Assembly: GCF_041102775.1 (NCBI RefSeq)
Contig: NZ_JBGCUO010000001.1
Span: 310,001-374,000, forward strand
DNA length: 64,000 nt
Direction: 5' to 3'
From: Alcanivorax sp. REN37
GTDB taxonomy: Bacteria; Pseudomonadota; Gammaproteobacteria; Pseudomonadales; Alcanivoracaceae
Shown here piece by piece: positions 1 to 64,000 of the stretch. Position numbers and translations under genes: made by a program. A model generated the notes under the pieces. That model was not told the DNA's origin. It saw only the letters and a program-made list of their open reading frames with translations, and ran no database searches. How positions within the stretch are numbered: position 1 is the stretch's first letter; each line of letters opens with the position of its first letter.

Positions 1-37
1 CGGTGTTGGACGCCATGGCGCGAAAGCGGAGTGAACA

Positions 38-59
38 CGGGCCCCGCGGCCGGGGCCCG
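38..59 (-). terminator. Candidate hairpin terminator of mscL
   Basis: An 8-bp perfect GC stem (arms 38-45 and 52-59, 6-nt loop) lies 8 nt past the mscL stop codon. No real T run follows on the minus strand, so it could act as a stabilising 3' hairpin instead of a true intrinsic terminator. Confidence 0.45.
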
Positions 60-66
60 AGCCGGA

Positions 67-498
67 TCAGTCTTTGCGCAGGCTGTCGCGAATCTCACGC
101 AGCAGCACGACTTCTTCTGCTGGAGCGGCTGGCGCTGCCGGTGCTTCCACCGCTTCTTCTTTGCGCTTCATGCGGTTGACGGTTTTCACCAGCATGAACA
201 CCGCAAATGCCACGATCAGGAAGCTCACCACGTTGTTGATGAAGGCGCCGTAGTTGATGGTCACGGCGCCGGCGGCTTGGGCATCGGCAAGGGTGGCGTA
301 AACGCCGTCACCCTGCAGTACTAGGAACAGCTCGGAGAAATCCACGCCGCCCAGCAGCAGGCCCACCGGCGGCATGATGATGTCGTTCACCAGACTCTGA
401 ACGATGGTGCCGAAAGCGCCGCCGATGATGATACCGACGGCCATGTCGACCACGTTGCCTTTGACGGCAAATTCCTTGAACTCACTCATGATTCCCAT
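67..498 (-). CDS. mscL: Large-conductance mechanosensitive channel MscL
   Basis: 143-residue inner-membrane channel that opens under high membrane tension to release solutes during hypo-osmotic shock. The N-terminus ([20 protein letters not shown]) has the family amphipathic helix and the first transmembrane helix with its GNVVDMAVG core. A second helix lies near residues 83-105 ([17 protein letters not shown]), followed by a charged, Ala/Pro/Glu-rich cytoplasmic tail ending in the family-typical [10 protein letters not shown] helix. The start at 498 matches the MGxx-EFK form of Pseudomonas proteins and has a GAGGA upstream; M4 (489) is an alternative. It is a stand-alone gene transcribed toward the left edge and divergent from the catalase gene. 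Confidence 0.95.
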
Positions 499-759
499 CT
501 TGTCGCGTCCTCGATCAATTCATTGCGGTGCTGGATTGGCATGCCCGGCGGGCAATGGAACTGATCATAGTCAGAGGTGCGGATGGGGGCGAGTGTCTTT
601 TTGTGGTGGTCGATCTGGCGCGTTAAAAAAGTGAAATTTCGTGAACCGACACAGTGCGCGCATCCAGCTGCCGTATGGTGATGCGACGGCTCGGCATGCA
701 GGTGGCGAATGTCCTGATGCCGGGGGCCGCTCAGCACACCATCGCAGGGAGAAGCCATT

Positions 760-2343
760 ATGAGCAGCGTCAACAGCACCAAATCGGTCCGCAAGAAAAA
801 AGCCTCTGGCGGCGAGTCGTCGCAACCGCAGCAGCTGACTTCCGCCACCGGCATTCCGCTGGGTGAAAACGAAAACAGCCTCACCGCTGGCCCGCATGGC
901 CCGCTACTGGTGCAGGACTGGCCGTTGTTTGAAAAGCACGCCCACTTCAACCGTGAGCGGATCCCGGAGCGCGTGGTGCACGCCAACGGTTCGGCGGCGT
1001 TCGGCACCTTGACCGTCACCCAGGATATTTCCAAGTACAGCCATGCTGCGCTGTTCGCTAAAGTGGGTAAGCAAACCGATGTACTGCTGCGCTTCTCCAC
1101 CGTGGCCGGCGAGCGCGGTGCGGCAGACGCCGAGCGTGATGTGCGCGGTTTTGCGTTGAAGTTCTACACTGAACAAGGCATCTGGGATCTGGTCGGCAAC
1201 AACACGCCGGTGTTTTTCGTGCGCGATGCCTATAAATTCCCCGACTTCATTCGCACCCAAAAGCGCGACCCGCGCAACAACCTGCGTAACCCCACCGCGA
1301 TGTGGGACTTCTGGTCATTGGTGCCGGAGTCACTGCACCAGGTCACCATCCTGATGTCTGACCGCGGGTTGCCGGCCAGCTACCGCACCATGCACGGCTT
1401 TGGCTCCCACACTTACAGCCTGATCAACGCCGAGGGTGAGCGGGTGTGGGTGAAGTTTCACTTCAAATCACGCCAAGGTATCGACAACTGGACCGATGAT
1501 GAAGCCATCAAGCAGGTCGGCAAAGACCGCGAAACCCACCAGCGCGATTTGTACGATGCCATCGAGAACGGCGATTTTCCCCGCTGGCGCTTCTGCATTC
1601 AGGTGATGACCGAGGCGCAGGCTAAGGCGCACCGCTTTGATCCATTCGATCTGACCAAAGTGTGGTCACAGAAGGAGTTTCCGCTGATCGAAGTGGGTGA
1701 GCTGGAGTTGAACCGCAATCCGGACAACTACTTCGCGGAAGTAGAGCAGGCCAGTTTCAGTCCTGCCAACGTGGTGCCGGGCATTAGTCACAGCCCTGAC
1801 CGGATGCTGCAATTCCGCATCTTCGCTTACGCCGATGCCGCCCGCTACCGGCTCGGCGTCAACCATGATCAGCTGCCGGTGAACCGTCCCCGCTGCCCGG
1901 TGCACACCTATCACCGTGATGGCTTGATGGCCGGCGGTGACAACGGCGGTGGCAGCGTCAACTACGAACCCAACAGCTTCGGCGGTCCGCAGCATGACCG
2001 CCGTTATGTAGAGCCGCCACTGGCGCTTGACGGCGACGCCTGGCGCTACGACTACCGCGAGCTGGATGACGACTATTACAGCCAGCCCGGCGAACTGTTC
2101 CGGTTGATGAGCCCGGAGCAGCAGCAAGCGCTGTGCAGCAACATGGCGGCCAACATGGCGGGCGTGCCGAAGGAAATCTGTTTGCGCCAGATCGCGCTCT
2201 GCACCAAGGCTGACCCGGCCTACGGCGCTGGCGTGCTGGACGCGCTTGGCTGGCACGAGGAAGCCGAACAAGCGCGTGCGCAGAAGCCGGTGGTCGGCCC
2301 CGCAGCGGCAGCGTCTGCTCCGAAAAAAGCGCGCAAGAAGTAG
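760..2343 (+). CDS. katA: Monofunctional haem catalase
   Basis: 527-residue catalase that converts hydrogen peroxide to water and oxygen, probably in the cytoplasm. The distal His is H74 in the VVHANG motif, the distal Asn is N148 in the NNTPVFF stretch, and the proximal haem-ligand Tyr is Y363 in the ARYRLG motif. A GGGAGAAG Shine-Dalgarno precedes the ATG. It is slightly longer than small-subunit clade 3 catalases because of a Lys/Ser-rich N-terminal stretch (KSVRKKK) and a low-complexity Ala/Lys C-terminal tail (KKARKK). Both could contribute to surface binding or be neutral extensions. The symbol is by analogy; katA versus katB cannot be decided. No OxyR box was recognised upstream. Confidence 0.93.
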
Positions 2344-2404
2344 TGCCGCCCTGGCGCTCCGGGTTGCCTTTACTGGAGTGAGCGGGTAAGCCTGAGCGGG
2401 TACG

Positions 2405-2435
2405 GGCGTGTCTGCTAACGGACACGCCTTCTTCT
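2405..2435 (+). terminator. Catalase terminator
   Basis: 8-bp perfect stem (2405-2412 with 2421-2428, 8-nt loop) followed by a pyrimidine-rich TTCTTCT. It sits between the catalase and the CBS-protein gene. Confidence 0.6.
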
Positions 2436-2460
2436 GCATCCGGCTCGCGGAGGGCGCGTT

Positions 2461-2877
2461 ATGGCGGGATGGTTGGTCGAGGACATCATGACGCGGCAAC
2501 CGCAGTCGGTGCCGGAAGGCACTGGGCTGACCGAGGTGGTGGCGCTGCTGCTGCGCTACCGATTGTTGGGCATGCCAGTGGTGTGTGCTGATGGCAAGGT
2601 GGTGGGCTTCGTCTCCGAGCAGGACTGCCTGCGCACGCTACTGATGGCCAGCTACTTCTGCGAAGGTGGTGAGCGGGTCGAAAACGTTATGCACCGCTCG
2701 CCGTTGACGCTGAAGCCAGATGCCCAGGTGCTGGATGTGGCGGCGCTGATGCTGCACCAGAAACCCAAAATCTATCCGGTAGTAGACGACCAAGGCCTGT
2801 TGCTGGGTGTGCTCCACCGGCACCAGGTATTGGCGGCATTGAACCAGCAATTGCAGAACTGTGATCCGGCTCCATGA
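2461..2877 (+). CDS. Two-CBS-domain protein
   Basis: 138 residues made almost wholly of a tandem CBS pair, the fold that binds adenosine nucleotides and acts as an energy or redox sensor. CBS1 starts at MTRQPQSVPEG (about residue 10) and CBS2 at VENVMHRSPLTLKPDA (about residue 75). Each has the family GxV(V/L)GxxxxxD-like end, e.g. KVVGFVSEQD. The start is set by GGAGG upstream of the ATG. It stands alone behind the catalase terminator, so no partner enzyme is indicated. The ligand and target are unknown. Confidence 0.85.
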   Translation: MAGWLVEDIMTRQPQSVPEGTGLTEVVALLLRYRLLGMPVVCADGKVVGFVSEQDCLRTLLMASYFCEGGERVENVMHRSPLTLKPDAQVLDVAALMLHQKPKIYPVVDDQGLLLGVLHRHQVLAALNQQLQNCDPAP

Positions 2878-3022
2878 CGCTTGGCGTGATCGCCGGCAAC
2901 GCCGGTCAGCGCGGGCTTGTCGGCACCCTAAGCTGGCGGGACAATGCCGGCACGACACGCATTGGGCGCCATTGCGACCCGTTGTCGCCTCCCGATAACG
3001 AACCAGAATAAAGGAGAGTGCC

Positions 3023-3499
3023 ATGCGCAGTTTGCAGCAATTCTTGGCCGATTACGGCGAGAGCCATCAGCACCCGGTCAACCAATGGGTTCACTTCATT
3101 TGCGTTCCTGCCATTTTCATTTCCACTTTGGCGTTGTTTTGGCTGATTCCGGTCGGCAGCTGGCTGGGGCTGGACGGCGGTGCAGCGTATTGGATCAATG
3201 GCGCCACCGTCGCCGGCGTCCTCGCGGCCATCGTTTATGCAAGGCTGTCATTCGGCACGCTGGTGTTGATGATCGGCTGGTTCGCGTTGTCGGTGGTGCT
3301 GATCCGGTTGGTGGAAGCCAGTCCTTTGTCATTGCTGTGGACGGCGGTGGTGGTCTGGTTGGCGGCGTGGGTGGTGCAGATCTGGGGACACAAGGTGGAA
3401 GGCAAAAAGCCGTCGTTCGTTGACGATCTGGTGTTTCTGTTGATCGGTCCGATCTTTGTCAGCGTGGAAATCGCCGAACGTTTGCGTCCCGCCCGCTAA
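3023..3499 (+). CDS. Mpo1/DUF962-family membrane protein
   Basis: 158 residues beginning MRSLQQFLADYGESHQHPVN, the signature N-terminus of the YGL010w/Mpo1 family (DUF962), including the conserved His-rich H-x-HPVN-x-x-x-H pattern. The yeast member is an Fe(II)-dependent 2-hydroxy fatty acid dioxygenase acting in lipid alpha-oxidation. About four hydrophobic segments follow (residues 30-52, 65-78, 80-95, 102-122), and the end lacks a globular domain. AAGGAGA precedes the ATG. Activity in this bacterium is inferred from the family only. Neighbouring genes give no functional hint. Confidence 0.8.
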   Translation: MRSLQQFLADYGESHQHPVNQWVHFICVPAIFISTLALFWLIPVGSWLGLDGGAAYWINGATVAGVLAAIVYARLSFGTLVLMIGWFALSVVLIRLVEASPLSLLWTAVVVWLAAWVVQIWGHKVEGKKPSFVDDLVFLLIGPIFVSVEIAERLRPAR

Positions 3500-3606
3500 C
3501 GCCCCGCCGCCGGAATGAGCTTAGCGCCACAGGTTCTTTCAGCCCGGCGGCCGGGTGACTATAGTTCGGCTATCCTGTCCTCTTTCTGCGATTTGTTGAG
3601 TAACCC

Positions 3607-4875
3607 ATGAAACGTGAAACCATTGCCATCCACGGCGGCTTCGCCGGTGATCCGGAAACCCACGCCGTGGCGGTGCCGGTCTACCAGACCACCAGCTACT
3701 ACTTCGACAACACTCAGCACGGCGCTGACCTGTTCGACCTGAAAGTGCCGGGCAACATTTACTCGCGCATCATGAACCCCACCAACGCGGTGCTGGAGCA
3801 GCGCGTGGCGGAGCTTGAAGGTGGCATCGGCGCGTTGGCCATGGCCTCCGGCATGGCCGCGATCACGGCCGCCATTCAGACCCTGGCTCGGGTCGGCGAC
3901 AACGTGGTGTCGGTGAGCCAGCTCTACGGCGGCACTTACAACCTGTTTGCCCACACGCTGCCGACGCTGGGTATTGAAGTGCGTTTTGCCGACGGCAATG
4001 ATCCGGCCGCCATCGGTGCCCTGATCGACGACCGCACCAAGGCGGTATTTTGCGAGTCCATCGGCAACCCGGCGGGCAACATTGTTGACCTGCAAGCGCT
4101 GGCGGACGTGGCCCACGCGCATGGTGTGCCGGTGATCGTCGACAACACCGTGGCGACGCCAGTGCTGTGCCGTCCGTTCGAGCACGGCGCGGACATCGTG
4201 GTGCACTCGCTGACCAAATACATGGGCGGTCATGGTACTTCCATAGCCGGCGCCATCGTCGATTCCGGTAAATTCCCGTGGAAAGACAACCCGCGCTTCC
4301 CGCATTTCAACCAGCCGGATCCGTCCTATCACGGCGTGATCTACACCGAAGCGTTGGGTGAAGCGGCCTTCATCGGTCGTGCACGCGTGGTACCGCTGCG
4401 CAACATGGGCGCTGCGCTGTCGCCGTTCAACGCGTTCCTGATCCTGCAGGGCATTGAAACGCTGTCGCTACGCATGGAGCGCCATTGCGAGAACGCGCAG
4501 AAAGTGGCGGAGTTCCTACAGCAGCATCCGAAAGTGGACTGGGTTAATTACGCCGGTCTTCCGGACAGCCGTTTCCACGAACTGGCTAAGCGTTATATGG
4601 GTGGCCAGCCGGCGGCGATCCTGAGCTTTGGTGTGAAGGGCGGCCGCGAAGCTGGCGCCCGCTTCATCGACGCGCTGCAGCTGATCAAGCGGCTGGTGAA
4701 TATTGGCGATGCCAAGTCACTGGCGTGCCATCCGGCCACCACCACCCACCGCCAGCTGTCTGACGACGAGCTGAAAGCGGCCGGTGTGAGCGCCGACCTG
4801 GTGCGGCTGTCGATCGGTATTGAGCATATCGACGATATCCTCGACGACGTGCGCCAGGCACTTGATGCGGTCTGA
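3607..4875 (+). CDS. metY: O-acetylhomoserine (thiol)-lyase MetY
   Basis: 422-residue PLP enzyme of the Cys/Met metabolism family. It makes homocysteine from O-acetylhomoserine and sulfide in the cytoplasm. The opening (MKRETIAIHGG, then YQTTSYYFDNTQHGADLFDL) is typical of MetY, as opposed to MetB or MetC, which are shorter. The PLP-binding lysine is in HSLTKYMGGHG (about residues 201-211), and the family C-terminal phrase SLACHPATTTHRQL is present. The length matches the family norm. It is a single gene closed by a bidirectional terminator. No SAM riboswitch was seen in the 107-nt upstream region. Confidence 0.93.
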   Translation: MKRETIAIHGGFAGDPETHAVAVPVYQTTSYYFDNTQHGADLFDLKVPGNIYSRIMNPTNAVLEQRVAELEGGIGALAMASGMAAITAAIQTLARVGDNVVSVSQLYGGTYNLFAHTLPTLGIEVRFADGNDPAAIGALIDDRTKAVFCESIGNPAGNIVDLQALADVAHAHGVPVIVDNTVATPVLCRPFEHGADIVVHSLTKYMGGHGTSIAGAIVDSGKFPWKDNPRFPHFNQPDPSYHGVIYTEALGEAAFIGRARVVPLRNMGAALSPFNAFLILQGIETLSLRMERHCENAQKVAEFLQQHPKVDWVNYAGLPDSRFHELAKRYMGGQPAAILSFGVKGGREAGARFIDALQLIKRLVNIGDAKSLACHPATTTHRQLSDDELKAAGVSADLVRLSIGIEHIDDILDDVRQALDAV

Positions 4876-4893
4876 TCGCTGTAGGTGTTGAGT

Positions 4894-4930
4894 GAATAAA
4901 AAAGGCCGGCATTGCCGGCCTTTTTTATTC
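4894..4930. terminator. Bidirectional intrinsic terminator
   Basis: Long perfect inverted repeat: a GC core (GGCCGGC...) flanked by A6 on one side and T6 on the other. It ends metY on the plus strand and the hypothetical gene at 4939 on the minus strand. Confidence 0.9.
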
Positions 4931-4938
4931 ACCACAAG

Positions 4939-5229
4939 TTAGACCGTTGCTAACTCGGCGCGCAGCGCCTGTAGTGCGCGGCGGTAATGCTCGCGACCGG
5001 CCAGTGCGGCAACGGCCGCCAAGCGGTCTGCAATGCGATCAAGCTCCGCGTCGGCGCTGGCGGCACACAATTGAAGACCATGGAAGCAGTAAGCACGTAC
5101 TAACTCCGCATCCTGTGGGCAGGTCACTGGCGCGCCGGCCTGATCCAGCGCGATGCCGTCGTTGAGCAACGCATAGTCGGACGGCAGGTCCGGCTGTGAG
5201 TTTTGGAAGAGGTGGCAAGCCGCGTCCAT
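4939..5229 (-). CDS. Small hypothetical protein
   Basis: 96 residues starting MDAACHLFQNSQPDLPSD. I chose ATG 5229 over the upstream in-frame ATG (5292) because GAGGA lies 7 nt before it. The second half is a helical, Ala/Leu/Glu/Arg-rich segment (DAELDRIADRLAAVAALAGRE) that may form a coiled coil. No signal peptide, membrane segment or known motif was recognised. It converges on metY with a shared terminator. The function is unknown. Confidence 0.6.
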   Translation of the reverse strand: MDAACHLFQNSQPDLPSDYALLNDGIALDQAGAPVTCPQDAELVRAYCFHGLQLCAASADAELDRIADRLAAVAALAGREHYRRALQALRAELATV

Positions 5230-5437
5230 GGCGTGGTCCTCGAGGAAATTTAGGAGGTGTGACGGATCAGGTTCGATCGTGCCAGAACGCATGGTGCCGC
5301 TGCGGCAGCGGAGGCGTCAAGGCGGAGGGCTGGCATAAAACGAAAAGCAGCTTTTACAACTGACTGCTCGTTTTTTGTGGCAAATGTGCCATTTTCTGCT
5401 GGTACTTTCGTTGCTGGTGAAATATTCGTGCACAACG

Positions 5438-5469
5438 AAAAACGGGCCCGCTGCGGCGGGCCCGTTTTG
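5438..5469 (-). terminator. tRNA-Arg terminator
   Basis: 10-bp perfect GC stem (5442-5451 with 5456-5465, 4-nt loop) followed on the minus strand by a T5 run. It is placed 14 nt after the tRNA-Arg CCA end. Confidence 0.88.
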
Positions 5470-5482
5470 TACTGCTTCAAGA

Positions 5483-5559
5483 TGGCGCACCCGACAGGAT
5501 TTGAACCTGTGACCCCTGCCTTCGGAGGGCAGTACTCTATCCAGCTGAGCTACGGGTGC
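5483..5559 (-). tRNA. tRNA-Arg (anticodon CCG)
   Basis: 77-nt cloverleaf on the minus strand with encoded CCA. The acceptor stem GCACCCG pairs with CGGGTGC, the D-arm starts GCTCAGCTGGATAGAG, the anticodon arm is CTGCC-CTCCGAA-GGCAG (anticodon CCG, reading CGG), and the T-loop contains GGTTCGAATCC. It is intact and flanked by its own promoter-like site and terminator, so it is a monocistronic tRNA gene. Confidence 0.97.
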
Positions 5560-5593
5560 GGACTCCGGAAAGTTGCTCCGGAAGTGGGCGGCA

Positions 5594-5622
5594 ATGATAC
5601 GGACTCTCGCCGCTGCCGTCCA
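5594..5622 (-). promoter_or_regulatory. Promoter for tRNA-Arg
   Basis: Minus-strand TGGACG (5622-5617), a 17-nt spacer, then TATCAT (5599-5594), about 35 nt before the tRNA 5' end. The matches are 4/6 and 5/6 to sigma-70 consensus. The rest of 5560-5880 shows no other gene. Confidence 0.55.
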
Positions 5623-5880
5623 TGCACCTGCCTCAATTGGGGGCGGCGATGGGCAAGTGGGACGGGTACCGCTATATTGCCTGCTCCACCGACGGCCGGC
5701 GCTCCGGCGCAGCTGAGCGGCCGTGGCCACGGGGGTGGGCGCATTGACGCACCTCTGAAGCGGGTCGCAGGGCCGACGGACGGATACACCATGGCACGGA
5801 ATCACTGTGCTCGGTCCGGCAAGACCATGACTCTGCCGGGCCCCACTGACTGACCCAGGGATCGAAGAAGGAGCGGAACC

Positions 5881-6585
5881 TTGCGTATTGCCTACTTGGA
5901 AGATGATCAGGCACAAGCAGAGCTGATCCAGCATTGGCTCACCGAAGCGGGGCACACCTGTAACCACTGTGCCAGTGGCCGCGAGTTCATGGTGCTGATG
6001 CGCCGCGAGACCTTCGACCTGTTGCTGCTGGACTGGGAAGTGCCGGACTTTTCCGGTCTGTCGGTGCTTGAAGAGCTGCGCCAGAGCGGCAATGCCGTGC
6101 CGGTGCTGTTCGCGACCCAGCGTGACGACGAAGCCTCAGTAGTGGGCGCGCTGTCTGCCGGTGCGGACGACTATATGGTGAAGCCGGTGCGCCAGTCTGA
6201 ACTGCTGGCCCGCATTACCGCGCTCGGCCGCCGCTCCGGCGTCGGCGAGGTAGTCCCGCAAACTGAGCAGGTAGTCGGCCCGTGGGTGGTGGATCGTGTA
6301 CGCCGTACCATCACGCTCGACGGTGCACCGGTGAAACTGACCGACAAAGATTTCGAGCTCGCCAGCTATCTGTTCCAGAACATCGGCAAACTGATGTCCC
6401 GCGCGCACCTGCTGGAAAAGGTGTGGGGCATCATGTCCGCGATCGAATCGCGCACCGTGGACGTGCATATCAGCCGCATCCGGCGCAGTCTGGAAATCCG
6501 GCCGGAGCGGGGCTACCGCATCAAGACCATTTACCAACACGGTTACCGCCTTGAGCCGGTGGACGAGCAGGGAGGGGCCGCATGA
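5881..6585 (+). CDS. OmpR-family response regulator
   Basis: 234 residues. An N-terminal receiver (1-120) has acidic E7/D8/D9, phosphoacceptor D51 (LLLLDWEVP) and the K of the MVKPVR motif near 101. A C-terminal winged helix (135-225) ends with RGYRIKTIYQHGYRL. The start is TTG at 5881, preceded by GAAGGAG with good spacing; no better ATG gives the LEDD start. It is followed at once by the histidine kinase region, so phosphotransfer from that kinase to D51 is the likely pairing. The DNA target and signal are unknown. Confidence 0.92.
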   Translation: MRIAYLEDDQAQAELIQHWLTEAGHTCNHCASGREFMVLMRRETFDLLLLDWEVPDFSGLSVLEELRQSGNAVPVLFATQRDDEASVVGALSAGADDYMVKPVRQSELLARITALGRRSGVGEVVPQTEQVVGPWVVDRVRRTITLDGAPVKLTDKDFELASYLFQNIGKLMSRAHLLEKVWGIMSAIESRTVDVHISRIRRSLEIRPERGYRIKTIYQHGYRLEPVDEQGGAA

Positions 6586-6653
6586 ACGCAGGGCAGGCAG
6601 CTGCGCTCTGTCCGTCGCGCGGCATGGATGGCATGCATGCGGGAGAGGCCTGA
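6582..6653 (+). CDS. 23-codon mini-ORF between regulator and kinase
   Basis: An ATG overlapping the response-regulator stop (ATGA, 6582-6585) follows a very strong GGAGGGG Shine-Dalgarno and opens a 23-codon frame ending in TGA at 6651-6653. It is in the same reading frame as the downstream kinase. It may therefore be the former kinase N-terminus cut by a nonsense change, or a coupled leader peptide. The peptide (MNAGQAAALCPSRGMDGM...) has no recognised motif. Confidence 0.4.
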   Translation: MNAGQAAALCPSRGMDGMHAGEA

Positions 6654-6677
6654 CACCTTTCGCCGTGACGGCGCAAG

Positions 6678-9293
6678 GTGGTGGCTCAGCGTGACAATGT
6701 GAAACGCGAGACATCCCGGCGTTATTACCTTGAGCACCTGGCGGTGCTGCTGGTGGTGGCAGGACTATGCATTGTCCTGCTGCACACCGGCGCGTGGATG
6801 TCGCTCAGCCGTTATTTCTACGACAACATGCTCAAGCTGCTGCCGGAACCGACGGTGGCAGATATCACCATCGTCACCATCGACGAGCCCAGCTTGCAGG
6901 AAATCGGCCGCTGGCCGTGGGATCGCAGCGTCCATGCCCAGTTGGTGCGGGCCTTGGATGATCTCGGTGCCCGCGCCATCGTGCTCGACCTGATCTTCTC
7001 CGAACCCGACCGGGTACGACCGGAATCCGACGCTGCCTTGGTGGCCGCCATGGCTCGCCACGGCTCGGTGTTCTTGCCGGTGCATGTGTCCGAAGGCGAC
7101 GGCGGTGCCAACCTCAAGGAGGTGATGCCGCACAGCTCCTTTGCGCGCGCCGCCGCCGGCATGGGTCACGTGGACGTGGAACTCGACGAAGACGGTGTGG
7201 TGCGCGGTCTGTACATGCGCTCCGGCGTCGGCCAGCCCTGGTGGCCGCACCTGTCGTTGGCTCTGCTCGACCACGAGGATCCGCGCGCGCTGCCGTTGTA
7301 CCCAGCGCGGCAGGCTTATGCCGCCCGCAGCGGTGTGGTGCGGCAGTATTACCGCATGGTGCCGTTCTCGCAGAAGGGCGAGGGTTTCCGCCGGGTGTCG
7401 GTGCTGGATGTCCTCTACGGCCGCGCTGCGGCGTCTGATATCAAAGACAAGATTGTGTTTGTCGGCGCCTCCGCCCAAGGGCTGGGAGACGTATTGCCGA
7501 CGCCGCTGTCTGGCCGACGTGGGTTGCTGCCAGGAGTGGAGTTGAACGCGTCCGTGTTTGCGGCACTGCGCGAGCACCGTTTGCTGCGGCCATTACCGAC
7601 CCCCTGGGTATGGGGGCTGTCGTTAGCGCTGGCATTGATTGCGCCCACGGTGCTGCCGTTCGTGGCGCCGCGCTGGTCGATTCCGGTGGTCGGCGGGGCG
7701 GTGCTCGGGGTGCTGCTATTCAGTTACACCATGCTGTATTGGCGTCAATTGTGGTTCCCGGTGGGGCCGGCGATGATCGGTGCGTTGATGGCCTACCCGC
7801 TTTGGACTTGGCGGCGGCTAGAGTACTCGATCGGCTACATGCGTGCGGCGCTGGAGCGTCAGTCGCTGCACGACGACCTCAACCAGCGGTTGGTGCAACA
7901 GGCGCGGTTGGATGACTTCCTGGTGTGGTTGGAGCAGGTGATGCCGGTGACCGCTTGGCGCATTCGTCCAGCGGTGCCGGGGGTGCCGAACCGGCTCGCG
8001 CGCAGTGAGGGTGGCGCGGCCGTGCCGGAGCGCAGCTGGCAGGGCACCCGCGGTCGCCACTACAGCATGATTCATGACCATCAGCGCTACGAGCTGTCGC
8101 TGGTCTGGAACGAAGGCGCGCCGACCCCGGCTCAGGAACAATGGGTGCGCGCCATGATTGCGCGTAGCGACGCGTTGCCAGACCACGCCGACAACCACTA
8201 TGACGTGGTGGAAAGTCATATCGAGCGGATGGCGGCGCAGGAGGTGCAGCAGCAAGCGCTGACGCGCTTCTTCGAAGCTAGCTTGGAGCAGTTGCGCGAC
8301 GGCATTGCGATTGCCGATGCCTGCGGCTGCCTGCTGTTCCTCAATACCCAGGCGCAAGAATGGCTGGGACTGACCCAGCGTCGGGTGGCGCAGCTGTCGC
8401 TGTTGGATATCGGCCGCGAGCTGGTGCTGTCGGAGGATTTCAATTGGCGCGCCATTCTTTGCGATGCGTTGTCCAGCGGCCGCGCCCAACTGGAGTGTCG
8501 CAGTCGTGGCGGGCTCGATCTGTATGTGGATGTGCTGCGCATTCGTGCTGGCCAGCATCCCGGCGAAGTACTGATCGTCACGCTGAAAGACATCAGTGAA
8601 GTGAAGAACGCCATCCGCGCCCGTGGCGAGATGATGGACTTCCTGTCGCACGACTTGCGCAGCCCGATGGTGTCGCTGTTGGCGCTGGCGGAGCAGTCGC
8701 GCAAGGCGCCGCTGGAGCCGGGTCAGTTCCTTGAGCAGACTGAGTATTACGCCCGCCGCAGCCTGAACTTTGCCGAGCAATTCCTGCAATTGGCCCGCGC
8801 CGAGTCGGTGCAGCAGGAGGACTTCGTGCTGCTGGATATGCTGCCGGTGGTGGAAAGTGCTATTGAGCAGGTTAACGCTCAGGCGGTGCAGCGGCAGATC
8901 CGGGTGGAGTTCGAATACGACCTTGCCGAAGAAGTGTGGGTGAACGGTAACCACGAGTTGCTTGAGCGCGGCATGGTCAACTTGCTGACCAATGCGGTGA
9001 AGTACTCTGGTGCCGGCCGCGACGTCAGTGTAAAGCTCTACTGCGCCGGCCAGCGCGTGCATTGCCGGGTGCAGGACCACGGCGTGGGTATCGAGCCGGA
9101 CTTCCTCCAGCATCTGTTCAAGGCCTATTCCCGTGCCCGCAGCGCCGGCGGTGCCCGTACTCGCGGTGCCGGATTGGGGCTGCGTTTCGTCAAGGTGGTG
9201 GCCGAGCGCCATGGTGGCGAAGTGCAGGTCAGCAGTGTGCTGGGCGAGGGCAGTGTATTCACCCTCAGTCTGCCGCGTACGGCACTTTCGTAG
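6678..9293 (+). CDS. CHASE2-domain sensor histidine kinase
   Basis: 871-residue inner-membrane kinase. The order is: transmembrane segment near residues 18-38; an extracytoplasmic CHASE2 sensor (about 40-310, with the family DIxIVxIDxxSLxxIGRWPWDR pattern); three transmembrane segments (about 310-390, hydrophobic WVWGLSLALALIAP onward); a PAS-like region (about 535-640); a HisKA dimerisation helix with phospho-His H658 in DFLSHDLRSP; and an HATPase_c domain with N-box HELLERGMVNLLTNAVKYSG and G-boxes DHGVGIEP and GAGLGLRFVK. The start at GTG 6678 is uncertain: Shine-Dalgarno support is weak, whereas a strong site serves the upstream mini-ORF in the same frame. It probably phosphorylates the adjacent OmpR-type regulator. 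The ligand is unknown. Confidence 0.9.
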   Translation: MVAQRDNVKRETSRRYYLEHLAVLLVVAGLCIVLLHTGAWMSLSRYFYDNMLKLLPEPTVADITIVTIDEPSLQEIGRWPWDRSVHAQLVRALDDLGARAIVLDLIFSEPDRVRPESDAALVAAMARHGSVFLPVHVSEGDGGANLKEVMPHSSFARAAAGMGHVDVELDEDGVVRGLYMRSGVGQPWWPHLSLALLDHEDPRALPLYPARQAYAARSGVVRQYYRMVPFSQKGEGFRRVSVLDVLYGRAAASDIKDKIVFVGASAQGLGDVLPTPLSGRRGLLPGVELNASVFAALREHRLLRPLPTPWVWGLSLALALIAPTVLPFVAPRWSIPVVGGAVLGVLLFSYTMLYWRQLWFPVGPAMIGALMAYPLWTWRRLEYSIGYMRAALERQSLHDDLNQRLVQQARLDDFLVWLEQVMPVTAWRIRPAVPGVPNRLARSEGGAAVPERSWQGTRGRHYSMIHDHQRYELSLVWNEGAPTPAQEQWVRAMIARSDALPDHADNHYDVVESHIERMAAQEVQQQALTRFFEASLEQLRDGIAIADACGCLLFLNTQAQEWLGLTQRRVAQLSLLDIGRELVLSEDFNWRAILCDALSSGRAQLECRSRGGLDLYVDVLRIRAGQHPGEVLIVTLKDISEVKNAIRARGEMMDFLSHDLRSPMVSLLALAEQSRKAPLEPGQFLEQTEYYARRSLNFAEQFLQLARAESVQQEDFVLLDMLPVVESAIEQVNAQAVQRQIRVEFEYDLAEEVWVNGNHELLERGMVNLLTNAVKYSGAGRDVSVKLYCAGQRVHCRVQDHGVGIEPDFLQHLFKAYSRARSAGGARTRGAGLGLRFVKVVAERHGGEVQVSSVLGEGSVFTLSLPRTALS

Positions 9294-9300
9294 CGACTGT

Positions 9301-9329
9301 TTCAACCATTGTCCCGGTGCGGGTATAAT
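9301..9329 (+). promoter_or_regulatory. Promoter of the cytochrome c5 gene
   Basis: A perfect TATAAT (9324-9329) lies 66 nt before the cytochrome start. A weak -35 candidate TTCAAC sits 17 nt upstream (9301-9306), directly after the kinase stop. Confidence 0.55.
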
Positions 9330-9395
9330 CGCCGCCGCCGGGCCCGTGGCGCATGGCCTCGCGCCGCACCCCCACGCCGAGATGAGGTATTGATC

Positions 9396-9851
9396 GTGAA
9401 CAAATTCATTGTTGCCATTGCTGCCGCACTGGCTCTGCTGGTCTTCGGCTCGTCCGCGACCGCCAACTCCGGTTCCCCGTTTGCCGCCAGTGAGCGCTCT
9501 GTTTTCAGCGATCGCGCCATCGCCGAACGCATCAAGCCGTCCGGCACGGTGTGTGTGGAAGGCGACAATTGTGGCGTGGCCACGGTAGCCGACGCCGGCA
9601 ACAAGGAGCCGCGCTCCGGTGAGGCGGTGTTCAACAGCTCCTGCACCGCCTGCCACTCCACTGGCGCCGCGGGTGCGCCGCGCATGGGCAACGCCGGTGA
9701 GTGGGCGTCGCACATCGCTAAGGGCATCGACACGCTCTACAAGCACTCCATCGAAGGCTTTAATGCCATGCCGCCGAAAGGTCTGTGCATGGACTGCTCT
9801 GACGAAGAGCTGCATGCCGCCGTCGATTACATGGTTTCCAAGTCTAAGTAA
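9396..9851 (+). CDS. Cytochrome c5-type periplasmic cytochrome
   Basis: 151 residues starting at GTG 9396 with a GAGG Shine-Dalgarno 8 nt upstream. The frame extends further up, but only this start gives a clean signal peptide (VNKFIVAIAAALALLVFGSS, cleavage near ATA-NS). The mature protein has one haem-binding CTACH motif in the sequence SSCTACHSTGAAGAPRMGN. The distal Met is likely in the FNAMPPKG loop, and a second Cys pair (GLCMDCSDEE) is typical of the c5 family and may form a disulfide. Its role would be electron transfer to terminal oxidases in the periplasm. A small lipoprotein gene follows after 3 nt. Confidence 0.88.
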   Translation: MNKFIVAIAAALALLVFGSSATANSGSPFAASERSVFSDRAIAERIKPSGTVCVEGDNCGVATVADAGNKEPRSGEAVFNSSCTACHSTGAAGAPRMGNAGEWASHIAKGIDTLYKHSIEGFNAMPPKGLCMDCSDEELHAAVDYMVSKSK

Positions 9852-9854
9852 GCT

Positions 9855-10037
9855 ATGCGCAGCCTACTGCTCTTGGGAGTCCTGATGGGGTTGGCCGCGT
9901 GCGGCGATCCGGAACCGGTGCCGGTGGCAGAGCCGGAAATTCCGGATACCGTGCTGCGTCAGCCGCCGCCACCACAGATGGACCCCGCCGACATTCCCGA
10001 GCCGCTCGAAGAGCCGGCGGACGAGTCGGAGCTGTAA
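9855..10037 (+). CDS. Small Pro/Glu-rich lipoprotein
   Basis: 60 residues with a lipobox (MGLAAC, Cys at residue 16) after a short hydrophobic signal, so it should be lipidated at the periplasmic face. The mature 45 residues are acidic and proline-rich (e.g. LRQPPPPQMDPADIPEP) with no fold expected. It resembles small lipoproteins of the LptM/YifL class that sit near dap genes in other bacteria, but here it is co-transcribed with cytochrome c5 (3-nt gap). The function is unassigned. Confidence 0.75.
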   Translation: MRSLLLLGVLMGLAACGDPEPVPVAEPEIPDTVLRQPPPPQMDPADIPEPLEEPADESEL

Positions 10038-10041
10038 AGAA

Positions 10042-10068
10042 ACCGGCGCTGTGTGCGCCGGTTTTTTT
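10042..10068 (+). terminator. Terminator of the cytochrome c5 operon
   Basis: 8-bp perfect stem ACCGGCGC/GCGCCGGT (10042-10049 with 10055-10062) followed by T7. It lies between convergent genes. Confidence 0.9.
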
Positions 10069-10076
10069 ATGCCCGC

Positions 10077-12089
10077 TCAGTCGCCCAACAGCGCCCGCAA
10101 ACCGGCGAGGCTGTTCTGCGCGATGGCGTCAGCTTGGTCCGGATCGTGCACTGCACCCTCGCCGTGGAATTGCAGGTCGTCCTGCGGCATCTCCTCGATG
10201 AAACGACTCGGTACTGTGCCCACCCGCTCCCCGAATTGCTTACGTGTCAGCGCGTGGGTCAGCGTCAGGTTGGCTTTAGCGCGGGTGATGCCCACGTACA
10301 TCAAACGCCGTTCTTCAACGATATTGTCGTCCTCGATGCTGGCGCGGTGCGGCAGCAGCTCTTCCTCAATGCCCATCAGGTAGACGTGGGGGTACTCCAG
10401 CCCCTTGGCGGCGTGCAGTGTCAGCAGCTGCACGCGGTCAGTGTCGTCCTCGTTATCCTGTTGTTCGAGCATGTCGATCAACACCAGGCGCGCGATGGTA
10501 CTGGCGAGGTCGCGATCTTCTTCGTCGCGTTCCATCATCCGCTCCAAGCTGCCCACCAGCGTCCAAACGTTTTCCACACGGCGGTCGCCAATACGAGGAC
10601 TGGAGGCGTTCTGGCGCACCCAGCCTTCGTAGTTGAGTTCGCTGATGAGTTCACGCACGGCTTGGGTGGAATGGTCGCGCTGGCTCAGCTCGCGCTTCTG
10701 GTCCATCCACTGCTTGAACTCGCGCAGCCGCTCGGCGCCACGGGCCGGCAACACGCTGTCGAGCGCCATGTCGTCGCACACGTGATAGAGCCCTTGGCCG
10801 CGCTTGGCGGCCCAACCGGCCAGCTTCTCCAGCGTTGCCGAGCCGATCTCGCGCCGGGGCGTGTTGATAATACGCAGGAATGCGTTGTCGTCGTCCGGGT
10901 TCACCAGCAGCCGCAGGTAGCACATCAGGTCTTTCACCTCGGTGTGCGAGAAGAAGCTGCGTCCACCAGAGACCTTGTAGGGGATCTGCATGGTTTGCAG
11001 CTTGGTCTCCAGCGCGCGTGACTGGAAATTGCCCCGGTAGAGCACCGCGAAATCCTTCCAACGCAGGCCTCGCTGTAGCCGCTGGTGGAAAATATCGGTG
11101 GCAATCCACTCGGTTTCCGCCTCCTCATCGGCCAGCGCTACCACCCGGATCGGCTCGCCGTAGCCGTAGTCGGACCACAGCGTTTTCTCGAACACATGCG
11201 GGTTGTTGGCGATCACTGCGTTGGCGGCTTTGAGGATGCGGCCGGAGGAGCGGTAATTCTGCTCCAGTTTGACGATGTTCAGATGCGGCCAGTCCTGCTG
11301 TAGTTGGGCGAGGTTTTCCGGCCGCGCGCCACGCCAGGCGTAGATCGACTGATCGTCGTCGCCGACCACGGTGAAGCGGCCGAGCGGTTCTACCAACAGC
11401 CGCACCAGCTCGTACTGGGCGCTGTTAGTGTCTTGGTATTCGTCCACCAGCAGGTAGCGAATGCGGTTACGCCATTTTTCCAACGCGCTGGGGTGGTCAC
11501 GCAAGAGCGTTACTGGCAGAAAGATCAGATCGTCAAAGTCCACCGCGTTGCAGGCGCGCAGCATGCGGTTGTAGCGGCTGTAGCTGATAGCAGCGCGTTG
11601 CTCGTCGTCGGTCTGCGCCAAGCTCAGTGCCTGTTCCGGTGACACCAAGTCGTTTTTCCATGAGGAGATGCGGTGCAGGATGAAATCCACCGCGTCGAGA
11701 TCGCGCTCACTGTCGCCTTGGTGCAGCAGCTCCTTCAGCAACTCGCGGCCATCGGCCTGGTCGAGGATCGAGAAGCCGCTGCGCAAACCGCACAGTGCCA
11801 AATCGGACTTGAGGATACGCAAGCCAAGGTTGTGGAAGGTCGACACGATCAGGCCGCGCGAGGCGCTGCGCGACACCAGAGTGCCGATGCGTTCCTTCAT
11901 TTCCCGCGCCGCCTTGTTGGTGAAGGTGACCGCCGCGATGTGGCGGGCGCTGATCTGGTGATGCTCGATCAGCCAGGCAATCTTGCGGGTGATGACGCTG
12001 GTTTTGCCGGAGCCAGCGCCGGCCAGCACCAGCAGGGGCCCCTGGGTGTACATCACGGCTTCTTGCTGGCGCGGATTGAGGTTGTTCAC
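10077..12089 (-). CDS. rep: ATP-dependent DNA helicase Rep
   Basis: 670 residues, close to E. coli Rep (673). This is a superfamily 1A 3'-5' helicase that clears roadblocks ahead of the replisome. The motifs run in order: Walker A LAGAGSGKT (residues 22-30), Ia AVTFTNKAAREMKER, II LLVDEYQDTN, III GDDDQSIYAWRGA, V LLTLHAAKGLEYPHVYL and VI RRLMYVGITRAK. The start is GTG 12089 with GGAG upstream; the beginning MNNLNPRQQEAV matches the family. It is divergent from the SDR gene and convergent with the cytochrome operon. Confidence 0.95.
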   Translation of the reverse strand: MNNLNPRQQEAVMYTQGPLLVLAGAGSGKTSVITRKIAWLIEHHQISARHIAAVTFTNKAAREMKERIGTLVSRSASRGLIVSTFHNLGLRILKSDLALCGLRSGFSILDQADGRELLKELLHQGDSERDLDAVDFILHRISSWKNDLVSPEQALSLAQTDDEQRAAISYSRYNRMLRACNAVDFDDLIFLPVTLLRDHPSALEKWRNRIRYLLVDEYQDTNSAQYELVRLLVEPLGRFTVVGDDDQSIYAWRGARPENLAQLQQDWPHLNIVKLEQNYRSSGRILKAANAVIANNPHVFEKTLWSDYGYGEPIRVVALADEEAETEWIATDIFHQRLQRGLRWKDFAVLYRGNFQSRALETKLQTMQIPYKVSGGRSFFSHTEVKDLMCYLRLLVNPDDDNAFLRIINTPRREIGSATLEKLAGWAAKRGQGLYHVCDDMALDSVLPARGAERLREFKQWMDQKRELSQRDHSTQAVRELISELNYEGWVRQNASSPRIGDRRVENVWTLVGSLERMMERDEEDRDLASTIARLVLIDMLEQQDNEDDTDRVQLLTLHAAKGLEYPHVYLMGIEEELLPHRASIEDDNIVEERRLMYVGITRAKANLTLTHALTRKQFGERVGTVPSRFIEEMPQDDLQFHGEGAVHDPDQADAIAQNSLAGLRALLGD

Positions 12090-12181
12090 AGGCGGCTCCG
12101 GTGCGGGAAGCGCGTATCATAACAGCGGGTCGGGCCGCCGGCAGCGGTCGCCCGGTGTGACATCCAGCGAAGGAGATTGAG

Positions 12182-12937
12182 ATGCAGGACCGCTTTTCCA
12201 TGCAGGGCAAACGGGTGCTGGTGACCGGGGCGTCGTCCGGCTTCGGTGCCCATTTCGCGGTGACGTTGGCGGAAGCTGGCGCTGATCTGGTGCTGGCGGC
12301 ACGGCGGTTGGAGCGACTTGAGCAAACCGCTGCTGCGGTGCGGGCGTTCGGTCGCGAAGCGCTGGTGCTGCGGATGGATGTGGCGGACCCCGCCAGCGTT
12401 GAGCAGGCGTTCATGCGTATGCCGGCGCTAGATGTAGTGATCAACAATGCCGGCATCAGCCGCCTTGGCACCACGGAGTCGCTCAGCGAAGACGACTGGG
12501 ATGCGGTGCTGGACACCAATCTCAAAGGCGTGTGGGCGGTGAGCCGCGCGGCCATCAAAGCGTGGCGCGCAGCGGACCGCCCCGGCAACTTGGTCAACGT
12601 GGCATCGGTGTTAGCGCTGCGGGTCGGCAACCAGCTACCGGCCTATGCAGCCTCGAAGGCCGCGGTAGTGCAGTTCACCCGTTCAGTGGCGCTTGACTAT
12701 GCGCGCTATAACATCCGCTGCAATGCGTTGTGTCCGGGCTACTTCGTAACCGAAATCAACCGTGATTGGCTGGCCTCAGAAGCCGGCCAGCGTCAGATCA
12801 GTCGGGTGCCGTTCCGCCGTGTTGGCGAGATGGAAGACATCAGCGGGCCGCTGTTGCTGCTGGCGTCTGATGCTTCACGGTTTATGAGTGGCGTGGCGTT
12901 GCCGGTGGATGGGGGCCACCTGTGCTCGGCACTCTGA
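12182..12937 (+). CDS. SDR-family oxidoreductase
   Basis: 251-residue classical short-chain dehydrogenase. The cofactor loop is TGASSGFG (residues 16-23), the NNAG motif is VINNAGIS (about 85-92), and the catalytic Ser-Tyr-Lys set is in VNVASV and YAASKAA. Cofactor preference (RRLERLEQ after beta 2) suggests NADP(H). The C-terminal GVALPVDGGH is standard. AAGGAG lies 6 nt before the ATG. The substrate cannot be read from sequence. It ends 12 nt from the convergent comM. Confidence 0.85.
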   Translation: MQDRFSMQGKRVLVTGASSGFGAHFAVTLAEAGADLVLAARRLERLEQTAAAVRAFGREALVLRMDVADPASVEQAFMRMPALDVVINNAGISRLGTTESLSEDDWDAVLDTNLKGVWAVSRAAIKAWRAADRPGNLVNVASVLALRVGNQLPAYAASKAAVVQFTRSVALDYARYNIRCNALCPGYFVTEINRDWLASEAGQRQISRVPFRRVGEMEDISGPLLLLASDASRFMSGVALPVDGGHLCSAL

Positions 12938-12949
12938 ACGGCCGCCTGT

Positions 12950-14434
12950 TCAGCCTTGCCAATGCCGGAACGCCAAGGCCGTACGCAGGTGCTGAGCGTT
13001 GACCTCGGTTTCTGCCGCCAGATCCGCCACTGTCCGCGCCACCCGCAACAAGCGGTGGGTGGCGCGAGCTGACAGTCCCAAGCGCTCGCCCACTGGTGTC
13101 AGCCAGTCTTGGTGCCGGTGCAGGATCGGGGCCAGCGCTTGATGATCAAGATTGCGGTTCAGCCCCGGTTGCCGTTGCCATTGGCGCTGCCGCGCCGCCA
13201 TGACCCGTTCGCGGATGTCGGTGCTGGATTGCCCGCTGGGCAGCGACAATAACTCTGCCGGCCGCACCGCACTGACGCCCACCATCAAATCAATCCGGTC
13301 GAGCAGCGGGCCGGACAGCTTTTGCTGATAGCGCGCCGCGCGTGGGCACGGATCACCGCAGGCGCGCTGGGGGTCGCCCAAGTAGCCGCAAGGGCAAGGA
13401 TTCATCGCCGCCACCAGCTGGAACTGCGCCGGCAGCCGGGTGCGGTAAGCCGCCCGTGCCAGATGGATTTCGCCGGTCTCCAGCGGCTCACGCAGTGTTT
13501 CCAGGGTATTGCGCTGGAATTCCGGCAACTCATCGAGGAACAACACCCCGTGATGGCTGAGGGACACCTCGCCGGGCCGCGGCTGCGCGCCGCCGCCTGC
13601 CAGCGCCACCGTGCTGACTGAATGATGTGGCGCGCGAAATGGAGGCAGGTGGAGGGCGGCCAATGGGCGCGGATTGCGCAGTCCATGCACGGCGGCCACC
13701 TCGATGGCCTGTGCCGTTGTGAGTGGCGGCAGCAGACCAGGCAGCCGCTGCGCGAGCATGCTCTTGCCACTGCCTGGCGGGCCGCACAGCAGTAGTGAAT
13801 GACCGCCGGCGGCGGCGATCTCCAGTGCTTGTTTGGCATGGGATTGGCCGCGGATGTCGGACAGGCACAGGGGTGATTCGGGAGACTGCGGCGGCTCGCT
13901 GGCCACCGGTGCTGTGAGCGTCAGCTGCCCGGCCAGCGCCGCACACAGACTGCGCAGGCAGTCCGCCATCAATGCCACGCCCGGTACCAGTGCTGCCTCG
14001 GCTGCATTGCCCTGGGGTAGCACCAGTTTGCGGCCGGCCCGTTGGCAGGCTAGCACCGCCGGCAGTGGCGCCCGCACCGGGCGCAGACCACCGCACAGCG
14101 CTAGTTCACCGACCAACTCTAAATGCTCTAACTGGGTGCCGGGCACTTGGCCGCTGGCTACGAGGATGCCGGTGGCGATGGCCAGGTCGAAACAGCCTCC
14201 CTGCTTGGGTAGGTCGGCGGGTGCCAAGTTCACGGTGATGCGGCGTTGCGGAAAACTGAAACCGCTATTGAGCAAGGCCGAGCGTACGCGGTCGCGGCTT
14301 TCTTTTACCGCGGTTTCGGCGAGGCCGACGATATGGAAGCCCGGTAAGCCGCCGGACAGATGGGTTTCCACCACCACTTCTGGGGCTTCAAGGCCAAGTT
14401 CGGCACGGCTGAGAATGCGGGAGAACGAAGACAT
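12950..14434 (-). CDS. comM: ComM/YifB-family AAA+ ATPase
   Basis: 494 residues. An N-terminal Lon-protease-like S5 domain (about 1-165, e.g. THLSGGLPGFHIVGLAE) is followed by a Mg-chelatase-type AAA+ module with Walker A GPPGSGKS (about 217-224) and Walker B LFLDELPEF, and a C-terminal Mg-chelatase subdomain (about 395-490). ComM is a hexameric helicase that drives branch migration during natural transformation in Vibrio and Acinetobacter, so recombination of incoming DNA is the likely role. The cysteine cluster CPCGYLGDPQRACGDPC is family-typical. The downstream gene on the opposite strand is an SDR and gives no link. Confidence 0.93.
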   Translation of the reverse strand: MSSFSRILSRAELGLEAPEVVVETHLSGGLPGFHIVGLAETAVKESRDRVRSALLNSGFSFPQRRITVNLAPADLPKQGGCFDLAIATGILVASGQVPGTQLEHLELVGELALCGGLRPVRAPLPAVLACQRAGRKLVLPQGNAAEAALVPGVALMADCLRSLCAALAGQLTLTAPVASEPPQSPESPLCLSDIRGQSHAKQALEIAAAGGHSLLLCGPPGSGKSMLAQRLPGLLPPLTTAQAIEVAAVHGLRNPRPLAALHLPPFRAPHHSVSTVALAGGGAQPRPGEVSLSHHGVLFLDELPEFQRNTLETLREPLETGEIHLARAAYRTRLPAQFQLVAAMNPCPCGYLGDPQRACGDPCPRAARYQQKLSGPLLDRIDLMVGVSAVRPAELLSLPSGQSSTDIRERVMAARQRQWQRQPGLNRNLDHQALAPILHRHQDWLTPVGERLGLSARATHRLLRVARTVADLAAETEVNAQHLRTALAFRHWQG

Positions 14435-14515
14435 GGCGGCAGTGTGGCGCCGCCCGGGCGGGCTGGACAGCCGACAACGCTGATAGTGGTTGTCAGCTAT
14501 CCGGGATGAAGCAGG

Positions 14516-14761
14516 TCAGCTGCTTTGTTGTTCGAGCGCGGCCACGCTGCGCTCCAGCGCTTCCAGTTTTTCGCGGGTGCGCAGCAGGACTTGCTGCTGC
14601 ACGTCGAATTCTTCCCGGCCAACCAAATCCATGCGCGTGATGGTCTCGCGCAGCACCGCTTGCACGCTGCGCTCTACTTCATCGCGCAGTTCTCCAAGGC
14701 CCGCCGGCAGGCGGCGGCTGATGTCCGCCATCAGGCGGTCGATCAAGGGCAGGTCGTTCAT
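14516..14761 (-). CDS. ubiK: UbiK ubiquinone-biosynthesis accessory factor
   Basis: 81 residues of the BMFP/YqiC family. An amphipathic N-terminal half (LIDRLMADISRRLPAG) is followed by a C-terminal coiled coil containing the conserved FDVQQQVLLRTREKLEALE stretch. UbiK binds UbiJ and helps the soluble Ubi complex in aerobic ubiquinone synthesis. It is 81 nt upstream of comM on the same strand, an arrangement also common elsewhere. It diverges from glnK. Confidence 0.9.
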   Translation of the reverse strand: MNDLPLIDRLMADISRRLPAGLGELRDEVERSVQAVLRETITRMDLVGREEFDVQQQVLLRTREKLEALERSVAALEQQSS

Positions 14762-14839
14762 GGCTTGTCCGCGTGGTCAGCAAAGCGGCCATGGTAGCGC
14801 CGCCCCCGGACCGCGGCCAGCGCCGCCGCGACCGCTTGC

Positions 14840-14854
14840 GCACCAAAATGGGGA
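14840..14854 (+). promoter_or_regulatory. Possible NtrC-type site upstream of glnK
   Basis: GCACCAAAATGGGGA resembles the NtrC consensus GCACC-N5-GGTGC: the left half is exact and the right half is imperfect. It lies 216 nt before glnK. A weak sigma-54-like TGG...GC pair with correct 10-nt spacing appears near 14904-14919, and a perfect TATAAT lies at 14874-14879. The rest of 14762-15069 holds nothing else recognisable. Confidence 0.35.
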
Positions 14855-14982
14855 GCGCGGCCAAGTGCTGCGCTATAATGGCCCGGTCTTGTGCCCGCGA
14901 CAGTGGGCCAGACACAGCAACTCTCTGATTTTGCGTGCGAATTCAAATAGGCATGGATCGTGCAAAAAACCAGACGCAGTGA

Positions 14983-15408
<426 letters not shown>

Positions 15409-15473
15409 TCCACCCGCTCCACCCAACGATCCATGCCTACTGATCGCGACGTCCATCTCCGGAGGGTTGTCCT

Positions 15474-16736
15474 GTGGAACACGTGCTTGAACTTCGCTTT
15501 GCCCTCGATACGTTCTATTACCTTGTCTGCGGCGCGCTGGTGATGTGGATGGCCGCCGGCTTCATGATGCTTGAAGCCGGTTTGGTCCGAGCCAAGAACG
15601 CCACTGAAATCCTCACCAAGAATATCTCGCTGTTTTGCATTGCCGCCATCATGTACCTGCTGGTGGGCTACGCCATCATGTACGGTGGGCCGCTGCTGTT
15701 GCATGGCATCGGCCAGTTCGATCTGGCCAGCATGCTCGATGCGTCCAGCCGTAACGGCTTTGGCGGTGACGCCAACTACGCCCGCGGTGCCGACTTCTTC
15801 TTCCAAGTGATGTTCGTGGCTACCGCCATGTCGGTGGTGTCCGGCGCCGTGGCAGAGCGCATGAAGCTGTGGGTGTTCCTGCTGTTTGCCATGGTTATGA
15901 CCGCAGTCCTGTATCCCATGGAAGGCGCCTGGACCTGGGGCGGCCGGGATGTGTTCGGTCTATTCAATCTCGGCGAACTGGGCTTCAGCGATTTTGCTGG
16001 CTCTGGCGTAGTGCATTTGGCAGGCGCCACGGCAGCGCTGGCGGCAGTGCTGCTGCTCGGCCCGCGGCGCGGCAAGTACAACAGCGATGGCACCATCAAC
16101 GCCATTCCTGGCTCCAACCTGCCGCTGTCGGCGCTGGGCACCATGGTGCTGTGGTTGGGCTGGTTCGGCTTCAATGCGGGTTCGGTGTTCAAGCTGTCGG
16201 ACGGCAACAGTGCCAATTTGGTGGCGATGGCGTTCCTGAACACGCATATGGCGGCGGTGTCCGGGGGTGTGGCGGCGTTGCTGATGTCGCGGCTGCTGTT
16301 CGGCAAGGCCGATCTGACCATGCTGCTCAATGGTGTGCTGGCCGGACTGGTGGTGATCACGGCGGATGCGGTGAATCCGGAGCCGGCGCTGGCGGCGCTG
16401 TATGGCGCGCTGGGCGGTGTGCTGGTGGTGCTGAGCATCCTCGGGCTTGACCGGCTACACATTGATGATCCGGTCGGCGCCATCTCGGTGCATGGCAGCT
16501 GCGGCATCCTCGGTTTGCTGTTGGTGCCATGGGCCAACCCGGATGCCACGCTGGTGGGACAGTTGGCGGGTATCGCGGTGATCTTCCTGTGGATCTTCTT
16601 GATGTCACTGCTGGTTTGGGCGCTGCTCGGTAAGTTGATGGGGCTGCGCGCGTCCCAAGAGGATGAGTACAACGGGCTCGATGTGCCGGAGTGCGGGATG
16701 GAGGCCTACCCCGAGTTCCTACGCGTGAAAAGCTGA
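15474..16736 (+). CDS. amtB: Ammonium transporter AmtB
   Basis: 420-residue inner-membrane protein with about eleven transmembrane helices, forming a trimer that conducts ammonium and ammonia. The start is GTG 15474 with GGAGG 8 nt before it. Family motifs include MLEAGLVRAKNA, the signature DFAGSGVVHLAGA (about residues 171-183), and HGSCGILGLL carrying the second pore histidine. There is no cleavable signal peptide: the first helix begins near residue 15. The neighbouring GlnK would gate it. It is followed by a strong hairpin. Confidence 0.95.
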   Translation: MEHVLELRFALDTFYYLVCGALVMWMAAGFMMLEAGLVRAKNATEILTKNISLFCIAAIMYLLVGYAIMYGGPLLLHGIGQFDLASMLDASSRNGFGGDANYARGADFFFQVMFVATAMSVVSGAVAERMKLWVFLLFAMVMTAVLYPMEGAWTWGGRDVFGLFNLGELGFSDFAGSGVVHLAGATAALAAVLLLGPRRGKYNSDGTINAIPGSNLPLSALGTMVLWLGWFGFNAGSVFKLSDGNSANLVAMAFLNTHMAAVSGGVAALLMSRLLFGKADLTMLLNGVLAGLVVITADAVNPEPALAALYGALGGVLVVLSILGLDRLHIDDPVGAISVHGSCGILGLLLVPWANPDATLVGQLAGIAVIFLWIFLMSLLVWALLGKLMGLRASQEDEYNGLDVPECGMEAYPEFLRVKS

Positions 16737-16742
16737 GCAAGC

Positions 16743-16773
16743 GCGGGCGCCGGCAACGGCGCCCGCTTTGTTT
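16743..16773. terminator. Terminator after amtB
   Basis: 10-bp perfect stem (16743-16752 with 16757-16766, GCAA loop) followed by TTTGTTT. It separates amtB from the convergent START-protein gene. Confidence 0.88.
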
Positions 16774-17501
16774 CACGGAGCGAGATGCGCGGCAGGGAAG
16801 CGCAGCGCGTCCGGATCCGGCAGCGACAATTGATGTGCGTCATAGACCCGGTAAGCAGGTTTTTCCAGTTGCGCGTGCAGTCCTTGCAAGGTAGTCAGCG
16901 GTGCCTTGGTAGCGACGAAGTTCGACAGCCAAGTGGGGATCGAGCCGCCGGGGTCCACAAAAGTCTCGAAGGTGACCCGGCTCCAGCCGTCGGCCAAGGG
17001 TTCCACCACGAAGCGATTGTCGAGTTCCGGCAGGCGGGTATAACCCCGCTGTGGCGGGTAGACCGCATCGGTGGCTCGAGACGCCACCGTAATCGCCAGT
17101 GTGGCCGGATCTTGAGTGATTGCAGTGTTCACTACTACGTCCCGATCTGATACCGGCCAGATGCCTTTGATCATGATGCGGGTATGGGTCACTCCCCATT
17201 CACTGCGTTGCTCTGCGCGTTGGCACTGGAACACCCAATCGGGGAAGTTGGGCACGTCGCGGATCACCGCCAGCACATTCAGCGCCGAGTAGGGCACTTC
17301 CACCACACCTTTGAACTGCTTGATGGGGTAGCCCTCCACCGGGCGGTTCCAGGTGCTCACCTCGCCGCGGGCAGTAGCGGTTTTCAGCGGCTTCCAGGGC
17401 GCGTCCGCTAGCGCCGGTTGCGCCAGTAGCAAGGCCGCCAAAACCAAACAATGGTGCAAGAACGAGGCGTTACGGAAAGAAACCATCGACGGCAACAGCA
17501 T
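16773..17501 (-). CDS. START-domain lipid-binding protein, exported
   Basis: 242 residues from ATG 17501 (GGAG 5 nt upstream). A Sec signal peptide (FLHHCLVLAALLLAQPALA, cleavage after ALA-DA) precedes a START/SRPBCC domain (about 35-215), with elements such as YPIKQFKGVVEVPYS, VRDVPNFPDWVFQC and the WSRVTFETFVDPGGSIP strand. START domains hold a lipid or sterol in a helix-grip cavity. A periplasmic lipid carrier is likely, but the ligand is unknown. It diverges from an alpha/beta hydrolase gene across a dyad-symmetric control region, suggesting shared regulation with lipid or alkane metabolism. Confidence 0.82.
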   Translation of the reverse strand: MLLPSMVSFRNASFLHHCLVLAALLLAQPALADAPWKPLKTATARGEVSTWNRPVEGYPIKQFKGVVEVPYSALNVLAVIRDVPNFPDWVFQCQRAEQRSEWGVTHTRIMIKGIWPVSDRDVVVNTAITQDPATLAITVASRATDAVYPPQRGYTRLPELDNRFVVEPLADGWSRVTFETFVDPGGSIPTWLSNFVATKAPLTTLQGLHAQLEKPAYRVYDAHQLSLPDPDALRFPAAHLAP

Positions 17502-17549
17502 AGGGGCTCCAGTACAAGGCATTGACTTCCGGGCGAGCTCGCGACGTCA

Positions 17550-17590
17550 ATGATTACATTGCCTAATGGTTCCATTTAAAATGTAATCAT
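17550..17590. promoter_or_regulatory. Dyad operator between divergent genes
   Basis: A perfect 11-bp inverted repeat: ATGATTACATT at 17550-17560 and AATGTAATCAT at 17580-17590, with a 19-nt spacer. It lies 49 nt from the START gene and 73 nt from the hydrolase gene and overlaps a plus-strand promoter, as expected for a repressor or activator dimer pair. The regulator is not identified. Confidence 0.65.
17559..17587 (+). promoter_or_regulatory. Promoter of the alpha/beta hydrolase gene
   Basis: TTGCCT (17559-17564), a 17-nt spacer, then TGTAAT (17582-17587). The -10 sits inside the right arm of the dyad, so binding there would occlude RNA polymerase. Confidence 0.5.
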
Positions 17591-17662
17591 GACTCGCCTG
17601 TGTCACAGGCAGCGAATTCTGTATGTGAAGTTGCGAGCTGAGGCTCGCCCTGGAGCCCCAAC

Positions 17663-18577
17663 ATGACGACTCAACGGCATCGTATCCAATCCGGATCGAT
17701 CTCTCTGCAGGCTTATACCTGGGGTGATCCGACGGCTACGCCGTTGGTGCTGGTGCACGGTTACCCGGACAACCATCTGGCTTGGGTGCCGGTGGCGGAA
17801 AGATTGTCCGACAGTTTCTATGTTATTGCCTATGACGTACGCGGTGCGGGCGAGTCCGACCGGCCGAAAGGGCGCAAGGCTTACCAAATTAGTGTGCTGG
17901 TGGAAGACCTGGAAGCGGTGGTGGATACCCTGATCCCGGGGCAGCAATTCCATCTGGCCGGTCACGATTGGGGCTCGATCCAGAGCTGGGAGTCGGTCAC
18001 CACCGCGCCGATGAAGGACCGCATTCTTTCTTACACCACGGTGTCCGGCCCGAGCCTCGACCACATGGGCTACTGGGTGCGCAGCCACCTGTCTGACAGC
18101 GCCAGCCGCGTTTCCGCGCTGAAGCAGCTTATGTCCTCTTGGTATATCACCGCGTTCCAACTGCCGCTGATACCGGAGTTAATGTGGAAAGCCGTGGTCG
18201 GCCGCAATTGGAAACACTTCCTGTCCAAGGTTGAAGGGGTGAAGGAGCCGCATGCCAACCCCTACCAGACCGTGGACGGTCGCGACGGCGTCTGGCTGTA
18301 CCGATCCAACTTTGCTCCGCGCCTGCTGCGCCCGGCGCCGCGCTACGCTGACTGCCCGGTGCAACTGATCGTGCCGCTGAAGGATGCCTATGCTGGCGTC
18401 TACCTGTTTGATGAGCTGCACGAGTGGGTGCCGGAACTGTACCGCCGCGATGTCGACGCCGGTCACTGGCTGATGCTCAGTGACCCTGATTGGTTGGCGG
18501 CCGCCATCCGCGATTTTATTGATGCCGTAGAACGAGGGGACCAACAAGAGTCCTTGCGTTCACTGCGCGTGGCGTGA
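17663..18577 (+). CDS. Alpha/beta hydrolase (epoxide-hydrolase-like)
   Basis: 304 residues. The oxyanion motif HGYPDN is at about 33-38, the nucleophile elbow GHDWGS near 95 carries Asp as the nucleophile, and the catalytic His is in VDAGHWLMLSDPD (about 275). An Asp nucleophile points to the epoxide hydrolase or haloalkane dehalogenase branch, not esterases. The ELMWKAVVGRNW region forms the cap. GGAG lies 7 nt before the ATG. It belongs to a block with the START protein, a metal-dependent hydrolase, an SDR and a flavin monooxygenase. In related hydrocarbon degraders a similar domain is found fused to an SDR. The substrate is unknown. Confidence 0.85.
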   Translation: MTTQRHRIQSGSISLQAYTWGDPTATPLVLVHGYPDNHLAWVPVAERLSDSFYVIAYDVRGAGESDRPKGRKAYQISVLVEDLEAVVDTLIPGQQFHLAGHDWGSIQSWESVTTAPMKDRILSYTTVSGPSLDHMGYWVRSHLSDSASRVSALKQLMSSWYITAFQLPLIPELMWKAVVGRNWKHFLSKVEGVKEPHANPYQTVDGRDGVWLYRSNFAPRLLRPAPRYADCPVQLIVPLKDAYAGVYLFDELHEWVPELYRRDVDAGHWLMLSDPDWLAAAIRDFIDAVERGDQQESLRSLRVA

Positions 18578-18616
18578 CCGCCACCTCCCTAAATTACTGT
18601 TGTGAAGGACCTCGCC

Positions 18617-19540
18617 ATGCAGAGTCAACAACGCCAGGAACGCCATCAGCTGGTGATCCGCCAACCGAAGTTCGATCTCGCCGACTCCCCGGTACATTGG
18701 CTGCCGAAGGATGAGTTCGCGAGCCACATGGTCAATGGCATCAACCTGCTGTTGCCGGCCGGCGAACTGTGGTTCTGCCGTGTTTACAACAAAGCGTTGC
18801 CGATGGTGACTGATCCACAGCTGCGCAAGGATGTGGAAGGTTTTATTCGCCAGGAGGCTAACCACGCCCGTGCTCACCGCCAGGCCGAAAAATGGTTGGC
18901 GGATAACGGTTACGACATTGAGCCGGTACTGGACCGCGCTAACTGGCTGTTTGGTCAGGTGCTGGGTGAAGATGCCCTCGGCTACCCGCTGCTGACCCGC
19001 GCCATTGGCACCAAGCGCTGGCTGGTCCTGCGCGTTGGTATCATCGCGGCGATCGAGCACTTCACCGGCATGCTGGGCGACTGGTGCATGAACAGCGATG
19101 GCTGGGATATTGGCGACCCGGTAGTGGCGGACCTGTTCCGTTGGCACCTGGCCGAAGAGGTGGAACACCGCTCGGTGGCGTTTGAACTGTTCGAACACCT
19201 GTGCAAAACCGAATTGGGCTTCTATGTGAGTCGCCAGGCGCTCATGGCCGTGGTGTTCCCGATGTTTATTTACTTGCTGTCTGATGCGGCGCGTGACTTG
19301 GCTGGCCAAGACCCAGATCCGAAGGCACGTAAGATCGCCCGCATGTCGATAGTGCGGATGGTGTTCGAGATGGAGCGCAACGGCCGCAGTCGCGATACGC
19401 TGCCGAAGTTTTCCATGCTGGTGCGTCGCACCCTGCGCTGGGCGGCTCCGAGCTTCCATCCGGAGCCGGAAGGCGACACTGAACAGGCGCTGGCCTACAT
19501 TGCCCGCTCGCCGTCAGCCCAGGCCGGCACCATCCACTGA
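18617..19540 (+). CDS. Predicted metal-dependent hydrolase (PF10118 type)
   Basis: 307 residues from ATG 18617, chosen because GAAGGA stands 7 nt before it; the GTG at 18602 lacks a site. Ferritin-like Glu/His pairs include FIRQEANHARAHRQAE (about 80-95), IIAAIEHFTGML and RWHLAEEVEHRSVAFEL. These EXXH-type repeats define COG3687, a predicted di-metal helical protein family common in Alcanivorax, Pseudomonas and Mycobacterium. It follows the hydrolase after 39 nt, so co-transcription is likely. The reaction is unknown; an oxygenase-like role in lipid modification is only a guess. Confidence 0.8.
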   Translation: MQSQQRQERHQLVIRQPKFDLADSPVHWLPKDEFASHMVNGINLLLPAGELWFCRVYNKALPMVTDPQLRKDVEGFIRQEANHARAHRQAEKWLADNGYDIEPVLDRANWLFGQVLGEDALGYPLLTRAIGTKRWLVLRVGIIAAIEHFTGMLGDWCMNSDGWDIGDPVVADLFRWHLAEEVEHRSVAFELFEHLCKTELGFYVSRQALMAVVFPMFIYLLSDAARDLAGQDPDPKARKIARMSIVRMVFEMERNGRSRDTLPKFSMLVRRTLRWAAPSFHPEPEGDTEQALAYIARSPSAQAGTIH

Positions 19541-19558
19541 TGCCGCCGGCGCTTGGCC

Positions 19559-20311
19559 TCAGGTCAGGCGCCGTACCACTCCCAGCGGTAGCAGCCGCAA
19601 TGCCAGCCCAATCACACCCCAAGGCCAGCGCGGGATGCTGGCCTTGGCCACGCCCCGCTCGATTGCCGCGGCCAGCGCCCGACAACCCTGCTCACGATCG
19701 ACGATGAAGGGTGCATGTTTCAGGCGCGCATTGATGTCTGTGCGGATATAGCCAGGGAACAGCGTGGTAACCCGAATGGGCGTGTCCCATAGCTCCGACC
19801 GGATGCCTTCTGCCAGCGTCGCCACGGCCGCTTTACTGGCGGCGTAGGCGGTGGTGGCACCCGCCATGCCTCGATACGCTGTGACCGATGAGATCACCAC
19901 CAGATGCCCCTGATTTTGGGCGCGGAACTGCTGCACCGCCGCCTCGCACTGCGCCAGCGCGGCGGTGAAGTTGGTGTTCACCGTGGCCAAGTTGGCGCTG
20001 AAACCGCCGCTGCCAATCGGCGCCCCCTTGCCGATGCCTGCGTTGACGATGACCCGGTCGAGGCCGCCGAGTGCATCGCTGAGCTGCTTGAACACGTCGA
20101 ACACCGCGCCGTGGTCGGTGACATCCAGTTCCGCGATGACCACCCGGCAGTGCGGGTAGCGCGCCCGTAGCGCGTCACGCAGTGCTTCCAATCGGTCCAG
20201 CCGTCGCGCGCACAGGGCTAGTTGGTGGCCGCGGGCGGCAAACTCCCACGCCAAGCCCTCGCCGAGCCCGCTGCTGGCGCCGGTGATCAGTGTCCGTGTG
20301 GTATGGCTCAT
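19559..20311 (-). CDS. SDR-family oxidoreductase
   Basis: 250 residues starting MSHTTRTLITGASSGLGEGL at 20311, with AAGGAGA 6 nt upstream. The cofactor loop is TGASSGLG, the VNAGIGKG motif replaces NNAG, and catalytic Ser-Tyr-Lys appear in VISSVTAYRG and YAASKAAVA. The C-terminal end (WGVIGLALRLLPLGVVRRLT) is hydrophobic, suggesting membrane attachment as in DltE/YbbO-like SDRs that reduce long-chain aldehydes or acyl chains. It is convergent with the metal-dependent hydrolase and divergent from the LysR regulator, which may control it. Confidence 0.85.
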   Translation of the reverse strand: MSHTTRTLITGASSGLGEGLAWEFAARGHQLALCARRLDRLEALRDALRARYPHCRVVIAELDVTDHGAVFDVFKQLSDALGGLDRVIVNAGIGKGAPIGSGGFSANLATVNTNFTAALAQCEAAVQQFRAQNQGHLVVISSVTAYRGMAGATTAYAASKAAVATLAEGIRSELWDTPIRVTTLFPGYIRTDINARLKHAPFIVDREQGCRALAAAIERGVAKASIPRWPWGVIGLALRLLPLGVVRRLT

Positions 20312-20404
20312 GACGACTCTCCTTGGCGGTCCCGACCGATCGTTGCAAGCCGGTGGTGGCTGTGACAACGTGCTGCACGCTGTGCATGGAGCGGGCTTGC
20401 GACT

Positions 20405-21316
20405 ATGAAAAAACTGAATATCGGTAACATCGACCTGAATTTGTTCGTGGTGTTCGAAGCAATCTATCGCGAACGCTCGATCACCCGTGCTGCCAGCCTG
20501 CTCAGTCTCAGCCAGCCTGCGGTCAGTCATGCACTGGCGCGGCTGCGCGATCGCCTCGACGACGTGCTGTTCGTGCGTCGCGGCCATGACATGGTGCCCA
20601 CACCCCGAGCGCGGGAGCTGATCGGGCCGGTGCGCGAGGCGTTGCACGGCTTGCAGGGCTGTCTAGCGGGCATGGGCGGCTTCGAGCCGGCCCAGGCGCG
20701 GCGCACCTTCGTGCTGGGCCTGCGCAGCGGGCTGGAAGCTTACATCCTGCCGCAGCTGATGCAGGTGGTCACCCGCGAAGCGCCGGGCGTGGATGTGCAG
20801 ACGCTGTCGGTCAGCCGGCGCGACCTGCCTTCCACCTTGCTGGCGGGGCGGCTGGACCTTGCTATCGATGTGCAGCTGCCAGTGGATTCCCGCATCGGCC
20901 AGCAACACCTGATGGATGCGCCCCTGAGCTTGGTGATGCGCGCTGATCATCCGCTGGCAGCGAAACAGGTGCTGACGCTGGGAGATTATCTTGGTGCGCG
21001 CCATGTACTGGTGTCGTCGCGTCGGCGCGGACCCGGGCTGGAGGATTTCGGTCTGGCCCAAGCCGGCCACCATCGCACCATCGCTTTGCGCTGCCAACAT
21101 CATCAGTCGGCCATGGCAACACTCACCACCACCGACCTACTGCTTACCCTGCCGCGGATGCTGGCGCTGCAACAACCGCCGCCGGGGTTGGTGGTGCGAG
21201 AGCTACCGCTGGCGCTGCCACCGTTATCGCTGTATCTGTACTGGCACCAGGAGCACAGCGCAGATCCGGCGCTGGCCTGGCTACGCAGCCGGATGCCGGT
21301 GATGCCGCGTCGATGA
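20405..21316 (+). CDS. LysR-family transcriptional regulator
   Basis: 303 residues. The N-terminal winged helix (DLNLFVVFEAIYRERSITRAASLLSLSQPAVSHALARLR, about 11-50) is followed by the effector-binding domain (about 95-295). The LNLFVVF and PAVSHALARLRD phrasing resembles the NodD/LeuO/PcpR group. It is divergent from the SDR gene with 93 nt between, the usual LysR-target geometry, so that SDR is the most likely target. The start ATG 20405 has little Shine-Dalgarno support. The effector is unknown. Confidence 0.88.
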   Translation: MKKLNIGNIDLNLFVVFEAIYRERSITRAASLLSLSQPAVSHALARLRDRLDDVLFVRRGHDMVPTPRARELIGPVREALHGLQGCLAGMGGFEPAQARRTFVLGLRSGLEAYILPQLMQVVTREAPGVDVQTLSVSRRDLPSTLLAGRLDLAIDVQLPVDSRIGQQHLMDAPLSLVMRADHPLAAKQVLTLGDYLGARHVLVSSRRRGPGLEDFGLAQAGHHRTIALRCQHHQSAMATLTTTDLLLTLPRMLALQQPPPGLVVRELPLALPPLSLYLYWHQEHSADPALAWLRSRMPVMPRR

Positions 21317-21333
21317 AAACAGAAAACGCAGAC

Positions 21334-21365
21334 ATAAAAAATGCCGCGATTGCGGCATTTTTTAT
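21334..21365. terminator. Bidirectional terminator
   Basis: 14-bp perfect stem (21334-21347 with 21352-21365) with A6/T6 flanks inside the arms. It ends lysR on plus and the monooxygenase on minus. Confidence 0.92.
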
Positions 21366-21374
21366 GGTTCCGGA

Positions 21375-22967
21375 TCAGGCTGGTGCGTCGGCCGGGTTAG
21401 GCTTCGATGCCGCCGCTTTTTTCGCGGCCGGCGCCTTCTTTGCCCTCGGTTTGGCCGGGGCCTTCTTGGCGGCAGCCGGCGCTGCGTCCTGCTGGGCTGG
21501 TGCCGCTTTCTTTAACGCCGGGCGAGGATTGGAAAACTCCATGGCGCCGTCATCGATCTTGCTCAAGCGCATGGAGGCCAGGTCCACCGCATAGGTCTGG
21601 CTTACTTGCCAAGGCGCGCGGTCACCCTGCTTTGGCATCAGCGCGCGGGCACGTTGTACGTAGCCGGAGTCCATGTCGATGAACGGGCGAGTATTGAGAC
21701 CGGCGGGGGTGCGCGGGGTGGCCACTTTCTTGTCGATTTCTTCCATGTAGTTGAGCAGACGGCACACGTACTCGGCGCTGATATCGGCTTTCAGGGTCCA
21801 GGAAGAGTTGGTGTAACCGAACACCATGGCGGCGTTGGGCAGATCGCTGAACATCAGACCCTTGTACGCCACTGCATTGAGCAGGTCGTAGGGCTTGTCG
21901 TCCAACGTCAGCTCGGCGCCGCCAAGGATTTGAACCTGCAAACCGGTGGCGGTGATGATGATGTCCGCGTCCAGCTGCTGGCCGGATTTCAGCAAAATGC
22001 CGTTTTCGTTGAAGGTCTCGATGTGGTCGGTAACGATCTGCGCTTGGCCCTTGCGCAGCACCTTGAACAGGTCGCCGTTCGGCACCGCGCACAGGCGCTC
22101 ATCCCACGGGTTGTACTTGGGATCAAAGTGGGTCATGTCGAATTCTTTGCCGACCTGCAGTTCGACCTGCTTCATCAGCAGTTTGCGCATCAGTTTCGGC
22201 TGCATCTTCGATAGCCGGTAGACCGCCATTTGCAGGCCCACGTTGCGGGCACGGGCGAGGCGGTACACCACTGATTCCGGCAGGAATTTGCGCAATGCGA
22301 TGGAGATGTGATCGCTTTCCGGCACCGATGCCACGTAGGACGGCGAGCGCTGCAGCATGGTCACGTCAGCGCCGCCCTGGGCCAGCGCTGGCACCAGCGT
22401 CACGGCAGTGGCGCCACTGCCGATGATGATGACTTTCTTGCCTTGGTAGTCCAGGTCTTCCGGCCACAGCTGCGGGTGGACGATCTGACCTTTAAAGCTG
22501 TCGCGGCCGGGGAATTCAGGGGTGTAACCGGCTTCATAGCGATAGTAGCCGGTGCAGTTGACGACGAAGCGCGCGGAAAAGGTGGTGGACTTGCCTTCGT
22601 GTTCGGCAGTCACTTCCCACAGACCTTCAGCGGAGTTCCAGTTGCTGCGCAGCACACGGTGGTTGAAGTGGATGTGCTTGCGCACGCCGTATTCATCCGC
22701 GGTGTCGTTGATGTACTGGCGGATCGACGGGCCATCGGCAATGGCTTTGTCGCTGGTCCACGGGCGGAACGAGTAGCCGAGAGTGAACATGTCGGAATCG
22801 GAACGGATGCCCGGGTAACGGAACAGGTCCCAGGTGCCGCCGATGGCATCGCGCCCTTCGAGGATGGCGTAGCGCTTGTCGGGGCATTCGCGCGTCAGAT
22901 GGCAAGCCATGCCGATACCGGACAGGCCGGCGCCAATGATCAGGACGTCAAGTTGTTGTTTGGACAT
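21375..22967 (-). CDS. almA: AlmA-like flavin-containing monooxygenase
   Basis: 530 residues. The FAD-binding GAGLSGIG is near residues 12-19, the exact Baeyer-Villiger fingerprint FKGQIVHPQLWP at about 158-169, and a second dinucleotide motif GSGATA near 187. It uses FAD and NADPH to insert oxygen. AlmA proteins of Acinetobacter and Alcanivorax are linked to long-chain alkane oxidation; closely related BVMOs act on ketones, so the symbol is provisional. The last 45 or so residues are a low-complexity Lys/Ala/Pro tail (e.g. KKAPAKPRAKKAPAAKK), unusual for the family. A motif upstream (23085-23100) is shared with the START/hydrolase control region. Confidence 0.82.
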   Translation of the reverse strand: MSKQQLDVLIIGAGLSGIGMACHLTRECPDKRYAILEGRDAIGGTWDLFRYPGIRSDSDMFTLGYSFRPWTSDKAIADGPSIRQYINDTADEYGVRKHIHFNHRVLRSNWNSAEGLWEVTAEHEGKSTTFSARFVVNCTGYYRYEAGYTPEFPGRDSFKGQIVHPQLWPEDLDYQGKKVIIIGSGATAVTLVPALAQGGADVTMLQRSPSYVASVPESDHISIALRKFLPESVVYRLARARNVGLQMAVYRLSKMQPKLMRKLLMKQVELQVGKEFDMTHFDPKYNPWDERLCAVPNGDLFKVLRKGQAQIVTDHIETFNENGILLKSGQQLDADIIITATGLQVQILGGAELTLDDKPYDLLNAVAYKGLMFSDLPNAAMVFGYTNSSWTLKADISAEYVCRLLNYMEEIDKKVATPRTPAGLNTRPFIDMDSGYVQRARALMPKQGDRAPWQVSQTYAVDLASMRLSKIDDGAMEFSNPRPALKKAAPAQQDAAPAAAKKAPAKPRAKKAPAAKKAAASKPNPADAPA

Positions 22968-23084
22968 AGCTGCGCTCTCGGTCAGTAGGCAGATACAGGA
23001 GACGCATCATGGCTGCGGACGATCTGCCGCGCCGGCACTCCTGCACTGGGTCAGGGACACCCAGGATTGGAGCCAATTTAACCT

Positions 23085-23100
23085 TTACATTGTCCAATGG
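23085..23100. promoter_or_regulatory. Sequence motif shared with the 17550 control region
   Basis: TTACATTGTCCAATGG at 23085-23100 matches TTACATTGCCTAATGG at 17554-17569 in 14 of 16 positions. It lies 118 nt upstream of the monooxygenase start. The remainder of 22968-23268 shows only a hairpin at 23232-23260. Confidence 0.45.
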
Positions 23101-23231
23101 CATGGCTTTATCGCCGCATCTGACATGCCATGTGGTCAAGATTGAAGAAAGATTGTCAGACAGTAGAAGGCGCAGTGTTCGGAGGGGTATAGGCGGGTGG
23201 GGGGCTGGCTGGGTGCTGGGGCGAAGAATCG

Positions 23232-23260
23232 CCCTGAGCGCCGGTAAACCGGCGCCAGGG
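23232..23260 (-). terminator. Hairpin after speE
   Basis: GC-rich inverted repeat centred on GCGCCGG/CCGGCGC and extended by CCTG/CAGG-type flanks, 9 nt after the speE stop. The following minus-strand bases are only weakly T-rich, so terminator strength is uncertain. Confidence 0.5.
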
Positions 23261-23268
23261 CGGTGTCG

Positions 23269-24120
23269 TCATGCCAAGGCTTTGCGCATGAAGGGTGGCA
23301 GTACCAGCGCACTGCGGTGGGCATCCGCAGTGTAGTAGAGGGTTTCGAACGGTTTTGCCGCCGCCGCCTCTTCGCGGAAGTGCGTCACGTCCACGCCCTT
23401 GCCAGCCATGGTGCAGCTCCACCAGCCGCTCGGGTAGCACGGCTGCGGGAATGGCAGCGTCTGCGTGCTGGTGAAGCCCGCTTCGCGCATGTTCAGGTGC
23501 AGGTCGCGGATGATGGTATCGCTGTGCAGCAGCGGTGATTCGCTCTGTTGCACAATGATGCCGCCGTCGCGCAGCACGCGGTGGCAGTCACGGAAGAAGT
23601 CGGCTTTGAACAACCCTTCCGCCGGGCCCACCGGGTCGGTGGAGTCGACGATGATGACGTCGATGCTGCCGGCTTCGCATTCCTGCATCCATTTCACGCC
23701 GTCGATGAACAGCAGTTCAGCGCGCGGGTCATCATTGGATTCGCACAGCTCTGGGAAGTACTTCTCCGACAGGCGCGTCACCATCTCGTCGATGTCGATC
23801 TGGGTGGCCTGCTCTACACCCGGATGGCGCAGCACTTCGCGCAGGGTGCCGCAGTCGCCGCCGCCGATGATCACCACCCGCTTGGGTGCGGCGTGGGTGA
23901 ACAGCACCGGATGCGACATCATCTCGTGATAAAGGAAGTTGTCGCGGCTGGTGACCATGGTGGCGCCGTCAATGGTCATCAGGTAGCCGAACGTGTCGGT
24001 GTCCCACATTTCAATGTGCTGGTAGGGCGTCTGCACCTCTTCCAGCTTGCCTTTCAGGCGCAGGCCGAACGCCGTGCCGGCGCTGTCAAAGTGCTCAATA
24101 AACCAAGGGGTCTGGGACAT
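23269..24120 (-). CDS. speE: Spermidine synthase SpeE
   Basis: 283 residues from ATG 24120 (MSQTPWFIEHFDSAGTAFGL), with GAGGA upstream; the longer frame is not needed. The fold is a Rossmann-like aminopropyltransferase with the decarboxylated-SAM loop VVIIGGGDCGTLREVL (about 82-97), the DIDEMV acidic site and the catalytic Asp region VIIVDSTDPVGPAEGLF (about 152-168). It transfers an aminopropyl group to putrescine in the cytoplasm. The arginine decarboxylase gene speA lies 5 kb downstream on the other strand, with the GTPase operon between. No speD was seen in this window. Confidence 0.93.
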   Translation of the reverse strand: MSQTPWFIEHFDSAGTAFGLRLKGKLEEVQTPYQHIEMWDTDTFGYLMTIDGATMVTSRDNFLYHEMMSHPVLFTHAAPKRVVIIGGGDCGTLREVLRHPGVEQATQIDIDEMVTRLSEKYFPELCESNDDPRAELLFIDGVKWMQECEAGSIDVIIVDSTDPVGPAEGLFKADFFRDCHRVLRDGGIIVQQSESPLLHSDTIIRDLHLNMREAGFTSTQTLPFPQPCYPSGWWSCTMAGKGVDVTHFREEAAAAKPFETLYYTADAHRSALVLPPFMRKALA

Positions 24121-24302
24121 CGGATCGCATCCTCGTCGAGGCGGTGAAGAGACAACGGCGCGCATTCTAGCGTGCTCATCCCACTGCTCCCACTCCCATC
24201 GTCCCAAGCTAAGAAGAAAATATGGGACAAAATGCCATCATCCTGATGCCGCTAGATTTGTGTGCCTATTCAAGTTCTGAGGGAATGGCACCCAATGCAG
24301 TG

Positions 24303-24330
24303 TGGACGGCAGAAAAAGATAGCGTATAAG
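24303..24330 (+). promoter_or_regulatory. Promoter for the GTPase-Roadblock operon
   Basis: TGGACG (24303-24308), a 16-nt spacer, then TATAAG (24325-24330), 65 nt before the first ATG. The stretch 24240-24360 is distinctly AT-richer than its neighbours. No operator repeat was recognised. Confidence 0.4.
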
Positions 24331-24395
24331 TATGAGTCGGTGTTTAATGATTTATCACTAGCCGCTGTCGGCCAAAGAGTACAGGAATCATAGGA

Positions 24396-25406
24396 ATGGG
24401 TGGGGACGGGGCCATCGGACTGGGAATAACCGGGTTGTCGGAGCATGACAGCCTGATTCTCCGGTCGTTGCTGAGCATTCTCGAGCTGAACCAATCACAG
24501 CGCTGGGAGCTGGTGGATGCGGCCCACTGCGACATTCTGCTGATGGCAGTTGGGCACCCGGCTTTTGGCGCCACGGCGGCTTTGGCGGCCAACCAGCGCC
24601 CGGTACTGGTCGGCTTCGGTGAGTGCGAGGACGAGCCGGCCCGCAAAGTGTTCATGCTGCCGTCGCCGCTGCGTTCACGTTCATTGCTGACAGTGCTGGA
24701 TCGCGCCCGAGCAGCGCTGGCCGGCGTAGCAGACCAAGTTGATGCCGAGTCGGTGGTGGTGGCGCCGCCGCCCGTCGCCGCAGCGGCTGCGCCGCCGGTG
24801 GTGCCGGTGGCATCAAGCCAGGCGCCGCTGCTGTCCGAGCACTGGCCGGCGCGCTACCAACTGTCCAGCAGCCAGGCGCGGCTGGCGGTGGACCGGGAAG
24901 CTGGGACCGCACTGGTGTCCGGTGACAAGGGTGATTTATTCAACCTGTTGCGCGCCTTTGTGTCTGGGCGCTGTCAGCCGGAAGCAGTGGCACGGTCGCT
25001 GGACTGGAGCAACGCCACACCGCTGTCCGACCTGTTGTGGCCAGCGGCGGCGGCCGGTTTGGTGCTGCATCCGGAAGGCATCGACCGTTACCGACAAGCG
25101 GCGCTACAGCTGCGGCGCTGGCCGGGCCGCGCGGCGCTGCAATGCCACAGCGGTTATGGGCGCCTGTGTGCGGCCTTGAGCCGTCGCGCAATGCCGGTGC
25201 AGGCGCTGGTGGCCCATACCGGGGTGGCAGAAGAAGTGGCCTGGCCTTTCGTTGCCGCCGCTGAAGTGCAAGGGCTGCTGCAGATCGTGGACATGCCGGC
25301 CCCGGCGCCCGATGCAGCGCCGCAAGAGCCGGAAGAGCGCCGCCAGAAGGCCGGCATCTTCCAACGTATCCGCCAGCGTTTGGGGCTGGGGAAGGAACGG
25401 GAGTAA
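24396..25406 (+). CDS. Receiver-like hypothetical protein of the GTPase operon
   Basis: 336 residues, not assigned to a named family by eye. Residues 1-115 alternate strands and helices like a response-regulator receiver (IGLGITGLSEHD, CDILLMAVGHP, RPVLVGFGE, FMLPSPLRSRSLLTVLDRA), but the phosphoacceptor position is not clearly Asp-centred, so it is probably a pseudo-receiver. Residues 118-145 form an Ala/Pro/Val linker. The rest (YQLSSSQARLAVDREAGTAL onward) is a helical domain of unknown type, with a basic tail (RIRQRLGLGKERE). It is the first gene of a tight operon: the GTPase starts 3 nt later. Adaptor or scaffold for the GTPase is an inference from position. Confidence 0.7.
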   Translation: MGGDGAIGLGITGLSEHDSLILRSLLSILELNQSQRWELVDAAHCDILLMAVGHPAFGATAALAANQRPVLVGFGECEDEPARKVFMLPSPLRSRSLLTVLDRARAALAGVADQVDAESVVVAPPPVAAAAAPPVVPVASSQAPLLSEHWPARYQLSSSQARLAVDREAGTALVSGDKGDLFNLLRAFVSGRCQPEAVARSLDWSNATPLSDLLWPAAAAGLVLHPEGIDRYRQAALQLRRWPGRAALQCHSGYGRLCAALSRRAMPVQALVAHTGVAEEVAWPFVAAAEVQGLLQIVDMPAPAPDAAPQEPEERRQKAGIFQRIRQRLGLGKERE

Positions 25407-25409
25407 GGC

Positions 25410-25937
25410 GTGACGGGGGAACTCAAATTCATCTTCACCGGCACTCCGGGGGTGGGCAAGACCACGGCAATACGCGCGGTCAGCGACACAGTGCCGGTCA
25501 GTACGGATGTACTGGCCACCGACGAGTTGGCAGCAATCAAAAGCCATACCACGGCGGCCTTGGATTTCGGCGAATTGCGTCTGGAAAACGGGGATCTGGT
25601 GCGTTTATACGGCACCCCCGGCCAGGAGCGGTTCGAGTTCATGTGGGACATCCTCGCCGAGGGTGCCCTGGGGTTGGTGGTGCTGGTGGACCACAGCCGG
25701 CCGCAGGCGGTGCAAGACATGTGCCTGTACCTGGACAGCTTCAAGCAACTGGTGGCGCGCACCGGTGCGGTGGTGGCGGTGACCCGTCACCCGCAGCCAG
25801 ACACGGCGGCGCTGACCGACTACCAGGACGCGCTGGAAGCGCGTGGGCTGTGCCTGCCGGTGCTGGCAGTGGATATCCGCCAGGCAGAGGACGTGCGGCT
25901 GTTGCTGGATGTGCTGATGACCACCGCTGAGTACTGA
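25410..25937 (+). CDS. Small Ras-like GTPase (COG2229/MglA-like)
   Basis: 175 residues, one GTPase domain, starting at GTG 25410. The P-loop is GTPGVGKTT (11-19), the switch I Thr region KSHTTAALDFG (44-54), and switch II YGTPGQERFEF (67-77), where the usual DxxG Asp is replaced by G-T-P-G as in the COG2229 family. The base-specifying NKxD motif is not recognisable; VAVTRHPQPD stands in its place (about 121-130), so nucleotide preference is uncertain. Bacterial relatives work with Roadblock/LC7 partners, e.g. MglA-MglB polarity control. Two Roadblock-like genes follow at 10 and 24 nt, which supports a GTPase/GAP-type switch here. Confidence 0.85.
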   Translation: MTGELKFIFTGTPGVGKTTAIRAVSDTVPVSTDVLATDELAAIKSHTTAALDFGELRLENGDLVRLYGTPGQERFEFMWDILAEGALGLVVLVDHSRPQAVQDMCLYLDSFKQLVARTGAVVAVTRHPQPDTAALTDYQDALEARGLCLPVLAVDIRQAEDVRLLLDVLMTTAEY

Positions 25938-25947
25938 TGGGGACACG

Positions 25948-26340
25948 ATGAACATTGCCATTGCGCATATGGAAAAAATGCGGGAAGCGGAACGGCTGAT
26001 GGCCGACACCTGCCGCGATACCGACGGCGTGTACGGCATGCTGCTGTGCACCTCCGACGGCCAAGCCCAAGCCACTTACATCGAGCGTCAGGAACAGGGC
26101 GGCCGCCTGAGTGCCATGTCCAGTTCGCTGCTGGCGCTGGCTGAAACCATCGCTCGGGAGACACGCCAGCAACAATGCCGTTACGTGATTCTCGACAACA
26201 CCGACGGCTTCGTGGTCAGCCTGCGGGTGGATAGCCGCCTGACACTGACCTGCCTCGGCAATCAACGCATCAATCTCGGCATGTTGCTGTCGACCAGCAA
26301 GATGACCGCTGAACGACTTCAACAACTGATTCACCAATAA
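25948..26340 (+). CDS. Roadblock/LC7-like protein A
   Basis: 130 residues with the alternating helix-strand layout of Roadblock/LC7 domains: an N-terminal helix MREAERLMADTCRDTDGV, strands YGMLLCTSDG and QATYI, a central helix LSAMSSSLLALAETIARE, strands RYVILDNTDGFVVSLRV and LTLTCLGN, and a last helix KMTAERLQQLIHQ. Such proteins dimerise and bind small GTPases or act as their GAPs. It lies 10 nt after the GTPase stop. The assignment is by pattern and context; sequence identity to MglB is evidently low. Confidence 0.72.
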   Translation: MNIAIAHMEKMREAERLMADTCRDTDGVYGMLLCTSDGQAQATYIERQEQGGRLSAMSSSLLALAETIARETRQQQCRYVILDNTDGFVVSLRVDSRLTLTCLGNQRINLGMLLSTSKMTAERLQQLIHQ

Positions 26341-26364
26341 GCTCAACCTCAAGGGGAAGAAACC

Positions 26365-26772
26365 ATGACATCACTGGAAGAAATCTGTAAATCACTGGTC
26401 GACGACGTGAACGACGCACTGGGCGCGGCGGTGGTGGACGTGTCCTCCGGCCTGCTGCTGGCGGTGTACCACAACGTGCCCTACTTCACCCAAACCTACC
26501 TCGATGCTGTAGCGGCAGCGGCGGTGGACATGTTCCGCGGCAAGACCATCAGCACCGTGGAAAAACTGCTGTCCGGTCAGCGTGGCCATCAGGTCACCAA
26601 CATGATCAAGGAAGTGCAGATGACCACCGAACGCACTTACCACTTCATGATCGTGATGCCGGACAAACCCAACTCCATGCTGGTGCTGATTACTGGGCGT
26701 AAAGCCAACCTTGGCATGGGCTGGGCCGCAGTACGTGGTGCGGTGCCGCGCATTTCGCCGCTGTGCCCGTAA
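26365..26772 (+). CDS. Roadblock/LC7-like protein B
   Basis: 135 residues, same fold type as the preceding gene product: helix LEEICKSLVDDVNDAL, strands GAAVVDVSSGLLLAVY, helix TYLDAVAAAAVDMFRGK, strands KEVQMTTERTYHFMIVMP and SMLVLITGRKANLGMG. The RTYHFMIVMPDKPNSMLVLIT portion is a good Roadblock core. AAGGGGAAG precedes the ATG. Two different Roadblock paralogues after one GTPase suggest a heterodimer or two distinct partners. They are diverged, so this is not a recent duplication. Confidence 0.72.
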   Translation: MTSLEEICKSLVDDVNDALGAAVVDVSSGLLLAVYHNVPYFTQTYLDAVAAAAVDMFRGKTISTVEKLLSGQRGHQVTNMIKEVQMTTERTYHFMIVMPDKPNSMLVLITGRKANLGMGWAAVRGAVPRISPLCP

Positions 26773-26802
26773 TCACCCATTGAACGGATAGGGAGCGCGG
26801 CC

Positions 26803-27813
26803 ATGAACATGGCACTTCCCCAGTCTGCACGCACACAGGCCTGTGTGGTGGCGCGGCTGCTGCAGGATCAGGGCCATGCGCCGGAACGCGTTCTGGCGCA
26901 GCAAGGCCTCGGCAGTGACGATCTGCGCACACCGTGGGAATCGGTGCCCAGCGCCCGCATCACCGGGCTCTGGCGCACCGCCCGCGAACTGCTCGGCCCC
27001 GACTGTGGGCTGCTCGGCAGTCGATATCTGAACCTCGCGTCGTTCCAGGAGGTCGGTTACTGCGCGCTGACCGCGCCCACGGTGCTGCTGGGCCTGAAGG
27101 CGCTTGCCAATTATTTTCCGCTGGTGGCCGGCAACGGTTTGCTGATCGTCGAAGAGCGCGATGACGTGGTGGTGCTTACTTTCCACGAAAATCCGCTGTC
27201 GCCGATCTGCCACGCTGAAGTAGATCTGTTGTTTGCGGCATTGGTGCGAGAAATGGCGCGCCATTGCCTGCAACCAATAGTGCCGCTGCAGGTGGAGTTG
27301 CAGCAGCGCGGCCGCAGTGGCAGTCGCTTGTACCGTGATTGTTTCGGCGTGCAGCCGTATTTCGGCACGGTGCAGGATCGCATGCTGTTCAGCCGTCACG
27401 ACCTGATGCAGACACCGAACGGTGCCAACCCGGATGTCTACCAGCGGTTGCACCACGAGCTGGCGCGCAATCTGCGCAGCAGTGAAGGGTCGCTGCAGGA
27501 AAAAGTCAGTTCGTTGCTCATGCACGTGCTGCCGGGTGGGGTGTTCGAGCTGGAAGAAATTGCTCGGCGCCTCGGTCTGTCTGCCCGCACTTTGCAACGT
27601 CGGCTGGCGGCCGAAGGCGTGGTGTTCAGCGCCTTGCTGGAGCAGGCGCGTAAGGACATCGCGCTGCAACGGGTGAAGCGTGGCAACCAGAGCATCAAGG
27701 AAATTGCCTACACCCTCGGCTATGCCGACATGAACAACTTCACTCGCGCCTTCAAGCGTTGGTTCGGCGCGCCGCCGTCGCACTATCGCCACCAACACCG
27801 GCCATCAGGCTGA
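26803..27813 (+). CDS. AraC-family transcriptional regulator
   Basis: 336 residues. An N-terminal ligand-sensing region of the OruR/ArgR-like AraC type (about 15-205, e.g. VARLLQDQGHAPERVLAQQGL) is followed by a C-terminal double helix-turn-helix (about 240-330) with LEEIARRLGLSARTLQRRLAAEG and the signature IKEIAYTLGYADMNNFTRAFKRWFG. AraC proteins of this type often respond to amino acids or fatty acids. It sits inside the operon (30 nt after Roadblock B, 3 nt before the next gene), so it may autoregulate the cluster or control the speA gene beyond. The effector is unknown. Confidence 0.87.
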   Translation: MNMALPQSARTQACVVARLLQDQGHAPERVLAQQGLGSDDLRTPWESVPSARITGLWRTARELLGPDCGLLGSRYLNLASFQEVGYCALTAPTVLLGLKALANYFPLVAGNGLLIVEERDDVVVLTFHENPLSPICHAEVDLLFAALVREMARHCLQPIVPLQVELQQRGRSGSRLYRDCFGVQPYFGTVQDRMLFSRHDLMQTPNGANPDVYQRLHHELARNLRSSEGSLQEKVSSLLMHVLPGGVFELEEIARRLGLSARTLQRRLAAEGVVFSALLEQARKDIALQRVKRGNQSIKEIAYTLGYADMNNFTRAFKRWFGAPPSHYRHQHRPSG

Positions 27814-27816
27814 ATC

Positions 27817-29358
27817 ATGTGGGGCGCGGCGCAGATCGAAATCGTGGCAGCGCTGGGGCAGGCACCGGGGTTGTCGCCGGAACAGGTGGCTCGCACTTCA
27901 TGCCATCCGCAGGTGCTGTCGCGGCTGAGCCGTTTCAGTGGACGTCCGGTTACCGAGATCTATGCCTGCGCTGACCGGGTGATCAAGACCCGCAGCGAGC
28001 TGGAGTTCGCCGCCGCCGCCGCCGCACGCGATTGGATCGCCGCGCGCTGTGAGCACGAGCGGCTGCTCGGCTGTTACCACCCGGAAAAGACCTGGCTGGT
28101 GCTGCATGGTGACCACAGTGTCAAAGTGGCCAGCGTCACGCCACGGCTGGTGGCGTTGGATGATGCGCTGCAGCAGGCCGGCGCTGAGGTGGCTGAAGGC
28201 CTCGCTCAGGTGGCCAGCCTGTGCTTGGCGGTGGCGGCGCGCAGCGATGTGGCACTGGATGAAGGGCTGAGCAACTTTGCTTTCACCGCTTCCGGGCAAC
28301 TGGTTTACCTCGACGACGATCATTATCCGCTGCAACAGCATTCGTCCCTGTGCGCCACGCTGGTGACCTGGATCCGGCGCTTCACTGCGTTGCCAGCGGC
28401 GGCTTGGGAGCAGGTGGGTGGCCACATGCGCACCCAATTGTTGGCCAGCTATGGTGATGAAGGGTTGGCCCAGACGCTGGCGTCGCAGCTCTATGACCAT
28501 TTTGTCGCCGGCGCGGCTCAAGAATCCCACCGTGCCGCCTTGGCGGCAGGTCTGTGCCGCTCGGAGCGTGATTGCCGGGGCCGCTCGGCCGTCGGTGCCT
28601 GTTTCGAAGCCGGCAGCTTTCCGCGCCGGACGCTGGTGATGGCCGATATCTACGGCAATCTGCCAGCCCTAGAAGCCATCCTGCGACAAGCTGATGCTGA
28701 CGACATTGATGACATCTTGGTGCTTGGGGATGTGGTCGGTTATGGCCCGGCACCGGGCGCCTGCATTGACTTGCTGCGCACCCGTGGTTGCCACGTGCTG
28801 CAAGGCAACCTCGATTGGCTCGCCTCCAGCGATCAGTGCCTGGACGGCATTTCCGATGCGGCACGTTGGAGCGTGGAATGGACCCGGCAACAACTGTCTC
28901 CGGCACAGCGGGACTGGTTGGCCGGCTTGCCGCGCACGCTCGACGGTGATAGCTGGCTTGGGGTCCATGGTGCACTGGTGGAGCCGCGCCCGCTGTTTGG
29001 CTACATCTACGACGCCACCGCTGAAGACAACCTTGCGGCGGTGGTCAAGCGCGGCAAAAAGTGGCTGCTGCATGGCCAAAGCCACCGCCAGGGCGTGTTT
29101 TACCTGCGTCGCGGTTTGGATGGCTTTGTCGCGGCCGACCACGTGGCGCTGGCGCCATTCGAAGCCGGCCTGATCTGCCCAGGCTCGGTGGGACGCAGCC
29201 GCCATGGCCGTGATGGCTGTGAATATCTGGTGATCGATTGGCAGCAGATGCGGGTGCGCGGTCACCGCCTTCCCTATGACGCCTCCACTGTGGTGCTGGA
29301 TATGGCAGGCCACGGTTTCCCGGCGTTGCTCAGTAACGGTTTCCTAACCCGCAACTGA
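27817..29358 (+). CDS. Kinase-like region fused to metallophosphoesterase
   Basis: 513 residues in two parts. Residues about 40-200 look like a divergent protein-kinase fold: a Lys in VIK (K57), a catalytic-loop-like D148-x4-N153 (LDEGLSNFAF) and an acidic D166-D168 (LVYLDDDHYP) at the DFG position; this reading is tentative. Residues about 270-510 are a YfcE/MJ0936-type metallophosphoesterase (MADIYGNLPALEAIL, GDVVGYGPAPG, GNLDW, HGQSH, PGSVGRSRHG). The first metal motif reads D277-I-Y279 where DxH is normal, and GHTH is GQSH, so activity may be altered. It is the last gene of the GTPase-Roadblock operon, 3 nt after araC. Confidence 0.72.
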   Translation: MWGAAQIEIVAALGQAPGLSPEQVARTSCHPQVLSRLSRFSGRPVTEIYACADRVIKTRSELEFAAAAAARDWIAARCEHERLLGCYHPEKTWLVLHGDHSVKVASVTPRLVALDDALQQAGAEVAEGLAQVASLCLAVAARSDVALDEGLSNFAFTASGQLVYLDDDHYPLQQHSSLCATLVTWIRRFTALPAAAWEQVGGHMRTQLLASYGDEGLAQTLASQLYDHFVAGAAQESHRAALAAGLCRSERDCRGRSAVGACFEAGSFPRRTLVMADIYGNLPALEAILRQADADDIDDILVLGDVVGYGPAPGACIDLLRTRGCHVLQGNLDWLASSDQCLDGISDAARWSVEWTRQQLSPAQRDWLAGLPRTLDGDSWLGVHGALVEPRPLFGYIYDATAEDNLAAVVKRGKKWLLHGQSHRQGVFYLRRGLDGFVAADHVALAPFEAGLICPGSVGRSRHGRDGCEYLVIDWQQMRVRGHRLPYDASTVVLDMAGHGFPALLSNGFLTRN

Positions 29359-29373
29359 GGCGGCAAATAGGCA

Positions 29374-29402
29374 TTGGGTCTTGTCGGAGGGTCTGTGATA
29401 AT
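29374..29402 (+). promoter_or_regulatory. Promoter of speA
   Basis: TTGGGT (29374-29379), a 17-nt spacer, then GATAAT (29397-29402), 24 nt before the ATG. speA can thus be expressed apart from the upstream operon. Confidence 0.55.
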
Positions 29403-29425
29403 CGCCGGCCTGATGAGGAGAGGCC

Positions 29426-31321
29426 ATGACCACGTCTACACCGCTTCTGCCGCACGAGAGTGCTGGTATCTACAACGTTGATCGCTGGGGCGAGGGGTAC
29501 TTTTCGGTGGATGCGGCCGGGCATGTGACGGTCTGTCCCAGCGGCAACCCCGCCGCCGGTAGCGCCCGCTTGCAGGCGGTGTTCGATGCGTGCCGCGAAC
29601 AGGGGCTGCGCTCCCCAGTGTTGGTGCGCTTTGACGGTATCTTGCGCCACCGCGTGCGGCGGCTGTCGGAAGCCTTCCATGCCGCGATCCTGGCGCACGA
29701 TTACGAAGGCGCCTACACCCCGGTTTACCCCATCAAGGTCAACCAGCAGCGGCGCGTGGTGCACGAAATCCTGCAACCGCGCGAAGACGGCGTGCGCGTT
29801 GGGCTGGAGGCGGGCTCTAAGCCGGAGCTGATGGCGGTGCTGGCGCACTCCGGTGATGCCGGCAACATCATCGTCTGCAACGGCTACAAAGATCGTGAGT
29901 ACATCCGCTTGGCGCTGATGGGCGAACGATTCGGCTACAAAGTCCACATCGTGGTCGAAAAAATGTCCGAGCTACCGCTGATCCTGGCCGAAGCGCGGGC
30001 GTTGGGCGTGCGTCCGCGCATTGGTCTGCGCGTGCGGCTGATGTCGCTCGGCAAAGGCAACTGGCAGAACACCGGTGGCGAAAAATCCAAGTTCGGGTTG
30101 TCGGCCTCGCAACTGGTGCAGGCAGTGGAGCAGTGCCGCGACGCTGGCTACCTCGACAGCCTGTGCATGCTGCATTTCCACCTCGGTTCGCAGATCGCCA
30201 ACCTGCAAGACATCAAGACCGGCATGCGCGAGGCGACTCGCTACTTCCAAGAGATGCATGGTCTCGGCGCGCCGATCTCGATCCTCGACGTAGGCGGTGG
30301 TCTGGGCGTGGATTACGAGGGCACCCGCTCGCGCTCCGCTTGCTCAATGAACTATGCGCTGGAAGATTATGCCAGCGCCATCGTGCAGACCGTACGCGAT
30401 GCTGCCGACCGAGCCGGTCTGCCGCATCCAGAGTTGATCAGCGAATCCGGCCGTGCCTTGACCGCCCACCATGCGGTGCTGCTGGTGAGCGTGATTGACC
30501 GCGAGCTGTTGCGCACTTGCGCGGTGGCAGAGCCGCAGGAGGACGCCCCGGAAGAGCTTCATCAGCTGTGGCGCTTGCAGCAACAGGTAGCCCAGCCGCG
30601 CCAACCTTGGCTGGAGCTGCACCAAGATGTGCTGGCGGCTTGGCAGGATGTACACCAGCGTTACCTGTTCGGTGAGCTGGGGCTGAGCGATCGGGCTGCC
30701 GCCGAAAAGCTGTACACCAACTGCCTGCTGTCCATCCGTGCGGCGCTGGATCCGACTCGGCGCCAACAGCGCGAGTTGCTGGACCAGCTCAACGAAGTGC
30801 TGGCGGACAAGCTGTTCGTCAATTTCTCGGTGTTCCAGTCGGTGCCGGACGTGTGGGGGATCGACCAGATTTTCCCGATCCTGCCGCTGCGTGGCCTGCA
30901 CGGGCCCACCGAAACCCGGGCGGTGTTGCAGGACATCACCTGTGACTCCGACGGCCGCATCGATGAATATGTGGACGGCGAAGGGCTGGAAAACACCTTA
31001 CCACTGCCGGCGGACTGCGGTGACGAGCTGGGTATTTTCATGGTCGGCGCTTACCAAGAAATCCTTGGTGACATGCACAACCTGTTCGGTGACACCGATT
31101 CCGTGGATGTGGATATCGACGCAGACGGCAGCATTCATCTGGATCATGCAATTCAGGGGGATACCGTCAGTTCGGTGCTGCGTTACGTGAATTACGACAC
31201 TGAAGACCTGATGTGTTTGTTGCGCGCTCACGCCGACCGGGCGGCACTGTCGGATGCCGAGCGTGAGGCATTCCTCAGCGAAATCGAGGATGGCTTGGCC
31301 GGCTACACCTACCTTGAGTAA
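29426..31321 (+). CDS. speA: Biosynthetic arginine decarboxylase SpeA
   Basis: 631 residues, the normal length for biosynthetic SpeA. This PLP enzyme converts arginine to agmatine, the first step to putrescine and then spermidine. The PLP lysine lies in VYPIKVNQQRRVVHEIL (about residues 102-118), with glycine-rich phosphate binding in ISILDVGGGLGVDYEGT, the ESGRALTAHHAVLL segment, and the C-terminal IFMVGAYQEILGDMHNLFGD. ATGAGGAGA precedes the ATG. The neighbouring GTPase operon and nearby speE make a polyamine-rich context. It is followed by a clear terminator. Confidence 0.95.
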   Translation: MTTSTPLLPHESAGIYNVDRWGEGYFSVDAAGHVTVCPSGNPAAGSARLQAVFDACREQGLRSPVLVRFDGILRHRVRRLSEAFHAAILAHDYEGAYTPVYPIKVNQQRRVVHEILQPREDGVRVGLEAGSKPELMAVLAHSGDAGNIIVCNGYKDREYIRLALMGERFGYKVHIVVEKMSELPLILAEARALGVRPRIGLRVRLMSLGKGNWQNTGGEKSKFGLSASQLVQAVEQCRDAGYLDSLCMLHFHLGSQIANLQDIKTGMREATRYFQEMHGLGAPISILDVGGGLGVDYEGTRSRSACSMNYALEDYASAIVQTVRDAADRAGLPHPELISESGRALTAHHAVLLVSVIDRELLRTCAVAEPQEDAPEELHQLWRLQQQVAQPRQPWLELHQDVLAAWQDVHQRYLFGELGLSDRAAAEKLYTNCLLSIRAALDPTRRQQRELLDQLNEVLADKLFVNFSVFQSVPDVWGIDQIFPILPLRGLHGPTETRAVLQDITCDSDGRIDEYVDGEGLENTLPLPADCGDELGIFMVGAYQEILGDMHNLFGDTDSVDVDIDADGSIHLDHAIQGDTVSSVLRYVNYDTEDLMCLLRAHADRAALSDAEREAFLSEIEDGLAGYTYLE

Positions 31322-31338
31322 GTGTGGTCAGTGATGAG

Positions 31339-31364
31339 GAAGGCGCTACGGCGCCTTTTTCATT
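31339..31364 (+). terminator. speA terminator
   Basis: 7-bp stem AAGGCGC/GCGCCTT with a TACG tetraloop (31340-31357) followed by a T-rich tail. Confidence 0.88.
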
Positions 31365-31533
31365 TTCTGATGAGCGGCGAAGGCGGCGGATAACTTATGG
31401 TAGGCCGCTATTTTTCTCGGCAGCTATTACTGCGCTACCGGACGCCTGATATCTAAAAATTGGGACTGTTTTTTTGTTCAACTGCTGTCAATTTCAGTTG
31501 TAGAAATATTTTTTTTAAAAGACCTATTGCATA
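31365..31533. other. AT-rich intergenic patch
   Basis: The segment 31440-31535 is much richer in A/T (runs of T7, T8 and A4) than anything nearby. It contains a small inverted repeat, CAACTG/CAGTTG. It probably includes the 3' end of the DUF523 transcript on the minus strand. No coding frame is supported. Confidence 0.5.
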
Positions 31534-32094
31534 TCAGTCTATGCCTTGTCGGTATCTCCACACCGCCAGCACAAAGTTTTGCAGCCGTGCTGGTTGCTGC
31601 AAGGACACCTCATCGGCTATCGGCAATAGTGGATGCTGGGCACGCAGCGCACTGGAAAAAGCGCCGTCCGTGAGCGAGTGACTGCCATCGGCTTGGTGCA
31701 GCACTGCAGTACCCAGCCCGCAGCTCGGTGAGCGGGCCTTGAGCAGCGCACCGTGCACATTCGTTACTCGCTGTACCTGGTCGCGCACCGCGACAGTGAC
31801 ATCCCGCTGTCGGTCGTCACATCCCTGCAGGCGCACGCCGGCGCTGGTTTCATACAGCGCGATCGGTGGTCGAGGGGTACCCAACCCGGCGCCCACTTCC
31901 GGGCACAACGCGGTGAAGCGACACCAGGGCGCCAGCCTTTGCAGCAACAGCGGCGTATATTTATCGCGTCCGTCGTAACGCACCGGCCGGCCCAACAGGC
32001 AGGCGCTGACCAACAGCAGTGCTGGGGGGGCGTCCGGGTCGAGACCGGCGTTGCGCAATGCGTGGGCAATACCGTCATCGGCAGGAGTCGTCAT
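31534..32094 (-). CDS. DUF523 family protein
   Basis: 186 residues from ATG 32094 (MTTPADDGIAHALRNAG), with AAAGG 8 nt upstream. Family hallmarks are present: LLVSACLLGRPVRYDGRDK with its Cys, LCPEVGAGLGTPRPPI with the second Cys, and ALLKARSPSCGLGTAVL with the third. These three Cys motifs define DUF523 (YbbK-like) and suggest metal or Fe-S binding; no activity is established. The start codon overlaps that of the divergent dehydrogenase gene, so promoters for each must lie in the other's coding region. Confidence 0.85.
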   Translation of the reverse strand: MTTPADDGIAHALRNAGLDPDAPPALLLVSACLLGRPVRYDGRDKYTPLLLQRLAPWCRFTALCPEVGAGLGTPRPPIALYETSAGVRLQGCDDRQRDVTVAVRDQVQRVTNVHGALLKARSPSCGLGTAVLHQADGSHSLTDGAFSSALRAQHPLLPIADEVSLQQPARLQNFVLAVWRYRQGID

Positions 32095-33052
32095 GCTGGG
32101 TACCTTTCTTGATCTCGCCACATTGCAGCCGCAAGACCTCGACTTGAGCGAGTTGTGGGCCAGTCTGCCGCGCTGGCAATCCCATGCCACCACTGCACCA
32201 GCCGACCGACGTGCTCATTTGCACGGCGCCACGGTGGCGGTTACCAACAAGGTGCTGCTGGATGCGCCCACACTGGCTGCTGCCGAGCAACTGAAACTGA
32301 TCTGCATCGCCGCAACCGGTACCAACAATGTGGACCTGGCCGCCGCCGCTGAGCAGGGCATTCAAGTGTGCAATGTGCGCGATTATGCCGTGGCCAGCGT
32401 CGGCCAGCACACTTTGGCGCTGATGCTGGGGCTGGCCACGCAATGGGCGCGTTACCAAGCCGCCGTGCAGCGCGGTGACTGGTCGCGCAGTGAGCTGTTT
32501 TGCTTGATGGATTATCCAGCGGTAGAGCTGGCTGGCCGCACCTTGGGCATCGTCGGTTACGGGCGTCTCGGGCAGGAAGTGGCGCGGCTTGGCGCCGCTC
32601 TGGGTATGCAGGTGAATGTGGCCGCCAGCTTACGTGCCAACGCCGCCCCAGAAGCCGGCCGTTTGCCGCTGGAGCACGTGTTGGCGCAGAGCGATGTGCT
32701 GTCGCTGCACTGCCCACTGACGCCGGAGACCGCCGGCTTAATCAATGCCGAGCGCTTGGCGCTGATGAAACGCGGAGCATTGCTGGTCAACACCGCGCGC
32801 GGCGGCCTGATTGATGAAGCCGCGTTGGCGGCAGCCTTGCGCAGCGGTCAGCTCGGTGGCGCCGCTCTCGACACGCTGTCGGTGGAACCGCCGCCGGCGG
32901 ACCATCCGCTGTTGGGAATGCGCGACTGCAATCTGATCTTGACGCCGCACAGCGCTTGGCTGGCCCGCGAAGCGCGTCAGCGGTTGATCGGCATTGTGGC
33001 GGACAATATCCACTCTTGGCGCCAAGGCGCGCTGCACAACCGAGTGGTGTGA
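32093..33052 (+). CDS. D-2-hydroxyacid dehydrogenase
   Basis: 319 residues from ATG 32093 (AGGAG 5 nt upstream). It is an NAD(P)-dependent dehydrogenase of the D-isomer family. The dinucleotide loop is LGIVGYGRLGQEVARLG, the signature helix LMKRGALLVNTARGGLIDEAAL and the catalytic His region LILTPHSAW, with Arg and Glu in the SVEPPPADHPLL and ARGG neighbourhood. It resembles hydroxypyruvate/glycerate dehydrogenase (HprA-like) members; the exact substrate is unknown. It is followed after 9 nt by a broken yjbQ. Confidence 0.85.
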   Translation: MLGTFLDLATLQPQDLDLSELWASLPRWQSHATTAPADRRAHLHGATVAVTNKVLLDAPTLAAAEQLKLICIAATGTNNVDLAAAAEQGIQVCNVRDYAVASVGQHTLALMLGLATQWARYQAAVQRGDWSRSELFCLMDYPAVELAGRTLGIVGYGRLGQEVARLGAALGMQVNVAASLRANAAPEAGRLPLEHVLAQSDVLSLHCPLTPETAGLINAERLALMKRGALLVNTARGGLIDEAALAAALRSGQLGGAALDTLSVEPPPADHPLLGMRDCNLILTPHSAWLAREARQRLIGIVADNIHSWRQGALHNRVV

Positions 33053-33061
33053 GGACAAGCG

Positions 33062-33508
33062 ATGGCCGGGGAGTCGGTCTGGTGGCAACTACGGCTGATA
33101 TTGATGTCGCGCGAGCGCGGCATTCAGCTGATCACCGATGACATTTAGGCGGCGCCTTAATTGACTGCACTGGAAGTTGGCCACTCTGGATGTGGGGTCG
33201 TTGCACTTGTTGCTGCAGCACACCTCGGCGTCACTGGCGATCAGCGAGCATGGCGACCCGCCGGTGCATGGCGATCTGGAAGCCATAGTGCTGCGCTGGA
33301 AGCCGAATATTATCGCCGCCGCGAAGAAGGCCCAGATGACATGCCGGCCCCTCTCAAGAGCATGCCGATCGGTGGTCGGCTAAGGTTGCCGGTGGGCAAT
33401 GGTTGTTTGCAGCTTGGGACGTGGCGGGGCATCTACCTGCGCGCGCACCGTCTCAACGGCGGTGCGCGCCAGATGGTGCTAACGCTACAGGAGCAGCGCC
33501 AGCGCTGA
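33062..33508 (+). pseudogene. yjbQ: Degraded YjbQ/UPF0047 family gene
   Basis: Pieces of one YjbQ protein are spread over two frames. SVWWQLRLILMSRERGIQLI runs from ATG 33062 until TAG 33146 and TAA 33158 in frame. SLHLLLQHTSASLAISEHGD continues in another frame (about 33180-33310). EGPDDMPAPLKSMPIGG through LQLGTWRGIYLRAHR returns to the first frame (to 33508). Two stops plus a compensating pair of indels are needed to explain this. The family has weak thiamine-phosphate synthase activity and supports toxicity tolerance. A GAGG and short spacing show it was once co-transcribed with the dehydrogenase. Confidence 0.9.
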
Positions 33509-33511
33509 GGC

Positions 33512-34150
33512 TTACTGGCCGATGTAATCGCGGAATGCGCGGCGCTCATCTGGGGTCGCTTCGCTCCAGAACCGTTTCAGCTCATCCAGGTAGCTGCCAC
33601 GGGGGGCGGCGGGTGCTGCTACCGGCGCTGCTGCGGCCGGTGTGCTGTCATTGGAAATCAGGTTGCTGATCAAATTCGGGCGCGCAATGCCGCTGGCGCG
33701 GGTCGGGGTTTTCACGCCGGATGCCAGGTTCAGGCTCCAACCACGGAAATCTTCCGACAGCGCTTCGGCGTCATCGCGGCTGCGCGGTGCGGCGAAGCCC
33801 AGTTCGAAGCGGTCGCCGGGGCGGCCATCGACGGTGAAGTACACCGGTGCCGAACGGAAGATCACGTGCGATTCGATGGTGCTGTCCCACAACTCTTTGT
33901 AGTAGGCGAGGATCTCGTGGCGGCCGGGGCTCAGTGCCAGCTCACGGGTGCCGCCGGAGAACAGTGTGCTGGCGCCTTTGATCTGCGCACCGTCCAGCGT
34001 CATCAGTTCGATTTGCTCCGGTACCTTGACCATCACCAGCTCGGCGGCAGCGCGCTCTGGGCCGTCATAGAGCTTCACGGTAGCAGCGCTTTGGCACGCG
34101 CTGACCAGGGTAGCAAGCAACGCAATCAGGGCAACACGAACAACAGACAT
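33512..34150 (-). CDS. DUF2057 (YccT-like) lipoprotein
   Basis: 212 residues from ATG 34150 (GGAG 7 nt upstream). A signal with lipobox (IALLATLVSAC, Cys near 19) is followed by the DUF2057 core: TVKLYDGPERAAAELVMVKVP, a GGTRELALSPGRHEILAYYKE segment and a strand-rich region. The C-terminus is a low-complexity Ala/Pro linker and a helix (YLDELKRFWSEATPDERRAF). It is likely anchored to a membrane facing the periplasm. The role is unknown; the related YccT has been tied to curli control in Salmonella, which cannot be assumed here. Confidence 0.8.
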   Translation of the reverse strand: MSVVRVALIALLATLVSACQSAATVKLYDGPERAAAELVMVKVPEQIELMTLDGAQIKGASTLFSGGTRELALSPGRHEILAYYKELWDSTIESHVIFRSAPVYFTVDGRPGDRFELGFAAPRSRDDAEALSEDFRGWSLNLASGVKTPTRASGIARPNLISNLISNDSTPAAAAPVAAPAAPRGSYLDELKRFWSEATPDERRAFRDYIGQ

Positions 34151-34250
34151 GGCAGTACTCCAGTGGCGAGCGGCCCATGATGCGCGGCCGGCATGAAGAA
34201 ATTGTGACAGTGCCGCAGATCGCACTGCCGAGAGTGGCAGTGCGGGTGGG

Positions 34251-34817
34251 TCAGCGGCAGTGCTTTTTGTCGATCGGCAGCTCGCGGTTGTTGGCCAGCC
34301 GGATCACGGTTTTCTGCAGCAGGATGTTGTTCGGCAGCGTGTAGCGGTGACCGTCCGGGTCTTCCAGTGTCAGGTAGATCAAACCCATGTGGCGCACGCG
34401 CCCGGTTACGGTGTTGTCGCCATCAAGCACGCGGATGCGGTCGCCGACACCGTAGGGCGAGCTGAAGAAGAGGATGAAGGCGGCGGTGACGTTGGACAGA
34501 ATCGACCACGCCGCAAACAGCGCGATACCGACCAGTGCGAAGAACGACGACGCCACCACCATAAAGCCCTGGCCGGTGAAGCCCCAGATGCCGCTGAGGG
34601 TGAAGAACACAATGAACAGCGTCACCACGTTGATCAGCACTGTCACTTGGAAAGTGCGGCCCAGCGGGTAGCCACGCATCTCGCCGAAGCGGCGCGCCAG
34701 TCGGCGCGCCAGACTGGCACCGCCGAAAAGGATAATCAGCGCCAGCACCGTCGACAGGATGCGCATGAAGGTGTGTTGCTGGACGTATTCGGCGAGCAGC
34801 TCAACCACGGTGGTCAC
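34251..34817 (-). CDS. Small MscS-family channel protein
   Basis: 188 residues, a minimal MscS-type protein starting at GTG 34817. Three hydrophobic segments (about 17-38, 58-76, 82-112) precede the beta domain. The third includes the pore-helix-like FFALVGIALFAAWSILSNVTAAFILF, and then SPYGVGDRIRVLDGDNTVTGRV follows. The end LPNNILLQKTVIRLANN is typical. It lacks the long C-terminal alpha/beta vestibule of E. coli MscS (286 residues). Its start lies inside the 3' end of the upstream hydrolase gene (17-nt overlap), so translation is probably coupled. Confidence 0.82.
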   Translation of the reverse strand: MTTVVELLAEYVQQHTFMRILSTVLALIILFGGASLARRLARRFGEMRGYPLGRTFQVTVLINVVTLFIVFFTLSGIWGFTGQGFMVVASSFFALVGIALFAAWSILSNVTAAFILFFSSPYGVGDRIRVLDGDNTVTGRVRHMGLIYLTLEDPDGHRYTLPNNILLQKTVIRLANNRELPIDKKHCR

Positions 34818-35442
34818 TCACGAAGGGGTTGGTGTTGCGTTCCTGTCCGAAGGTGGACATCGGGCCGTGGCCGGGAATGAAAGCCACATCGTCACCCAGC
34901 GGGAACAGCCGGTTGCGGATTGAATCCACCAGCGCTGCGTGGTCGCCACGGGGAAAATCGGTGCGGCCGATGGACCCGGCAAACAGTACATCGCCGACCA
35001 CAGCAAGTCGCGCATCGGCGGCAAAAAACACCACGTGGCCGGGAGTGTGGCCGGGACAATGCAGCACCTGCAGAGTCTGCTCGCCCACCGTCACTTGGTC
35101 GCCGTGTTCCAGCCAGCGGTCCGGGGTAAAGGCGCGCGCCGGCGGGAAACCGAACATGGCGGATTGCTGCGGCAGCATGTCGATCCAGAACTGGTCGTCG
35201 CGGTGCGGGCCTTCTACCGGGATGGCAAACCGCTCCGCCAGATCAGCCACGGCGCCGGCATGGTCGATGTGGGCGTGGGTCACCAGAATTTTCTCCACCT
35301 CGCCGCCCAGTTCGGCAATCGCCGCCTCGATCGCCGGCAGGTCGCCGCCGGGATCGCACACCGCGATCTTACCAGTGCTCTCACACACCAGCAGTGAACA
35401 GTTTTGGGCGAAGGCCGTGACCGGCAAAATGGCGTATTTCAT
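34801..35442 (-). CDS. MBL-fold hydrolase (glyoxalase II/YcbL-like)
   Basis: 213 residues from ATG 35442 (MKYAILPVTAFAQNCSLLVC). The metal motif is ILVTHAHIDHAGAV (HxHxDH, about residues 54-67), with later ligands in LHCPGHTPGHVVF and FIPGHGP, the standard class II glyoxalase-like set for two metals. YcbL-type proteins hydrolyse S-lactoylglutathione weakly; the true substrate is unknown. It overlaps the downstream MscS gene by 17 nt. A minus-strand TATACT at 35490-35485 may be the -10. Confidence 0.85.
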   Translation of the reverse strand: MKYAILPVTAFAQNCSLLVCESTGKIAVCDPGGDLPAIEAAIAELGGEVEKILVTHAHIDHAGAVADLAERFAIPVEGPHRDDQFWIDMLPQQSAMFGFPPARAFTPDRWLEHGDQVTVGEQTLQVLHCPGHTPGHVVFFAADARLAVVGDVLFAGSIGRTDFPRGDHAALVDSIRNRLFPLGDDVAFIPGHGPMSTFGQERNTNPFVSDHRG

Positions 35443-35628
35443 CAACAGCGTCCTGCTCTGCAGCGGGGAATATCGGGGCCGGGGAGTATAGCAGCATGGT
35501 CTGGGCGGGTTGAGACACCTGCGTGCACCGAGCCCTCGATTCGCGTATAAGGCAGGCGCTGCGTCAGGTGACGCCCGGCGGTACGCTGCTGGGACGGGCG
35601 TGGGACCGTGCATCGGACCATTATTCAC

Positions 35629-35656
35629 CTGACAAATAGTGAGAATACGAGATATT
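35629..35656 (+). promoter_or_regulatory. Possible aceA promoter
   Basis: CTGACA (35629-35634), a 16-nt spacer, then GATATT (35651-35656), in the AT-richer middle of the 347-nt gap 35443-35789. It gives a long 5' leader of about 125 nt. No other gene is seen in the gap. Confidence 0.35.
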
Positions 35657-35789
35657 GATTTTATTTATGCGCGGCGACTGCCTAGACTGCACCTACTTTC
35701 CGAACCGGACTGCCAACCGGGGCGGAGAGTAGACGGCCTCGGCACTGCGGTCGTCACTTCCCATCTAGAGCTTGAATAGGATTCCGACC

Positions 35790-37391
35790 ATGTCTCAATA
35801 CCTGAAAGACATTGATGCGGTAGCTTCCGTTGTCAAAGGCGACAGCACCTGGAGCGCGATCAACCCTGAGTCCGCGCTGCGCATGCGGCTGCAGAACCGC
35901 TTCAAAACCGGCCTCGACATTGCCAAGTACACCGCCGCAGTCATGCGCAAAGACATGGCGGAGTATGACGCTGACACCAGCAAGTACACCCAGTCCCTGG
36001 GCTGCTGGCACGGTTTCATCGGCCAACAGAAGCTGATCTCCATCAAGAAGCACTTCGGCAACACCGACAAGCGCTACCTCTACCTGTCCGGCTGGATGGT
36101 TGCTGCGCTGCGCTCTGAGTTCGGTCCGCTGCCCGACCAGTCCATGCACGAGAAAACCTCTGTGCCGGCGCTGATCGAAGAGCTGTACACCTTCCTCAAG
36201 CAAGCTGACGCGTGGGAACTGAACCACCTGTTCCGCGACCTGGACGCTGCCCGTGAGAAAGGCGACAAGGCTGCCGAAGGCGAGATCATCAGCAAGATCG
36301 ACGGTTTCGAAACCCACATCGTGCCGATCATCGCTGACATCGACGCCGGTTTCGGCAACGAAGAGGCCACCTACCTGCTGGCCAAGAAAATGATCGAAGC
36401 CGGTGCCTGCTGCATCCAGCTGGAAAACCAGGTATCCGACGAGAAGCAGTGTGGTCACCAGGACGGTAAAGTAACCGTTCCGCACGCTGACTTCCTCGCC
36501 AAGATCAACGCGGTTCGCTACGCGTTCCTGGAACTGGGTGTGGACGACGGCGTGATCGTTGCCCGTACCGACTCCCTGGGTGCTGGCCTGACCAAGCAGA
36601 TCGCCGTGACCAACAAGCCGGGCGACCTGGGCGACCAGTACAACAGCTTCCTCGACGGTGACTACATCTCCTCTGCCGAAGACATCCAGAACGGCGACGT
36701 GGTGATCAAGGCCGACGGCAAGCTGAAGAAAGTGAAGCGTCTGGCGTCCGGCCTGTTCTGCTTCAAAGAAGGCACCGGTATCGACCGCGTGGTGCTGGAC
36801 TGTGTAACCAGCCTGCAAAACGGTGCTGACCTGCTGTGGATCGAAACCGAGAAGCCGCACGTTGGTCAGATCGCGGAAATGGTTAACCGCATCCGCGAAC
36901 AGGTACCGAACGCGAAGCTGGTGTACAACAACAGCCCGTCGTTCAACTGGACCCTGAACTTCCGCCAGCAGGTCTTCGATGACTGGGCAGCAGAAGGCAA
37001 GGACGTTTCCAAGTTCGACCGTGCACGCCTGATGTCCGCCGACTACGACGGCTCAGACCTGTGTGAAGAAGCTGATGCACGCATCCGCAGCTTCCAGCGT
37101 GACGCAGCCCGTGAAGCAGGTATCTTCCACCACCTGATCACGCTGCCGACCTACCACACTGCGGCACTGTCCACTGACAACCTGGCCAAAGGCTACTTCG
37201 GTGACGAAGGCATGCTGGCGTACGTAGCGGGCGTTCAGCGTCGCGAAATCCGTCAGAGCATCGCCACCGTCCGCCACCAGGACATGGCTGGCTCCAACAT
37301 CGGTGACGATCACAAAGAGTACTTCTCTGGTGAAGCGGCACTGAAAGCCGGCGGTAAAGACAACACCATGGGCCAGTTCGACAACATCTGA
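35790..37391 (+). CDS. aceA: Isocitrate lyase AceA
   Basis: 533 residues from ATG 35790 (AGGA 8 nt before it; an in-frame ATG 18 nt earlier lacks a site). Isocitrate lyase splits isocitrate to glyoxylate and succinate, the entry to the glyoxylate bypass needed for growth on fatty acids, alkanes or acetate. The catalytic Cys is in DEKQCGHQDGK (about residue 218), with metal and substrate motifs IADIDAGFGN and VYNNSPSFNW. It is the long Pseudomonas-type form. Codon choice looks highly biased, as expected for strong expression. Ends with a strong terminator. Confidence 0.96.
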   Translation: MSQYLKDIDAVASVVKGDSTWSAINPESALRMRLQNRFKTGLDIAKYTAAVMRKDMAEYDADTSKYTQSLGCWHGFIGQQKLISIKKHFGNTDKRYLYLSGWMVAALRSEFGPLPDQSMHEKTSVPALIEELYTFLKQADAWELNHLFRDLDAAREKGDKAAEGEIISKIDGFETHIVPIIADIDAGFGNEEATYLLAKKMIEAGACCIQLENQVSDEKQCGHQDGKVTVPHADFLAKINAVRYAFLELGVDDGVIVARTDSLGAGLTKQIAVTNKPGDLGDQYNSFLDGDYISSAEDIQNGDVVIKADGKLKKVKRLASGLFCFKEGTGIDRVVLDCVTSLQNGADLLWIETEKPHVGQIAEMVNRIREQVPNAKLVYNNSPSFNWTLNFRQQVFDDWAAEGKDVSKFDRARLMSADYDGSDLCEEADARIRSFQRDAAREAGIFHHLITLPTYHTAALSTDNLAKGYFGDEGMLAYVAGVQRREIRQSIATVRHQDMAGSNIGDDHKEYFSGEAALKAGGKDNTMGQFDNI

Positions 37392-37414
37392 TCGAACCCC
37401 TGTAGTGAAGTCTG

Positions 37415-37445
37415 AAAAAGGCGCTCTTCGGAGCGCCTTTTTTTA
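37415..37445 (+). terminator. aceA terminator
   Basis: 12-bp stem (37415-37426 with 37431-37442), TTCG loop, and a T-rich tail. Confidence 0.93.
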
Positions 37446-37620
37446 TGCCCAAAACTCAGGCTGATCAGCCGTTCTAGCCAGTGCCGCAACAGTAGAACGG
37501 CTGAAAAACCTGCCGGTCGCGCCGTCTGCAATCAAAGTGTCATCGCCGCCCCCGAGCATGCACCGCCGTACCGACCGCCACACTGGGCCGGTCGCAAGGG
37601 GACAGCGGGGAGAGAGAAAG

Positions 37621-38790
37621 ATGGCAGGGGTGAATCGGTCGGCAGCGCTGGCCTGTTTAGCGTTGGGTTTGGCAGCCTGTGGCGGTGGTGGCAGCAGCGA
37701 CAGTGCCGTGCCCGCACCAGAGGCCGCCGCGCGCGAACGGGTGCGCATGATCGTGATGGGCGACTCCGGCACCGGCAGTGCTGGGCATTACGATGTCGGC
37801 CGGGCCATGGCCAAGGTCTGCGAGCTGAAACAAGACGCCGACGGCCGCGCCGGCTGTGATCTGGCGTTGGGCATGGGCGACAACATTTATGACGACGGCG
37901 TCAAAGGCGCCTATGACGAGCAGTTCGATACCAAATTCGAGTTGCCGTTCGAGCCGGTGAAGCTGCCGTTCTACATGGTGCTTGGCAACCACGACAATAC
38001 CGGCGTGTTCGGTGGCGATGGCCTCAGCAACCGGCGCGGCGAGTACCAGGTTGACTACCACTACCGCACCGACCGTTTCTCCGAACGCTGGCAGATGCCG
38101 GCCCGCTATTACCGGTTCACCGCCGGCGACAGTCATGGTGGACAGCCGCTGGTGGAAATTTTCGCGCTCGACTCCAACCCCATCGCCTTGGTGGATGCCG
38201 ACGCCCAGTACGCCGATCATTCCTACGGCCTGATGCAGCGTCAGTGGATGCTGGATGCGGCGCAGCAGTCGCGCGCGCGTTTCAAAATTGCCATCGCACA
38301 CCACCCCTACCTATCCAATGGTAAGCACGGCAATGCCGGCAATTACGATGGGTTGCCGCCGCTGCTGTTTCCGATCATCTCCGGCACCAAGTGGAAGGAG
38401 TTCATCGAAAAAGCAGTGTGCAATCGGGTCGACTTCTTTTGGTCCGGGCATGACCACGATTTGCAGGTGATCGATCCCGTGCCGTCCTGCGGCCGCACCG
38501 CGTTCATGGTCAGCGGTGCCGCCGGCAAGACGCGGCAGATCAAGGATGCTGAGCGCAACGTGGCGACGTTCCAGCGTGGTGGTGTGTACGGGTTCTTCTG
38601 GGCAGAAGCGGTGGAAGGTGATCCGGACACCGACACACTGGGCGAGCTGTGCATCGAAGCCTATGTGCTCGACCGTGACGATGTGGATCTGGGGGTGGTC
38701 AATGCGGAGGGCCTAACGCCCGCCCATGTGCAGTGCTATCCGGAATACCGCAAACCGATGCCGTCGTTGCTCGATCTGGGCCGCTCCTAA
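37621..38790 (+). CDS. Lipoprotein metallophosphoesterase (acid phosphatase-like)
   Basis: 389 residues from ATG 37621 (GGAGAGAG upstream). The signal has lipobox LGLAAC followed by a GGGGSS spacer, so it is lipid-anchored outside the cytoplasm. Metallophosphatase motifs appear in order: VMGDSGTG, GMGDNIYDDG, LGNHDN, IAHHPYLSNG and SGHDHDLQ, resembling purple acid or tartrate-resistant phosphatases. It would release phosphate from organic phosphates in the periplasm or at the surface. Cys residues may pair in the oxidising location. It converges with the ChaC gene, 10 nt apart. Confidence 0.87.
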   Translation: MAGVNRSAALACLALGLAACGGGGSSDSAVPAPEAAARERVRMIVMGDSGTGSAGHYDVGRAMAKVCELKQDADGRAGCDLALGMGDNIYDDGVKGAYDEQFDTKFELPFEPVKLPFYMVLGNHDNTGVFGGDGLSNRRGEYQVDYHYRTDRFSERWQMPARYYRFTAGDSHGGQPLVEIFALDSNPIALVDADAQYADHSYGLMQRQWMLDAAQQSRARFKIAIAHHPYLSNGKHGNAGNYDGLPPLLFPIISGTKWKEFIEKAVCNRVDFFWSGHDHDLQVIDPVPSCGRTAFMVSGAAGKTRQIKDAERNVATFQRGGVYGFFWAEAVEGDPDTDTLGELCIEAYVLDRDDVDLGVVNAEGLTPAHVQCYPEYRKPMPSLLDLGRS

Positions 38791-38800
38791 CCGACTCTGG

Positions 38801-39388
38801 TCAGCCGGTGCGGCGCAGCGCGCGCACCGCATCGGCGAGGGCGAACACATGGTCGTCCTCGGCTTGCAGGTCCACCAGCGCATCCGCCAGCCCCAGCACG
38901 TAATCTGCGTTGGGGCCGGATTGGCCGGCGCTGTGGTGAATCTGTCGCGCCATGTCCGGTAGCGGCGCTGGGCCCAGGAAAGCGCCGTTATCGGCATTGG
39001 CGATGTACATCAGACCGTCCACCGTCCCTTGACCCTGCAAGTGCAGGTCGGTCATCACGCGCAGGTAGCCATTGCGCTCACGCTCATCCAGCGGATGCAG
39101 TACTTCCGGGGAGATTAGATAGGCCATGCCCACGCACCAGCCGGCTTGTTGGGCTGGTACCAGAGTAGCTACTCGGCCCGGCGCATCCGGTGTGCCGCGA
39201 TGATCGTGTGAGCCCTGCCAGAAACGACGCTGCCAGCCGGCAATGCGCGCCGGCTTGCGGTCGAGAAACGGAAAGTCAGCCCGGAAGATCAGGGAACCAT
39301 AGCCGAACAGCCACAACGGCTTGTCGGTGGCGAGGGGCAACTGCTGGTTGAGGTGGAACGTGTCGGCCGTCACCGCGTTTCTCCGCAT
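38801..39388 (-). CDS. ChaC-family gamma-glutamylcyclotransferase
   Basis: 195 residues with the ChaC signature WLFGYGSLIFRADFPF (about 26-41) and the catalytic Glu in LDERERNGYLR (about 98-108). The family cleaves glutathione to 5-oxoproline and Cys-Gly. ATG 39388 gives a short N-terminal extension. GTG 39373 has the better GGAG spacing and may be the real start. The protein is cytoplasmic. No operon partner on this strand: the phosphatase gene upstream is 70 nt away. Confidence 0.85.
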   Translation of the reverse strand: MRRNAVTADTFHLNQQLPLATDKPLWLFGYGSLIFRADFPFLDRKPARIAGWQRRFWQGSHDHRGTPDAPGRVATLVPAQQAGWCVGMAYLISPEVLHPLDERERNGYLRVMTDLHLQGQGTVDGLMYIANADNGAFLGPAPLPDMARQIHHSAGQSGPNADYVLGLADALVDLQAEDDHVFALADAVRALRRTG

Positions 39389-39458
39389 CGGGGCTCAAGT
39401 GGACTGCAGCAGTATGCCCCGGAACCTTATTCCTTATAAATATGAATTATTCATTTCC

Positions 39459-40112
39459 TTATGCCGCTTCTGCACAAACCTGCTTGGGCATCACGCCATG
39501 GGCCACCAAGCTGGAGAAAGTGCCGTGGTCGGTGTGCGACAAGGCAATGGTGCTGCGCGAGCCATGCGGCACGCGCATGCCGAGAAACATGCGTGACGGA
39601 TCCATGCCGAGCACGTGGGCAATCACCATACGCATTACGCTGCCGTGGCAGATCATCAGGATGCGCTGACCTTGTAGGCGCTCAGTCCAATACTGCCAGG
39701 CGCTCACCACCCGTTCACTGAACAGTGCCCGGGTTTCCCCTTCCGGCGGCGCGTAGTGGTCGTTGCCGGACCAAAAGCTCTGCAGCCGTTGTTGATCTCG
39801 GTGCGGCAAGTCTTGCAGTCGCAAGCCGGTCCAGTGGCCGAAATCCAGATCGCTGAAATCGGCGTCTAGGTACAACGGGATATCATTGATGCCAGCAATC
39901 TGCTCGGCGAAGCTCTGGCAGCGTTGCAGTGGTGATGTCAGCACCGCGTCCCAGTGTTCCTCCAGCGTTACCGCTGTGCGCATCTGCGACCAGCCGAGGT
40001 TGGAGAGGGGGTCATCACGTTGGCCGCGGAACACGCCGGGGCCAACCGCTTCGCCGTGGCGCAGCAGTTCCACATGGGTGGGCGGGCAGTAGGGTGTGGC
40101 ATTGAGAATCAT
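39459..40112 (-). CDS. Histidine phosphatase family protein
   Basis: 217 residues from ATG 40112 with an AAGGAGG site 6 nt upstream. The phosphohistidine motif is VELLRHGEAV (about 14-23), the second Arg/Glu elements are LTSPLQRCQSFAE and PPEGET, and the distal His is in LMICHGSVMRMV (about 157-168). The layout fits CobC/phosphoglycerate-mutase-like phosphatases. The cobalamin role of CobC is not supported by neighbours. The substrate is unknown. Confidence 0.87.
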   Translation of the reverse strand: MILNATPYCPPTHVELLRHGEAVGPGVFRGQRDDPLSNLGWSQMRTAVTLEEHWDAVLTSPLQRCQSFAEQIAGINDIPLYLDADFSDLDFGHWTGLRLQDLPHRDQQRLQSFWSGNDHYAPPEGETRALFSERVVSAWQYWTERLQGQRILMICHGSVMRMVIAHVLGMDPSRMFLGMRVPHGSRSTIALSHTDHGTFSSLVAHGVMPKQVCAEAA

Positions 40113-40452
40113 GGTTGGCCTCCTTGGCAGTCGCGGCGGAGCAGACTCCAAAAGCTCGTGGTGGATCGCCGCAGGGTGGCGCGGAGCGGCAGTCTGCTCT
40201 CAGGCACCGTGCCGTCCGCGAGCCGCGGAGAGGCCGGTGTGCTGCCGTTAATGTGCGCCGGGTAACCAGTACGGCAGTCTAAGCGATAGCCGGAAGGCTC
40301 CGCCACTGGGCTGGTGGCAGAGCTTGGCCGCAGACTGACGTGGATCACGGCGGCGACAGCTTCGGGGGGCAATCAAGGGCCGGCAAGACGTGACGCGCCA
40401 ATGGCGTAAACGTCACCAAGCGGCCGCCGGACGGTGCCGGCGGCCGGGCGGG
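40113..40452. other. Intergenic region with hairpin
   Basis: 340 nt with no supported gene. A 10-bp perfect GC inverted repeat (40421-40430 with 40437-40446) lies 6 nt after the META-lipoprotein stop and may end that transcript, though no T run follows. The remainder presumably holds the phosphatase promoter on the minus strand; no convincing box was seen. Confidence 0.5.
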
Positions 40453-41757
40453 TTAGAACAGGTAAACCGATTGGAATAGCGCAATCTCATTCTGCTGGTC
40501 ATCAAACAGCCGCAGCAGCTCGCCCTCCAAACGGTAACTGCGTACCTGCTCGAACAGGCTGCGGTAGCGCTGCTCGGTGGCCATGCCGTCGATGCACGCC
40601 ATCATGGTGGCGCCGACCCCGGCAAAGCGCAGCGCATGCTGATCACCGAGTTCATAGGCGGCAAAGAAACGGTTGCAACCGAGGCTGCCGTGGGCGCGCA
40701 GTGCGCCGTCATCCTCAGCACCGGCCAGCACCAAGTGCGGCTCGCTGGCCGACTCGCCGGGCAGTTTGGCACCATCCAGTTGGGTCAGCTTCCAGTAGGT
40801 GTTGGTGAGCGAGGCTTCGGTACGCTGCGCGCAGCGGCCGTTCTCGCGCATGTCCAGTGCTTGGGTGATGTGCAAGGTGCCGTCCACCAGCACACCGCGC
40901 ACCGAGGCCAGCAGGCTGCCATCGGCTTGGCGGCGGCCATCCCACTGTTGGCGCACGTCTTCGGCACCGCCGTTGTCGGCCAGCGCGTAATCCTGATCGG
41001 TCTGGCAGTCATGGAACCAGGCGCGGTCGCCTTCGACGTGGTATTCGCCATGGTGCAGTGGTGCTGCCAGCGGCAGCAGGGTCAGGTTGACCGGATCCGG
41101 CTGGCGATCCTTGAGTGTGGTACTGCTGGCGCTCAGTACCGGTTTGTCATCACGGTAAACGGTGGCAACCAGGCGCCGGTCTGGTTGGCCGGATTGGCGC
41201 GGCAGTAGGAACAGCCGGAAGGGCTGCGCGCTCGTGTCAGCGTCTACCTGCAGGCTTTCCCGCTGCAGCACGCCGCCGCGCACATTAGGGGGCGTCACCG
41301 GTTCCAGTACCAGCTCGACGCGGTCGCCAGCCTGCAGTGATTGCTGCGCTAGGTCGAGCTGGCCGTCCAATGCCCACGCGGCACTGTCGTCGCGCAGCCA
41401 AGTGCCGTCCAAGACGTCAACGCCAGATACCGATAGTCGGTCGGCGGCATCAAGCGTAAGCGTAGCTTGGTGGCTCCAGTCCGCGTCGGACGACGGCACG
41501 CGGCCGGTCAGCGTGACGGCGTCGCCGGAATCGGTTTGCCAGCGCTGTCCTTGCAGGTCGTCGACGCCGAGCAGGTGCCAGCGCTGGGTGCCTTCCAGCA
41601 CCATCACCGGCTGAGTGTCGCCTTGCTGGGTCCAGACGCCGATGCGGCGATCCGGCTGCGGGTCGGCAGGACCGCCGCCGTCGCAGCCTGCCAGGGCGGC
41701 GCTCATCAGCAGCGCGCCGAGGGCGAGATGGGGGGCAGACAGCAAACGCAGGGTCAT
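40453..41757 (-). CDS. META-domain lipoprotein with lipo-YbaY-like region
   Basis: 434 residues from ATG 41757 (GGAG 7 nt upstream). The signal with lipobox (MSAALAGC, Cys near 25) is followed by an NlpE-like segment (about 38-85), a YbaY-like beta region (about 115-220, DGTWLRDDSAAWAL and VYRDDKP) and, at the C-terminus (about 325-430), an HslJ/META domain (TYWKLTQLDGAKLPGE, GSLGCNRFFAAY, MMACIDGMATEQRYRSLFEQV). META proteins are linked to outer-membrane stress and novobiocin tolerance. It is 12 nt downstream of mtgA in one operon, consistent with an envelope role. Confidence 0.82.
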   Translation of the reverse strand: MTLRLLSAPHLALGALLMSAALAGCDGGGPADPQPDRRIGVWTQQGDTQPVMVLEGTQRWHLLGVDDLQGQRWQTDSGDAVTLTGRVPSSDADWSHQATLTLDAADRLSVSGVDVLDGTWLRDDSAAWALDGQLDLAQQSLQAGDRVELVLEPVTPPNVRGGVLQRESLQVDADTSAQPFRLFLLPRQSGQPDRRLVATVYRDDKPVLSASSTTLKDRQPDPVNLTLLPLAAPLHHGEYHVEGDRAWFHDCQTDQDYALADNGGAEDVRQQWDGRRQADGSLLASVRGVLVDGTLHITQALDMRENGRCAQRTEASLTNTYWKLTQLDGAKLPGESASEPHLVLAGAEDDGALRAHGSLGCNRFFAAYELGDQHALRFAGVGATMMACIDGMATEQRYRSLFEQVRSYRLEGELLRLFDDQQNEIALFQSVYLF

Positions 41758-41769
41758 GGGTATCTCCAA

Positions 41770-42483
41770 TCAGGGGGCAGCGCGGGGTGGCAGAGCAATC
41801 TGGTCCATGCGGGCGAGAATGATTTGCCGGTAGCGCGCCAGCCAAGGGGTGACGCCGTGCTCAGCATAGTAGCGGGGGCGCGGCAGTCGTGCTGCCAGTT
41901 CGGCGGCCTGCAGCGGTGAAAGTTCCGCAGCGCTGACGTTGAAGTAATGTTGTGCAGCGGCCTCAGCACCATAAAGGCCGTCACCCCATTCCGCCACGTT
42001 CAGGTACATTTCCAGAATGCGGTGCTTGCCCAGTATCACTTCTGCCATCAGCGCGATGGCGGCTTCTTGTCCCTTTCGCAAGTAGGAGCGACTGCCGCTG
42101 AGGAATAGGTTTTTCGCCAACTGCTGGGTCAGTGTTGAGCCGCCGGCCACTGGGGCACCGGCGTCACGATTGCGTTCCCAGGCGTGGCGTAGACCCTCCC
42201 AGTCGATGCCCCCGTGTTCGAAGAAGCGGCTGTCCTCGGCGGCCAGCACCGCCCGTTGCAGCGACGGTGCGATCTGCTCCAGCGGCACCCAGCGGTAATC
42301 TAGCGTCACCGGGGCGCCGTGCTCGGTCGCCAACCGCTGCACGGCAGCACGCATGAAGGCGGTGTGCTCCGGCGGGTGCTGTTGATACACCCACAGTCGC
42401 AGCGCGAAACTGGCTTGCAGCAGCAAGGCGAGCAACAGCATCGCCAGCAGCAGTCGTCGTGCCAGGCGCAGGATTCGGGTCAT
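41770..42483 (-). CDS. mtgA: Monofunctional peptidoglycan glycosyltransferase MtgA
   Basis: 237 residues. One N-terminal transmembrane anchor (about 9-30) precedes a GT51 domain with catalytic Glu in RAVLAAEDSRFFEHGGIDW (about residue 83), GGSTLTQQLAKNLFLSGSRS, and the second Glu in MYLNVAEWGDGLYGAEAAA. It polymerises lipid II into glycan strands at the periplasmic face without a transpeptidase domain. The length matches the family. It is the first gene of an operon with the META lipoprotein. Confidence 0.95.
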   Translation of the reverse strand: MTRILRLARRLLLAMLLLALLLQASFALRLWVYQQHPPEHTAFMRAAVQRLATEHGAPVTLDYRWVPLEQIAPSLQRAVLAAEDSRFFEHGGIDWEGLRHAWERNRDAGAPVAGGSTLTQQLAKNLFLSGSRSYLRKGQEAAIALMAEVILGKHRILEMYLNVAEWGDGLYGAEAAAQHYFNVSAAELSPLQAAELAARLPRPRYYAEHGVTPWLARYRQIILARMDQIALPPRAAP

Positions 42484-42629
42484 GGTGTGAGTCCTCGCAA
42501 ACCCCGTCTGCCCGATCTTGATCGGGCGTTTGTCACATCAAATGTCGAGTCTGGACAAAAAATAGTCCCAATCTGCAGGCTTTCTGACACAATTGCCGGC
42601 TTCCCTACCTGTCTTGCCGAGATGGTCTC

Positions 42630-44543
42630 ATGCATTGGATCTCCTACCTGTGGGAGCGCGCCCGTCCGTTGTTGCTGGTGCTTGGCGCCGGCGTGCTGTT
42701 CTTCGCGCTGTTGCGCGGTGCGTTGCTGCTGCTGTACCCGGCGCATTTTGACAGCCTGACCGCCGCTGGCCTGTGGCAGGGTTTCAGCCAAGGCGTGCGC
42801 TTTGACCTCTCGGTGCTGGTGCTGTTCACCGCGCCGATGCTGCTGGCGCTGGCGATCCCATTGCGCTGGGGCGATTCGATCCGCTGGCGCCGGTTCTGGT
42901 TGCTGTTGGCCGGTGTGCCGATGCTGGCGCTGTGGCTGCTGGGTTTCGGTGACCTCGGCTATTTCGGTGAGGTCGGCCGTCACCTCGGCAACGAGCTGCT
43001 GACACTGGGCAGCGAAATCGGTCTGTTCTGGAACATTGCCATGGAGTCGCGGCGCGCAGAAGCGCTGGCGCTGCTGATCATGGTGGCGCTGTTCCCGTTG
43101 CTGTGGTGGTTTGCCGTGGTGCGACCGGGCAGCCGGCCGTTGAAGCGCTCGGTGGGCTTGGTGCCGCGGGTATTGGTGTCGCTGGTGTTGGTGGCCGGAT
43201 GCGTGATGGCCAGTCGCGGCCTGCAACTGGAGGGCAAACCGGTCAGCGTGATTGACGCCTATGTCAGCGGTAACGAACAAATTTCCAACCTGACCCTGAA
43301 CGGCGCTTTCAGTGCCGTGAATGCCTCGCTGCACAGCCAGCCACGCACGCCGCGTTACTTCTCGCCAGAAGCGCTGGCGGCGGCACGGGTGCAGTACGGC
43401 GTTACCGGCGATAACCCGTTCTTCAAGCATTACCCGGATAACCAGCCAAGCGGCCGCAACGTGGTGGTGATTCTGCTGGAAGGTTGGAGCTACCGGTATT
43501 TGGATGGACTCGCCGGCAGCCAGCACGGCGCGACGCCGTTCATGGATTCACTGGCGCAGCAGTCGTGGGTGTTCGACCGCTTCTATGCCGCCGGTCAGCG
43601 CAGTATCCAGGGTCTACAAGCGGTGTTGACCGGCATCCCGCTGCTGCCCGGCAATCCTTGGCTTGGTCATGGGCTAGAGCTGACCAACATGACCCGCATT
43701 GGCGCCTTGGCCGGCCAGGCCGGGTACCGCACGTTGATGATGCAGTCATCTCCCCGCCGCTCGTTGCGGGTGGACTCGGTCGCGCGCAGCCTCGGGTTTG
43801 CGGAGTACTACGGTCAGGAGGACGTGCCTCTGCGGCGCGATTACGGCAACGAGGCGCCCCGCTACGGTTGGGATTACGACAGCCTGATGTTTTTCAAGGA
43901 CCAGCTCGACCGGCTGCACGCTGGTGGCGAGCCGTTCTTCGGTTTCCTGTTCACCGGCACCACTCATGAGCCATTTGCGGATCCGGGTGCGGAATTCCAC
44001 GTGGCGCCCCATGATCGTCGAGGCCTGAATGGTTTCCTCAACACCATGCGCTACACCGACTGGGCGTTGGAGCAGTTCATGGCGGCAGCGCAAGACAGCG
44101 ACTGGTTTGCCAATACCACCTTCATCTTCACCGCCGACCATGAGTGGGGCGGTGATGGGCAAGACACTGCGGACATGTTCCACATCCCGCTGATCATCCA
44201 CGCCCCGGGGCAGGTGCCCAGCGCTCGCACCGATCGGCTGGCGTCGCAGTATGACTTGCTGCCGACCATGGTGGATGTGATGGGCTTGGCGCAACCGTTC
44301 TCGGCGCTGGGCGATTCGCTGCTGCGGCCGGATGAGTCGCCGGATGCCTGGATCACGCAAGGCGATATGCTCGGGGTGATCGAGGACGGCGTGCTGCTGC
44401 GCCACACCCCGGCCGGTCGCTTCGATGTGCAACCGGCGGAGGTGCAGGACGATCTGCTGCATCGGGCCGAGCACCGGCTGTTGCTGCTGTACCAGCTGGC
44501 TGCCGAGCGTCTTGGCCGCAACCTGTGGGTGAGCGAAGAGTAA
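42630..44543 (+). CDS. LTA-synthase-like sulfatase/phosphoglycerol transferase
   Basis: 637-residue membrane protein with five transmembrane segments in the first 200 residues and a large periplasmic sulfatase-fold domain (about 275-560). The metal Glu is in VVVILLEGWSYRY (about residue 286), with downstream ligands FLFTGTTHEPF and FIFTADHEWGG. The family nucleophile is normally Thr; here the matching loop reads YAAGQRSIQGLQA, with Ser at that place. Proteobacterial relatives transfer phosphoglycerol or phosphoethanolamine to periplasmic glycans or envelope glycolipids. The acceptor is unknown. Confidence 0.85.
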   Translation: MHWISYLWERARPLLLVLGAGVLFFALLRGALLLLYPAHFDSLTAAGLWQGFSQGVRFDLSVLVLFTAPMLLALAIPLRWGDSIRWRRFWLLLAGVPMLALWLLGFGDLGYFGEVGRHLGNELLTLGSEIGLFWNIAMESRRAEALALLIMVALFPLLWWFAVVRPGSRPLKRSVGLVPRVLVSLVLVAGCVMASRGLQLEGKPVSVIDAYVSGNEQISNLTLNGAFSAVNASLHSQPRTPRYFSPEALAAARVQYGVTGDNPFFKHYPDNQPSGRNVVVILLEGWSYRYLDGLAGSQHGATPFMDSLAQQSWVFDRFYAAGQRSIQGLQAVLTGIPLLPGNPWLGHGLELTNMTRIGALAGQAGYRTLMMQSSPRRSLRVDSVARSLGFAEYYGQEDVPLRRDYGNEAPRYGWDYDSLMFFKDQLDRLHAGGEPFFGFLFTGTTHEPFADPGAEFHVAPHDRRGLNGFLNTMRYTDWALEQFMAAAQDSDWFANTTFIFTADHEWGGDGQDTADMFHIPLIIHAPGQVPSARTDRLASQYDLLPTMVDVMGLAQPFSALGDSLLRPDESPDAWITQGDMLGVIEDGVLLRHTPAGRFDVQPAEVQDDLLHRAEHRLLLLYQLAAERLGRNLWVSEE

Positions 44544-44559
44544 TAAATCGTGCGCCAGC

Positions 44560-44588
44560 TTGCGTGCCAGGCCGCTGCGGCATAGATT
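44560..44588 (+). promoter_or_regulatory. Promoter ahead of the riboswitch
   Basis: TTGCGT (44560-44565), a 17-nt spacer, then TAGATT (44583-44588). This would start RNA at about 44596, just before the aptamer. Confidence 0.5.
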
Positions 44589-44596
44589 GTGCGCCA

Positions 44597-44728
44597 ACAA
44601 GGGGAGTAGCTTTTCGCCAAGGTGTCGTCATCACGGCGGTGGACCCAGTCCACACCCGGTGCCTTGGGCAACGACAGTTGCAAGCAAGACCTTGCCTACG
44701 GGCAGGTCGTGCGTGGAAAACACCCCAA
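44597..44728 (+). ncRNA. yybP-ykoY (manganese) riboswitch
   Basis: The conserved yybP-ykoY core is visible: AAGGGGAGTAGC at 44599-44610 and CAAGCAAGACCTTGCC at 44681-44696. They are separated by a paired arm (GGTGTCGTCATCACGGCG and following) and closed by the 3' part of the P1 region near 44715-44728. This class senses Mn(II) and commonly precedes terC/alx and mntP genes in proteobacteria. Here it is directly followed by an intrinsic terminator and then by a terC gene, which is the expected arrangement. Binding by Mn(II) would favour the anti-terminated form. Confidence 0.88.
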
Positions 44729-44729
44729 T

Positions 44730-44762
44730 AACGGCCTGTTCATCGTGAACCGGCCGTTTTTT
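44730..44762 (+). terminator. Riboswitch-controlled terminator
   Basis: Stem AACGGCC/GGCCGTT (44730-44736 with 44752-44758) with a one-base internal mismatch and inner stem GTTCA/TGAAC, followed by T6. It lies 15 nt before the terC ATG and is the expression platform of the riboswitch. Confidence 0.85.
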
Positions 44763-44776
44763 GTTGGAGGAGTGCA

Positions 44777-45745
44777 ATGGTCACCATTGGACAGGGATGG
44801 ATGTGGGGTGTCTTTGCCCTGATTGTGATCGCCATGCTGGCGGTGGACTTATGGCTCGGCGGTGGCCGGCGACACAAGGTGTCGGTGAAGGAAGCCGGGC
44901 TTTGGTCGCTGGCGTGGGTGACGGTGGCGCTGCTGTTTTGCGCCGGGCTGTGGTGGTATCTCGACGGCAGCGTTGGGCGGGAACTGGCCAATGAATACAG
45001 CCTGCAATTTCTTGCCGGCTACCTGCTGGAAAAATCGCTGGCGGTGGACAACGTCTTTGTCTGGATGCTGATTTTCGGTTTCTTTGCAGTGCCTGTGGAG
45101 TTACAGCGGCGGGTGCTGCTGTACGGCATTCTTGGCGCGGTGATCCTGCGCACCATCATGATCTTTGCCGGCAGCTGGCTGATCAGCCAGTTTGGCTGGG
45201 TGCTGTATCTGTTCGGCGCCTTCCTGATCGTGGTGGGCATCAAGATGCTGCTGCCGGAGAAGGACACCGACCTTAATGACAGCCGATTGTTGAACTGGCT
45301 GCGTCGCCATCTGCGGCTCACTGATACGCTGGAAGGCGAACGCTTCTTGGTGATGCGCGACGGCATTCGCTATGCCACGCCACTGCTGCTAGCGCTGATC
45401 TTGGTGGAGTTGTCGGATGTGGTGTTCGCGCTCGACAGTATCCCGGCGGTGTTCGCCGTCACCACCGACCCGTTCTTGGTGCTGACCTCGAACCTGTTTG
45501 CCATCCTTGGCCTGCGTGCCATGTATTTCCTGCTGGCCGGCGTGGCGGATCGTTTTGTGCTGCTCAAATACGGTTTGGCAGCGATCATGGTCTTCATCGG
45601 CGGCAAGATGCTGGCGATGCACTGGTTCCATGTGCCGGTGCTGATTTCGCTGTCGGTGATCGCCAGCATTTTGGTGATCACCCTGCTCGGAAGCCTCTGG
45701 TTCAGTCGTCGACAACAGGCGCGTGCAGGCGGTCCATCAGCGTAA
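44777..45745 (+). CDS. alx: TerC/Alx-family membrane protein
   Basis: 322 residues with about eight or nine transmembrane helices. The TerC signatures are YLLEKSLAVDNVFVWMLIF (about 76-94) and LILVELSDVVFALDSIPAVFAVTTDPFLVLTSN (about 209-240); their membrane-embedded Asp and Glu residues form the putative metal path. Family members export Mn(II), help metal-loading of secreted enzymes or give tellurite tolerance. The upstream riboswitch argues for manganese homeostasis. GGAGGAG is 6 nt before the ATG. Its last 44 nt overlap the convergent DUF2868 gene. Confidence 0.92.
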   Translation: MVTIGQGWMWGVFALIVIAMLAVDLWLGGGRRHKVSVKEAGLWSLAWVTVALLFCAGLWWYLDGSVGRELANEYSLQFLAGYLLEKSLAVDNVFVWMLIFGFFAVPVELQRRVLLYGILGAVILRTIMIFAGSWLISQFGWVLYLFGAFLIVVGIKMLLPEKDTDLNDSRLLNWLRRHLRLTDTLEGERFLVMRDGIRYATPLLLALILVELSDVVFALDSIPAVFAVTTDPFLVLTSNLFAILGLRAMYFLLAGVADRFVLLKYGLAAIMVFIGGKMLAMHWFHVPVLISLSVIASILVITLLGSLWFSRRQQARAGGPSA

Positions 45746-47489
45746 TCAACTGCTCCGCAAGGCGCTGGCGGGTTTCATCGCCGGCGCCTTTGCGGTACAG
45801 CGAGAACAGTTTCTCCAATTGCCGTTCCTGGCGTCGGTTAAGGCCGCTGCGCCAGTCCGGAATGTCGCCGCTGGCGGGCGTGCTGCCAGGCACATTGCGC
45901 ACCAGCAGTTGCCAGGCTGACAGCTGCCGGCCCAGCAGCACCCAAGGCAGTTGGCGATGCTGGGCCGGGCCCACCCGTACGGTGCCGGCGTCGGCGGTGA
46001 CTGCCGCAATGCGGGTGGAGAAGTACACCGACGCCGCCGCGCCGATACCGAAGGTGGCGGCCAAGGCGCCCATGGTCACACCGCCAGTGGCCAAGTCGAG
46101 GCCGCCGCCAGCGGCGGTGCCGCCCAGGCCAGCCAACATCGCCAGCTGAGTCTTGCTCAGACCCCAGCGTTCCCAATGCTCCAATGCAAACAGCTGCTCG
46201 GAATCTGGCAGGTCCAGGGTGTCGCTGGCGGCCAGTGTTGGGCCGTCCTGCAGATAAATGATGGCAAGTGCTTCAAGGGCCTCGCGCTCGGCCTGCGTCA
46301 GCGCTTGCTGCCATTGATGGGTCAGTTGCTCACCCAGTTGCTGGGCATCTTGGTCCGCGCTGAGATCGGCGCTTTCGGTGTGGCGCAGCATGCGTTCGAC
46401 ACTGGCGCTGATGACGTCCGCTGCGGCCAACCGCGCGCTGTGGTGGTCGAACACGAAGTGCGACAGCGTGTGCCGGTACAGCGGCGCTTCCTGCAGCGTG
46501 AGGTGCTGCATGCGGCGCCAGCGGCGCGCACACCACAGCAACAGCAGCGCCCGCGGCAACACCGCGTACACCACCCACATCGCTACTAGGAATGGCCACC
46601 AGCGACCCAGCATCACCGGATCAGCCAGCGGCGGGGCGGCATTGCGCAGCCGGTAATAGTGCGACGCCTCCACCAGTTCCAATGACGGCACTGCGGCGCT
46701 GAGCCAGTGCCAAGGCCAGGCCAGCGCATGGAGGAAGTGGTGCATGCCGGTCGCTGAGATTTCCAGCGTGCTGTTCCAGCCAAAGGCGATGTCCTGTGCG
46801 CTCAGGTGCAGCAACAGTGACGCCAGCGCAGCGACGCTGAATGCCAGCGCAAACTGCTGCGCGAGCAGCATCAGCAGCGGCACATGCAGGGCATCAAGCA
46901 GGCCGTCACGGCGTGAGCCGGTGATCAGTTGGCGCATCGGGCCGCGCAGACAGCGCGCCGGCCACAAACGGGTGAAACCGCTTAGCAACGTCAGTTTCGG
47001 ACGGCGGCGGAACATCAGCAGCGCTGCTACCAGTGACAGCACCGTTTGCAGCAATGCCAGTCCGAGAATCCACAGCAGGTTGACGCGGGCGCTGCCGTCA
47101 TAGGCCACCAGGGCGGCCATCACCCCGAAGCCCATCAGGGCACCGACCAGCAATGTCACCGCGCCTAGCCAGCCGAGGCTGCTGGACAGCCGTGTGCCGG
47201 GCGAATGGCCATCGGGAAAGCGCGTACACAGCCAAGCATCAAGACGATCCATCGCCTTGCTCGGCATCGGGCCACGGCGCAAGAGGGCGTGGAAGGACTC
47301 CGCGGTGGGCTGCGGACGTGCTTCCCAGGCGGCATGGATATCCACCAACCGCTGCAGATCGGACACCGGTGCCAGTGGCTGCTCCGGGGCATCGCCCAGC
47401 GGGGTCGGCCACGCCGGCAGCGTGGCGGACGGATCAGGGTGACGGCGCAGTAGTAGCCGCGACAGGGTCCAGACTTTAGGGCGTCTCAT
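45702..47489 (-). CDS. DUF2868 membrane protein with DUF3482-like C-terminus
   Basis: 595 residues from ATG 47489 (GGGAG upstream). The N-terminal half has the DUF2868 layout: a soluble start, then transmembrane helices near 105-130, 138-160, 208-230 and a pair at 300-330. The last 170 residues contain TQLAMLAGLGGTAAGGGLDLATGGVTMGALAATFG, resembling the glycine-rich C-terminal part of DUF3482 GTPases. In Pseudomonas DUF2868 and the GTPase DUF3482 are separate neighbouring genes; here the GTPase domain is absent and no such gene follows. The function is unknown. The fusion reading is by eye. Confidence 0.65.
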   Translation of the reverse strand: MRRPKVWTLSRLLLRRHPDPSATLPAWPTPLGDAPEQPLAPVSDLQRLVDIHAAWEARPQPTAESFHALLRRGPMPSKAMDRLDAWLCTRFPDGHSPGTRLSSSLGWLGAVTLLVGALMGFGVMAALVAYDGSARVNLLWILGLALLQTVLSLVAALLMFRRRPKLTLLSGFTRLWPARCLRGPMRQLITGSRRDGLLDALHVPLLMLLAQQFALAFSVAALASLLLHLSAQDIAFGWNSTLEISATGMHHFLHALAWPWHWLSAAVPSLELVEASHYYRLRNAAPPLADPVMLGRWWPFLVAMWVVYAVLPRALLLLWCARRWRRMQHLTLQEAPLYRHTLSHFVFDHHSARLAAADVISASVERMLRHTESADLSADQDAQQLGEQLTHQWQQALTQAEREALEALAIIYLQDGPTLAASDTLDLPDSEQLFALEHWERWGLSKTQLAMLAGLGGTAAGGGLDLATGGVTMGALAATFGIGAAASVYFSTRIAAVTADAGTVRVGPAQHRQLPWVLLGRQLSAWQLLVRNVPGSTPASGDIPDWRSGLNRRQERQLEKLFSLYRKGAGDETRQRLAEQLITLMDRLHAPVVDD

Positions 47490-47604
47490 CGGGTCTCCCG
47501 TGGGTGCCTCCGGGCACCTGGCGAACAACAGACAGCCCGGAGTGTAACCCATGGTCGGGACACTCGAAGGCTTGCAGTGGCGGATCACCGCGGATCAAAC
47601 AAAT

Positions 47605-48381
47605 TTAGCAACTGCGACGCGGCAGCAGGATCACTTTTTCGGCATCGAAGCCGGAGGGTTCGCCGGGATAGCCGCGTTGGTTGGAAACCAAGCGCGCGCC
47701 ATTTACCGGCAGATCCAGCGACACATGGGTGTGGCCGAACAGCCACAGGTCGCAACCGGACAGCAGCGCGCTCAGGTCAGAAAAAAAGGCGCCGTCCAGC
47801 GGGCCAGGCGAGAAACGTGGATGGCCGCAGTCTGGCGTGGGGCCGTGGTGGGTGATCACGACCGTGGGGCCGTCGTGGGGCACGGCCAGCTCGGCCGCTA
47901 ACCAGTCGCGAGCGCGTTGGTGCAGCGCCAGCGCATCCTGTGGCGTGAACAGCCGCTCGCCGAACCGGATGATGTGGTGATCCGGCATCAGCTTGCTGGC
48001 GATGTCCATGGCGTCATGTCCGGCCGGGGTGGTGGCGTAATCCGTCCACAGCGTGCAGCCGAGGAAGCGCACGCCCTGATGCAGCCAGCGGTTTTCATCC
48101 AGCACCTTGACGTTGCTGCCGTCTGCCGCTGCGCGCATGGCGGCCAGCGTGGTGTGGTATTCCTGACCGTAATATTCGTGATTGCCGGGAATGTAGAGCA
48201 GCGGTTTGCCGAGGCGCTCGGCTTGAGTTACGGCCCAGTGCACCCCGTCGGCACCGCTGTCGATGTCGCCGGCGAGGATCACCACATCGGCGGCCACATC
48301 CGGCAGGTCGGTTTTCGGCCGCGGCGGGGCAGTGGGGGGAAACCGGTCGTGGTGCAGATCACTGAGCAGGTGCAGGCGCAT
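47605..48381 (-). CDS. Cytoplasmic metallophosphoesterase
   Basis: 258 residues from ATG 48381. The full set of calcineurin-like motifs is present: LLSDLHHDRFPP (DLH), LAGDIDSG, IPGNHEYYG, ITHHGPTP and FGHTHVSLD. There is no signal peptide. The architecture matches stand-alone metallophosphoesterases related to YkuE-free bacterial types; the substrate cannot be predicted. It lies 115 nt upstream of the DUF2868 gene on the same strand, so co-transcription is possible but not shown. Confidence 0.87.
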   Translation of the reverse strand: MRLHLLSDLHHDRFPPTAPPRPKTDLPDVAADVVILAGDIDSGADGVHWAVTQAERLGKPLLYIPGNHEYYGQEYHTTLAAMRAAADGSNVKVLDENRWLHQGVRFLGCTLWTDYATTPAGHDAMDIASKLMPDHHIIRFGERLFTPQDALALHQRARDWLAAELAVPHDGPTVVITHHGPTPDCGHPRFSPGPLDGAFFSDLSALLSGCDLWLFGHTHVSLDLPVNGARLVSNQRGYPGEPSGFDAEKVILLPRRSC

Positions 48382-48682
48382 TATTGTTCTCGGACAGTCA
48401 GGGACGGCAGATAGGGTGTCCCATCTGCCGTTCCAAAGCCATCCGCGCTGCCGGTGTATTAGCTGCGTAGCAGCGGCGGCACGTGATCGAGATTCCAGCG
48501 TAAGCGTGGCTGATGGCTGCGGTGACAGGTTGGCAAGCTGGCTGCCCGGTAAATAGGACTCCAAAGGGGCATTCGGCGATCACCCTTGCCAGCGCGCGGG
48601 CGGTGCGGGGCGCCAGCGTCACTGCCTGATGTCGGCTTTGGTGGCACGTTAGTGCATCTTTATTTGCTGCTCCGGAGAGCCT
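48382..48682. other. Intergenic region with hairpin
   Basis: 301 nt between divergent genes with no supported coding frame. A 9-bp inverted repeat ACGGCAGAT/ATCTGCCGT (48404-48412 with 48423-48431) lies 22 nt from the phosphoesterase start and could be an operator or leader hairpin. Promoters were not resolved. Confidence 0.45.
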
Positions 48683-50086
48683 GTGGAACGCTTGCACGTA
48701 TTTACCGATGACGCCTTGGGCCGCTCGGATGCCACTGATCTGGCCGAACGGCTGGCGCGCCGTGAAGTCAGCCAGGAAGAAGTCACCGAAGCCGCCATCG
48801 AGCGGCTCCAACGGGCGGCGCCGCTGCAGGCGATGGTGCTGGATACCTTTGATGCCGCGCGCCAGCGTGCCCGCTCCGGCAGCGCCAGCGGTGCGTTTGC
48901 CGGCGTGCCGACCTTGATCAAAGACAACATCGACGTGCAGGGGCTGCCGACCCGCCAAGGCAGTGCGGCGGTGGGCGCCAAGCCGCTCAAGCAGACCAGC
49001 GAATTGGCGCAGCAGTATCTGGCTCAGGGCTTCAACTTGCTTGGCAAAAGCACGTTGCCGGCATTCGGTTTCACCGCCACCACCGAAACCGCTCACCAAC
49101 CAGCGACCCGCAACCCTTGGTCGCTGGCCCATTCGTCCGGTGGTTCTTCTGGTGGCTCGGCGGCGCTGGTGGCCGCCGGTGCGGTGCCGATTGCTCACGC
49201 CAATGACGGCGGCGGTTCGATCCGCATTCCCGCGGCGTGCTGCGGGCTGGTTGGGTTGAAAAGCACCCGCGGCAGACTGGTAGTGCAAGAAGCTGCCCGC
49301 GCACTGCCGATCAACATTGTTTCAGACGGTGTGGTGACCCGCAGCGTGCGCGATACCGCGCGTTTCTTCGCAGCCGCCGAACTTCACTACCGCAACCCCG
49401 CGTTGCCGCCGATCGGTAACGTGACTGGCCCCGGGCAGCGCCGTTTGCGTATTGGCGTGATGACGGACTCGTTGATCAAGCCCACCACTTGCCCAGACAC
49501 TCTGCGCGCACTGGAGCAAACCAGCGTGTTGCTGGCGGATCTGGGACATCAAGTGGAGCCGGCGCGCATCGCACTACCGGGCCGCTTCGTCGATGATTTC
49601 CTGCTGTATTGGGGCATGCTCGCGTTCAGCATTCAGACACTCGGGCCGCTGCTGATGCGACAGGGGTTCGAGCGCCGCCAACTGGATCTGCTGACTAAAG
49701 GGCTGTCACGCCACTTCGGCCGCAATTTCTGGAAAGCGCCGGGTATGCTGCGGCAGTTGAAGAAAAGCAGCGACCAATACGCGCAGAGCTTGGCCGACTA
49801 CGACGTGGTGCTGACCCCGGTACTGGCCCACACCACGGTGGAAATCGGTTATCTCGCCGCCGATTTGCCGTTTGAAATCCAGATGGAGCGGTTGCTGGAA
49901 TACATCACCTTCACGCCTGCCAACAATGCTTCCGGCGCGCCGGCCATCGCGCTGCCGCTGGCTGAAACCAGCACTGGCTTGCCGCTGGGCCTGCAATTCT
50001 GCGGCCGCCATGGCGACGAAAGAACCTTGCTGGAGCTGGCATTCGAGCTGGAGGCGGCGCAGCCGTTCCGGTTGCTGGCAGATTGA
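48683..50086 (+). CDS. Amidase-signature hydrolase
   Basis: 467 residues from GTG 48683 (GGAGAG upstream). The Ser-cisSer-Lys triad of the amidase signature family is complete: K80 in VPTLIKDNID, cis-Ser S155 in HSSGGSSGGSAAL, and nucleophile S179 in NDGGGSIRIPAACCGL. The family hydrolyses carboxamides. This branch resembles 6-aminohexanoate-cyclic-dimer hydrolase and enantioselective amidases more than GatA, and no gatB or gatC lies nearby, so a catabolic role is more likely than tRNA transamidation. It is the last core-type gene before the island. Confidence 0.88.
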   Translation: MERLHVFTDDALGRSDATDLAERLARREVSQEEVTEAAIERLQRAAPLQAMVLDTFDAARQRARSGSASGAFAGVPTLIKDNIDVQGLPTRQGSAAVGAKPLKQTSELAQQYLAQGFNLLGKSTLPAFGFTATTETAHQPATRNPWSLAHSSGGSSGGSAALVAAGAVPIAHANDGGGSIRIPAACCGLVGLKSTRGRLVVQEAARALPINIVSDGVVTRSVRDTARFFAAAELHYRNPALPPIGNVTGPGQRRLRIGVMTDSLIKPTTCPDTLRALEQTSVLLADLGHQVEPARIALPGRFVDDFLLYWGMLAFSIQTLGPLLMRQGFERRQLDLLTKGLSRHFGRNFWKAPGMLRQLKKSSDQYAQSLADYDVVLTPVLAHTTVEIGYLAADLPFEIQMERLLEYITFTPANNASGAPAIALPLAETSTGLPLGLQFCGRHGDERTLLELAFELEAAQPFRLLAD

Positions 50087-50107
50087 GTTCGGTCTAGAGC
50101 AGGCATG

Positions 50108-50147
50108 AAAAAGCCCGGGTGCGGTGAAGCGCTCGGGCTTTTTGTTT
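50108..50147 (+). terminator. Amidase terminator
   Basis: 10-bp stem AAAAAGCCCG/CGGGCTTTTT (50108-50117 with 50134-50143). It overlaps the edge of the putative attachment relic. Confidence 0.88.
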
Positions 50148-50180
50148 GGTGGCGGAACACGGAACTGAACCCGCGTCCGC
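50147..50180 (-). other. tmRNA 3'-end-like relic, candidate att site
   Basis: The minus strand reads GCGGACGCGGGTTC, then a diverged stretch, then CCACCA. The first 14 nt match what I recall of the T-arm region of gammaproteobacterial ssrA 3' ends, but the T-loop has an extra base and the acceptor part does not pair with any 5' half nearby. It lies where core genes give way to the defence island, as expected for an island attachment site or displaced copy. A degenerate tRNA end is the alternative. Confidence 0.4.
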
Positions 50181-50344
50181 TTTATGAACCAGATAGTAAC
50201 ACCTCGGCCTTAAGGCCGTGAATTCGATGATCTGGCCGAAAACCGTGTTGGCTTTCGGCGAATCCCCCTTTTATGTGCGTGATCCGGGCTCCCAAGACCT
50301 CGGAGGCTCCTCTGCGACCATTGACCGGGTACGTCTGCTGCAAA

Positions 50345-50382
50345 TTGCAGTTTGTCAGATACTGATTTATATTTCTGACAAA
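50345..50382 (+). promoter_or_regulatory. AbiE promoter with operator repeat
   Basis: TTGCAG (50345-50350), a 17-nt spacer, then TATATT (50368-50373). A perfect 9-bp inverted repeat TTTGTCAGA/TCTGACAAA (50351-50359 and 50374-50382) flanks the -10 and touches the Shine-Dalgarno. AbiEi antitoxins repress their own promoter through such repeats. Confidence 0.75.
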
Positions 50383-50394
50383 GGAGCCATGACC

Positions 50395-50991
50395 ATGAGC
50401 CATCTTGCCGAGAACATCTTGTCTGCCGCCCGGGCCATGCCCGAGGGTGGTCTGTTGTCGCCCAAGGAGTTCCTGCATCTGGGATCGCGGGCAGCCATCG
50501 ACAAAACCTTGTCCCGGCTGGCTCAGGAAGGGAAGCTGCTGCGCGTGAGTCGCGGTGCCTATGTCGCACCCCATGAGGGCCGGTTTGGCTCCCGCCCACC
50601 GTCCACAGAATCCGTGGTGCAGGCCATCGAGGCCAGCTGCGGTGAAACGGTGGTGGCCAACGGCGCGGCCGAAGCCAATGCGCTGGGCCTGACCACGCAG
50701 GTGCCGACCCGCGAGGTTTTTCTCACCTCCGGCGCATCCCGTACCCTGCATCTTGGCAGCCGGTGTGTGGAGCTCAAGCACGGCAATCGCTGGCAACTGC
50801 TGCTGGGCAAGCGCCCCGCAGGCAAGGTGATCCGTGCGCTGTCATGGCTGGGGCCGGAGGGCGCACCGGAGGCGCTGAAGCAACTGCGCGCCAAATTGCC
50901 CGAGTCCGAGTGGGAGGCCGTGCGTGGCGCGCGGGCCGCACTGCCGAGCTGGATGGCCAAAGTGGTCAGCGAGGCAATGGCATATGGCTGA
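50395..50991 (+). CDS. AbiEi-type antitoxin/transcriptional regulator (DUF6088-like)
   Basis: 198 residues starting MSHLAENILSAARAMPEGGL. ATG 50395 is preferred over 50389 because AAGGAG then has 8-nt spacing. The N-terminal winged helix (SPKEFLHLGSRAAIDKTLSRLAQEGKLLRVSRGAY, about 22-58) would bind the operator just upstream. The C-terminal half has the antitoxin-family strands (TVVANGAAEANALGL, REVFLTSGASRTLHLG). It represses the operon and counteracts the AbiEii toxin, whose gene overlaps it by 8 nt. This is a type IV, phage-responsive pair. Confidence 0.83.
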   Translation: MSHLAENILSAARAMPEGGLLSPKEFLHLGSRAAIDKTLSRLAQEGKLLRVSRGAYVAPHEGRFGSRPPSTESVVQAIEASCGETVVANGAAEANALGLTTQVPTREVFLTSGASRTLHLGSRCVELKHGNRWQLLLGKRPAGKVIRALSWLGPEGAPEALKQLRAKLPESEWEAVRGARAALPSWMAKVVSEAMAYG

Positions 50992-52072
50992 GTCTTGGTT
51001 TTCGCTCAGCCGGGAAGATCAGGTTGAAGCTCTGGAGTTTGCTGCGGCTCGCACCGGGCGGCCTGCGCACCTGCTCGAAAAAGACATCTGGGTGGTCTGG
51101 GTGCTGTCCGCCATTTACGAATCCGACCTGGCCAGCAAGCTCACCTTCAAAGGCGGCACCTCGTTGTCCAAGGTGTATCGCATCATCGACCGGTTTTCCG
51201 AGGACGTGGATCTCACCTACGACATCCGCGAACTGGCCACCGACCTCTTGAAGGAAGGCAACCCCATTCCCGATTCCGCCAGCCAGGAAAAAAAGATTAG
51301 CAGCGCGGTACGCCACCGCCTGCCCGACTGGATCGAGACGACGGTCAAACCTGTCATTGCTGCGGCGCTGGTGAAAGATGGATTGGACGCGAGCCTGACG
51401 TTGGCTGGCAAAGATAAGGACAAGCTGATCCTGTCGTATCCGGCGGTCAAAACTGGAACCGGATATTCAGCGCCCACGATCCTGCTGGAGTTTGGTGCCC
51501 GCGCCACGGGAGAGCCGCACCATGTTCAGCCAGTGGCATGCGACATCGCACCGGAAATCGAAGGGGTCACTTTCCCAGTCGCCCAGCCCCTGGTGATGGC
51601 GGCAGAGCGCACCTTCTGGGAAAAAGCCACCGCTGCCCATGTGTATTGCTTGCAGGGGCGGCTGCGCGGCGAGCGTTATTCGCGTCACTGGTACGACTTG
51701 GCCGCCATCGCAAAAACACCTCACTGTGCAGCGGCCTGCGCCGATCAAGCTCTGGCCCAAGCCGTTGCAGAACACAAATCGGTGTTCTTCGTCGAGAAAG
51801 ATGCTGCTGGTGCCAAGATCGATTACTTCGCCGCCATCAGTGGTCAACTGCAACTGATCCCGGCAGGTGAATCGTTGGCGGCGCTCGAAAAGGACTATGC
51901 CGCAATGCTGGAGGATGGTCTGCTGGCGCTGAATCAGCCGAGCTTTGCCGGCATCATCGAGCAGTGCCGCATCATTCAGGACGAGGCCAATCGGCAGGCC
52001 ATGCTGGGTGAGCGCCGCAAGGCACTGGACGAGTTGGCCGCACAGGCACAAAAACTCGACATGGGTTACTGA
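50984..52072 (+). CDS. AbiEii nucleotidyltransferase toxin
   Basis: 362 residues from ATG 50984. The polymerase-beta-type nucleotidyltransferase core is TFKGGTSLSKVYRIIDRFSEDVDLTYD (about 50-76): GGTSLSK for nucleotide binding and D-V-D-L for metals. Later conserved parts (FWEKATAAHVYC, RHWYDLAAIAK) match the AbiEii/AbiGii family. Related toxins add nucleotides to tRNA acceptor ends and stall translation during phage attack. Its start lies inside the antitoxin gene, giving coupled translation. Confidence 0.9.
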   Translation: MAESWFSLSREDQVEALEFAAARTGRPAHLLEKDIWVVWVLSAIYESDLASKLTFKGGTSLSKVYRIIDRFSEDVDLTYDIRELATDLLKEGNPIPDSASQEKKISSAVRHRLPDWIETTVKPVIAAALVKDGLDASLTLAGKDKDKLILSYPAVKTGTGYSAPTILLEFGARATGEPHHVQPVACDIAPEIEGVTFPVAQPLVMAAERTFWEKATAAHVYCLQGRLRGERYSRHWYDLAAIAKTPHCAAACADQALAQAVAEHKSVFFVEKDAAGAKIDYFAAISGQLQLIPAGESLAALEKDYAAMLEDGLLALNQPSFAGIIEQCRIIQDEANRQAMLGERRKALDELAAQAQKLDMGY

Positions 52073-52165
52073 CACCCTCCCCACCGCGCGGCATCAACCA
52101 TCAGGCATTTCCGGATCATTGCCCGGTGCTGAGCTTCCCGGATTACCGCTGACGATCAGCCGTTC

Positions 52166-52185
52166 CCATATGAATTTTCATATGG
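52166..52185 (+). promoter_or_regulatory. Palindrome overlapping a ribosome-binding site
   Basis: CCATATGAA-TT-TTCATATGG, a perfect 9-bp inverted repeat with a 2-nt centre. Its right arm contains the first two bases of the GGAG (52184-52187) that serves ATG 52195. It can act as a protein operator or as an RNA hairpin hiding the Shine-Dalgarno. Confidence 0.6.
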
Positions 52186-52194
52186 AGAACTTTG

Positions 52195-52668
52195 ATGTCC
52201 AGCACTCTCTGCGCCTGCTGTGGCCAACCATTCGAGCCGCGCCCACAAGTTCCTGGCCAAGCCTACTGCTCCTCGCCCGACTGCCAGCGCGCCCGCAAGC
52301 GCCAGTGGCAGCGGGCCAAGCTTCAGTCCGATTCCGACTACCGAATCAACCAGCGCGCAGCCCAGCAGGCATGGTCGCAGCGCAATCCTGACTACTGGCG
52401 CAACTACCGTAACGCCCGGCCAGAGTACGAACAGCACAACCGAGCACAACAGCGTCTGCGTGATGTCAGGGGACAGGACACTGGTCTTGCAAAGATGGAC
52501 GTGTGCGACCTGCCGACAGGCCTGTACCGCATCACACGACACCCAGCCTTTCCAACGGAAAACGGCACTTCATGGATCGTCGAGATCACACCGGCATGCC
52601 TGACGTGTCCGTGCAAGATGGACGTGTCAAGAGATGACTTGATCGACACCCCGGCGATTCGCCCTTAA
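52195..52668 (+). CDS. Zinc-ribbon protein of the recombinase module
   Basis: 157 residues. The N-terminus MSSTLCACCGQPFEPRPQ has a CxxC followed by CSSPDCQRARKRQWQR, making a four-Cys zinc site similar to CGNR/HNH-less ribbons found beside mobile-element genes. A basic, Gln/Arg-rich middle (about 33-90) suggests nucleic-acid binding. A second Cys group (LTCPCKMDV) is near the end. GGAG lies 7 nt before ATG. It precedes the serine recombinase by 138 nt on the same strand and probably belongs to the same element. The exact role is unknown. Confidence 0.7.
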   Translation: MSSTLCACCGQPFEPRPQVPGQAYCSSPDCQRARKRQWQRAKLQSDSDYRINQRAAQQAWSQRNPDYWRNYRNARPEYEQHNRAQQRLRDVRGQDTGLAKMDVCDLPTGLYRITRHPAFPTENGTSWIVEITPACLTCPCKMDVSRDDLIDTPAIRP

Positions 52669-52806
52669 CTTCTTTCTCCAAATGGGCTCTCGATCATCCT
52701 GAATGGCAACAGTTTCAACCCTGTGCATCTCGACCGGCACCGCGCTGGTCGTGGCCGTGCCAGCAAGGTGAAAAGCAGACCCGAGAGCAGGCGCACATAA
52801 CAATGA

Positions 52807-54384
52807 GTGATCGGGTCTATGCAGGCAGAAGAATTTTCAACGGAGGTGGACTCACCCCCTCCAACATTTAGGGCCGCAGAATACGTGCGGATGTCGACCG
52901 AGCACCAGCAGTATTCGACGGAGAATCAGGCCGACAAAATCCGTGAGTACGCCGAGCGGCGCAACATCGAGATCGTTCGCACCTATGCCGACGAGGGTAA
53001 GAGCGGGCTGCGCATCGATGGCCGCCGAGCACTGCAGCAACTGATCAAGGATGTCGAGACGGGAAACGCGGACTTCCAGGTCATCCTGGTCTACGACGTC
53101 AGTCGCTGGGGGCGGTTTCAGGATGCCGACGAGAGTGCTTATTACGAATACATCTGCCGCCGCGCCGGAATCCAAGTCGCCTACTGCGCCGAGCAGTTCG
53201 AGAATGATGGCTCGCCCGTGTCCACCATCGTCAAGGGCGTCAAGCGTGCGATGGCGGGCGAATATAGCCGTGAGTTGTCGGCCAAGGTATTCGCGGGGCA
53301 GTGCCGCCTGATCGAGTTGGGCTTTCGGCAAGGCGGCCCGGCTGGCTATGGCCTGCGACGCGTGCTGATCGATCAGTCCGGCACGCTCAAAGGTGAATTG
53401 GCTCGTGGTGAGCACAAGAGCCTGCAAACTGACCGCGTCATCCTGCAGCCGGGGCCTGACGACGAGGTCGCCGCCGTCAACCAGATCTATCGCTGGTTTG
53501 TCACCGACAACCTGGCGGAGCTCGACATTGCCGAACGGCTGAATACCCAAGGGATTCGAACAGACCTTGGACGTGATTGGACACGGGCGACAGTGCGCGA
53601 GGTGCTGTCCAACGAGAAATACATCGGCAACAACGTCTACAACCGGCGCTCCTTCAAGCTCAAGAAGCATCGGGTGGTCAACAGCCCCGAGATGTGGATC
53701 AAGAAGGAAGGTGCGTTTGAGGGCATCGTGCCGCCGGAGCTCTTTTACACGGCGCAAGGCATCCTGCGCGCACGATCACACCGCTACAGCGATGAGGAGC
53801 TGATCGAGAAGCTGCGCAACCTGTACCAGCGTCATGGCTATCTCTCCGGTCTGATCATCGACGAGGCCGAAGGCGTGCCCTCGTCGGCGGCCTATGCGCA
53901 CCGTTTTGGCAGCCTGATCCGCGCGTACCAGACGGTGGGCTTCACTCCGGATCGGGACTACCAGTATCTGGAGGTGAACCAGTTCCTGCGCCGACTGCAT
54001 CCGGAGATCGTCGGCCAGACCGAACGGATGATCGCCGAGGTCGGTGGCATGGTCGAACGTGATCCGGCCACCGATCTCCTCACCGTCAACCACGAGTTCA
54101 CCGTCTCGCTAGTGCTGGCCCGTTGCCAGTTGCTCGACAACGGGCGGCGGCGCTGGAAGGTGCGCTTCGACACCAGCCTCGCGCCCGACATCACGGTGGC
54201 CGTGCGGCTAGATGAAACAAATCAGGCGGCGCTGGATTACTACCTGTTGCCGCGACTCGACTTCGGCCAGCCCCGCATCCATCTCGCCGATCACAACGGC
54301 ATCGAGTTCGAGTGTTACCGCTTCGACAGCCTGGACTACCTGTACGGCATGGCCCGGCGCATCCGCATAAGGAGGGCCGCATGA
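52807..54384 (+). CDS. Large serine recombinase
   Basis: 525 residues. The resolvase catalytic domain (about 22-165) has the nucleophile Ser in EYVRMSTEHQQYSTENQ (S30) and Arg residues in YDVSRWGRFQD; a recombinase domain follows (about 185-300, WTRATVREVLSNEKYIGNNVYNRR). The C-terminal 220 residues lack the usual Cys-rich zinc ribbon and are unlike phage integrases. The start is uncertain: GTG 52807 or ATG 52819, neither with a strong site. The stop overlaps the next ATG (ATGA). It probably catalyses integration, excision or resolution of the island, perhaps with the ParB-like partners. Confidence 0.87.
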   Translation: MIGSMQAEEFSTEVDSPPPTFRAAEYVRMSTEHQQYSTENQADKIREYAERRNIEIVRTYADEGKSGLRIDGRRALQQLIKDVETGNADFQVILVYDVSRWGRFQDADESAYYEYICRRAGIQVAYCAEQFENDGSPVSTIVKGVKRAMAGEYSRELSAKVFAGQCRLIELGFRQGGPAGYGLRRVLIDQSGTLKGELARGEHKSLQTDRVILQPGPDDEVAAVNQIYRWFVTDNLAELDIAERLNTQGIRTDLGRDWTRATVREVLSNEKYIGNNVYNRRSFKLKKHRVVNSPEMWIKKEGAFEGIVPPELFYTAQGILRARSHRYSDEELIEKLRNLYQRHGYLSGLIIDEAEGVPSSAAYAHRFGSLIRAYQTVGFTPDRDYQYLEVNQFLRRLHPEIVGQTERMIAEVGGMVERDPATDLLTVNHEFTVSLVLARCQLLDNGRRRWKVRFDTSLAPDITVAVRLDETNQAALDYYLLPRLDFGQPRIHLADHNGIEFECYRFDSLDYLYGMARRIRIRRAA

Positions 54385-55292
54385 ACCAGGATAAAGAGCA
54401 TCGCCACTCGGAATTGCGGATGATCCCGTTGAACCGGATCGAGGTTCTGAATCCGCGCGAACGCAACAGCCGCGTGTTCGAACAGATCGTCGGCAACATC
54501 CAGAGCATCGGCCTGAAGAAGCCCATCATCGTTACACCGCGCCCGGGGAACGATGGCGAGCACTACCTGCTCATCTGCGGTGAGGGGCGTTTCAAGGCCT
54601 TCAAGACGCTCGGCCACCAGGAAATCCCCGCGATGGTGATGAACGTCGATGATGAATCGGCCTTCATCATGAGCCTGACGGAGAACATCGCACGGCGCAA
54701 ATTCAGCCCGCTGGAGCTGCTGATCGGCATCGAACAACTGCGGGATCAGGGCTACGACAAGAAAGACATTGCGCAGAAGACGGGCCTGAGTCCGGAGTAT
54801 GTCCAGGGCATCCTGTACCTGCTCAAGAATGGCGAAGAGCGCCTGCTGATGGCCGTCGGCAGCGGACGCATCCCGCTCAACGCGGCGATCACGATTGCTG
54901 GCGCGGGCACCGATGACAAGGCAATCCAGGCCGCACTGCAGGAAGCCTATGAATCCGGCAAGCTGCGTGGCAGCCAACTGATCCAGGCACGGCGGGTCAT
55001 CGAACGTCGCCGCACGCAAGGTCGGGCCGTCGGCGGCAAGATGTCATCCCGCAAACCCAATGCGGATGTGACCACGTCGAGTCTCGTGCGCAACTACCAA
55101 CGTGAAGTCGAGCGCCAGAAGCAGCTGGTCAGGAAGGCCGAGACTGCCCAGCGCAACCTGCTGTTCATCGTCGGTGCGTTGCGTCAGTTGCTGGTAGACG
55201 AGAATTTCACCAACCTGCTGCGCGCCGAGGGAATGGACTCGTTACCGCAGTATCTGGCGGATCGGGTCTGGGCGCGGGGGTGTGGCACATGA
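54381..55292 (+). CDS. ParB-like DNA/CTP-binding protein A
   Basis: 303 residues from ATG 54381, inside the recombinase stop (ATGA), with AAGGAGGG 4 nt upstream. The ParB/Srx N-terminal fold has MIPLNRIEVLNPRERNS and the CTP-binding-type loop LLICGEGRFKAFKTLGHQEIP; the next element is SLTENIARRKFSPLELLIGIEQL. A helix-turn-helix follows (DIAQKTGLSPEYVQGILYLLK, about 135-155). The C-terminus has a helical, basic coiled-coil-like segment (YQREVERQKQLVRKAETAQ). No ParA lies nearby, so classical partitioning is unlikely. Confidence 0.83.
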   Translation: MNQDKEHRHSELRMIPLNRIEVLNPRERNSRVFEQIVGNIQSIGLKKPIIVTPRPGNDGEHYLLICGEGRFKAFKTLGHQEIPAMVMNVDDESAFIMSLTENIARRKFSPLELLIGIEQLRDQGYDKKDIAQKTGLSPEYVQGILYLLKNGEERLLMAVGSGRIPLNAAITIAGAGTDDKAIQAALQEAYESGKLRGSQLIQARRVIERRRTQGRAVGGKMSSRKPNADVTTSSLVRNYQREVERQKQLVRKAETAQRNLLFIVGALRQLLVDENFTNLLRAEGMDSLPQYLADRVWARGCGT

Positions 55293-56167
55293 GCAGACCG
55301 CCACTGGGCTTCGTGCCGGAGCCTCTATTTCTCGAGCTTTCGGCCATCCTGCCATCGCGCAAGACCCCCGAGGGCTTGTTTGCCTCCCGAAAATTCAAGC
55401 AGATCCTCGCGTCCATCGAGGCTGTCGGGCTGATCGAGCCCCTGTCGGTGGGAAAGCCCTCCCGCGAGGGCCAGTACATCTTGCTCGATGGGCACACACG
55501 GCTGGTGGCGCTGAAGCAGTTGGGCTTCGACAAGGCACCGTGCCTCGTGGCCACCGACGACGAGAGCTACACCTACAACAACCGGGTCAATCGCCTTTCC
55601 AGCATTCAGGAGCACCTCATGATCCGCCGCGCCGTCGAACGCGGCGTCACCCCGGAAAAGCTCGCGAAAGCATTGGACGTGGACATCAGCCACATCATCA
55701 AGAAACTGAATCTGCTCGATGGCATCTGCCCGGAGGCCGCCGAGTTGCTGCGCGATCAAACCTTCTCGGCCAACCTTGGCGCAGTGCTACGCAAGCTCAA
55801 GCCAACCCGTCAGGTCGAATGCGTCGAACTGATGGTCAGCGCCAACAACATCACGGTGGCCTATGCACAGGCCTTGGTGGCCGCCACACCCAGTAACCTG
55901 CTCGTCGGCGAGACCAAGCCCAAGAAAATGACCGGCGTCAGCGCCGATCAGATGGCCAAGATGGAGCGGGAAATGGGCAATCTCCAAGAGCAGTTCAAGC
56001 TGGCCGAGCAGACCTATGGCCAAGACATCCTCAATCTGGTGCTGGCCAAGGGCTATCTCGCCAAGCTGATGGCCAATGAAGCCATCTTGCGGCACCTGAC
56101 GAGAAATCATCCCGACGTGCTGAACGAGTTTGACAGCATCGTGCGCATGGTGGCGCTGGACAAGTAA
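55289..56167 (+). CDS. ParB-like protein B (RepB-type C-terminus)
   Basis: 292 residues from ATG 55289, again overlapping the previous stop as ATGA. The ParB-like N-terminus shows FVPEPLFLELSAILPSRKTP and YILLDGHTRLVALKQLGF (about 70-87), the equivalent of the GxHR box. RRAVERGVTPEKLAKALDVDISHIIKKLNLL forms the helix-turn-helix (about 115-145). The C-terminal part resembles the RepB partition-protein C-terminal domain (LRKLKPTRQVECVELM, then a long coiled coil MAKMEREMGNLQEQFKLAEQ). It is distinct from ParB-like A, so the pair may form a hetero-complex at a site near the recombinase. Confidence 0.83.
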   Translation: MSRPPLGFVPEPLFLELSAILPSRKTPEGLFASRKFKQILASIEAVGLIEPLSVGKPSREGQYILLDGHTRLVALKQLGFDKAPCLVATDDESYTYNNRVNRLSSIQEHLMIRRAVERGVTPEKLAKALDVDISHIIKKLNLLDGICPEAAELLRDQTFSANLGAVLRKLKPTRQVECVELMVSANNITVAYAQALVAATPSNLLVGETKPKKMTGVSADQMAKMEREMGNLQEQFKLAEQTYGQDILNLVLAKGYLAKLMANEAILRHLTRNHPDVLNEFDSIVRMVALDK

Positions 56168-56243
56168 GTGGCGCACGATCTGAAGTAGTGAGCGAAATCC
56201 TTCCTGCCCGAAGGTCGTAGTGCTGCCCATGTGGGCGATACGC

Positions 56244-56388
56244 CGTTCTTTAACAATCTGGATGTGTCAGGGTCATCGCTCCCGAAGCGGACGTCCTGCT
56301 TTTGTCCGTTATAGAGAGCGATGGCCGACAGGCTTGCCGCTGGCCTGCCCATTCGCACAGGGGTCTGCGAATGGGCGAACAGCGGCAA
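56244..56388 (+). ncRNA. Orphan structured leader with boxA-like element
   Basis: GTTCTTTAACAAT (56245-56257) resembles the rRNA-leader boxA and the leaders of some integrative-element operons. It is followed by two stem-loops: CATCGCTC/GAGCGATG (56274-56281, 56316-56323), and a two-tier repeat with outer TTGCCGCTG/CAGCGGCAA (56334-56342, 56380-56388) and inner CCCATTCGCA/TGCGAATGGG (56348-56357, 56366-56375). No plus-strand gene follows, since mcrC lies antisense. It could be a leader that lost its gene, a small RNA, a terminator for the ParB operon or a recombination site. Confidence 0.45.
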
Positions 56389-56467
56389 CTTTGTAGTACC
56401 AACGCTGGCTGGTGCAGGGAGGCAAGCCCGCTTATGTGATCCGTGCCCACATTGATCGACCGAAATT

Positions 56468-57793
56468 TCAAGCTCTCGCAGACCAAACAGCAGTAGTGGC
56501 TAGTTGCATGACCAGCGAACGTAACTTGGCCACTGCGTCGGTGGAGTTGTGGGGCAACGTGGCAAAGCTGATCTTTTTCCGGTCATCAAGGCTCCATGGG
56601 CTGTTCTGCTCAGCATGGGGAGTATCAGGTTTTGATGGGTCGAAGGGATACGCCAAGAGACCCCAGGTTTCAATTCCGACGGGTGCTTGAAAGCGTCCGA
56701 GGTAGGCAGCCATCTGGTACAGGTCGTCGCGTTGCGGCCCATTTGGTGAGCTGGCAGACGGATGGAGGGACTTGTATTTCGCATCAACCACCCCCTTGAT
56801 GACGGAGCCAGAGAGCAGTATCGCGTCGGGTATCAATGTGCCCAGACCTTGGCCCGAAACATTGCTATGGAGCAGTTTCTTGGTGGCAGACTTATCGCGA
56901 GTGCCGTGGATCACTGTCAGAGGTACAGCGGCCTTCCGCAGGATGCTGAGGACGTACATCTCCCAGAGCTCGGCAACGTCGAGCAACACCCCTTTCGTTT
57001 CACCGCTGGCATCAATATCGGCAGCGAGCCCCCTTCGGTTTGCAATCTGCCTTGATAACTCAGCGATAGACGCGAAACCTGCGGTGATCGGCGTGTAGCG
57101 AATCCGGTCCAGTTGAGCTTTCGTCGGCACGCGTGGTCGCGCACCGGTGACAGCCATCAGATGGGGAAGGAGCTCCTTGGCACGCGTAGGCAGCCATTTT
57201 TCGTCCGGCACCCCAAGCCACCGTCGCAGAACCTCGTAGGCGGCGACGATGGCATCGGATGCTGCGTGATCCAACGATCGCTCCGAACGGATAGACACGA
57301 CCTGTCCACCACCCGTGGCGATCAAGCGCAGAGATGCCGGGACATCAAGCCGTCCCCTGACAGTCGCGCCTTCGGTGGCCACTTCACGGCGAAGCGCAGG
57401 CAGCCCATGCCGTGCCGCCTCGATGAAGCCATGGGCCCAAACGGACGCGAGGAGTTGGGCAATGAACGATTCGTCCTCCCTGAGCCTTCCGGGCGCGTCG
57501 GTCAGCACGACCGACGTGGCTTCAAAAAGCCAACTCCGAAGCGTGGCCAAACCAAAACGTGGCTCAATAGTCAGGCTGTGTCCCTCGAAGGAAATTGAGC
57601 CGACGTACCGGCCAGCCCACCAAGTGCCGTCCCATGCACAGTAGACGATGGGTTCATCGTCATCCCTTTCGCCGGAGATGGGCACGACAAGATTCGAGGC
57701 TCGGACATTGGTTGCGAGCTTACGGAGCCAGTTCGCCTCCGCCGCTGTCGGTTGCGGGACAAGCGGCGAGCAGTCACGCGCGACTAGTTTCAC
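56468..57793 (-). CDS. mcrC: McrC-like restriction endonuclease subunit
   Basis: 441 residues from GTG 57793, overlapping the mcrB stop (GTGA). An N-terminal McrC region (VPISGERDDDEPIVYCAWDG, YVGSISFEGHSLTIEPRFG) is followed by a C-terminal PD-(D/E)xK nuclease with LIPDAILLSGS, VVDAKYKSL and RDDLYQMAAYLGRF (about 330-385), all three catalytic elements present. McrC binds the McrB ring and supplies DNA cleavage at modified cytosine sites. It is longer than E. coli McrC (348), as in many phylogenetically distant members. Confidence 0.88.
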   Translation of the reverse strand: MKLVARDCSPLVPQPTAAEANWLRKLATNVRASNLVVPISGERDDDEPIVYCAWDGTWWAGRYVGSISFEGHSLTIEPRFGLATLRSWLFEATSVVLTDAPGRLREDESFIAQLLASVWAHGFIEAARHGLPALRREVATEGATVRGRLDVPASLRLIATGGGQVVSIRSERSLDHAASDAIVAAYEVLRRWLGVPDEKWLPTRAKELLPHLMAVTGARPRVPTKAQLDRIRYTPITAGFASIAELSRQIANRRGLAADIDASGETKGVLLDVAELWEMYVLSILRKAAVPLTVIHGTRDKSATKKLLHSNVSGQGLGTLIPDAILLSGSVIKGVVDAKYKSLHPSASSPNGPQRDDLYQMAAYLGRFQAPVGIETWGLLAYPFDPSKPDTPHAEQNSPWSLDDRKKISFATLPHNSTDAVAKLRSLVMQLATTAVWSARA

Positions 57794-59580
57794 TCGGCCA
57801 CCGACGGCTTGAGTAGAACCCTAGACAGCCGGTCGAGCTCACCATTGCGTGCGTTTGCGTCCAGTCCGGCGAGATACTGCTCGAGCAATGGACGAAGGGA
57901 CAGATTCCACACCTGCACTACTGGCTCCAGAGCTTCACCCTTTTTGTTCCAGAGATAGTTCTGCTTGCGCGTCGGTCGAGTGCCGAGGAAATTGCGCAGG
58001 AATACGACCACGTCGAGCAGGTAGGTGTGCCCGATCTCGTACTGCGAGCCCAGCAGCGGGCTGTCGTGGATCTGCCTGTTCAAAGCCGCCGCCGCTGCAG
58101 CCAATTTGCGGAAGTCCGGTTCGATGCGATCCCACGCAAGCCCCGATTTCAGATTATGCCACTTGGATTCGGCGGCACCGACAAGAGCCTCTGCGTCAAA
58201 CGGGCACAGTAGCCACAGGAAGCGGCGGCGCAGCGCGAAGTCGATCTGCTCAATGGACTGGTCGATCAGGTTCATGGTGCCGATCACGTACAGATCGTCC
58301 GGGATGCGCAGCTTCATTGCTGCCCCGTCGCCATTGCGTGCCGGAAGCTCAATCGTCTGATTGCGATCCTCAAGCAAGGAGAAGCACTCGCCGAGCATCC
58401 GACTCAGATCCGTCCGGTTCATTTCATCCAGTATCAGGATGTGCGGCAGACGTTCCGCGCGTGGCTGCCGCTCAATGTCCTCAATCAGTTTCGGAAGGTA
58501 GCCAGCTCGATATTCCGTGCCACCGCCATTCGAAATGTGGAGTGCGCGGATGAAGTCCTCGTAGCTGTAGGCCGGATGCAGCTGTAGTCGATGCACGTTG
58601 TCGCGGATTGCGGATTCGATAGCAGATTGCGACTGGAAGTAGCGAGCGGGCCCCATCTGGCTGAGAGCAGCAGATCGGATGACGCGCTCAGCCAGCTTCT
58701 TGGCGCGGAAGGTCTTGCCAGTACCCGGCGGGCCATAGAGGACGATCTGCTTCTTGTGCTGGATGATCTCCAGGGGCGCGCCATCAGATGCACCCTCGCT
58801 GTCGTCGTACCAAGCCTCGACAAGCGGCGACCAGTAAAAATCCAGCTCCCGGTTGGGAAGCAGCTTTTCGAGCTCCTGGCGAATGGCCAAGATCGCCCGG
58901 TCATCATCCTCTGATTCGGCAGTGACTAGTCCCGAGAAAGCCTTGATGACTCTGCGCTTGTGATTGCCACTTGCTATGCGCTCGAAGTGCTCGGGGAACA
59001 GGAGGTGGAGAAGCATGTGCCGGAGCTGCTTCGACTCGGCATCCTCGATGCTGTCCACGATATCTTGAAAGAGCCACGGATCGGCGGCCACCTGTACTTG
59101 CCGATCCTGCGGTAACTTCTTCCATGCGATGGCGAGTTCGATCAGGAAAGCAATCTCGAAAGGGCGGCGGGTGTTGTAGCCCTGACCGCCACTGCCGATC
59201 CCGTTGGCGAAGGCTGCCGAAACAGGGTGTGATTCCGGCAGGTTGTCATCGCCCCAGCCGAGCACTTCGTTCACGACCTGCCGCTTGCGCATGCCACCAA
59301 CACTAGACGGGAACAGGAAGTACACGCTCAAGATCTCTGCCGCAAGACGTGATACATCCTGGCCAGCCTTGCCCACCTGGTCTTTGAACTTGTCGATGAA
59401 CGTCCGGTCGCCTTCGTCTGGTGTGGCAACAAAGGCCTTGTGGATGCGATCCAGCACGTCAGGGCGCCAAACAGATGCATCACTGAACAGCAGAGAGCCA
59501 TCGCTCAGTAGGCAGTTGGCGCGGAATGAGTCCGCTGCTTGGTAGATCTTGCTGGTATCGTGTTCTGAATATCTCGCCAT
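57790..59580 (-). CDS. mcrB: McrB-like AAA+ GTPase/ATPase subunit
   Basis: 596 residues from ATG 59580 (GGAGGG 8 nt upstream). The N-terminal 280 residues are a specificity region unlike the E. coli DUF3578 domain, with no motif I can name. The AAA+ motor follows: Walker A VLYGPPGTGKTFRAKKLA (about 289-306), Walker B ILILDEMNRTDLSRML, and the McrB-type signature GTMNLIDQSIEQIDFALRRRF, in which the usual D-R-S reads D-Q-S. It powers translocation for McrC. The recognised modification is unknown and set by the N-terminal domain. Confidence 0.88.
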   Translation of the reverse strand: MARYSEHDTSKIYQAADSFRANCLLSDGSLLFSDASVWRPDVLDRIHKAFVATPDEGDRTFIDKFKDQVGKAGQDVSRLAAEILSVYFLFPSSVGGMRKRQVVNEVLGWGDDNLPESHPVSAAFANGIGSGGQGYNTRRPFEIAFLIELAIAWKKLPQDRQVQVAADPWLFQDIVDSIEDAESKQLRHMLLHLLFPEHFERIASGNHKRRVIKAFSGLVTAESEDDDRAILAIRQELEKLLPNRELDFYWSPLVEAWYDDSEGASDGAPLEIIQHKKQIVLYGPPGTGKTFRAKKLAERVIRSAALSQMGPARYFQSQSAIESAIRDNVHRLQLHPAYSYEDFIRALHISNGGGTEYRAGYLPKLIEDIERQPRAERLPHILILDEMNRTDLSRMLGECFSLLEDRNQTIELPARNGDGAAMKLRIPDDLYVIGTMNLIDQSIEQIDFALRRRFLWLLCPFDAEALVGAAESKWHNLKSGLAWDRIEPDFRKLAAAAAALNRQIHDSPLLGSQYEIGHTYLLDVVVFLRNFLGTRPTRKQNYLWNKKGEALEPVVQVWNLSLRPLLEQYLAGLDANARNGELDRLSRVLLKPSVAE

Positions 59581-59716
59581 CTATATTTCCCTCCTCAATA
59601 AGCCCAGCGGGTCACTACCGCAGATCCCCCGAGCAGGGAGCCTCTGTCCAAGCTGCCAGCGATGATCTTGCTACTACTGATCCATCCGGGAGCTTGAGAT
59701 GCCTTGGCGATCATCA

Positions 59717-60478
59717 TCAAACCGGGGACACAATTTTCGTGTCGACGAGTGAGCACAGGTGTTCATCAAGCAGCTTTGCAATGCGCCCGCCAGAGATCAG
59801 CACACCGGCCTCCATGTTCTTCTCCATGGCGTGCCCGGTCAGGTTCGCGCTGGTGATGAAACACATCCTGCCGTCTGCGACAGCGACTTTGGCGTGAACG
59901 CGTCCATCGGAAAACGGATCGGCCTTGTCGCGCCAGGCATAGAGATTGGCGGCCGGAACCAGCGTCCTCATTTTGCCTATCGCGTCGAAGGTAATGCTGC
60001 CGCCGTGCTCTTGGGACAACTCAAGCAGCATTGATATGGCCACACCGCGATCATTTGCCGCGTTCAGCGCCTTTACGATGGTGGACACGTCGTAGGCCAC
60101 GAAGCTGGTAATGAACAACGACTGTTCAGCGGAATTGATGACCTGCAGAAGTGCCTGCTCTGTTCGACGCGCTGACACGAAAGGCGTCGTCGGGCCAGTC
60201 CACACGAGTTCGGTGGATTGCTCCGAAGCGGCTTTGGTGTAGACATGGCTGGCAGCGATAAGCATCGATGCCAGTTCGTCTGAGCCGACCTCGGTGTTTT
60301 GCCACGCGGCTGCAAGTTGCTCGACCACGGTACTGGCCACCGGGGTTCCCACCACGCTCGGCAACGTCGACGCAGCTTTGCTGGCTTCGGTTCGACGAAC
60401 GCGGGCGGCAACGGCCTGTACCTTTTCAGGCGAAACCAGAGAAACCAATGCTGCAATGGCATCCAAGAGTTCATCCAT
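59717..60478 (-). CDS. drmC: DrmC phospholipase D-like protein of DISARM
   Basis: 253 residues from ATG 60478, one nucleotide after the drmB stop. A helical N-terminus (about 1-100) precedes one phospholipase D-type domain with VHAKVAVADGRMCFITSANLT (about 195-215), the HxK(x)4D motif complete (H-A-K-V-A-V-A-D). A partial first motif region reads AEQSLFITSFVAYD. DrmC is the optional third member of the DISARM core and is not essential in some systems. It may act as a nuclease as a dimer. The downstream gene mcrB is 136 nt away. Confidence 0.85.
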   Translation of the reverse strand: MDELLDAIAALVSLVSPEKVQAVAARVRRTEASKAASTLPSVVGTPVASTVVEQLAAAWQNTEVGSDELASMLIAASHVYTKAASEQSTELVWTGPTTPFVSARRTEQALLQVINSAEQSLFITSFVAYDVSTIVKALNAANDRGVAISMLLELSQEHGGSITFDAIGKMRTLVPAANLYAWRDKADPFSDGRVHAKVAVADGRMCFITSANLTGHAMEKNMEAGVLISGGRIAKLLDEHLCSLVDTKIVSPV

Positions 60479-60479
60479 G

Positions 60480-62339
60480 TCAGAAACCCTTGAAGAAAGC
60501 AGCGTCGGCGCGTTCGAGTGTTGGTACGAGCAGCGATCGATCCAGATAGCGGTTGCCTCGCTCACAAGAGGTCTCCGCTACCAAACTGCACGCATGGCAG
60601 GCGGCACCATGCAGTGATCGATCCTTTTCTGGATCATGTTCCGAACAGAGAGGATCAGAGGAACAGATCTTCGAGCGATTCAACGCTTGCTCCAGCAAGC
60701 GGCCAAGATTTTCTGGCTTGCCAAGATCGACGAGGCCGCCCAGCGTGCCGTCCGAATCGGCTGCTGCTGTGTAGATGAGGATGCCTGCCTGCGGGCTGTC
60801 GCCCGACGTATCGGCATAGATGCGCTCACGAATGCTCGCGGCGTTGTATCCGCATTCCAGCGCCAACTCCCGAATCAGTAGATGAGACAGCGTGTGCAGC
60901 ATCGCATAACGAATGCCGGGGTAGCCTTCGTTCGGGTCGAGATGACGCGAATTGCGCCACCCCTTATGACCACCACGGAGCATCTGGTCGACATTCTTCA
61001 CACCATCCAGAGCCTCCCACTTGACGAGCGCAGCCTCATCGAACTGGATGAAGATTCCTTCACCATGAACCTGGTTGGCTGGCACCCAATCCGGCTTGCT
61101 GCGTGACAGGCTGGCCATCTGCGGACGCTCATTGGGGTCGCCAGACTCTTCGGGGGCTTCGACCCGGGTGAAGCCCAGCAACGCATTCACCTCGCGCAAA
61201 CGTTCGAGGAGCAAGACTCGACTGATATGGCCTCCGAGGCCCTGTGGCGTGCCGACCTTCTTACTCATGAAGTGCGGGTAGTCCGTGGGCGGGTTGGCCT
61301 CCGTCAGCACATCCCACTCGGGCCCTTTGATGTCGGCCTCACCTACGACATCCTGCCCGCCTCCGGAGCGATGTGCCTCGATGGCCGACCAGATCGAGGC
61401 CGCCGCATATTTGTCTATTCCTGGCAGCGCACCAGTCTTCTTCAAGGTCTTCACCGTCACCGACACTTCGGCTTCGGAGTCGAGATCTTCGAAAAACTCC
61501 CAGCCATCCTGGATCAGCTGACTGAGCGGGTCGTTGGTCTGAGGAATCGCGAGCGCCGAGAGCGTGATGGGGAACCAGCTGTTCGTGGCACCCAGCAGAA
61601 CGGCGCGAGCCTCTTCATCACATTCGTGATCGAAGTGATCGAGATGCGGGTGACGCCCTCGGCAACCGGGCAGATTCTCTTTTCCGGCTTTTCCAAAGGC
61701 GTGCGCCATGCTTCTGGACGCCCCACAGGCATCACACTTCACCCACAGGTTTTCGGTTTGCAGCGATGCACCACTCTCGAAGAAGCGCAGTGTGCCTTTG
61801 CAAGAACTGTTGCCGCCGTGGACGAAGTAGTGCCAAGGGAAGTCGTCGAGGTGACCATCGCGACAGGCCAGCAGAAAACGCGCGGGGACGGCATCCGCAT
61901 CCTTGGCCGGTTGGTCGCCTTTGGAACCACGGCAGCCTTTGTGAACGAAGCGGGTTCGCTCCGGCCTGAAGCGGTTCTCCTTGATCTCGAACAGACCGGC
62001 ATCAAAGGGGGACAGCAGACCGCACTTCACGCAGCGCATCCAGCGCGGGAATGGCCGGACGGGAACGCCGATATTGGCCTCGGCAGACCAGACATCAACG
62101 AGTTCGCTTTTCTGGAAAGGCGGCATCCGCAGATTCTCGACCTGCGTTCCCAGAACCTTCCGAACGGCAGCAAGCAGCCGTGCCTCTTGAATCGGTTGGC
62201 AGCGATCCTTTTCCCAGCGGTCGATACCGAGTGTCACTACGGAAAGGCTGGGCAGGTCGATCAGCGCACCGGGGCCATAAGTCCACAGCAATTGGCTTGG
62301 GCGTACTTCGCCGACTGGAGTTTTGTTGTTGATGATCAT
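60480..62339 (-). CDS. drmB: DrmB (DUF1998) protein of DISARM
   Basis: 619 residues from ATG 62339 (GAGG 7 nt upstream; an in-frame TTG 6 nt earlier is less likely). The opening VRPSQLLWTYGPGALIDLPSLSVV is typical of DrmB. Zinc-type Cys pairs occur in RCVKCGLLS and VKCDACGAS, and the DUF1998 C-terminal signature is HACSLVAETSCERGNRYLDR. DrmB binds the DrmA helicase, and the DrmAB complex recognises incoming DNA with a free 5' end. Start and stop codons interlock with drmA and drmC, so the three form one unit. Confidence 0.9.
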   Translation of the reverse strand: MIINNKTPVGEVRPSQLLWTYGPGALIDLPSLSVVTLGIDRWEKDRCQPIQEARLLAAVRKVLGTQVENLRMPPFQKSELVDVWSAEANIGVPVRPFPRWMRCVKCGLLSPFDAGLFEIKENRFRPERTRFVHKGCRGSKGDQPAKDADAVPARFLLACRDGHLDDFPWHYFVHGGNSSCKGTLRFFESGASLQTENLWVKCDACGASRSMAHAFGKAGKENLPGCRGRHPHLDHFDHECDEEARAVLLGATNSWFPITLSALAIPQTNDPLSQLIQDGWEFFEDLDSEAEVSVTVKTLKKTGALPGIDKYAAASIWSAIEAHRSGGGQDVVGEADIKGPEWDVLTEANPPTDYPHFMSKKVGTPQGLGGHISRVLLLERLREVNALLGFTRVEAPEESGDPNERPQMASLSRSKPDWVPANQVHGEGIFIQFDEAALVKWEALDGVKNVDQMLRGGHKGWRNSRHLDPNEGYPGIRYAMLHTLSHLLIRELALECGYNAASIRERIYADTSGDSPQAGILIYTAAADSDGTLGGLVDLGKPENLGRLLEQALNRSKICSSDPLCSEHDPEKDRSLHGAACHACSLVAETSCERGNRYLDRSLLVPTLERADAAFFKGF

Positions 62340-62341
62340 GT

Positions 62342-64000
62342 TCAATCCTCATCCTTCGTTGCGGGACGAGGCTTCCAATCGTGATCGTCCGTGATATGGC
62401 TCGTGTTCATGATCAGACGCACGCCGGGCTCGACCTCTCGCATCGACATCGGTACGGTCCAGTTGTCCCAGGCTTGAAGTCCAGGCGACTTGATCAATGC
62501 CACGGTCTTGTCTTTTTCGGGGCCGCGCTTCTCGTAGGCCAAGATCCGTCCACCCTTGCTGACTTCTTTCGCCCATTCGTCGGCGCGCTCTTTCAGCTCA
62601 GTCTCAGCCAACTGCTTGCGCGAGTTATCTTCCGCGACATTGCCTGCGCGTGTCGCCAAGACCTTGATGGCATCGACGATTTCGGCCTGATTGGACATGC
62701 TCAATTGGCCAGCACCTTCGTTCGGGCTGAATTCGTCGTTCTCCAGACGCATCAGGCTCAACAACGAGCCCGTCAGGCCACGATCCATCGCGCGTGGCGA
62801 GAATGGCGTTACCGATTGCGCCTCGACATGCTTGTAGAACGTGGCGTGGTAGTGCTCGAAGGTTTCGTAATGCGATAGGTCGCGTGGCCGGGCCCACGTC
62901 AGCACCGTGCAGACCAAGCCGGGGAAGGAGCGCCCGACACGGCTGGTGGCCTGAATGTATTCGGCGGTTCCCTTGGGTTGCCCGTTCACAGCCATCAGTC
63001 CGAGCCGGTTTACGTCGACACCCACTGAAAGCATGTTGGTGGCCAGCACCACATCGATGGCGCGCGTGTCGCCCTCTTGCCACTTGGTCACGTACTTGCC
63101 GACTGCGGCGTCGAACTCGGACTTGAACTTGACCTCCAGGTTATCGAGGTACTTGGGGATGTCCTGGCTCGATACCCGCGACGTCAGCTCGCGAATGTTG
63201 CTAATGCTGCGTTGTGCCAGCGCAGGCCGCTCCACCATGCTCATCTGCACGCGATAGGAACGTGTCTGCACATCGTCCTCTGCCAGCCGCTTCATCCCGC
63301 CCAATTCACGCAGGGAGTTGAAGTAGCCGACCATGGTCATGTACGGGTCAGCAGGTTCGCCAAAGTGATCGAACAGTTCTTGCGCCGCCGTCAGGAACGC
63401 GGTGTAGACGCGGATCAGCATTGCGGGGCGAGAACTACCGGGGGAGCACACGCCGAGGTAACGCCGTCCCGGTTTTTCTTCGATCGGTCTCTGCACCGAG
63501 AAGAAGTTGTCTTCCACGTCCAGTCCATGCGGCGGGAACACCGAAACTCGACGCATGAAGACGTTGTTCACTTGCTCCTTGGCTTTGCGCACCGTCGCCG
63601 TGGAGGCAATGATCTTCGGTTTGACCGTCTTGCCATCAAGTGTCCAGCCGCACAATTCATCCACGGCGGTCTCATACAAGCCCACCATGGTGCCCAGCGG
63701 CCCACTGATCAGGTGGAACTCGTCCTGAATGATCAGGTCAGGCGGGCGGATCGGGTTGATGACCTTCACCTTGGATGAAGGGAAGCCCTTGCCCGCTTGG
63801 TGATTGCCATTGCAATCGGCACCTTGCCAAAGCAAGCCGTGGCGCTCGCATTCCTGGCCCACGCGACCAAACAGTGTGCGCACCTGACCACGCCACGCCA
63901 TCATGGCGAACTTGTCCACGGTGGCGATCATCATCGTGGGTGGGCGGTGGTAGATCTCTTCGTCCACGACCAGTACCGGAATCCCCGGGTGTGGCTGCTT
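62342..64000 (-). CDS. drmA: DrmA helicase of DISARM (partial at window edge)
   Basis: C-terminal 552 residues; the frame is open through 64000, so the N-terminal portion lies beyond the window. Visible helicase parts are IPVLVVDEEIYHRPP, MMIATVDKFAMMAW, LIIQDEFHLISGPLGT (DEFH as motif II), IASTATVRKA (motif III), and the C-terminal motor LATNMLSVGVDVNRLGLMAV (V) and EYIQATSRVGRSFPG (VI). DrmA is a large SF2 helicase with DUF1998-partner DrmB. Its stop overlaps the drmB start region. A drmD and methyltransferase would be expected further right if this is class 1 DISARM. Confidence 0.92.
   Translation of the reverse strand, partial: KQPHPGIPVLVVDEEIYHRPPTMMIATVDKFAMMAWRGQVRTLFGRVGQECERHGLLWQGADCNGNHQAGKGFPSSKVKVINPIRPPDLIIQDEFHLISGPLGTMVGLYETAVDELCGWTLDGKTVKPKIIASTATVRKAKEQVNNVFMRRVSVFPPHGLDVEDNFFSVQRPIEEKPGRRYLGVCSPGSSRPAMLIRVYTAFLTAAQELFDHFGEPADPYMTMVGYFNSLRELGGMKRLAEDDVQTRSYRVQMSMVERPALAQRSISNIRELTSRVSSQDIPKYLDNLEVKFKSEFDAAVGKYVTKWQEGDTRAIDVVLATNMLSVGVDVNRLGLMAVNGQPKGTAEYIQATSRVGRSFPGLVCTVLTWARPRDLSHYETFEHYHATFYKHVEAQSVTPFSPRAMDRGLTGSLLSLMRLENDEFSPNEGAGQLSMSNQAEIVDAIKVLATRAGNVAEDNSRKQLAETELKERADEWAKEVSKGGRILAYEKRGPEKDKTVALIKSPGLQAWDNWTVPMSMREVEPGVRLIMNTSHITDDHDWKPRPATKDED

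Follow-up and report, generated by a model that had tools for sequence, protein, structure and literature searches.

Large serine integrases depend for their directionality on separate factors that are hard to find, and the CTP switch of ParB proteins has so far been linked with DNA segregation, nucleoid occlusion and gene silencing. In this work we have analysed a 64,000-nucleotide stretch of the Alcanivorax sp. REN37 genome (hereafter the window), in which a large serine recombinase (LSR) is encoded together with two different ParB-like proteins (PB1 and PB2). Like the integrases of phiC31 and Bxb1 and SprA/YokA of SPbeta, LSR has Resolvase and Recombinase domains, a catalytic-serine motif and the corresponding fold over residues 15-322, and, like the large serine integrases with recombination directionality factors (RDFs), it is coupled to a dedicated partner. 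It differs from these enzymes in that residues 323-521 are left uncovered by matches apart from a weak HNH_repeat, in that its partners are two ParB-fold proteins and not a small RDF, and in that the triplet is linked to tRNA or tmRNA 3' ends and to T-arm-like sites.

As occurs with CcrAB and CcrC of SCCmec, LSR belongs to a cargo-bearing chromosomal island, and it has a weak match to the CcrB profile (2.5e-15), although this match, at 56 bits, is far under the 900 bits of the NCBIfam cut-off and the insertion site differs. We know of no ParB partners in SCC. PB1 and PB2 resemble the orphan proteins of the ParB-CTPase fold, which are also found on mobile elements without ParA, but here the ParB pair is coupled to an LSR, and the main text of the survey of those orphans mentions neither recombinase, integrase nor RepB (PMC12704722). 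A search of open-licence PMC papers gave no account of such a triplet. We propose, holding it about as probable as its negation, that the triplet is a recombination module of proteobacterial mobile units, in which the ParB pair serves as a dedicated accessory of the recombinase and not in partition; the units would comprise 3.9-kb plasmid units, defence islands and, probably, prophages.

The operon, its products and its distribution

Three intact open reading frames of the plus strand encode LSR, PB1 and PB2 where the earlier note had placed them (Table 1). The LSR frame opens with GTG at 52807, ATG at 52819 being the better and likely start, and ATGA is found at both junctions. The ORFs, the Pfam matches and these junctions confirm that a serine recombinase is coupled to two different ParB-like proteins, as the earlier note had claimed; the overlaps that it described are present, while the fixed stoichiometry that it read from them is at most suggested by the overlaps. 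Across the whole genome, PF00239 occurs in one gene and PF07506 in two, which are those of the triplet. Upstream lies ORF158, for which a Pfam search gave no match and which is conserved as the first gene of the module in betaproteobacteria.

Table 1. Features of the window around the LSR-PB1-PB2 operon
Feature	Position	Strand	Basis
Probable left end of the window island	50144..50180	.	GTTTGGTGG, then tmRNA-3'-like sequence; directly right of the terminator after a host amidase gene
AbiEi-type antitoxin gene (DUF6088), true start probably internal	50218..50991	+	PF19570 1.4e-24; PADLOC AbiEi 1.3e-61
AbiEii-type toxin gene	50924..52072	+	PF08843 4.7e-37; PADLOC AbiEii 5.9e-96
ORF158, small Cys-rich protein (CACCGQPFEPRPQ...)	52192..52668	+	homology of close relatives begins at 52162-52207
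LSR, large serine recombinase	52819..54384	+	PF00239 3.9e-24, PF07508 1.6e-23; catalytic Ser in YVRMS
PB1, ParB-like (ParB_N + RepB)	54381..55292 (ATG)	+	Pfam PF02195 and PF07506 over cut-off; CGEGR, ENIARR
PB2, divergent ParB-like	55289..56167 (ATG)	+	RepB 1.9e-45; ParB_N weak but over cut-off
Hairpin, module right end	56336..56386	+	invariant outer stem GCCGCTG/CAGCGGC; covarying inner stem
Cargo: McrC-like protein	56468..57793	-	PF10117 4e-23
Cargo: McrB-like AAA protein	57790..59580	-	NCBIfam McrB 3e-26, below cut-off
Cargo: DISARM DrmC	59717..60565	-	NF038319 above cut-off
Cargo: DISARM DrmB	60480..62345	-	NF038324 1.7e-233
Cargo: DISARM DrmA, C-terminal part; gene continues past the window	62342..64000	-	PADLOC DrmA E=0

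With its Resolvase (PF00239) and Recombinase (PF07508) domains both over cut-off, LSR is placed among the large serine recombinases. In its model (mean pLDDT 70), residues 15-322 match the structures of the SPbeta (Z 15.4), Bxb1 and phiC31 integrases; the C-terminal third, beyond these structural matches, is modelled as a helical HNH-repeat-like part, a long helix (379-407) and a beta-rich region (412-477), and a zinc ribbon was not found by Pfam search. PB1 and PB2 both combine ParB_N (PF02195) with RepB (PF07506), and thus share one architecture while forming separate subfamilies; this domain pair assigns both to the RepB subgroup of the ParB-CTPase fold. Noc 7ng0 (Z 15.2) and ParB-CDP 6sdk (Z 14.0) are among the structural matches of the PB1 model (pLDDT 75), and the nucleotide motifs CGEGR and ENIARR of PB1 are near-invariant across copies. 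PB2, whose profile match is to Noc 7ol9 (7.5e-12), keeps DGHxR, and its ENxxR box reads NNRxNR. According to the 2025 survey, the NTP used by such proteins is not predictable from sequence or AlphaFold3 (PMC12704722).

A search of genome contigs with PB2 alone recovered 79 loci, 78 of which carry LSR and PB1 upstream, the exception (L080) being without LSR. Once plasmid copies had been added, the triplet sought on the suggestion of the earlier note was complete in 88 of 89 loci, with a gap of -4 between LSR and PB1 in 82 of the 88 and between PB1 and PB2 in 78, so the arrangement is not due to chance. The YVRMS active-site motif is present in 83 of the 88 LSR copies; five LSRs are shorter than 440 aa, several of these being cut by contig ends or frame breaks. 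The hosts are alpha-, beta- and gammaproteobacteria, and the copies are mostly chromosomal, with several on plasmids; the E. coli genomes searched gave no match. A copy on a Lactiplantibacillus plasmid is probably contamination and was left out of the counts. One locus (L069:2159-11420) contains a tandem pair of LSR-PB1-PB2 modules followed by a third LSR, and another (L077:19763-20261) a truncated module fragment, which ends within PB1 and is closely followed by a tRNA-Ala(CGC) gene.

All three genes are also present in 31 of 41 IMG/VR contigs. Tail-fibre J genes adjoin the module in the provirus contigs L188 and L201. To the right of PB2 in L188 there follows what, from its first codons, reads as the start of an RfaH-like host gene; this fits the position of an integrase in prophages.

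Insertion sites, borders and cargo

Betaproteobacterial copies of the module occupy the left end of islands whose insertion sites are tRNA or tmRNA 3' ends. The left ends begin with TGGTGG, in many cases beside a host terminator, and the right ends abut the TGGTGG of the tRNA. The site occupied by the Ramlibacter island (G060) is empty in a relative (G089), where the tRNA-Ala(CGC) gene reads ...ATGTTTGCTG-TGGTGG-AGAGGAGG...; the filled left end reads ...ATGTTTGCTG-TGGTGG-TGTAGTCCCC and the right end, 76 kb off, ...GTCGAATGG-TGGTGG-AGAGG, and the candidate attP for this tRNA-Ala attB is CGTCGAATGG-TGGTGG-TGTAGTCCCC. Comparable islands measure 76 kb (G059) and 40 kb (L015, at tRNA-Phe). Repeats of the island left ends were sought within the extended loci and none was convincing; the right ends were found via the tRNA genes. 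Identity at the attachment site is limited to 6-7 bp (GTGGTGG) and is not diagnostic of a serine enzyme. In one genome, the LSR-ParB island stands in tandem with a distinct island (G061:C7:56843-71198), which has a tyrosine integrase and a 45-bp tRNA-Ala repeat.

No PF00589 tyrosine recombinase was found within the islands of G060, G059 and L015. In the islands of L015, L043 and the window, no serine recombinase was found besides the LSR of the triplet; the window island has an additional tyrosine-recombinase-like fragment. The two 76-kb islands carry near their right end a second, distinct LSR with a DUF2924-like gene (L154:9193-10617, L155:10953-12365), and this second LSR could be the island integrase.

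The probable left end of the window island has GTTTGGTGG and TGAACCCGCGTCC-like sequence in common with the 3' end of ssrA (minus strand, window coordinate 88874-89230; L095:4874-5230), and the island lies between this tmRNA-like repeat and ssrA, beyond the window. A beta_tmRNA search placed none of the other islands examined beside ssrA, which is thus the site of the window island only, and the amidase loci of relatives contain no tmRNA within 1.5 kb. A third copy of the repeat is found near 79871; between it and ssrA (window coordinates 79871-88874; L094/L095) lies a second small island in tandem, which encodes a NERD/UvrD-type protein and a 1597-aa protein.

The smallest units are found on plasmids and have no cargo. 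A 3,904-bp unit, consisting of the genes for a 135-aa protein, LSR, PB1 and PB2, is 96.9% identical between Agrobacterium pAtC58 and pAt1D1460, where its flanks are unrelated. Its two 27-bp ends are imperfect direct repeats such as CCTTGAAGGGAGTTGAACCGTTGGCCC / CCTTGAGCGGAATCGAACCTTCGGCCC; about 2,960 random windows were scored in each plasmid stretch and none reached their level. The neighbouring AbiE and Fic blocks, which occur elsewhere without the unit, adjoin a similar motif. In a Rhizobium/Aminobacter pair (92.7% identical) the left end is the T-arm-like GGTTCGATTCCCTTCAA. For the P. aeruginosa IncP-2 copy, the insert was larger than the stretch compared with the empty site.

Between the window and its close relatives, homology extends from 52162-52207 to 56386-56392, beyond which the sequences diverge. 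In this lineage the module ends in a hairpin, right after which the defence cargo starts abruptly; 96.4% of the cells of its alignment are paired, with 21 compensatory cells, a level reached in 0 of 500 shuffles, and slid versions of the alignment have 28-50% paired. Twelve bases of the hairpin arm recur at window coordinate 78871, inside a possible phage gene, and this repeat was treated as chance. As in integron attC cassettes, the cargo begins at a structured hairpin with a fixed outer stem and a variable, covarying inner stem; unlike integrons, the recombinase is a serine and not a tyrosine enzyme, and the hairpin is single, with no cassette array shown. It is absent from a second module lineage, which has a fourth gene and whose right end is an array such as CTAATTTCGCTGATTTCGCTAATTTCGC. 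It is hard to reconcile one recognised site with a hairpin in one lineage and a TTTCGC array in the other, since their LSRs are 88-95% identical.

Families enriched to the right of the module across loci are DISARM, BREX, Wadjet, HerA, GmrSD, HsdM and WYL, and the AbiE pair just upstream of the module is also found in several relatives and in pAtC58. Within the DISARM cluster beside the window module there is a retron-type RT_III-A and PRTase_III-A pair (window coordinates 66337-68886; L094:2337-4886, minus strand). In dozens of loci the module has a sharp right border, and the cargo beyond it varies at both border types, the same Wadjet cargo adjoining both module lineages. An XRE/ImmA cargo block found left of the module in L006 lies at the right border in L030 (L030:12341-15181), between perfect 17-bp direct repeats ATTTCGCGCCGATCAAT that end where homology with L031 ends, and UvrD cargo right of the unit in L169 is absent there in L170. 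These observations would fit a module that acts as a cargo-exchange device, joining or swapping defence cassettes at its right border, with island insertion left to the second LSR or to a tyrosine integrase since lost. We consider this doubtful, however, given that a direct-repeat scan of about 30 right borders yielded only the L030 case as a clear one, that the cargo ends compared have no common core, and that the minimal plasmid units are devoid of cargo.

Partition, regulation or recombination

What are the roles of the two ParB-like proteins? A deviant ParA-type Walker A motif (KGGxGKS/T) was found near the module in one of the 79 loci (1.38 Mb scanned). A cognate ParA beside ParB, as in ParABS systems, is therefore not a feature of these loci, and the absence of ParA that the earlier note had seen holds across them. 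The parS-like palindromes for which it had advised looking were not found in convincing form near the copies; the sole conserved inverted repeat is the hairpin of a single lineage. That PB1 and PB2 stabilise an excised or plasmid-borne element apart from the recombination step, in a partition-like manner or by hijacking a host ParA, would be in line with their RepB/ParB family membership, with the several plasmid copies and with SGI1, which is reported to self-stabilise by hijacking plasmid parABS (PMC10954446). We regard this as improbable, since ParA is lacking beside the module, most copies are chromosomal, no parS array was seen, and in nearly all copies the genes of two different ParBs are joined by overlaps to that of the recombinase. 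The best reading is that PB1 and PB2 are not a plasmid partition system. With one ParA motif in 79 loci, mostly chromosomal copies, a catalytic motif intact in nearly all copies and a strict link with mobile DNA, the proposal of the earlier note is partly supported, and neither of the findings that it had named as refuting was made: the triplet is not confined to plasmids with a separate ParA, nor is the recombinase inactive in most copies. The CTP-dependent loading complex that it suggested, which would direct or restrain recombination, is a putative one.

It is likewise quite improbable, in our opinion, that PB1 and PB2 are KorB/Noc-like transcriptional regulators silencing the module, the AbiE pair or the cargo. 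KorB is, with Noc, among the structural matches of PB1, and in the alpha copies LSR is preceded by a small divergent gene, annotated in Sphingobium as a DeoR-type regulator. Nevertheless, two coupled repressors downstream of a recombinase gene would be unusual, and the alignment of the intergenic region upstream of LSR revealed no conserved or shared palindrome or operator.

The gene set, its coupling, the intact active-site motif and the discrete borders support instead a recombination module with a dedicated ParB pair. In this module, LSR would cut and rejoin DNA so that the unit is inserted or excised, with a preference for tRNA or tmRNA 3' ends or T-arm-like sequences, and we infer that it makes the observed unit borders. 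PB1 and PB2 may be NTP-gated DNA clamps, always made with LSR, that would most likely load near the unit end and control synapsis or direction, replacing the separate RDF of other serine integrases. Caution is advisable because the large islands have a second LSR, the identity at the attachment site is short and close modules differ in their right ends. A more specific version, which we offer tentatively, is that PB1, with canonical motifs, and PB2, with an altered one, carry out heteromeric NTP-dependent clamp loading at a structured DNA site, switching LSR between integration and excision or recruiting defence cargo.

If our reading is correct, a near-obligate operon of an LSR and two ParBs would join the fields of serine-integrase directionality and of the ParB CTP switch, and would offer a testable case of a nucleotide-gated clamp that acts in recombination and not in segregation. 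The presence of the triplet at the border of defence islands would also help to explain how defence systems move.
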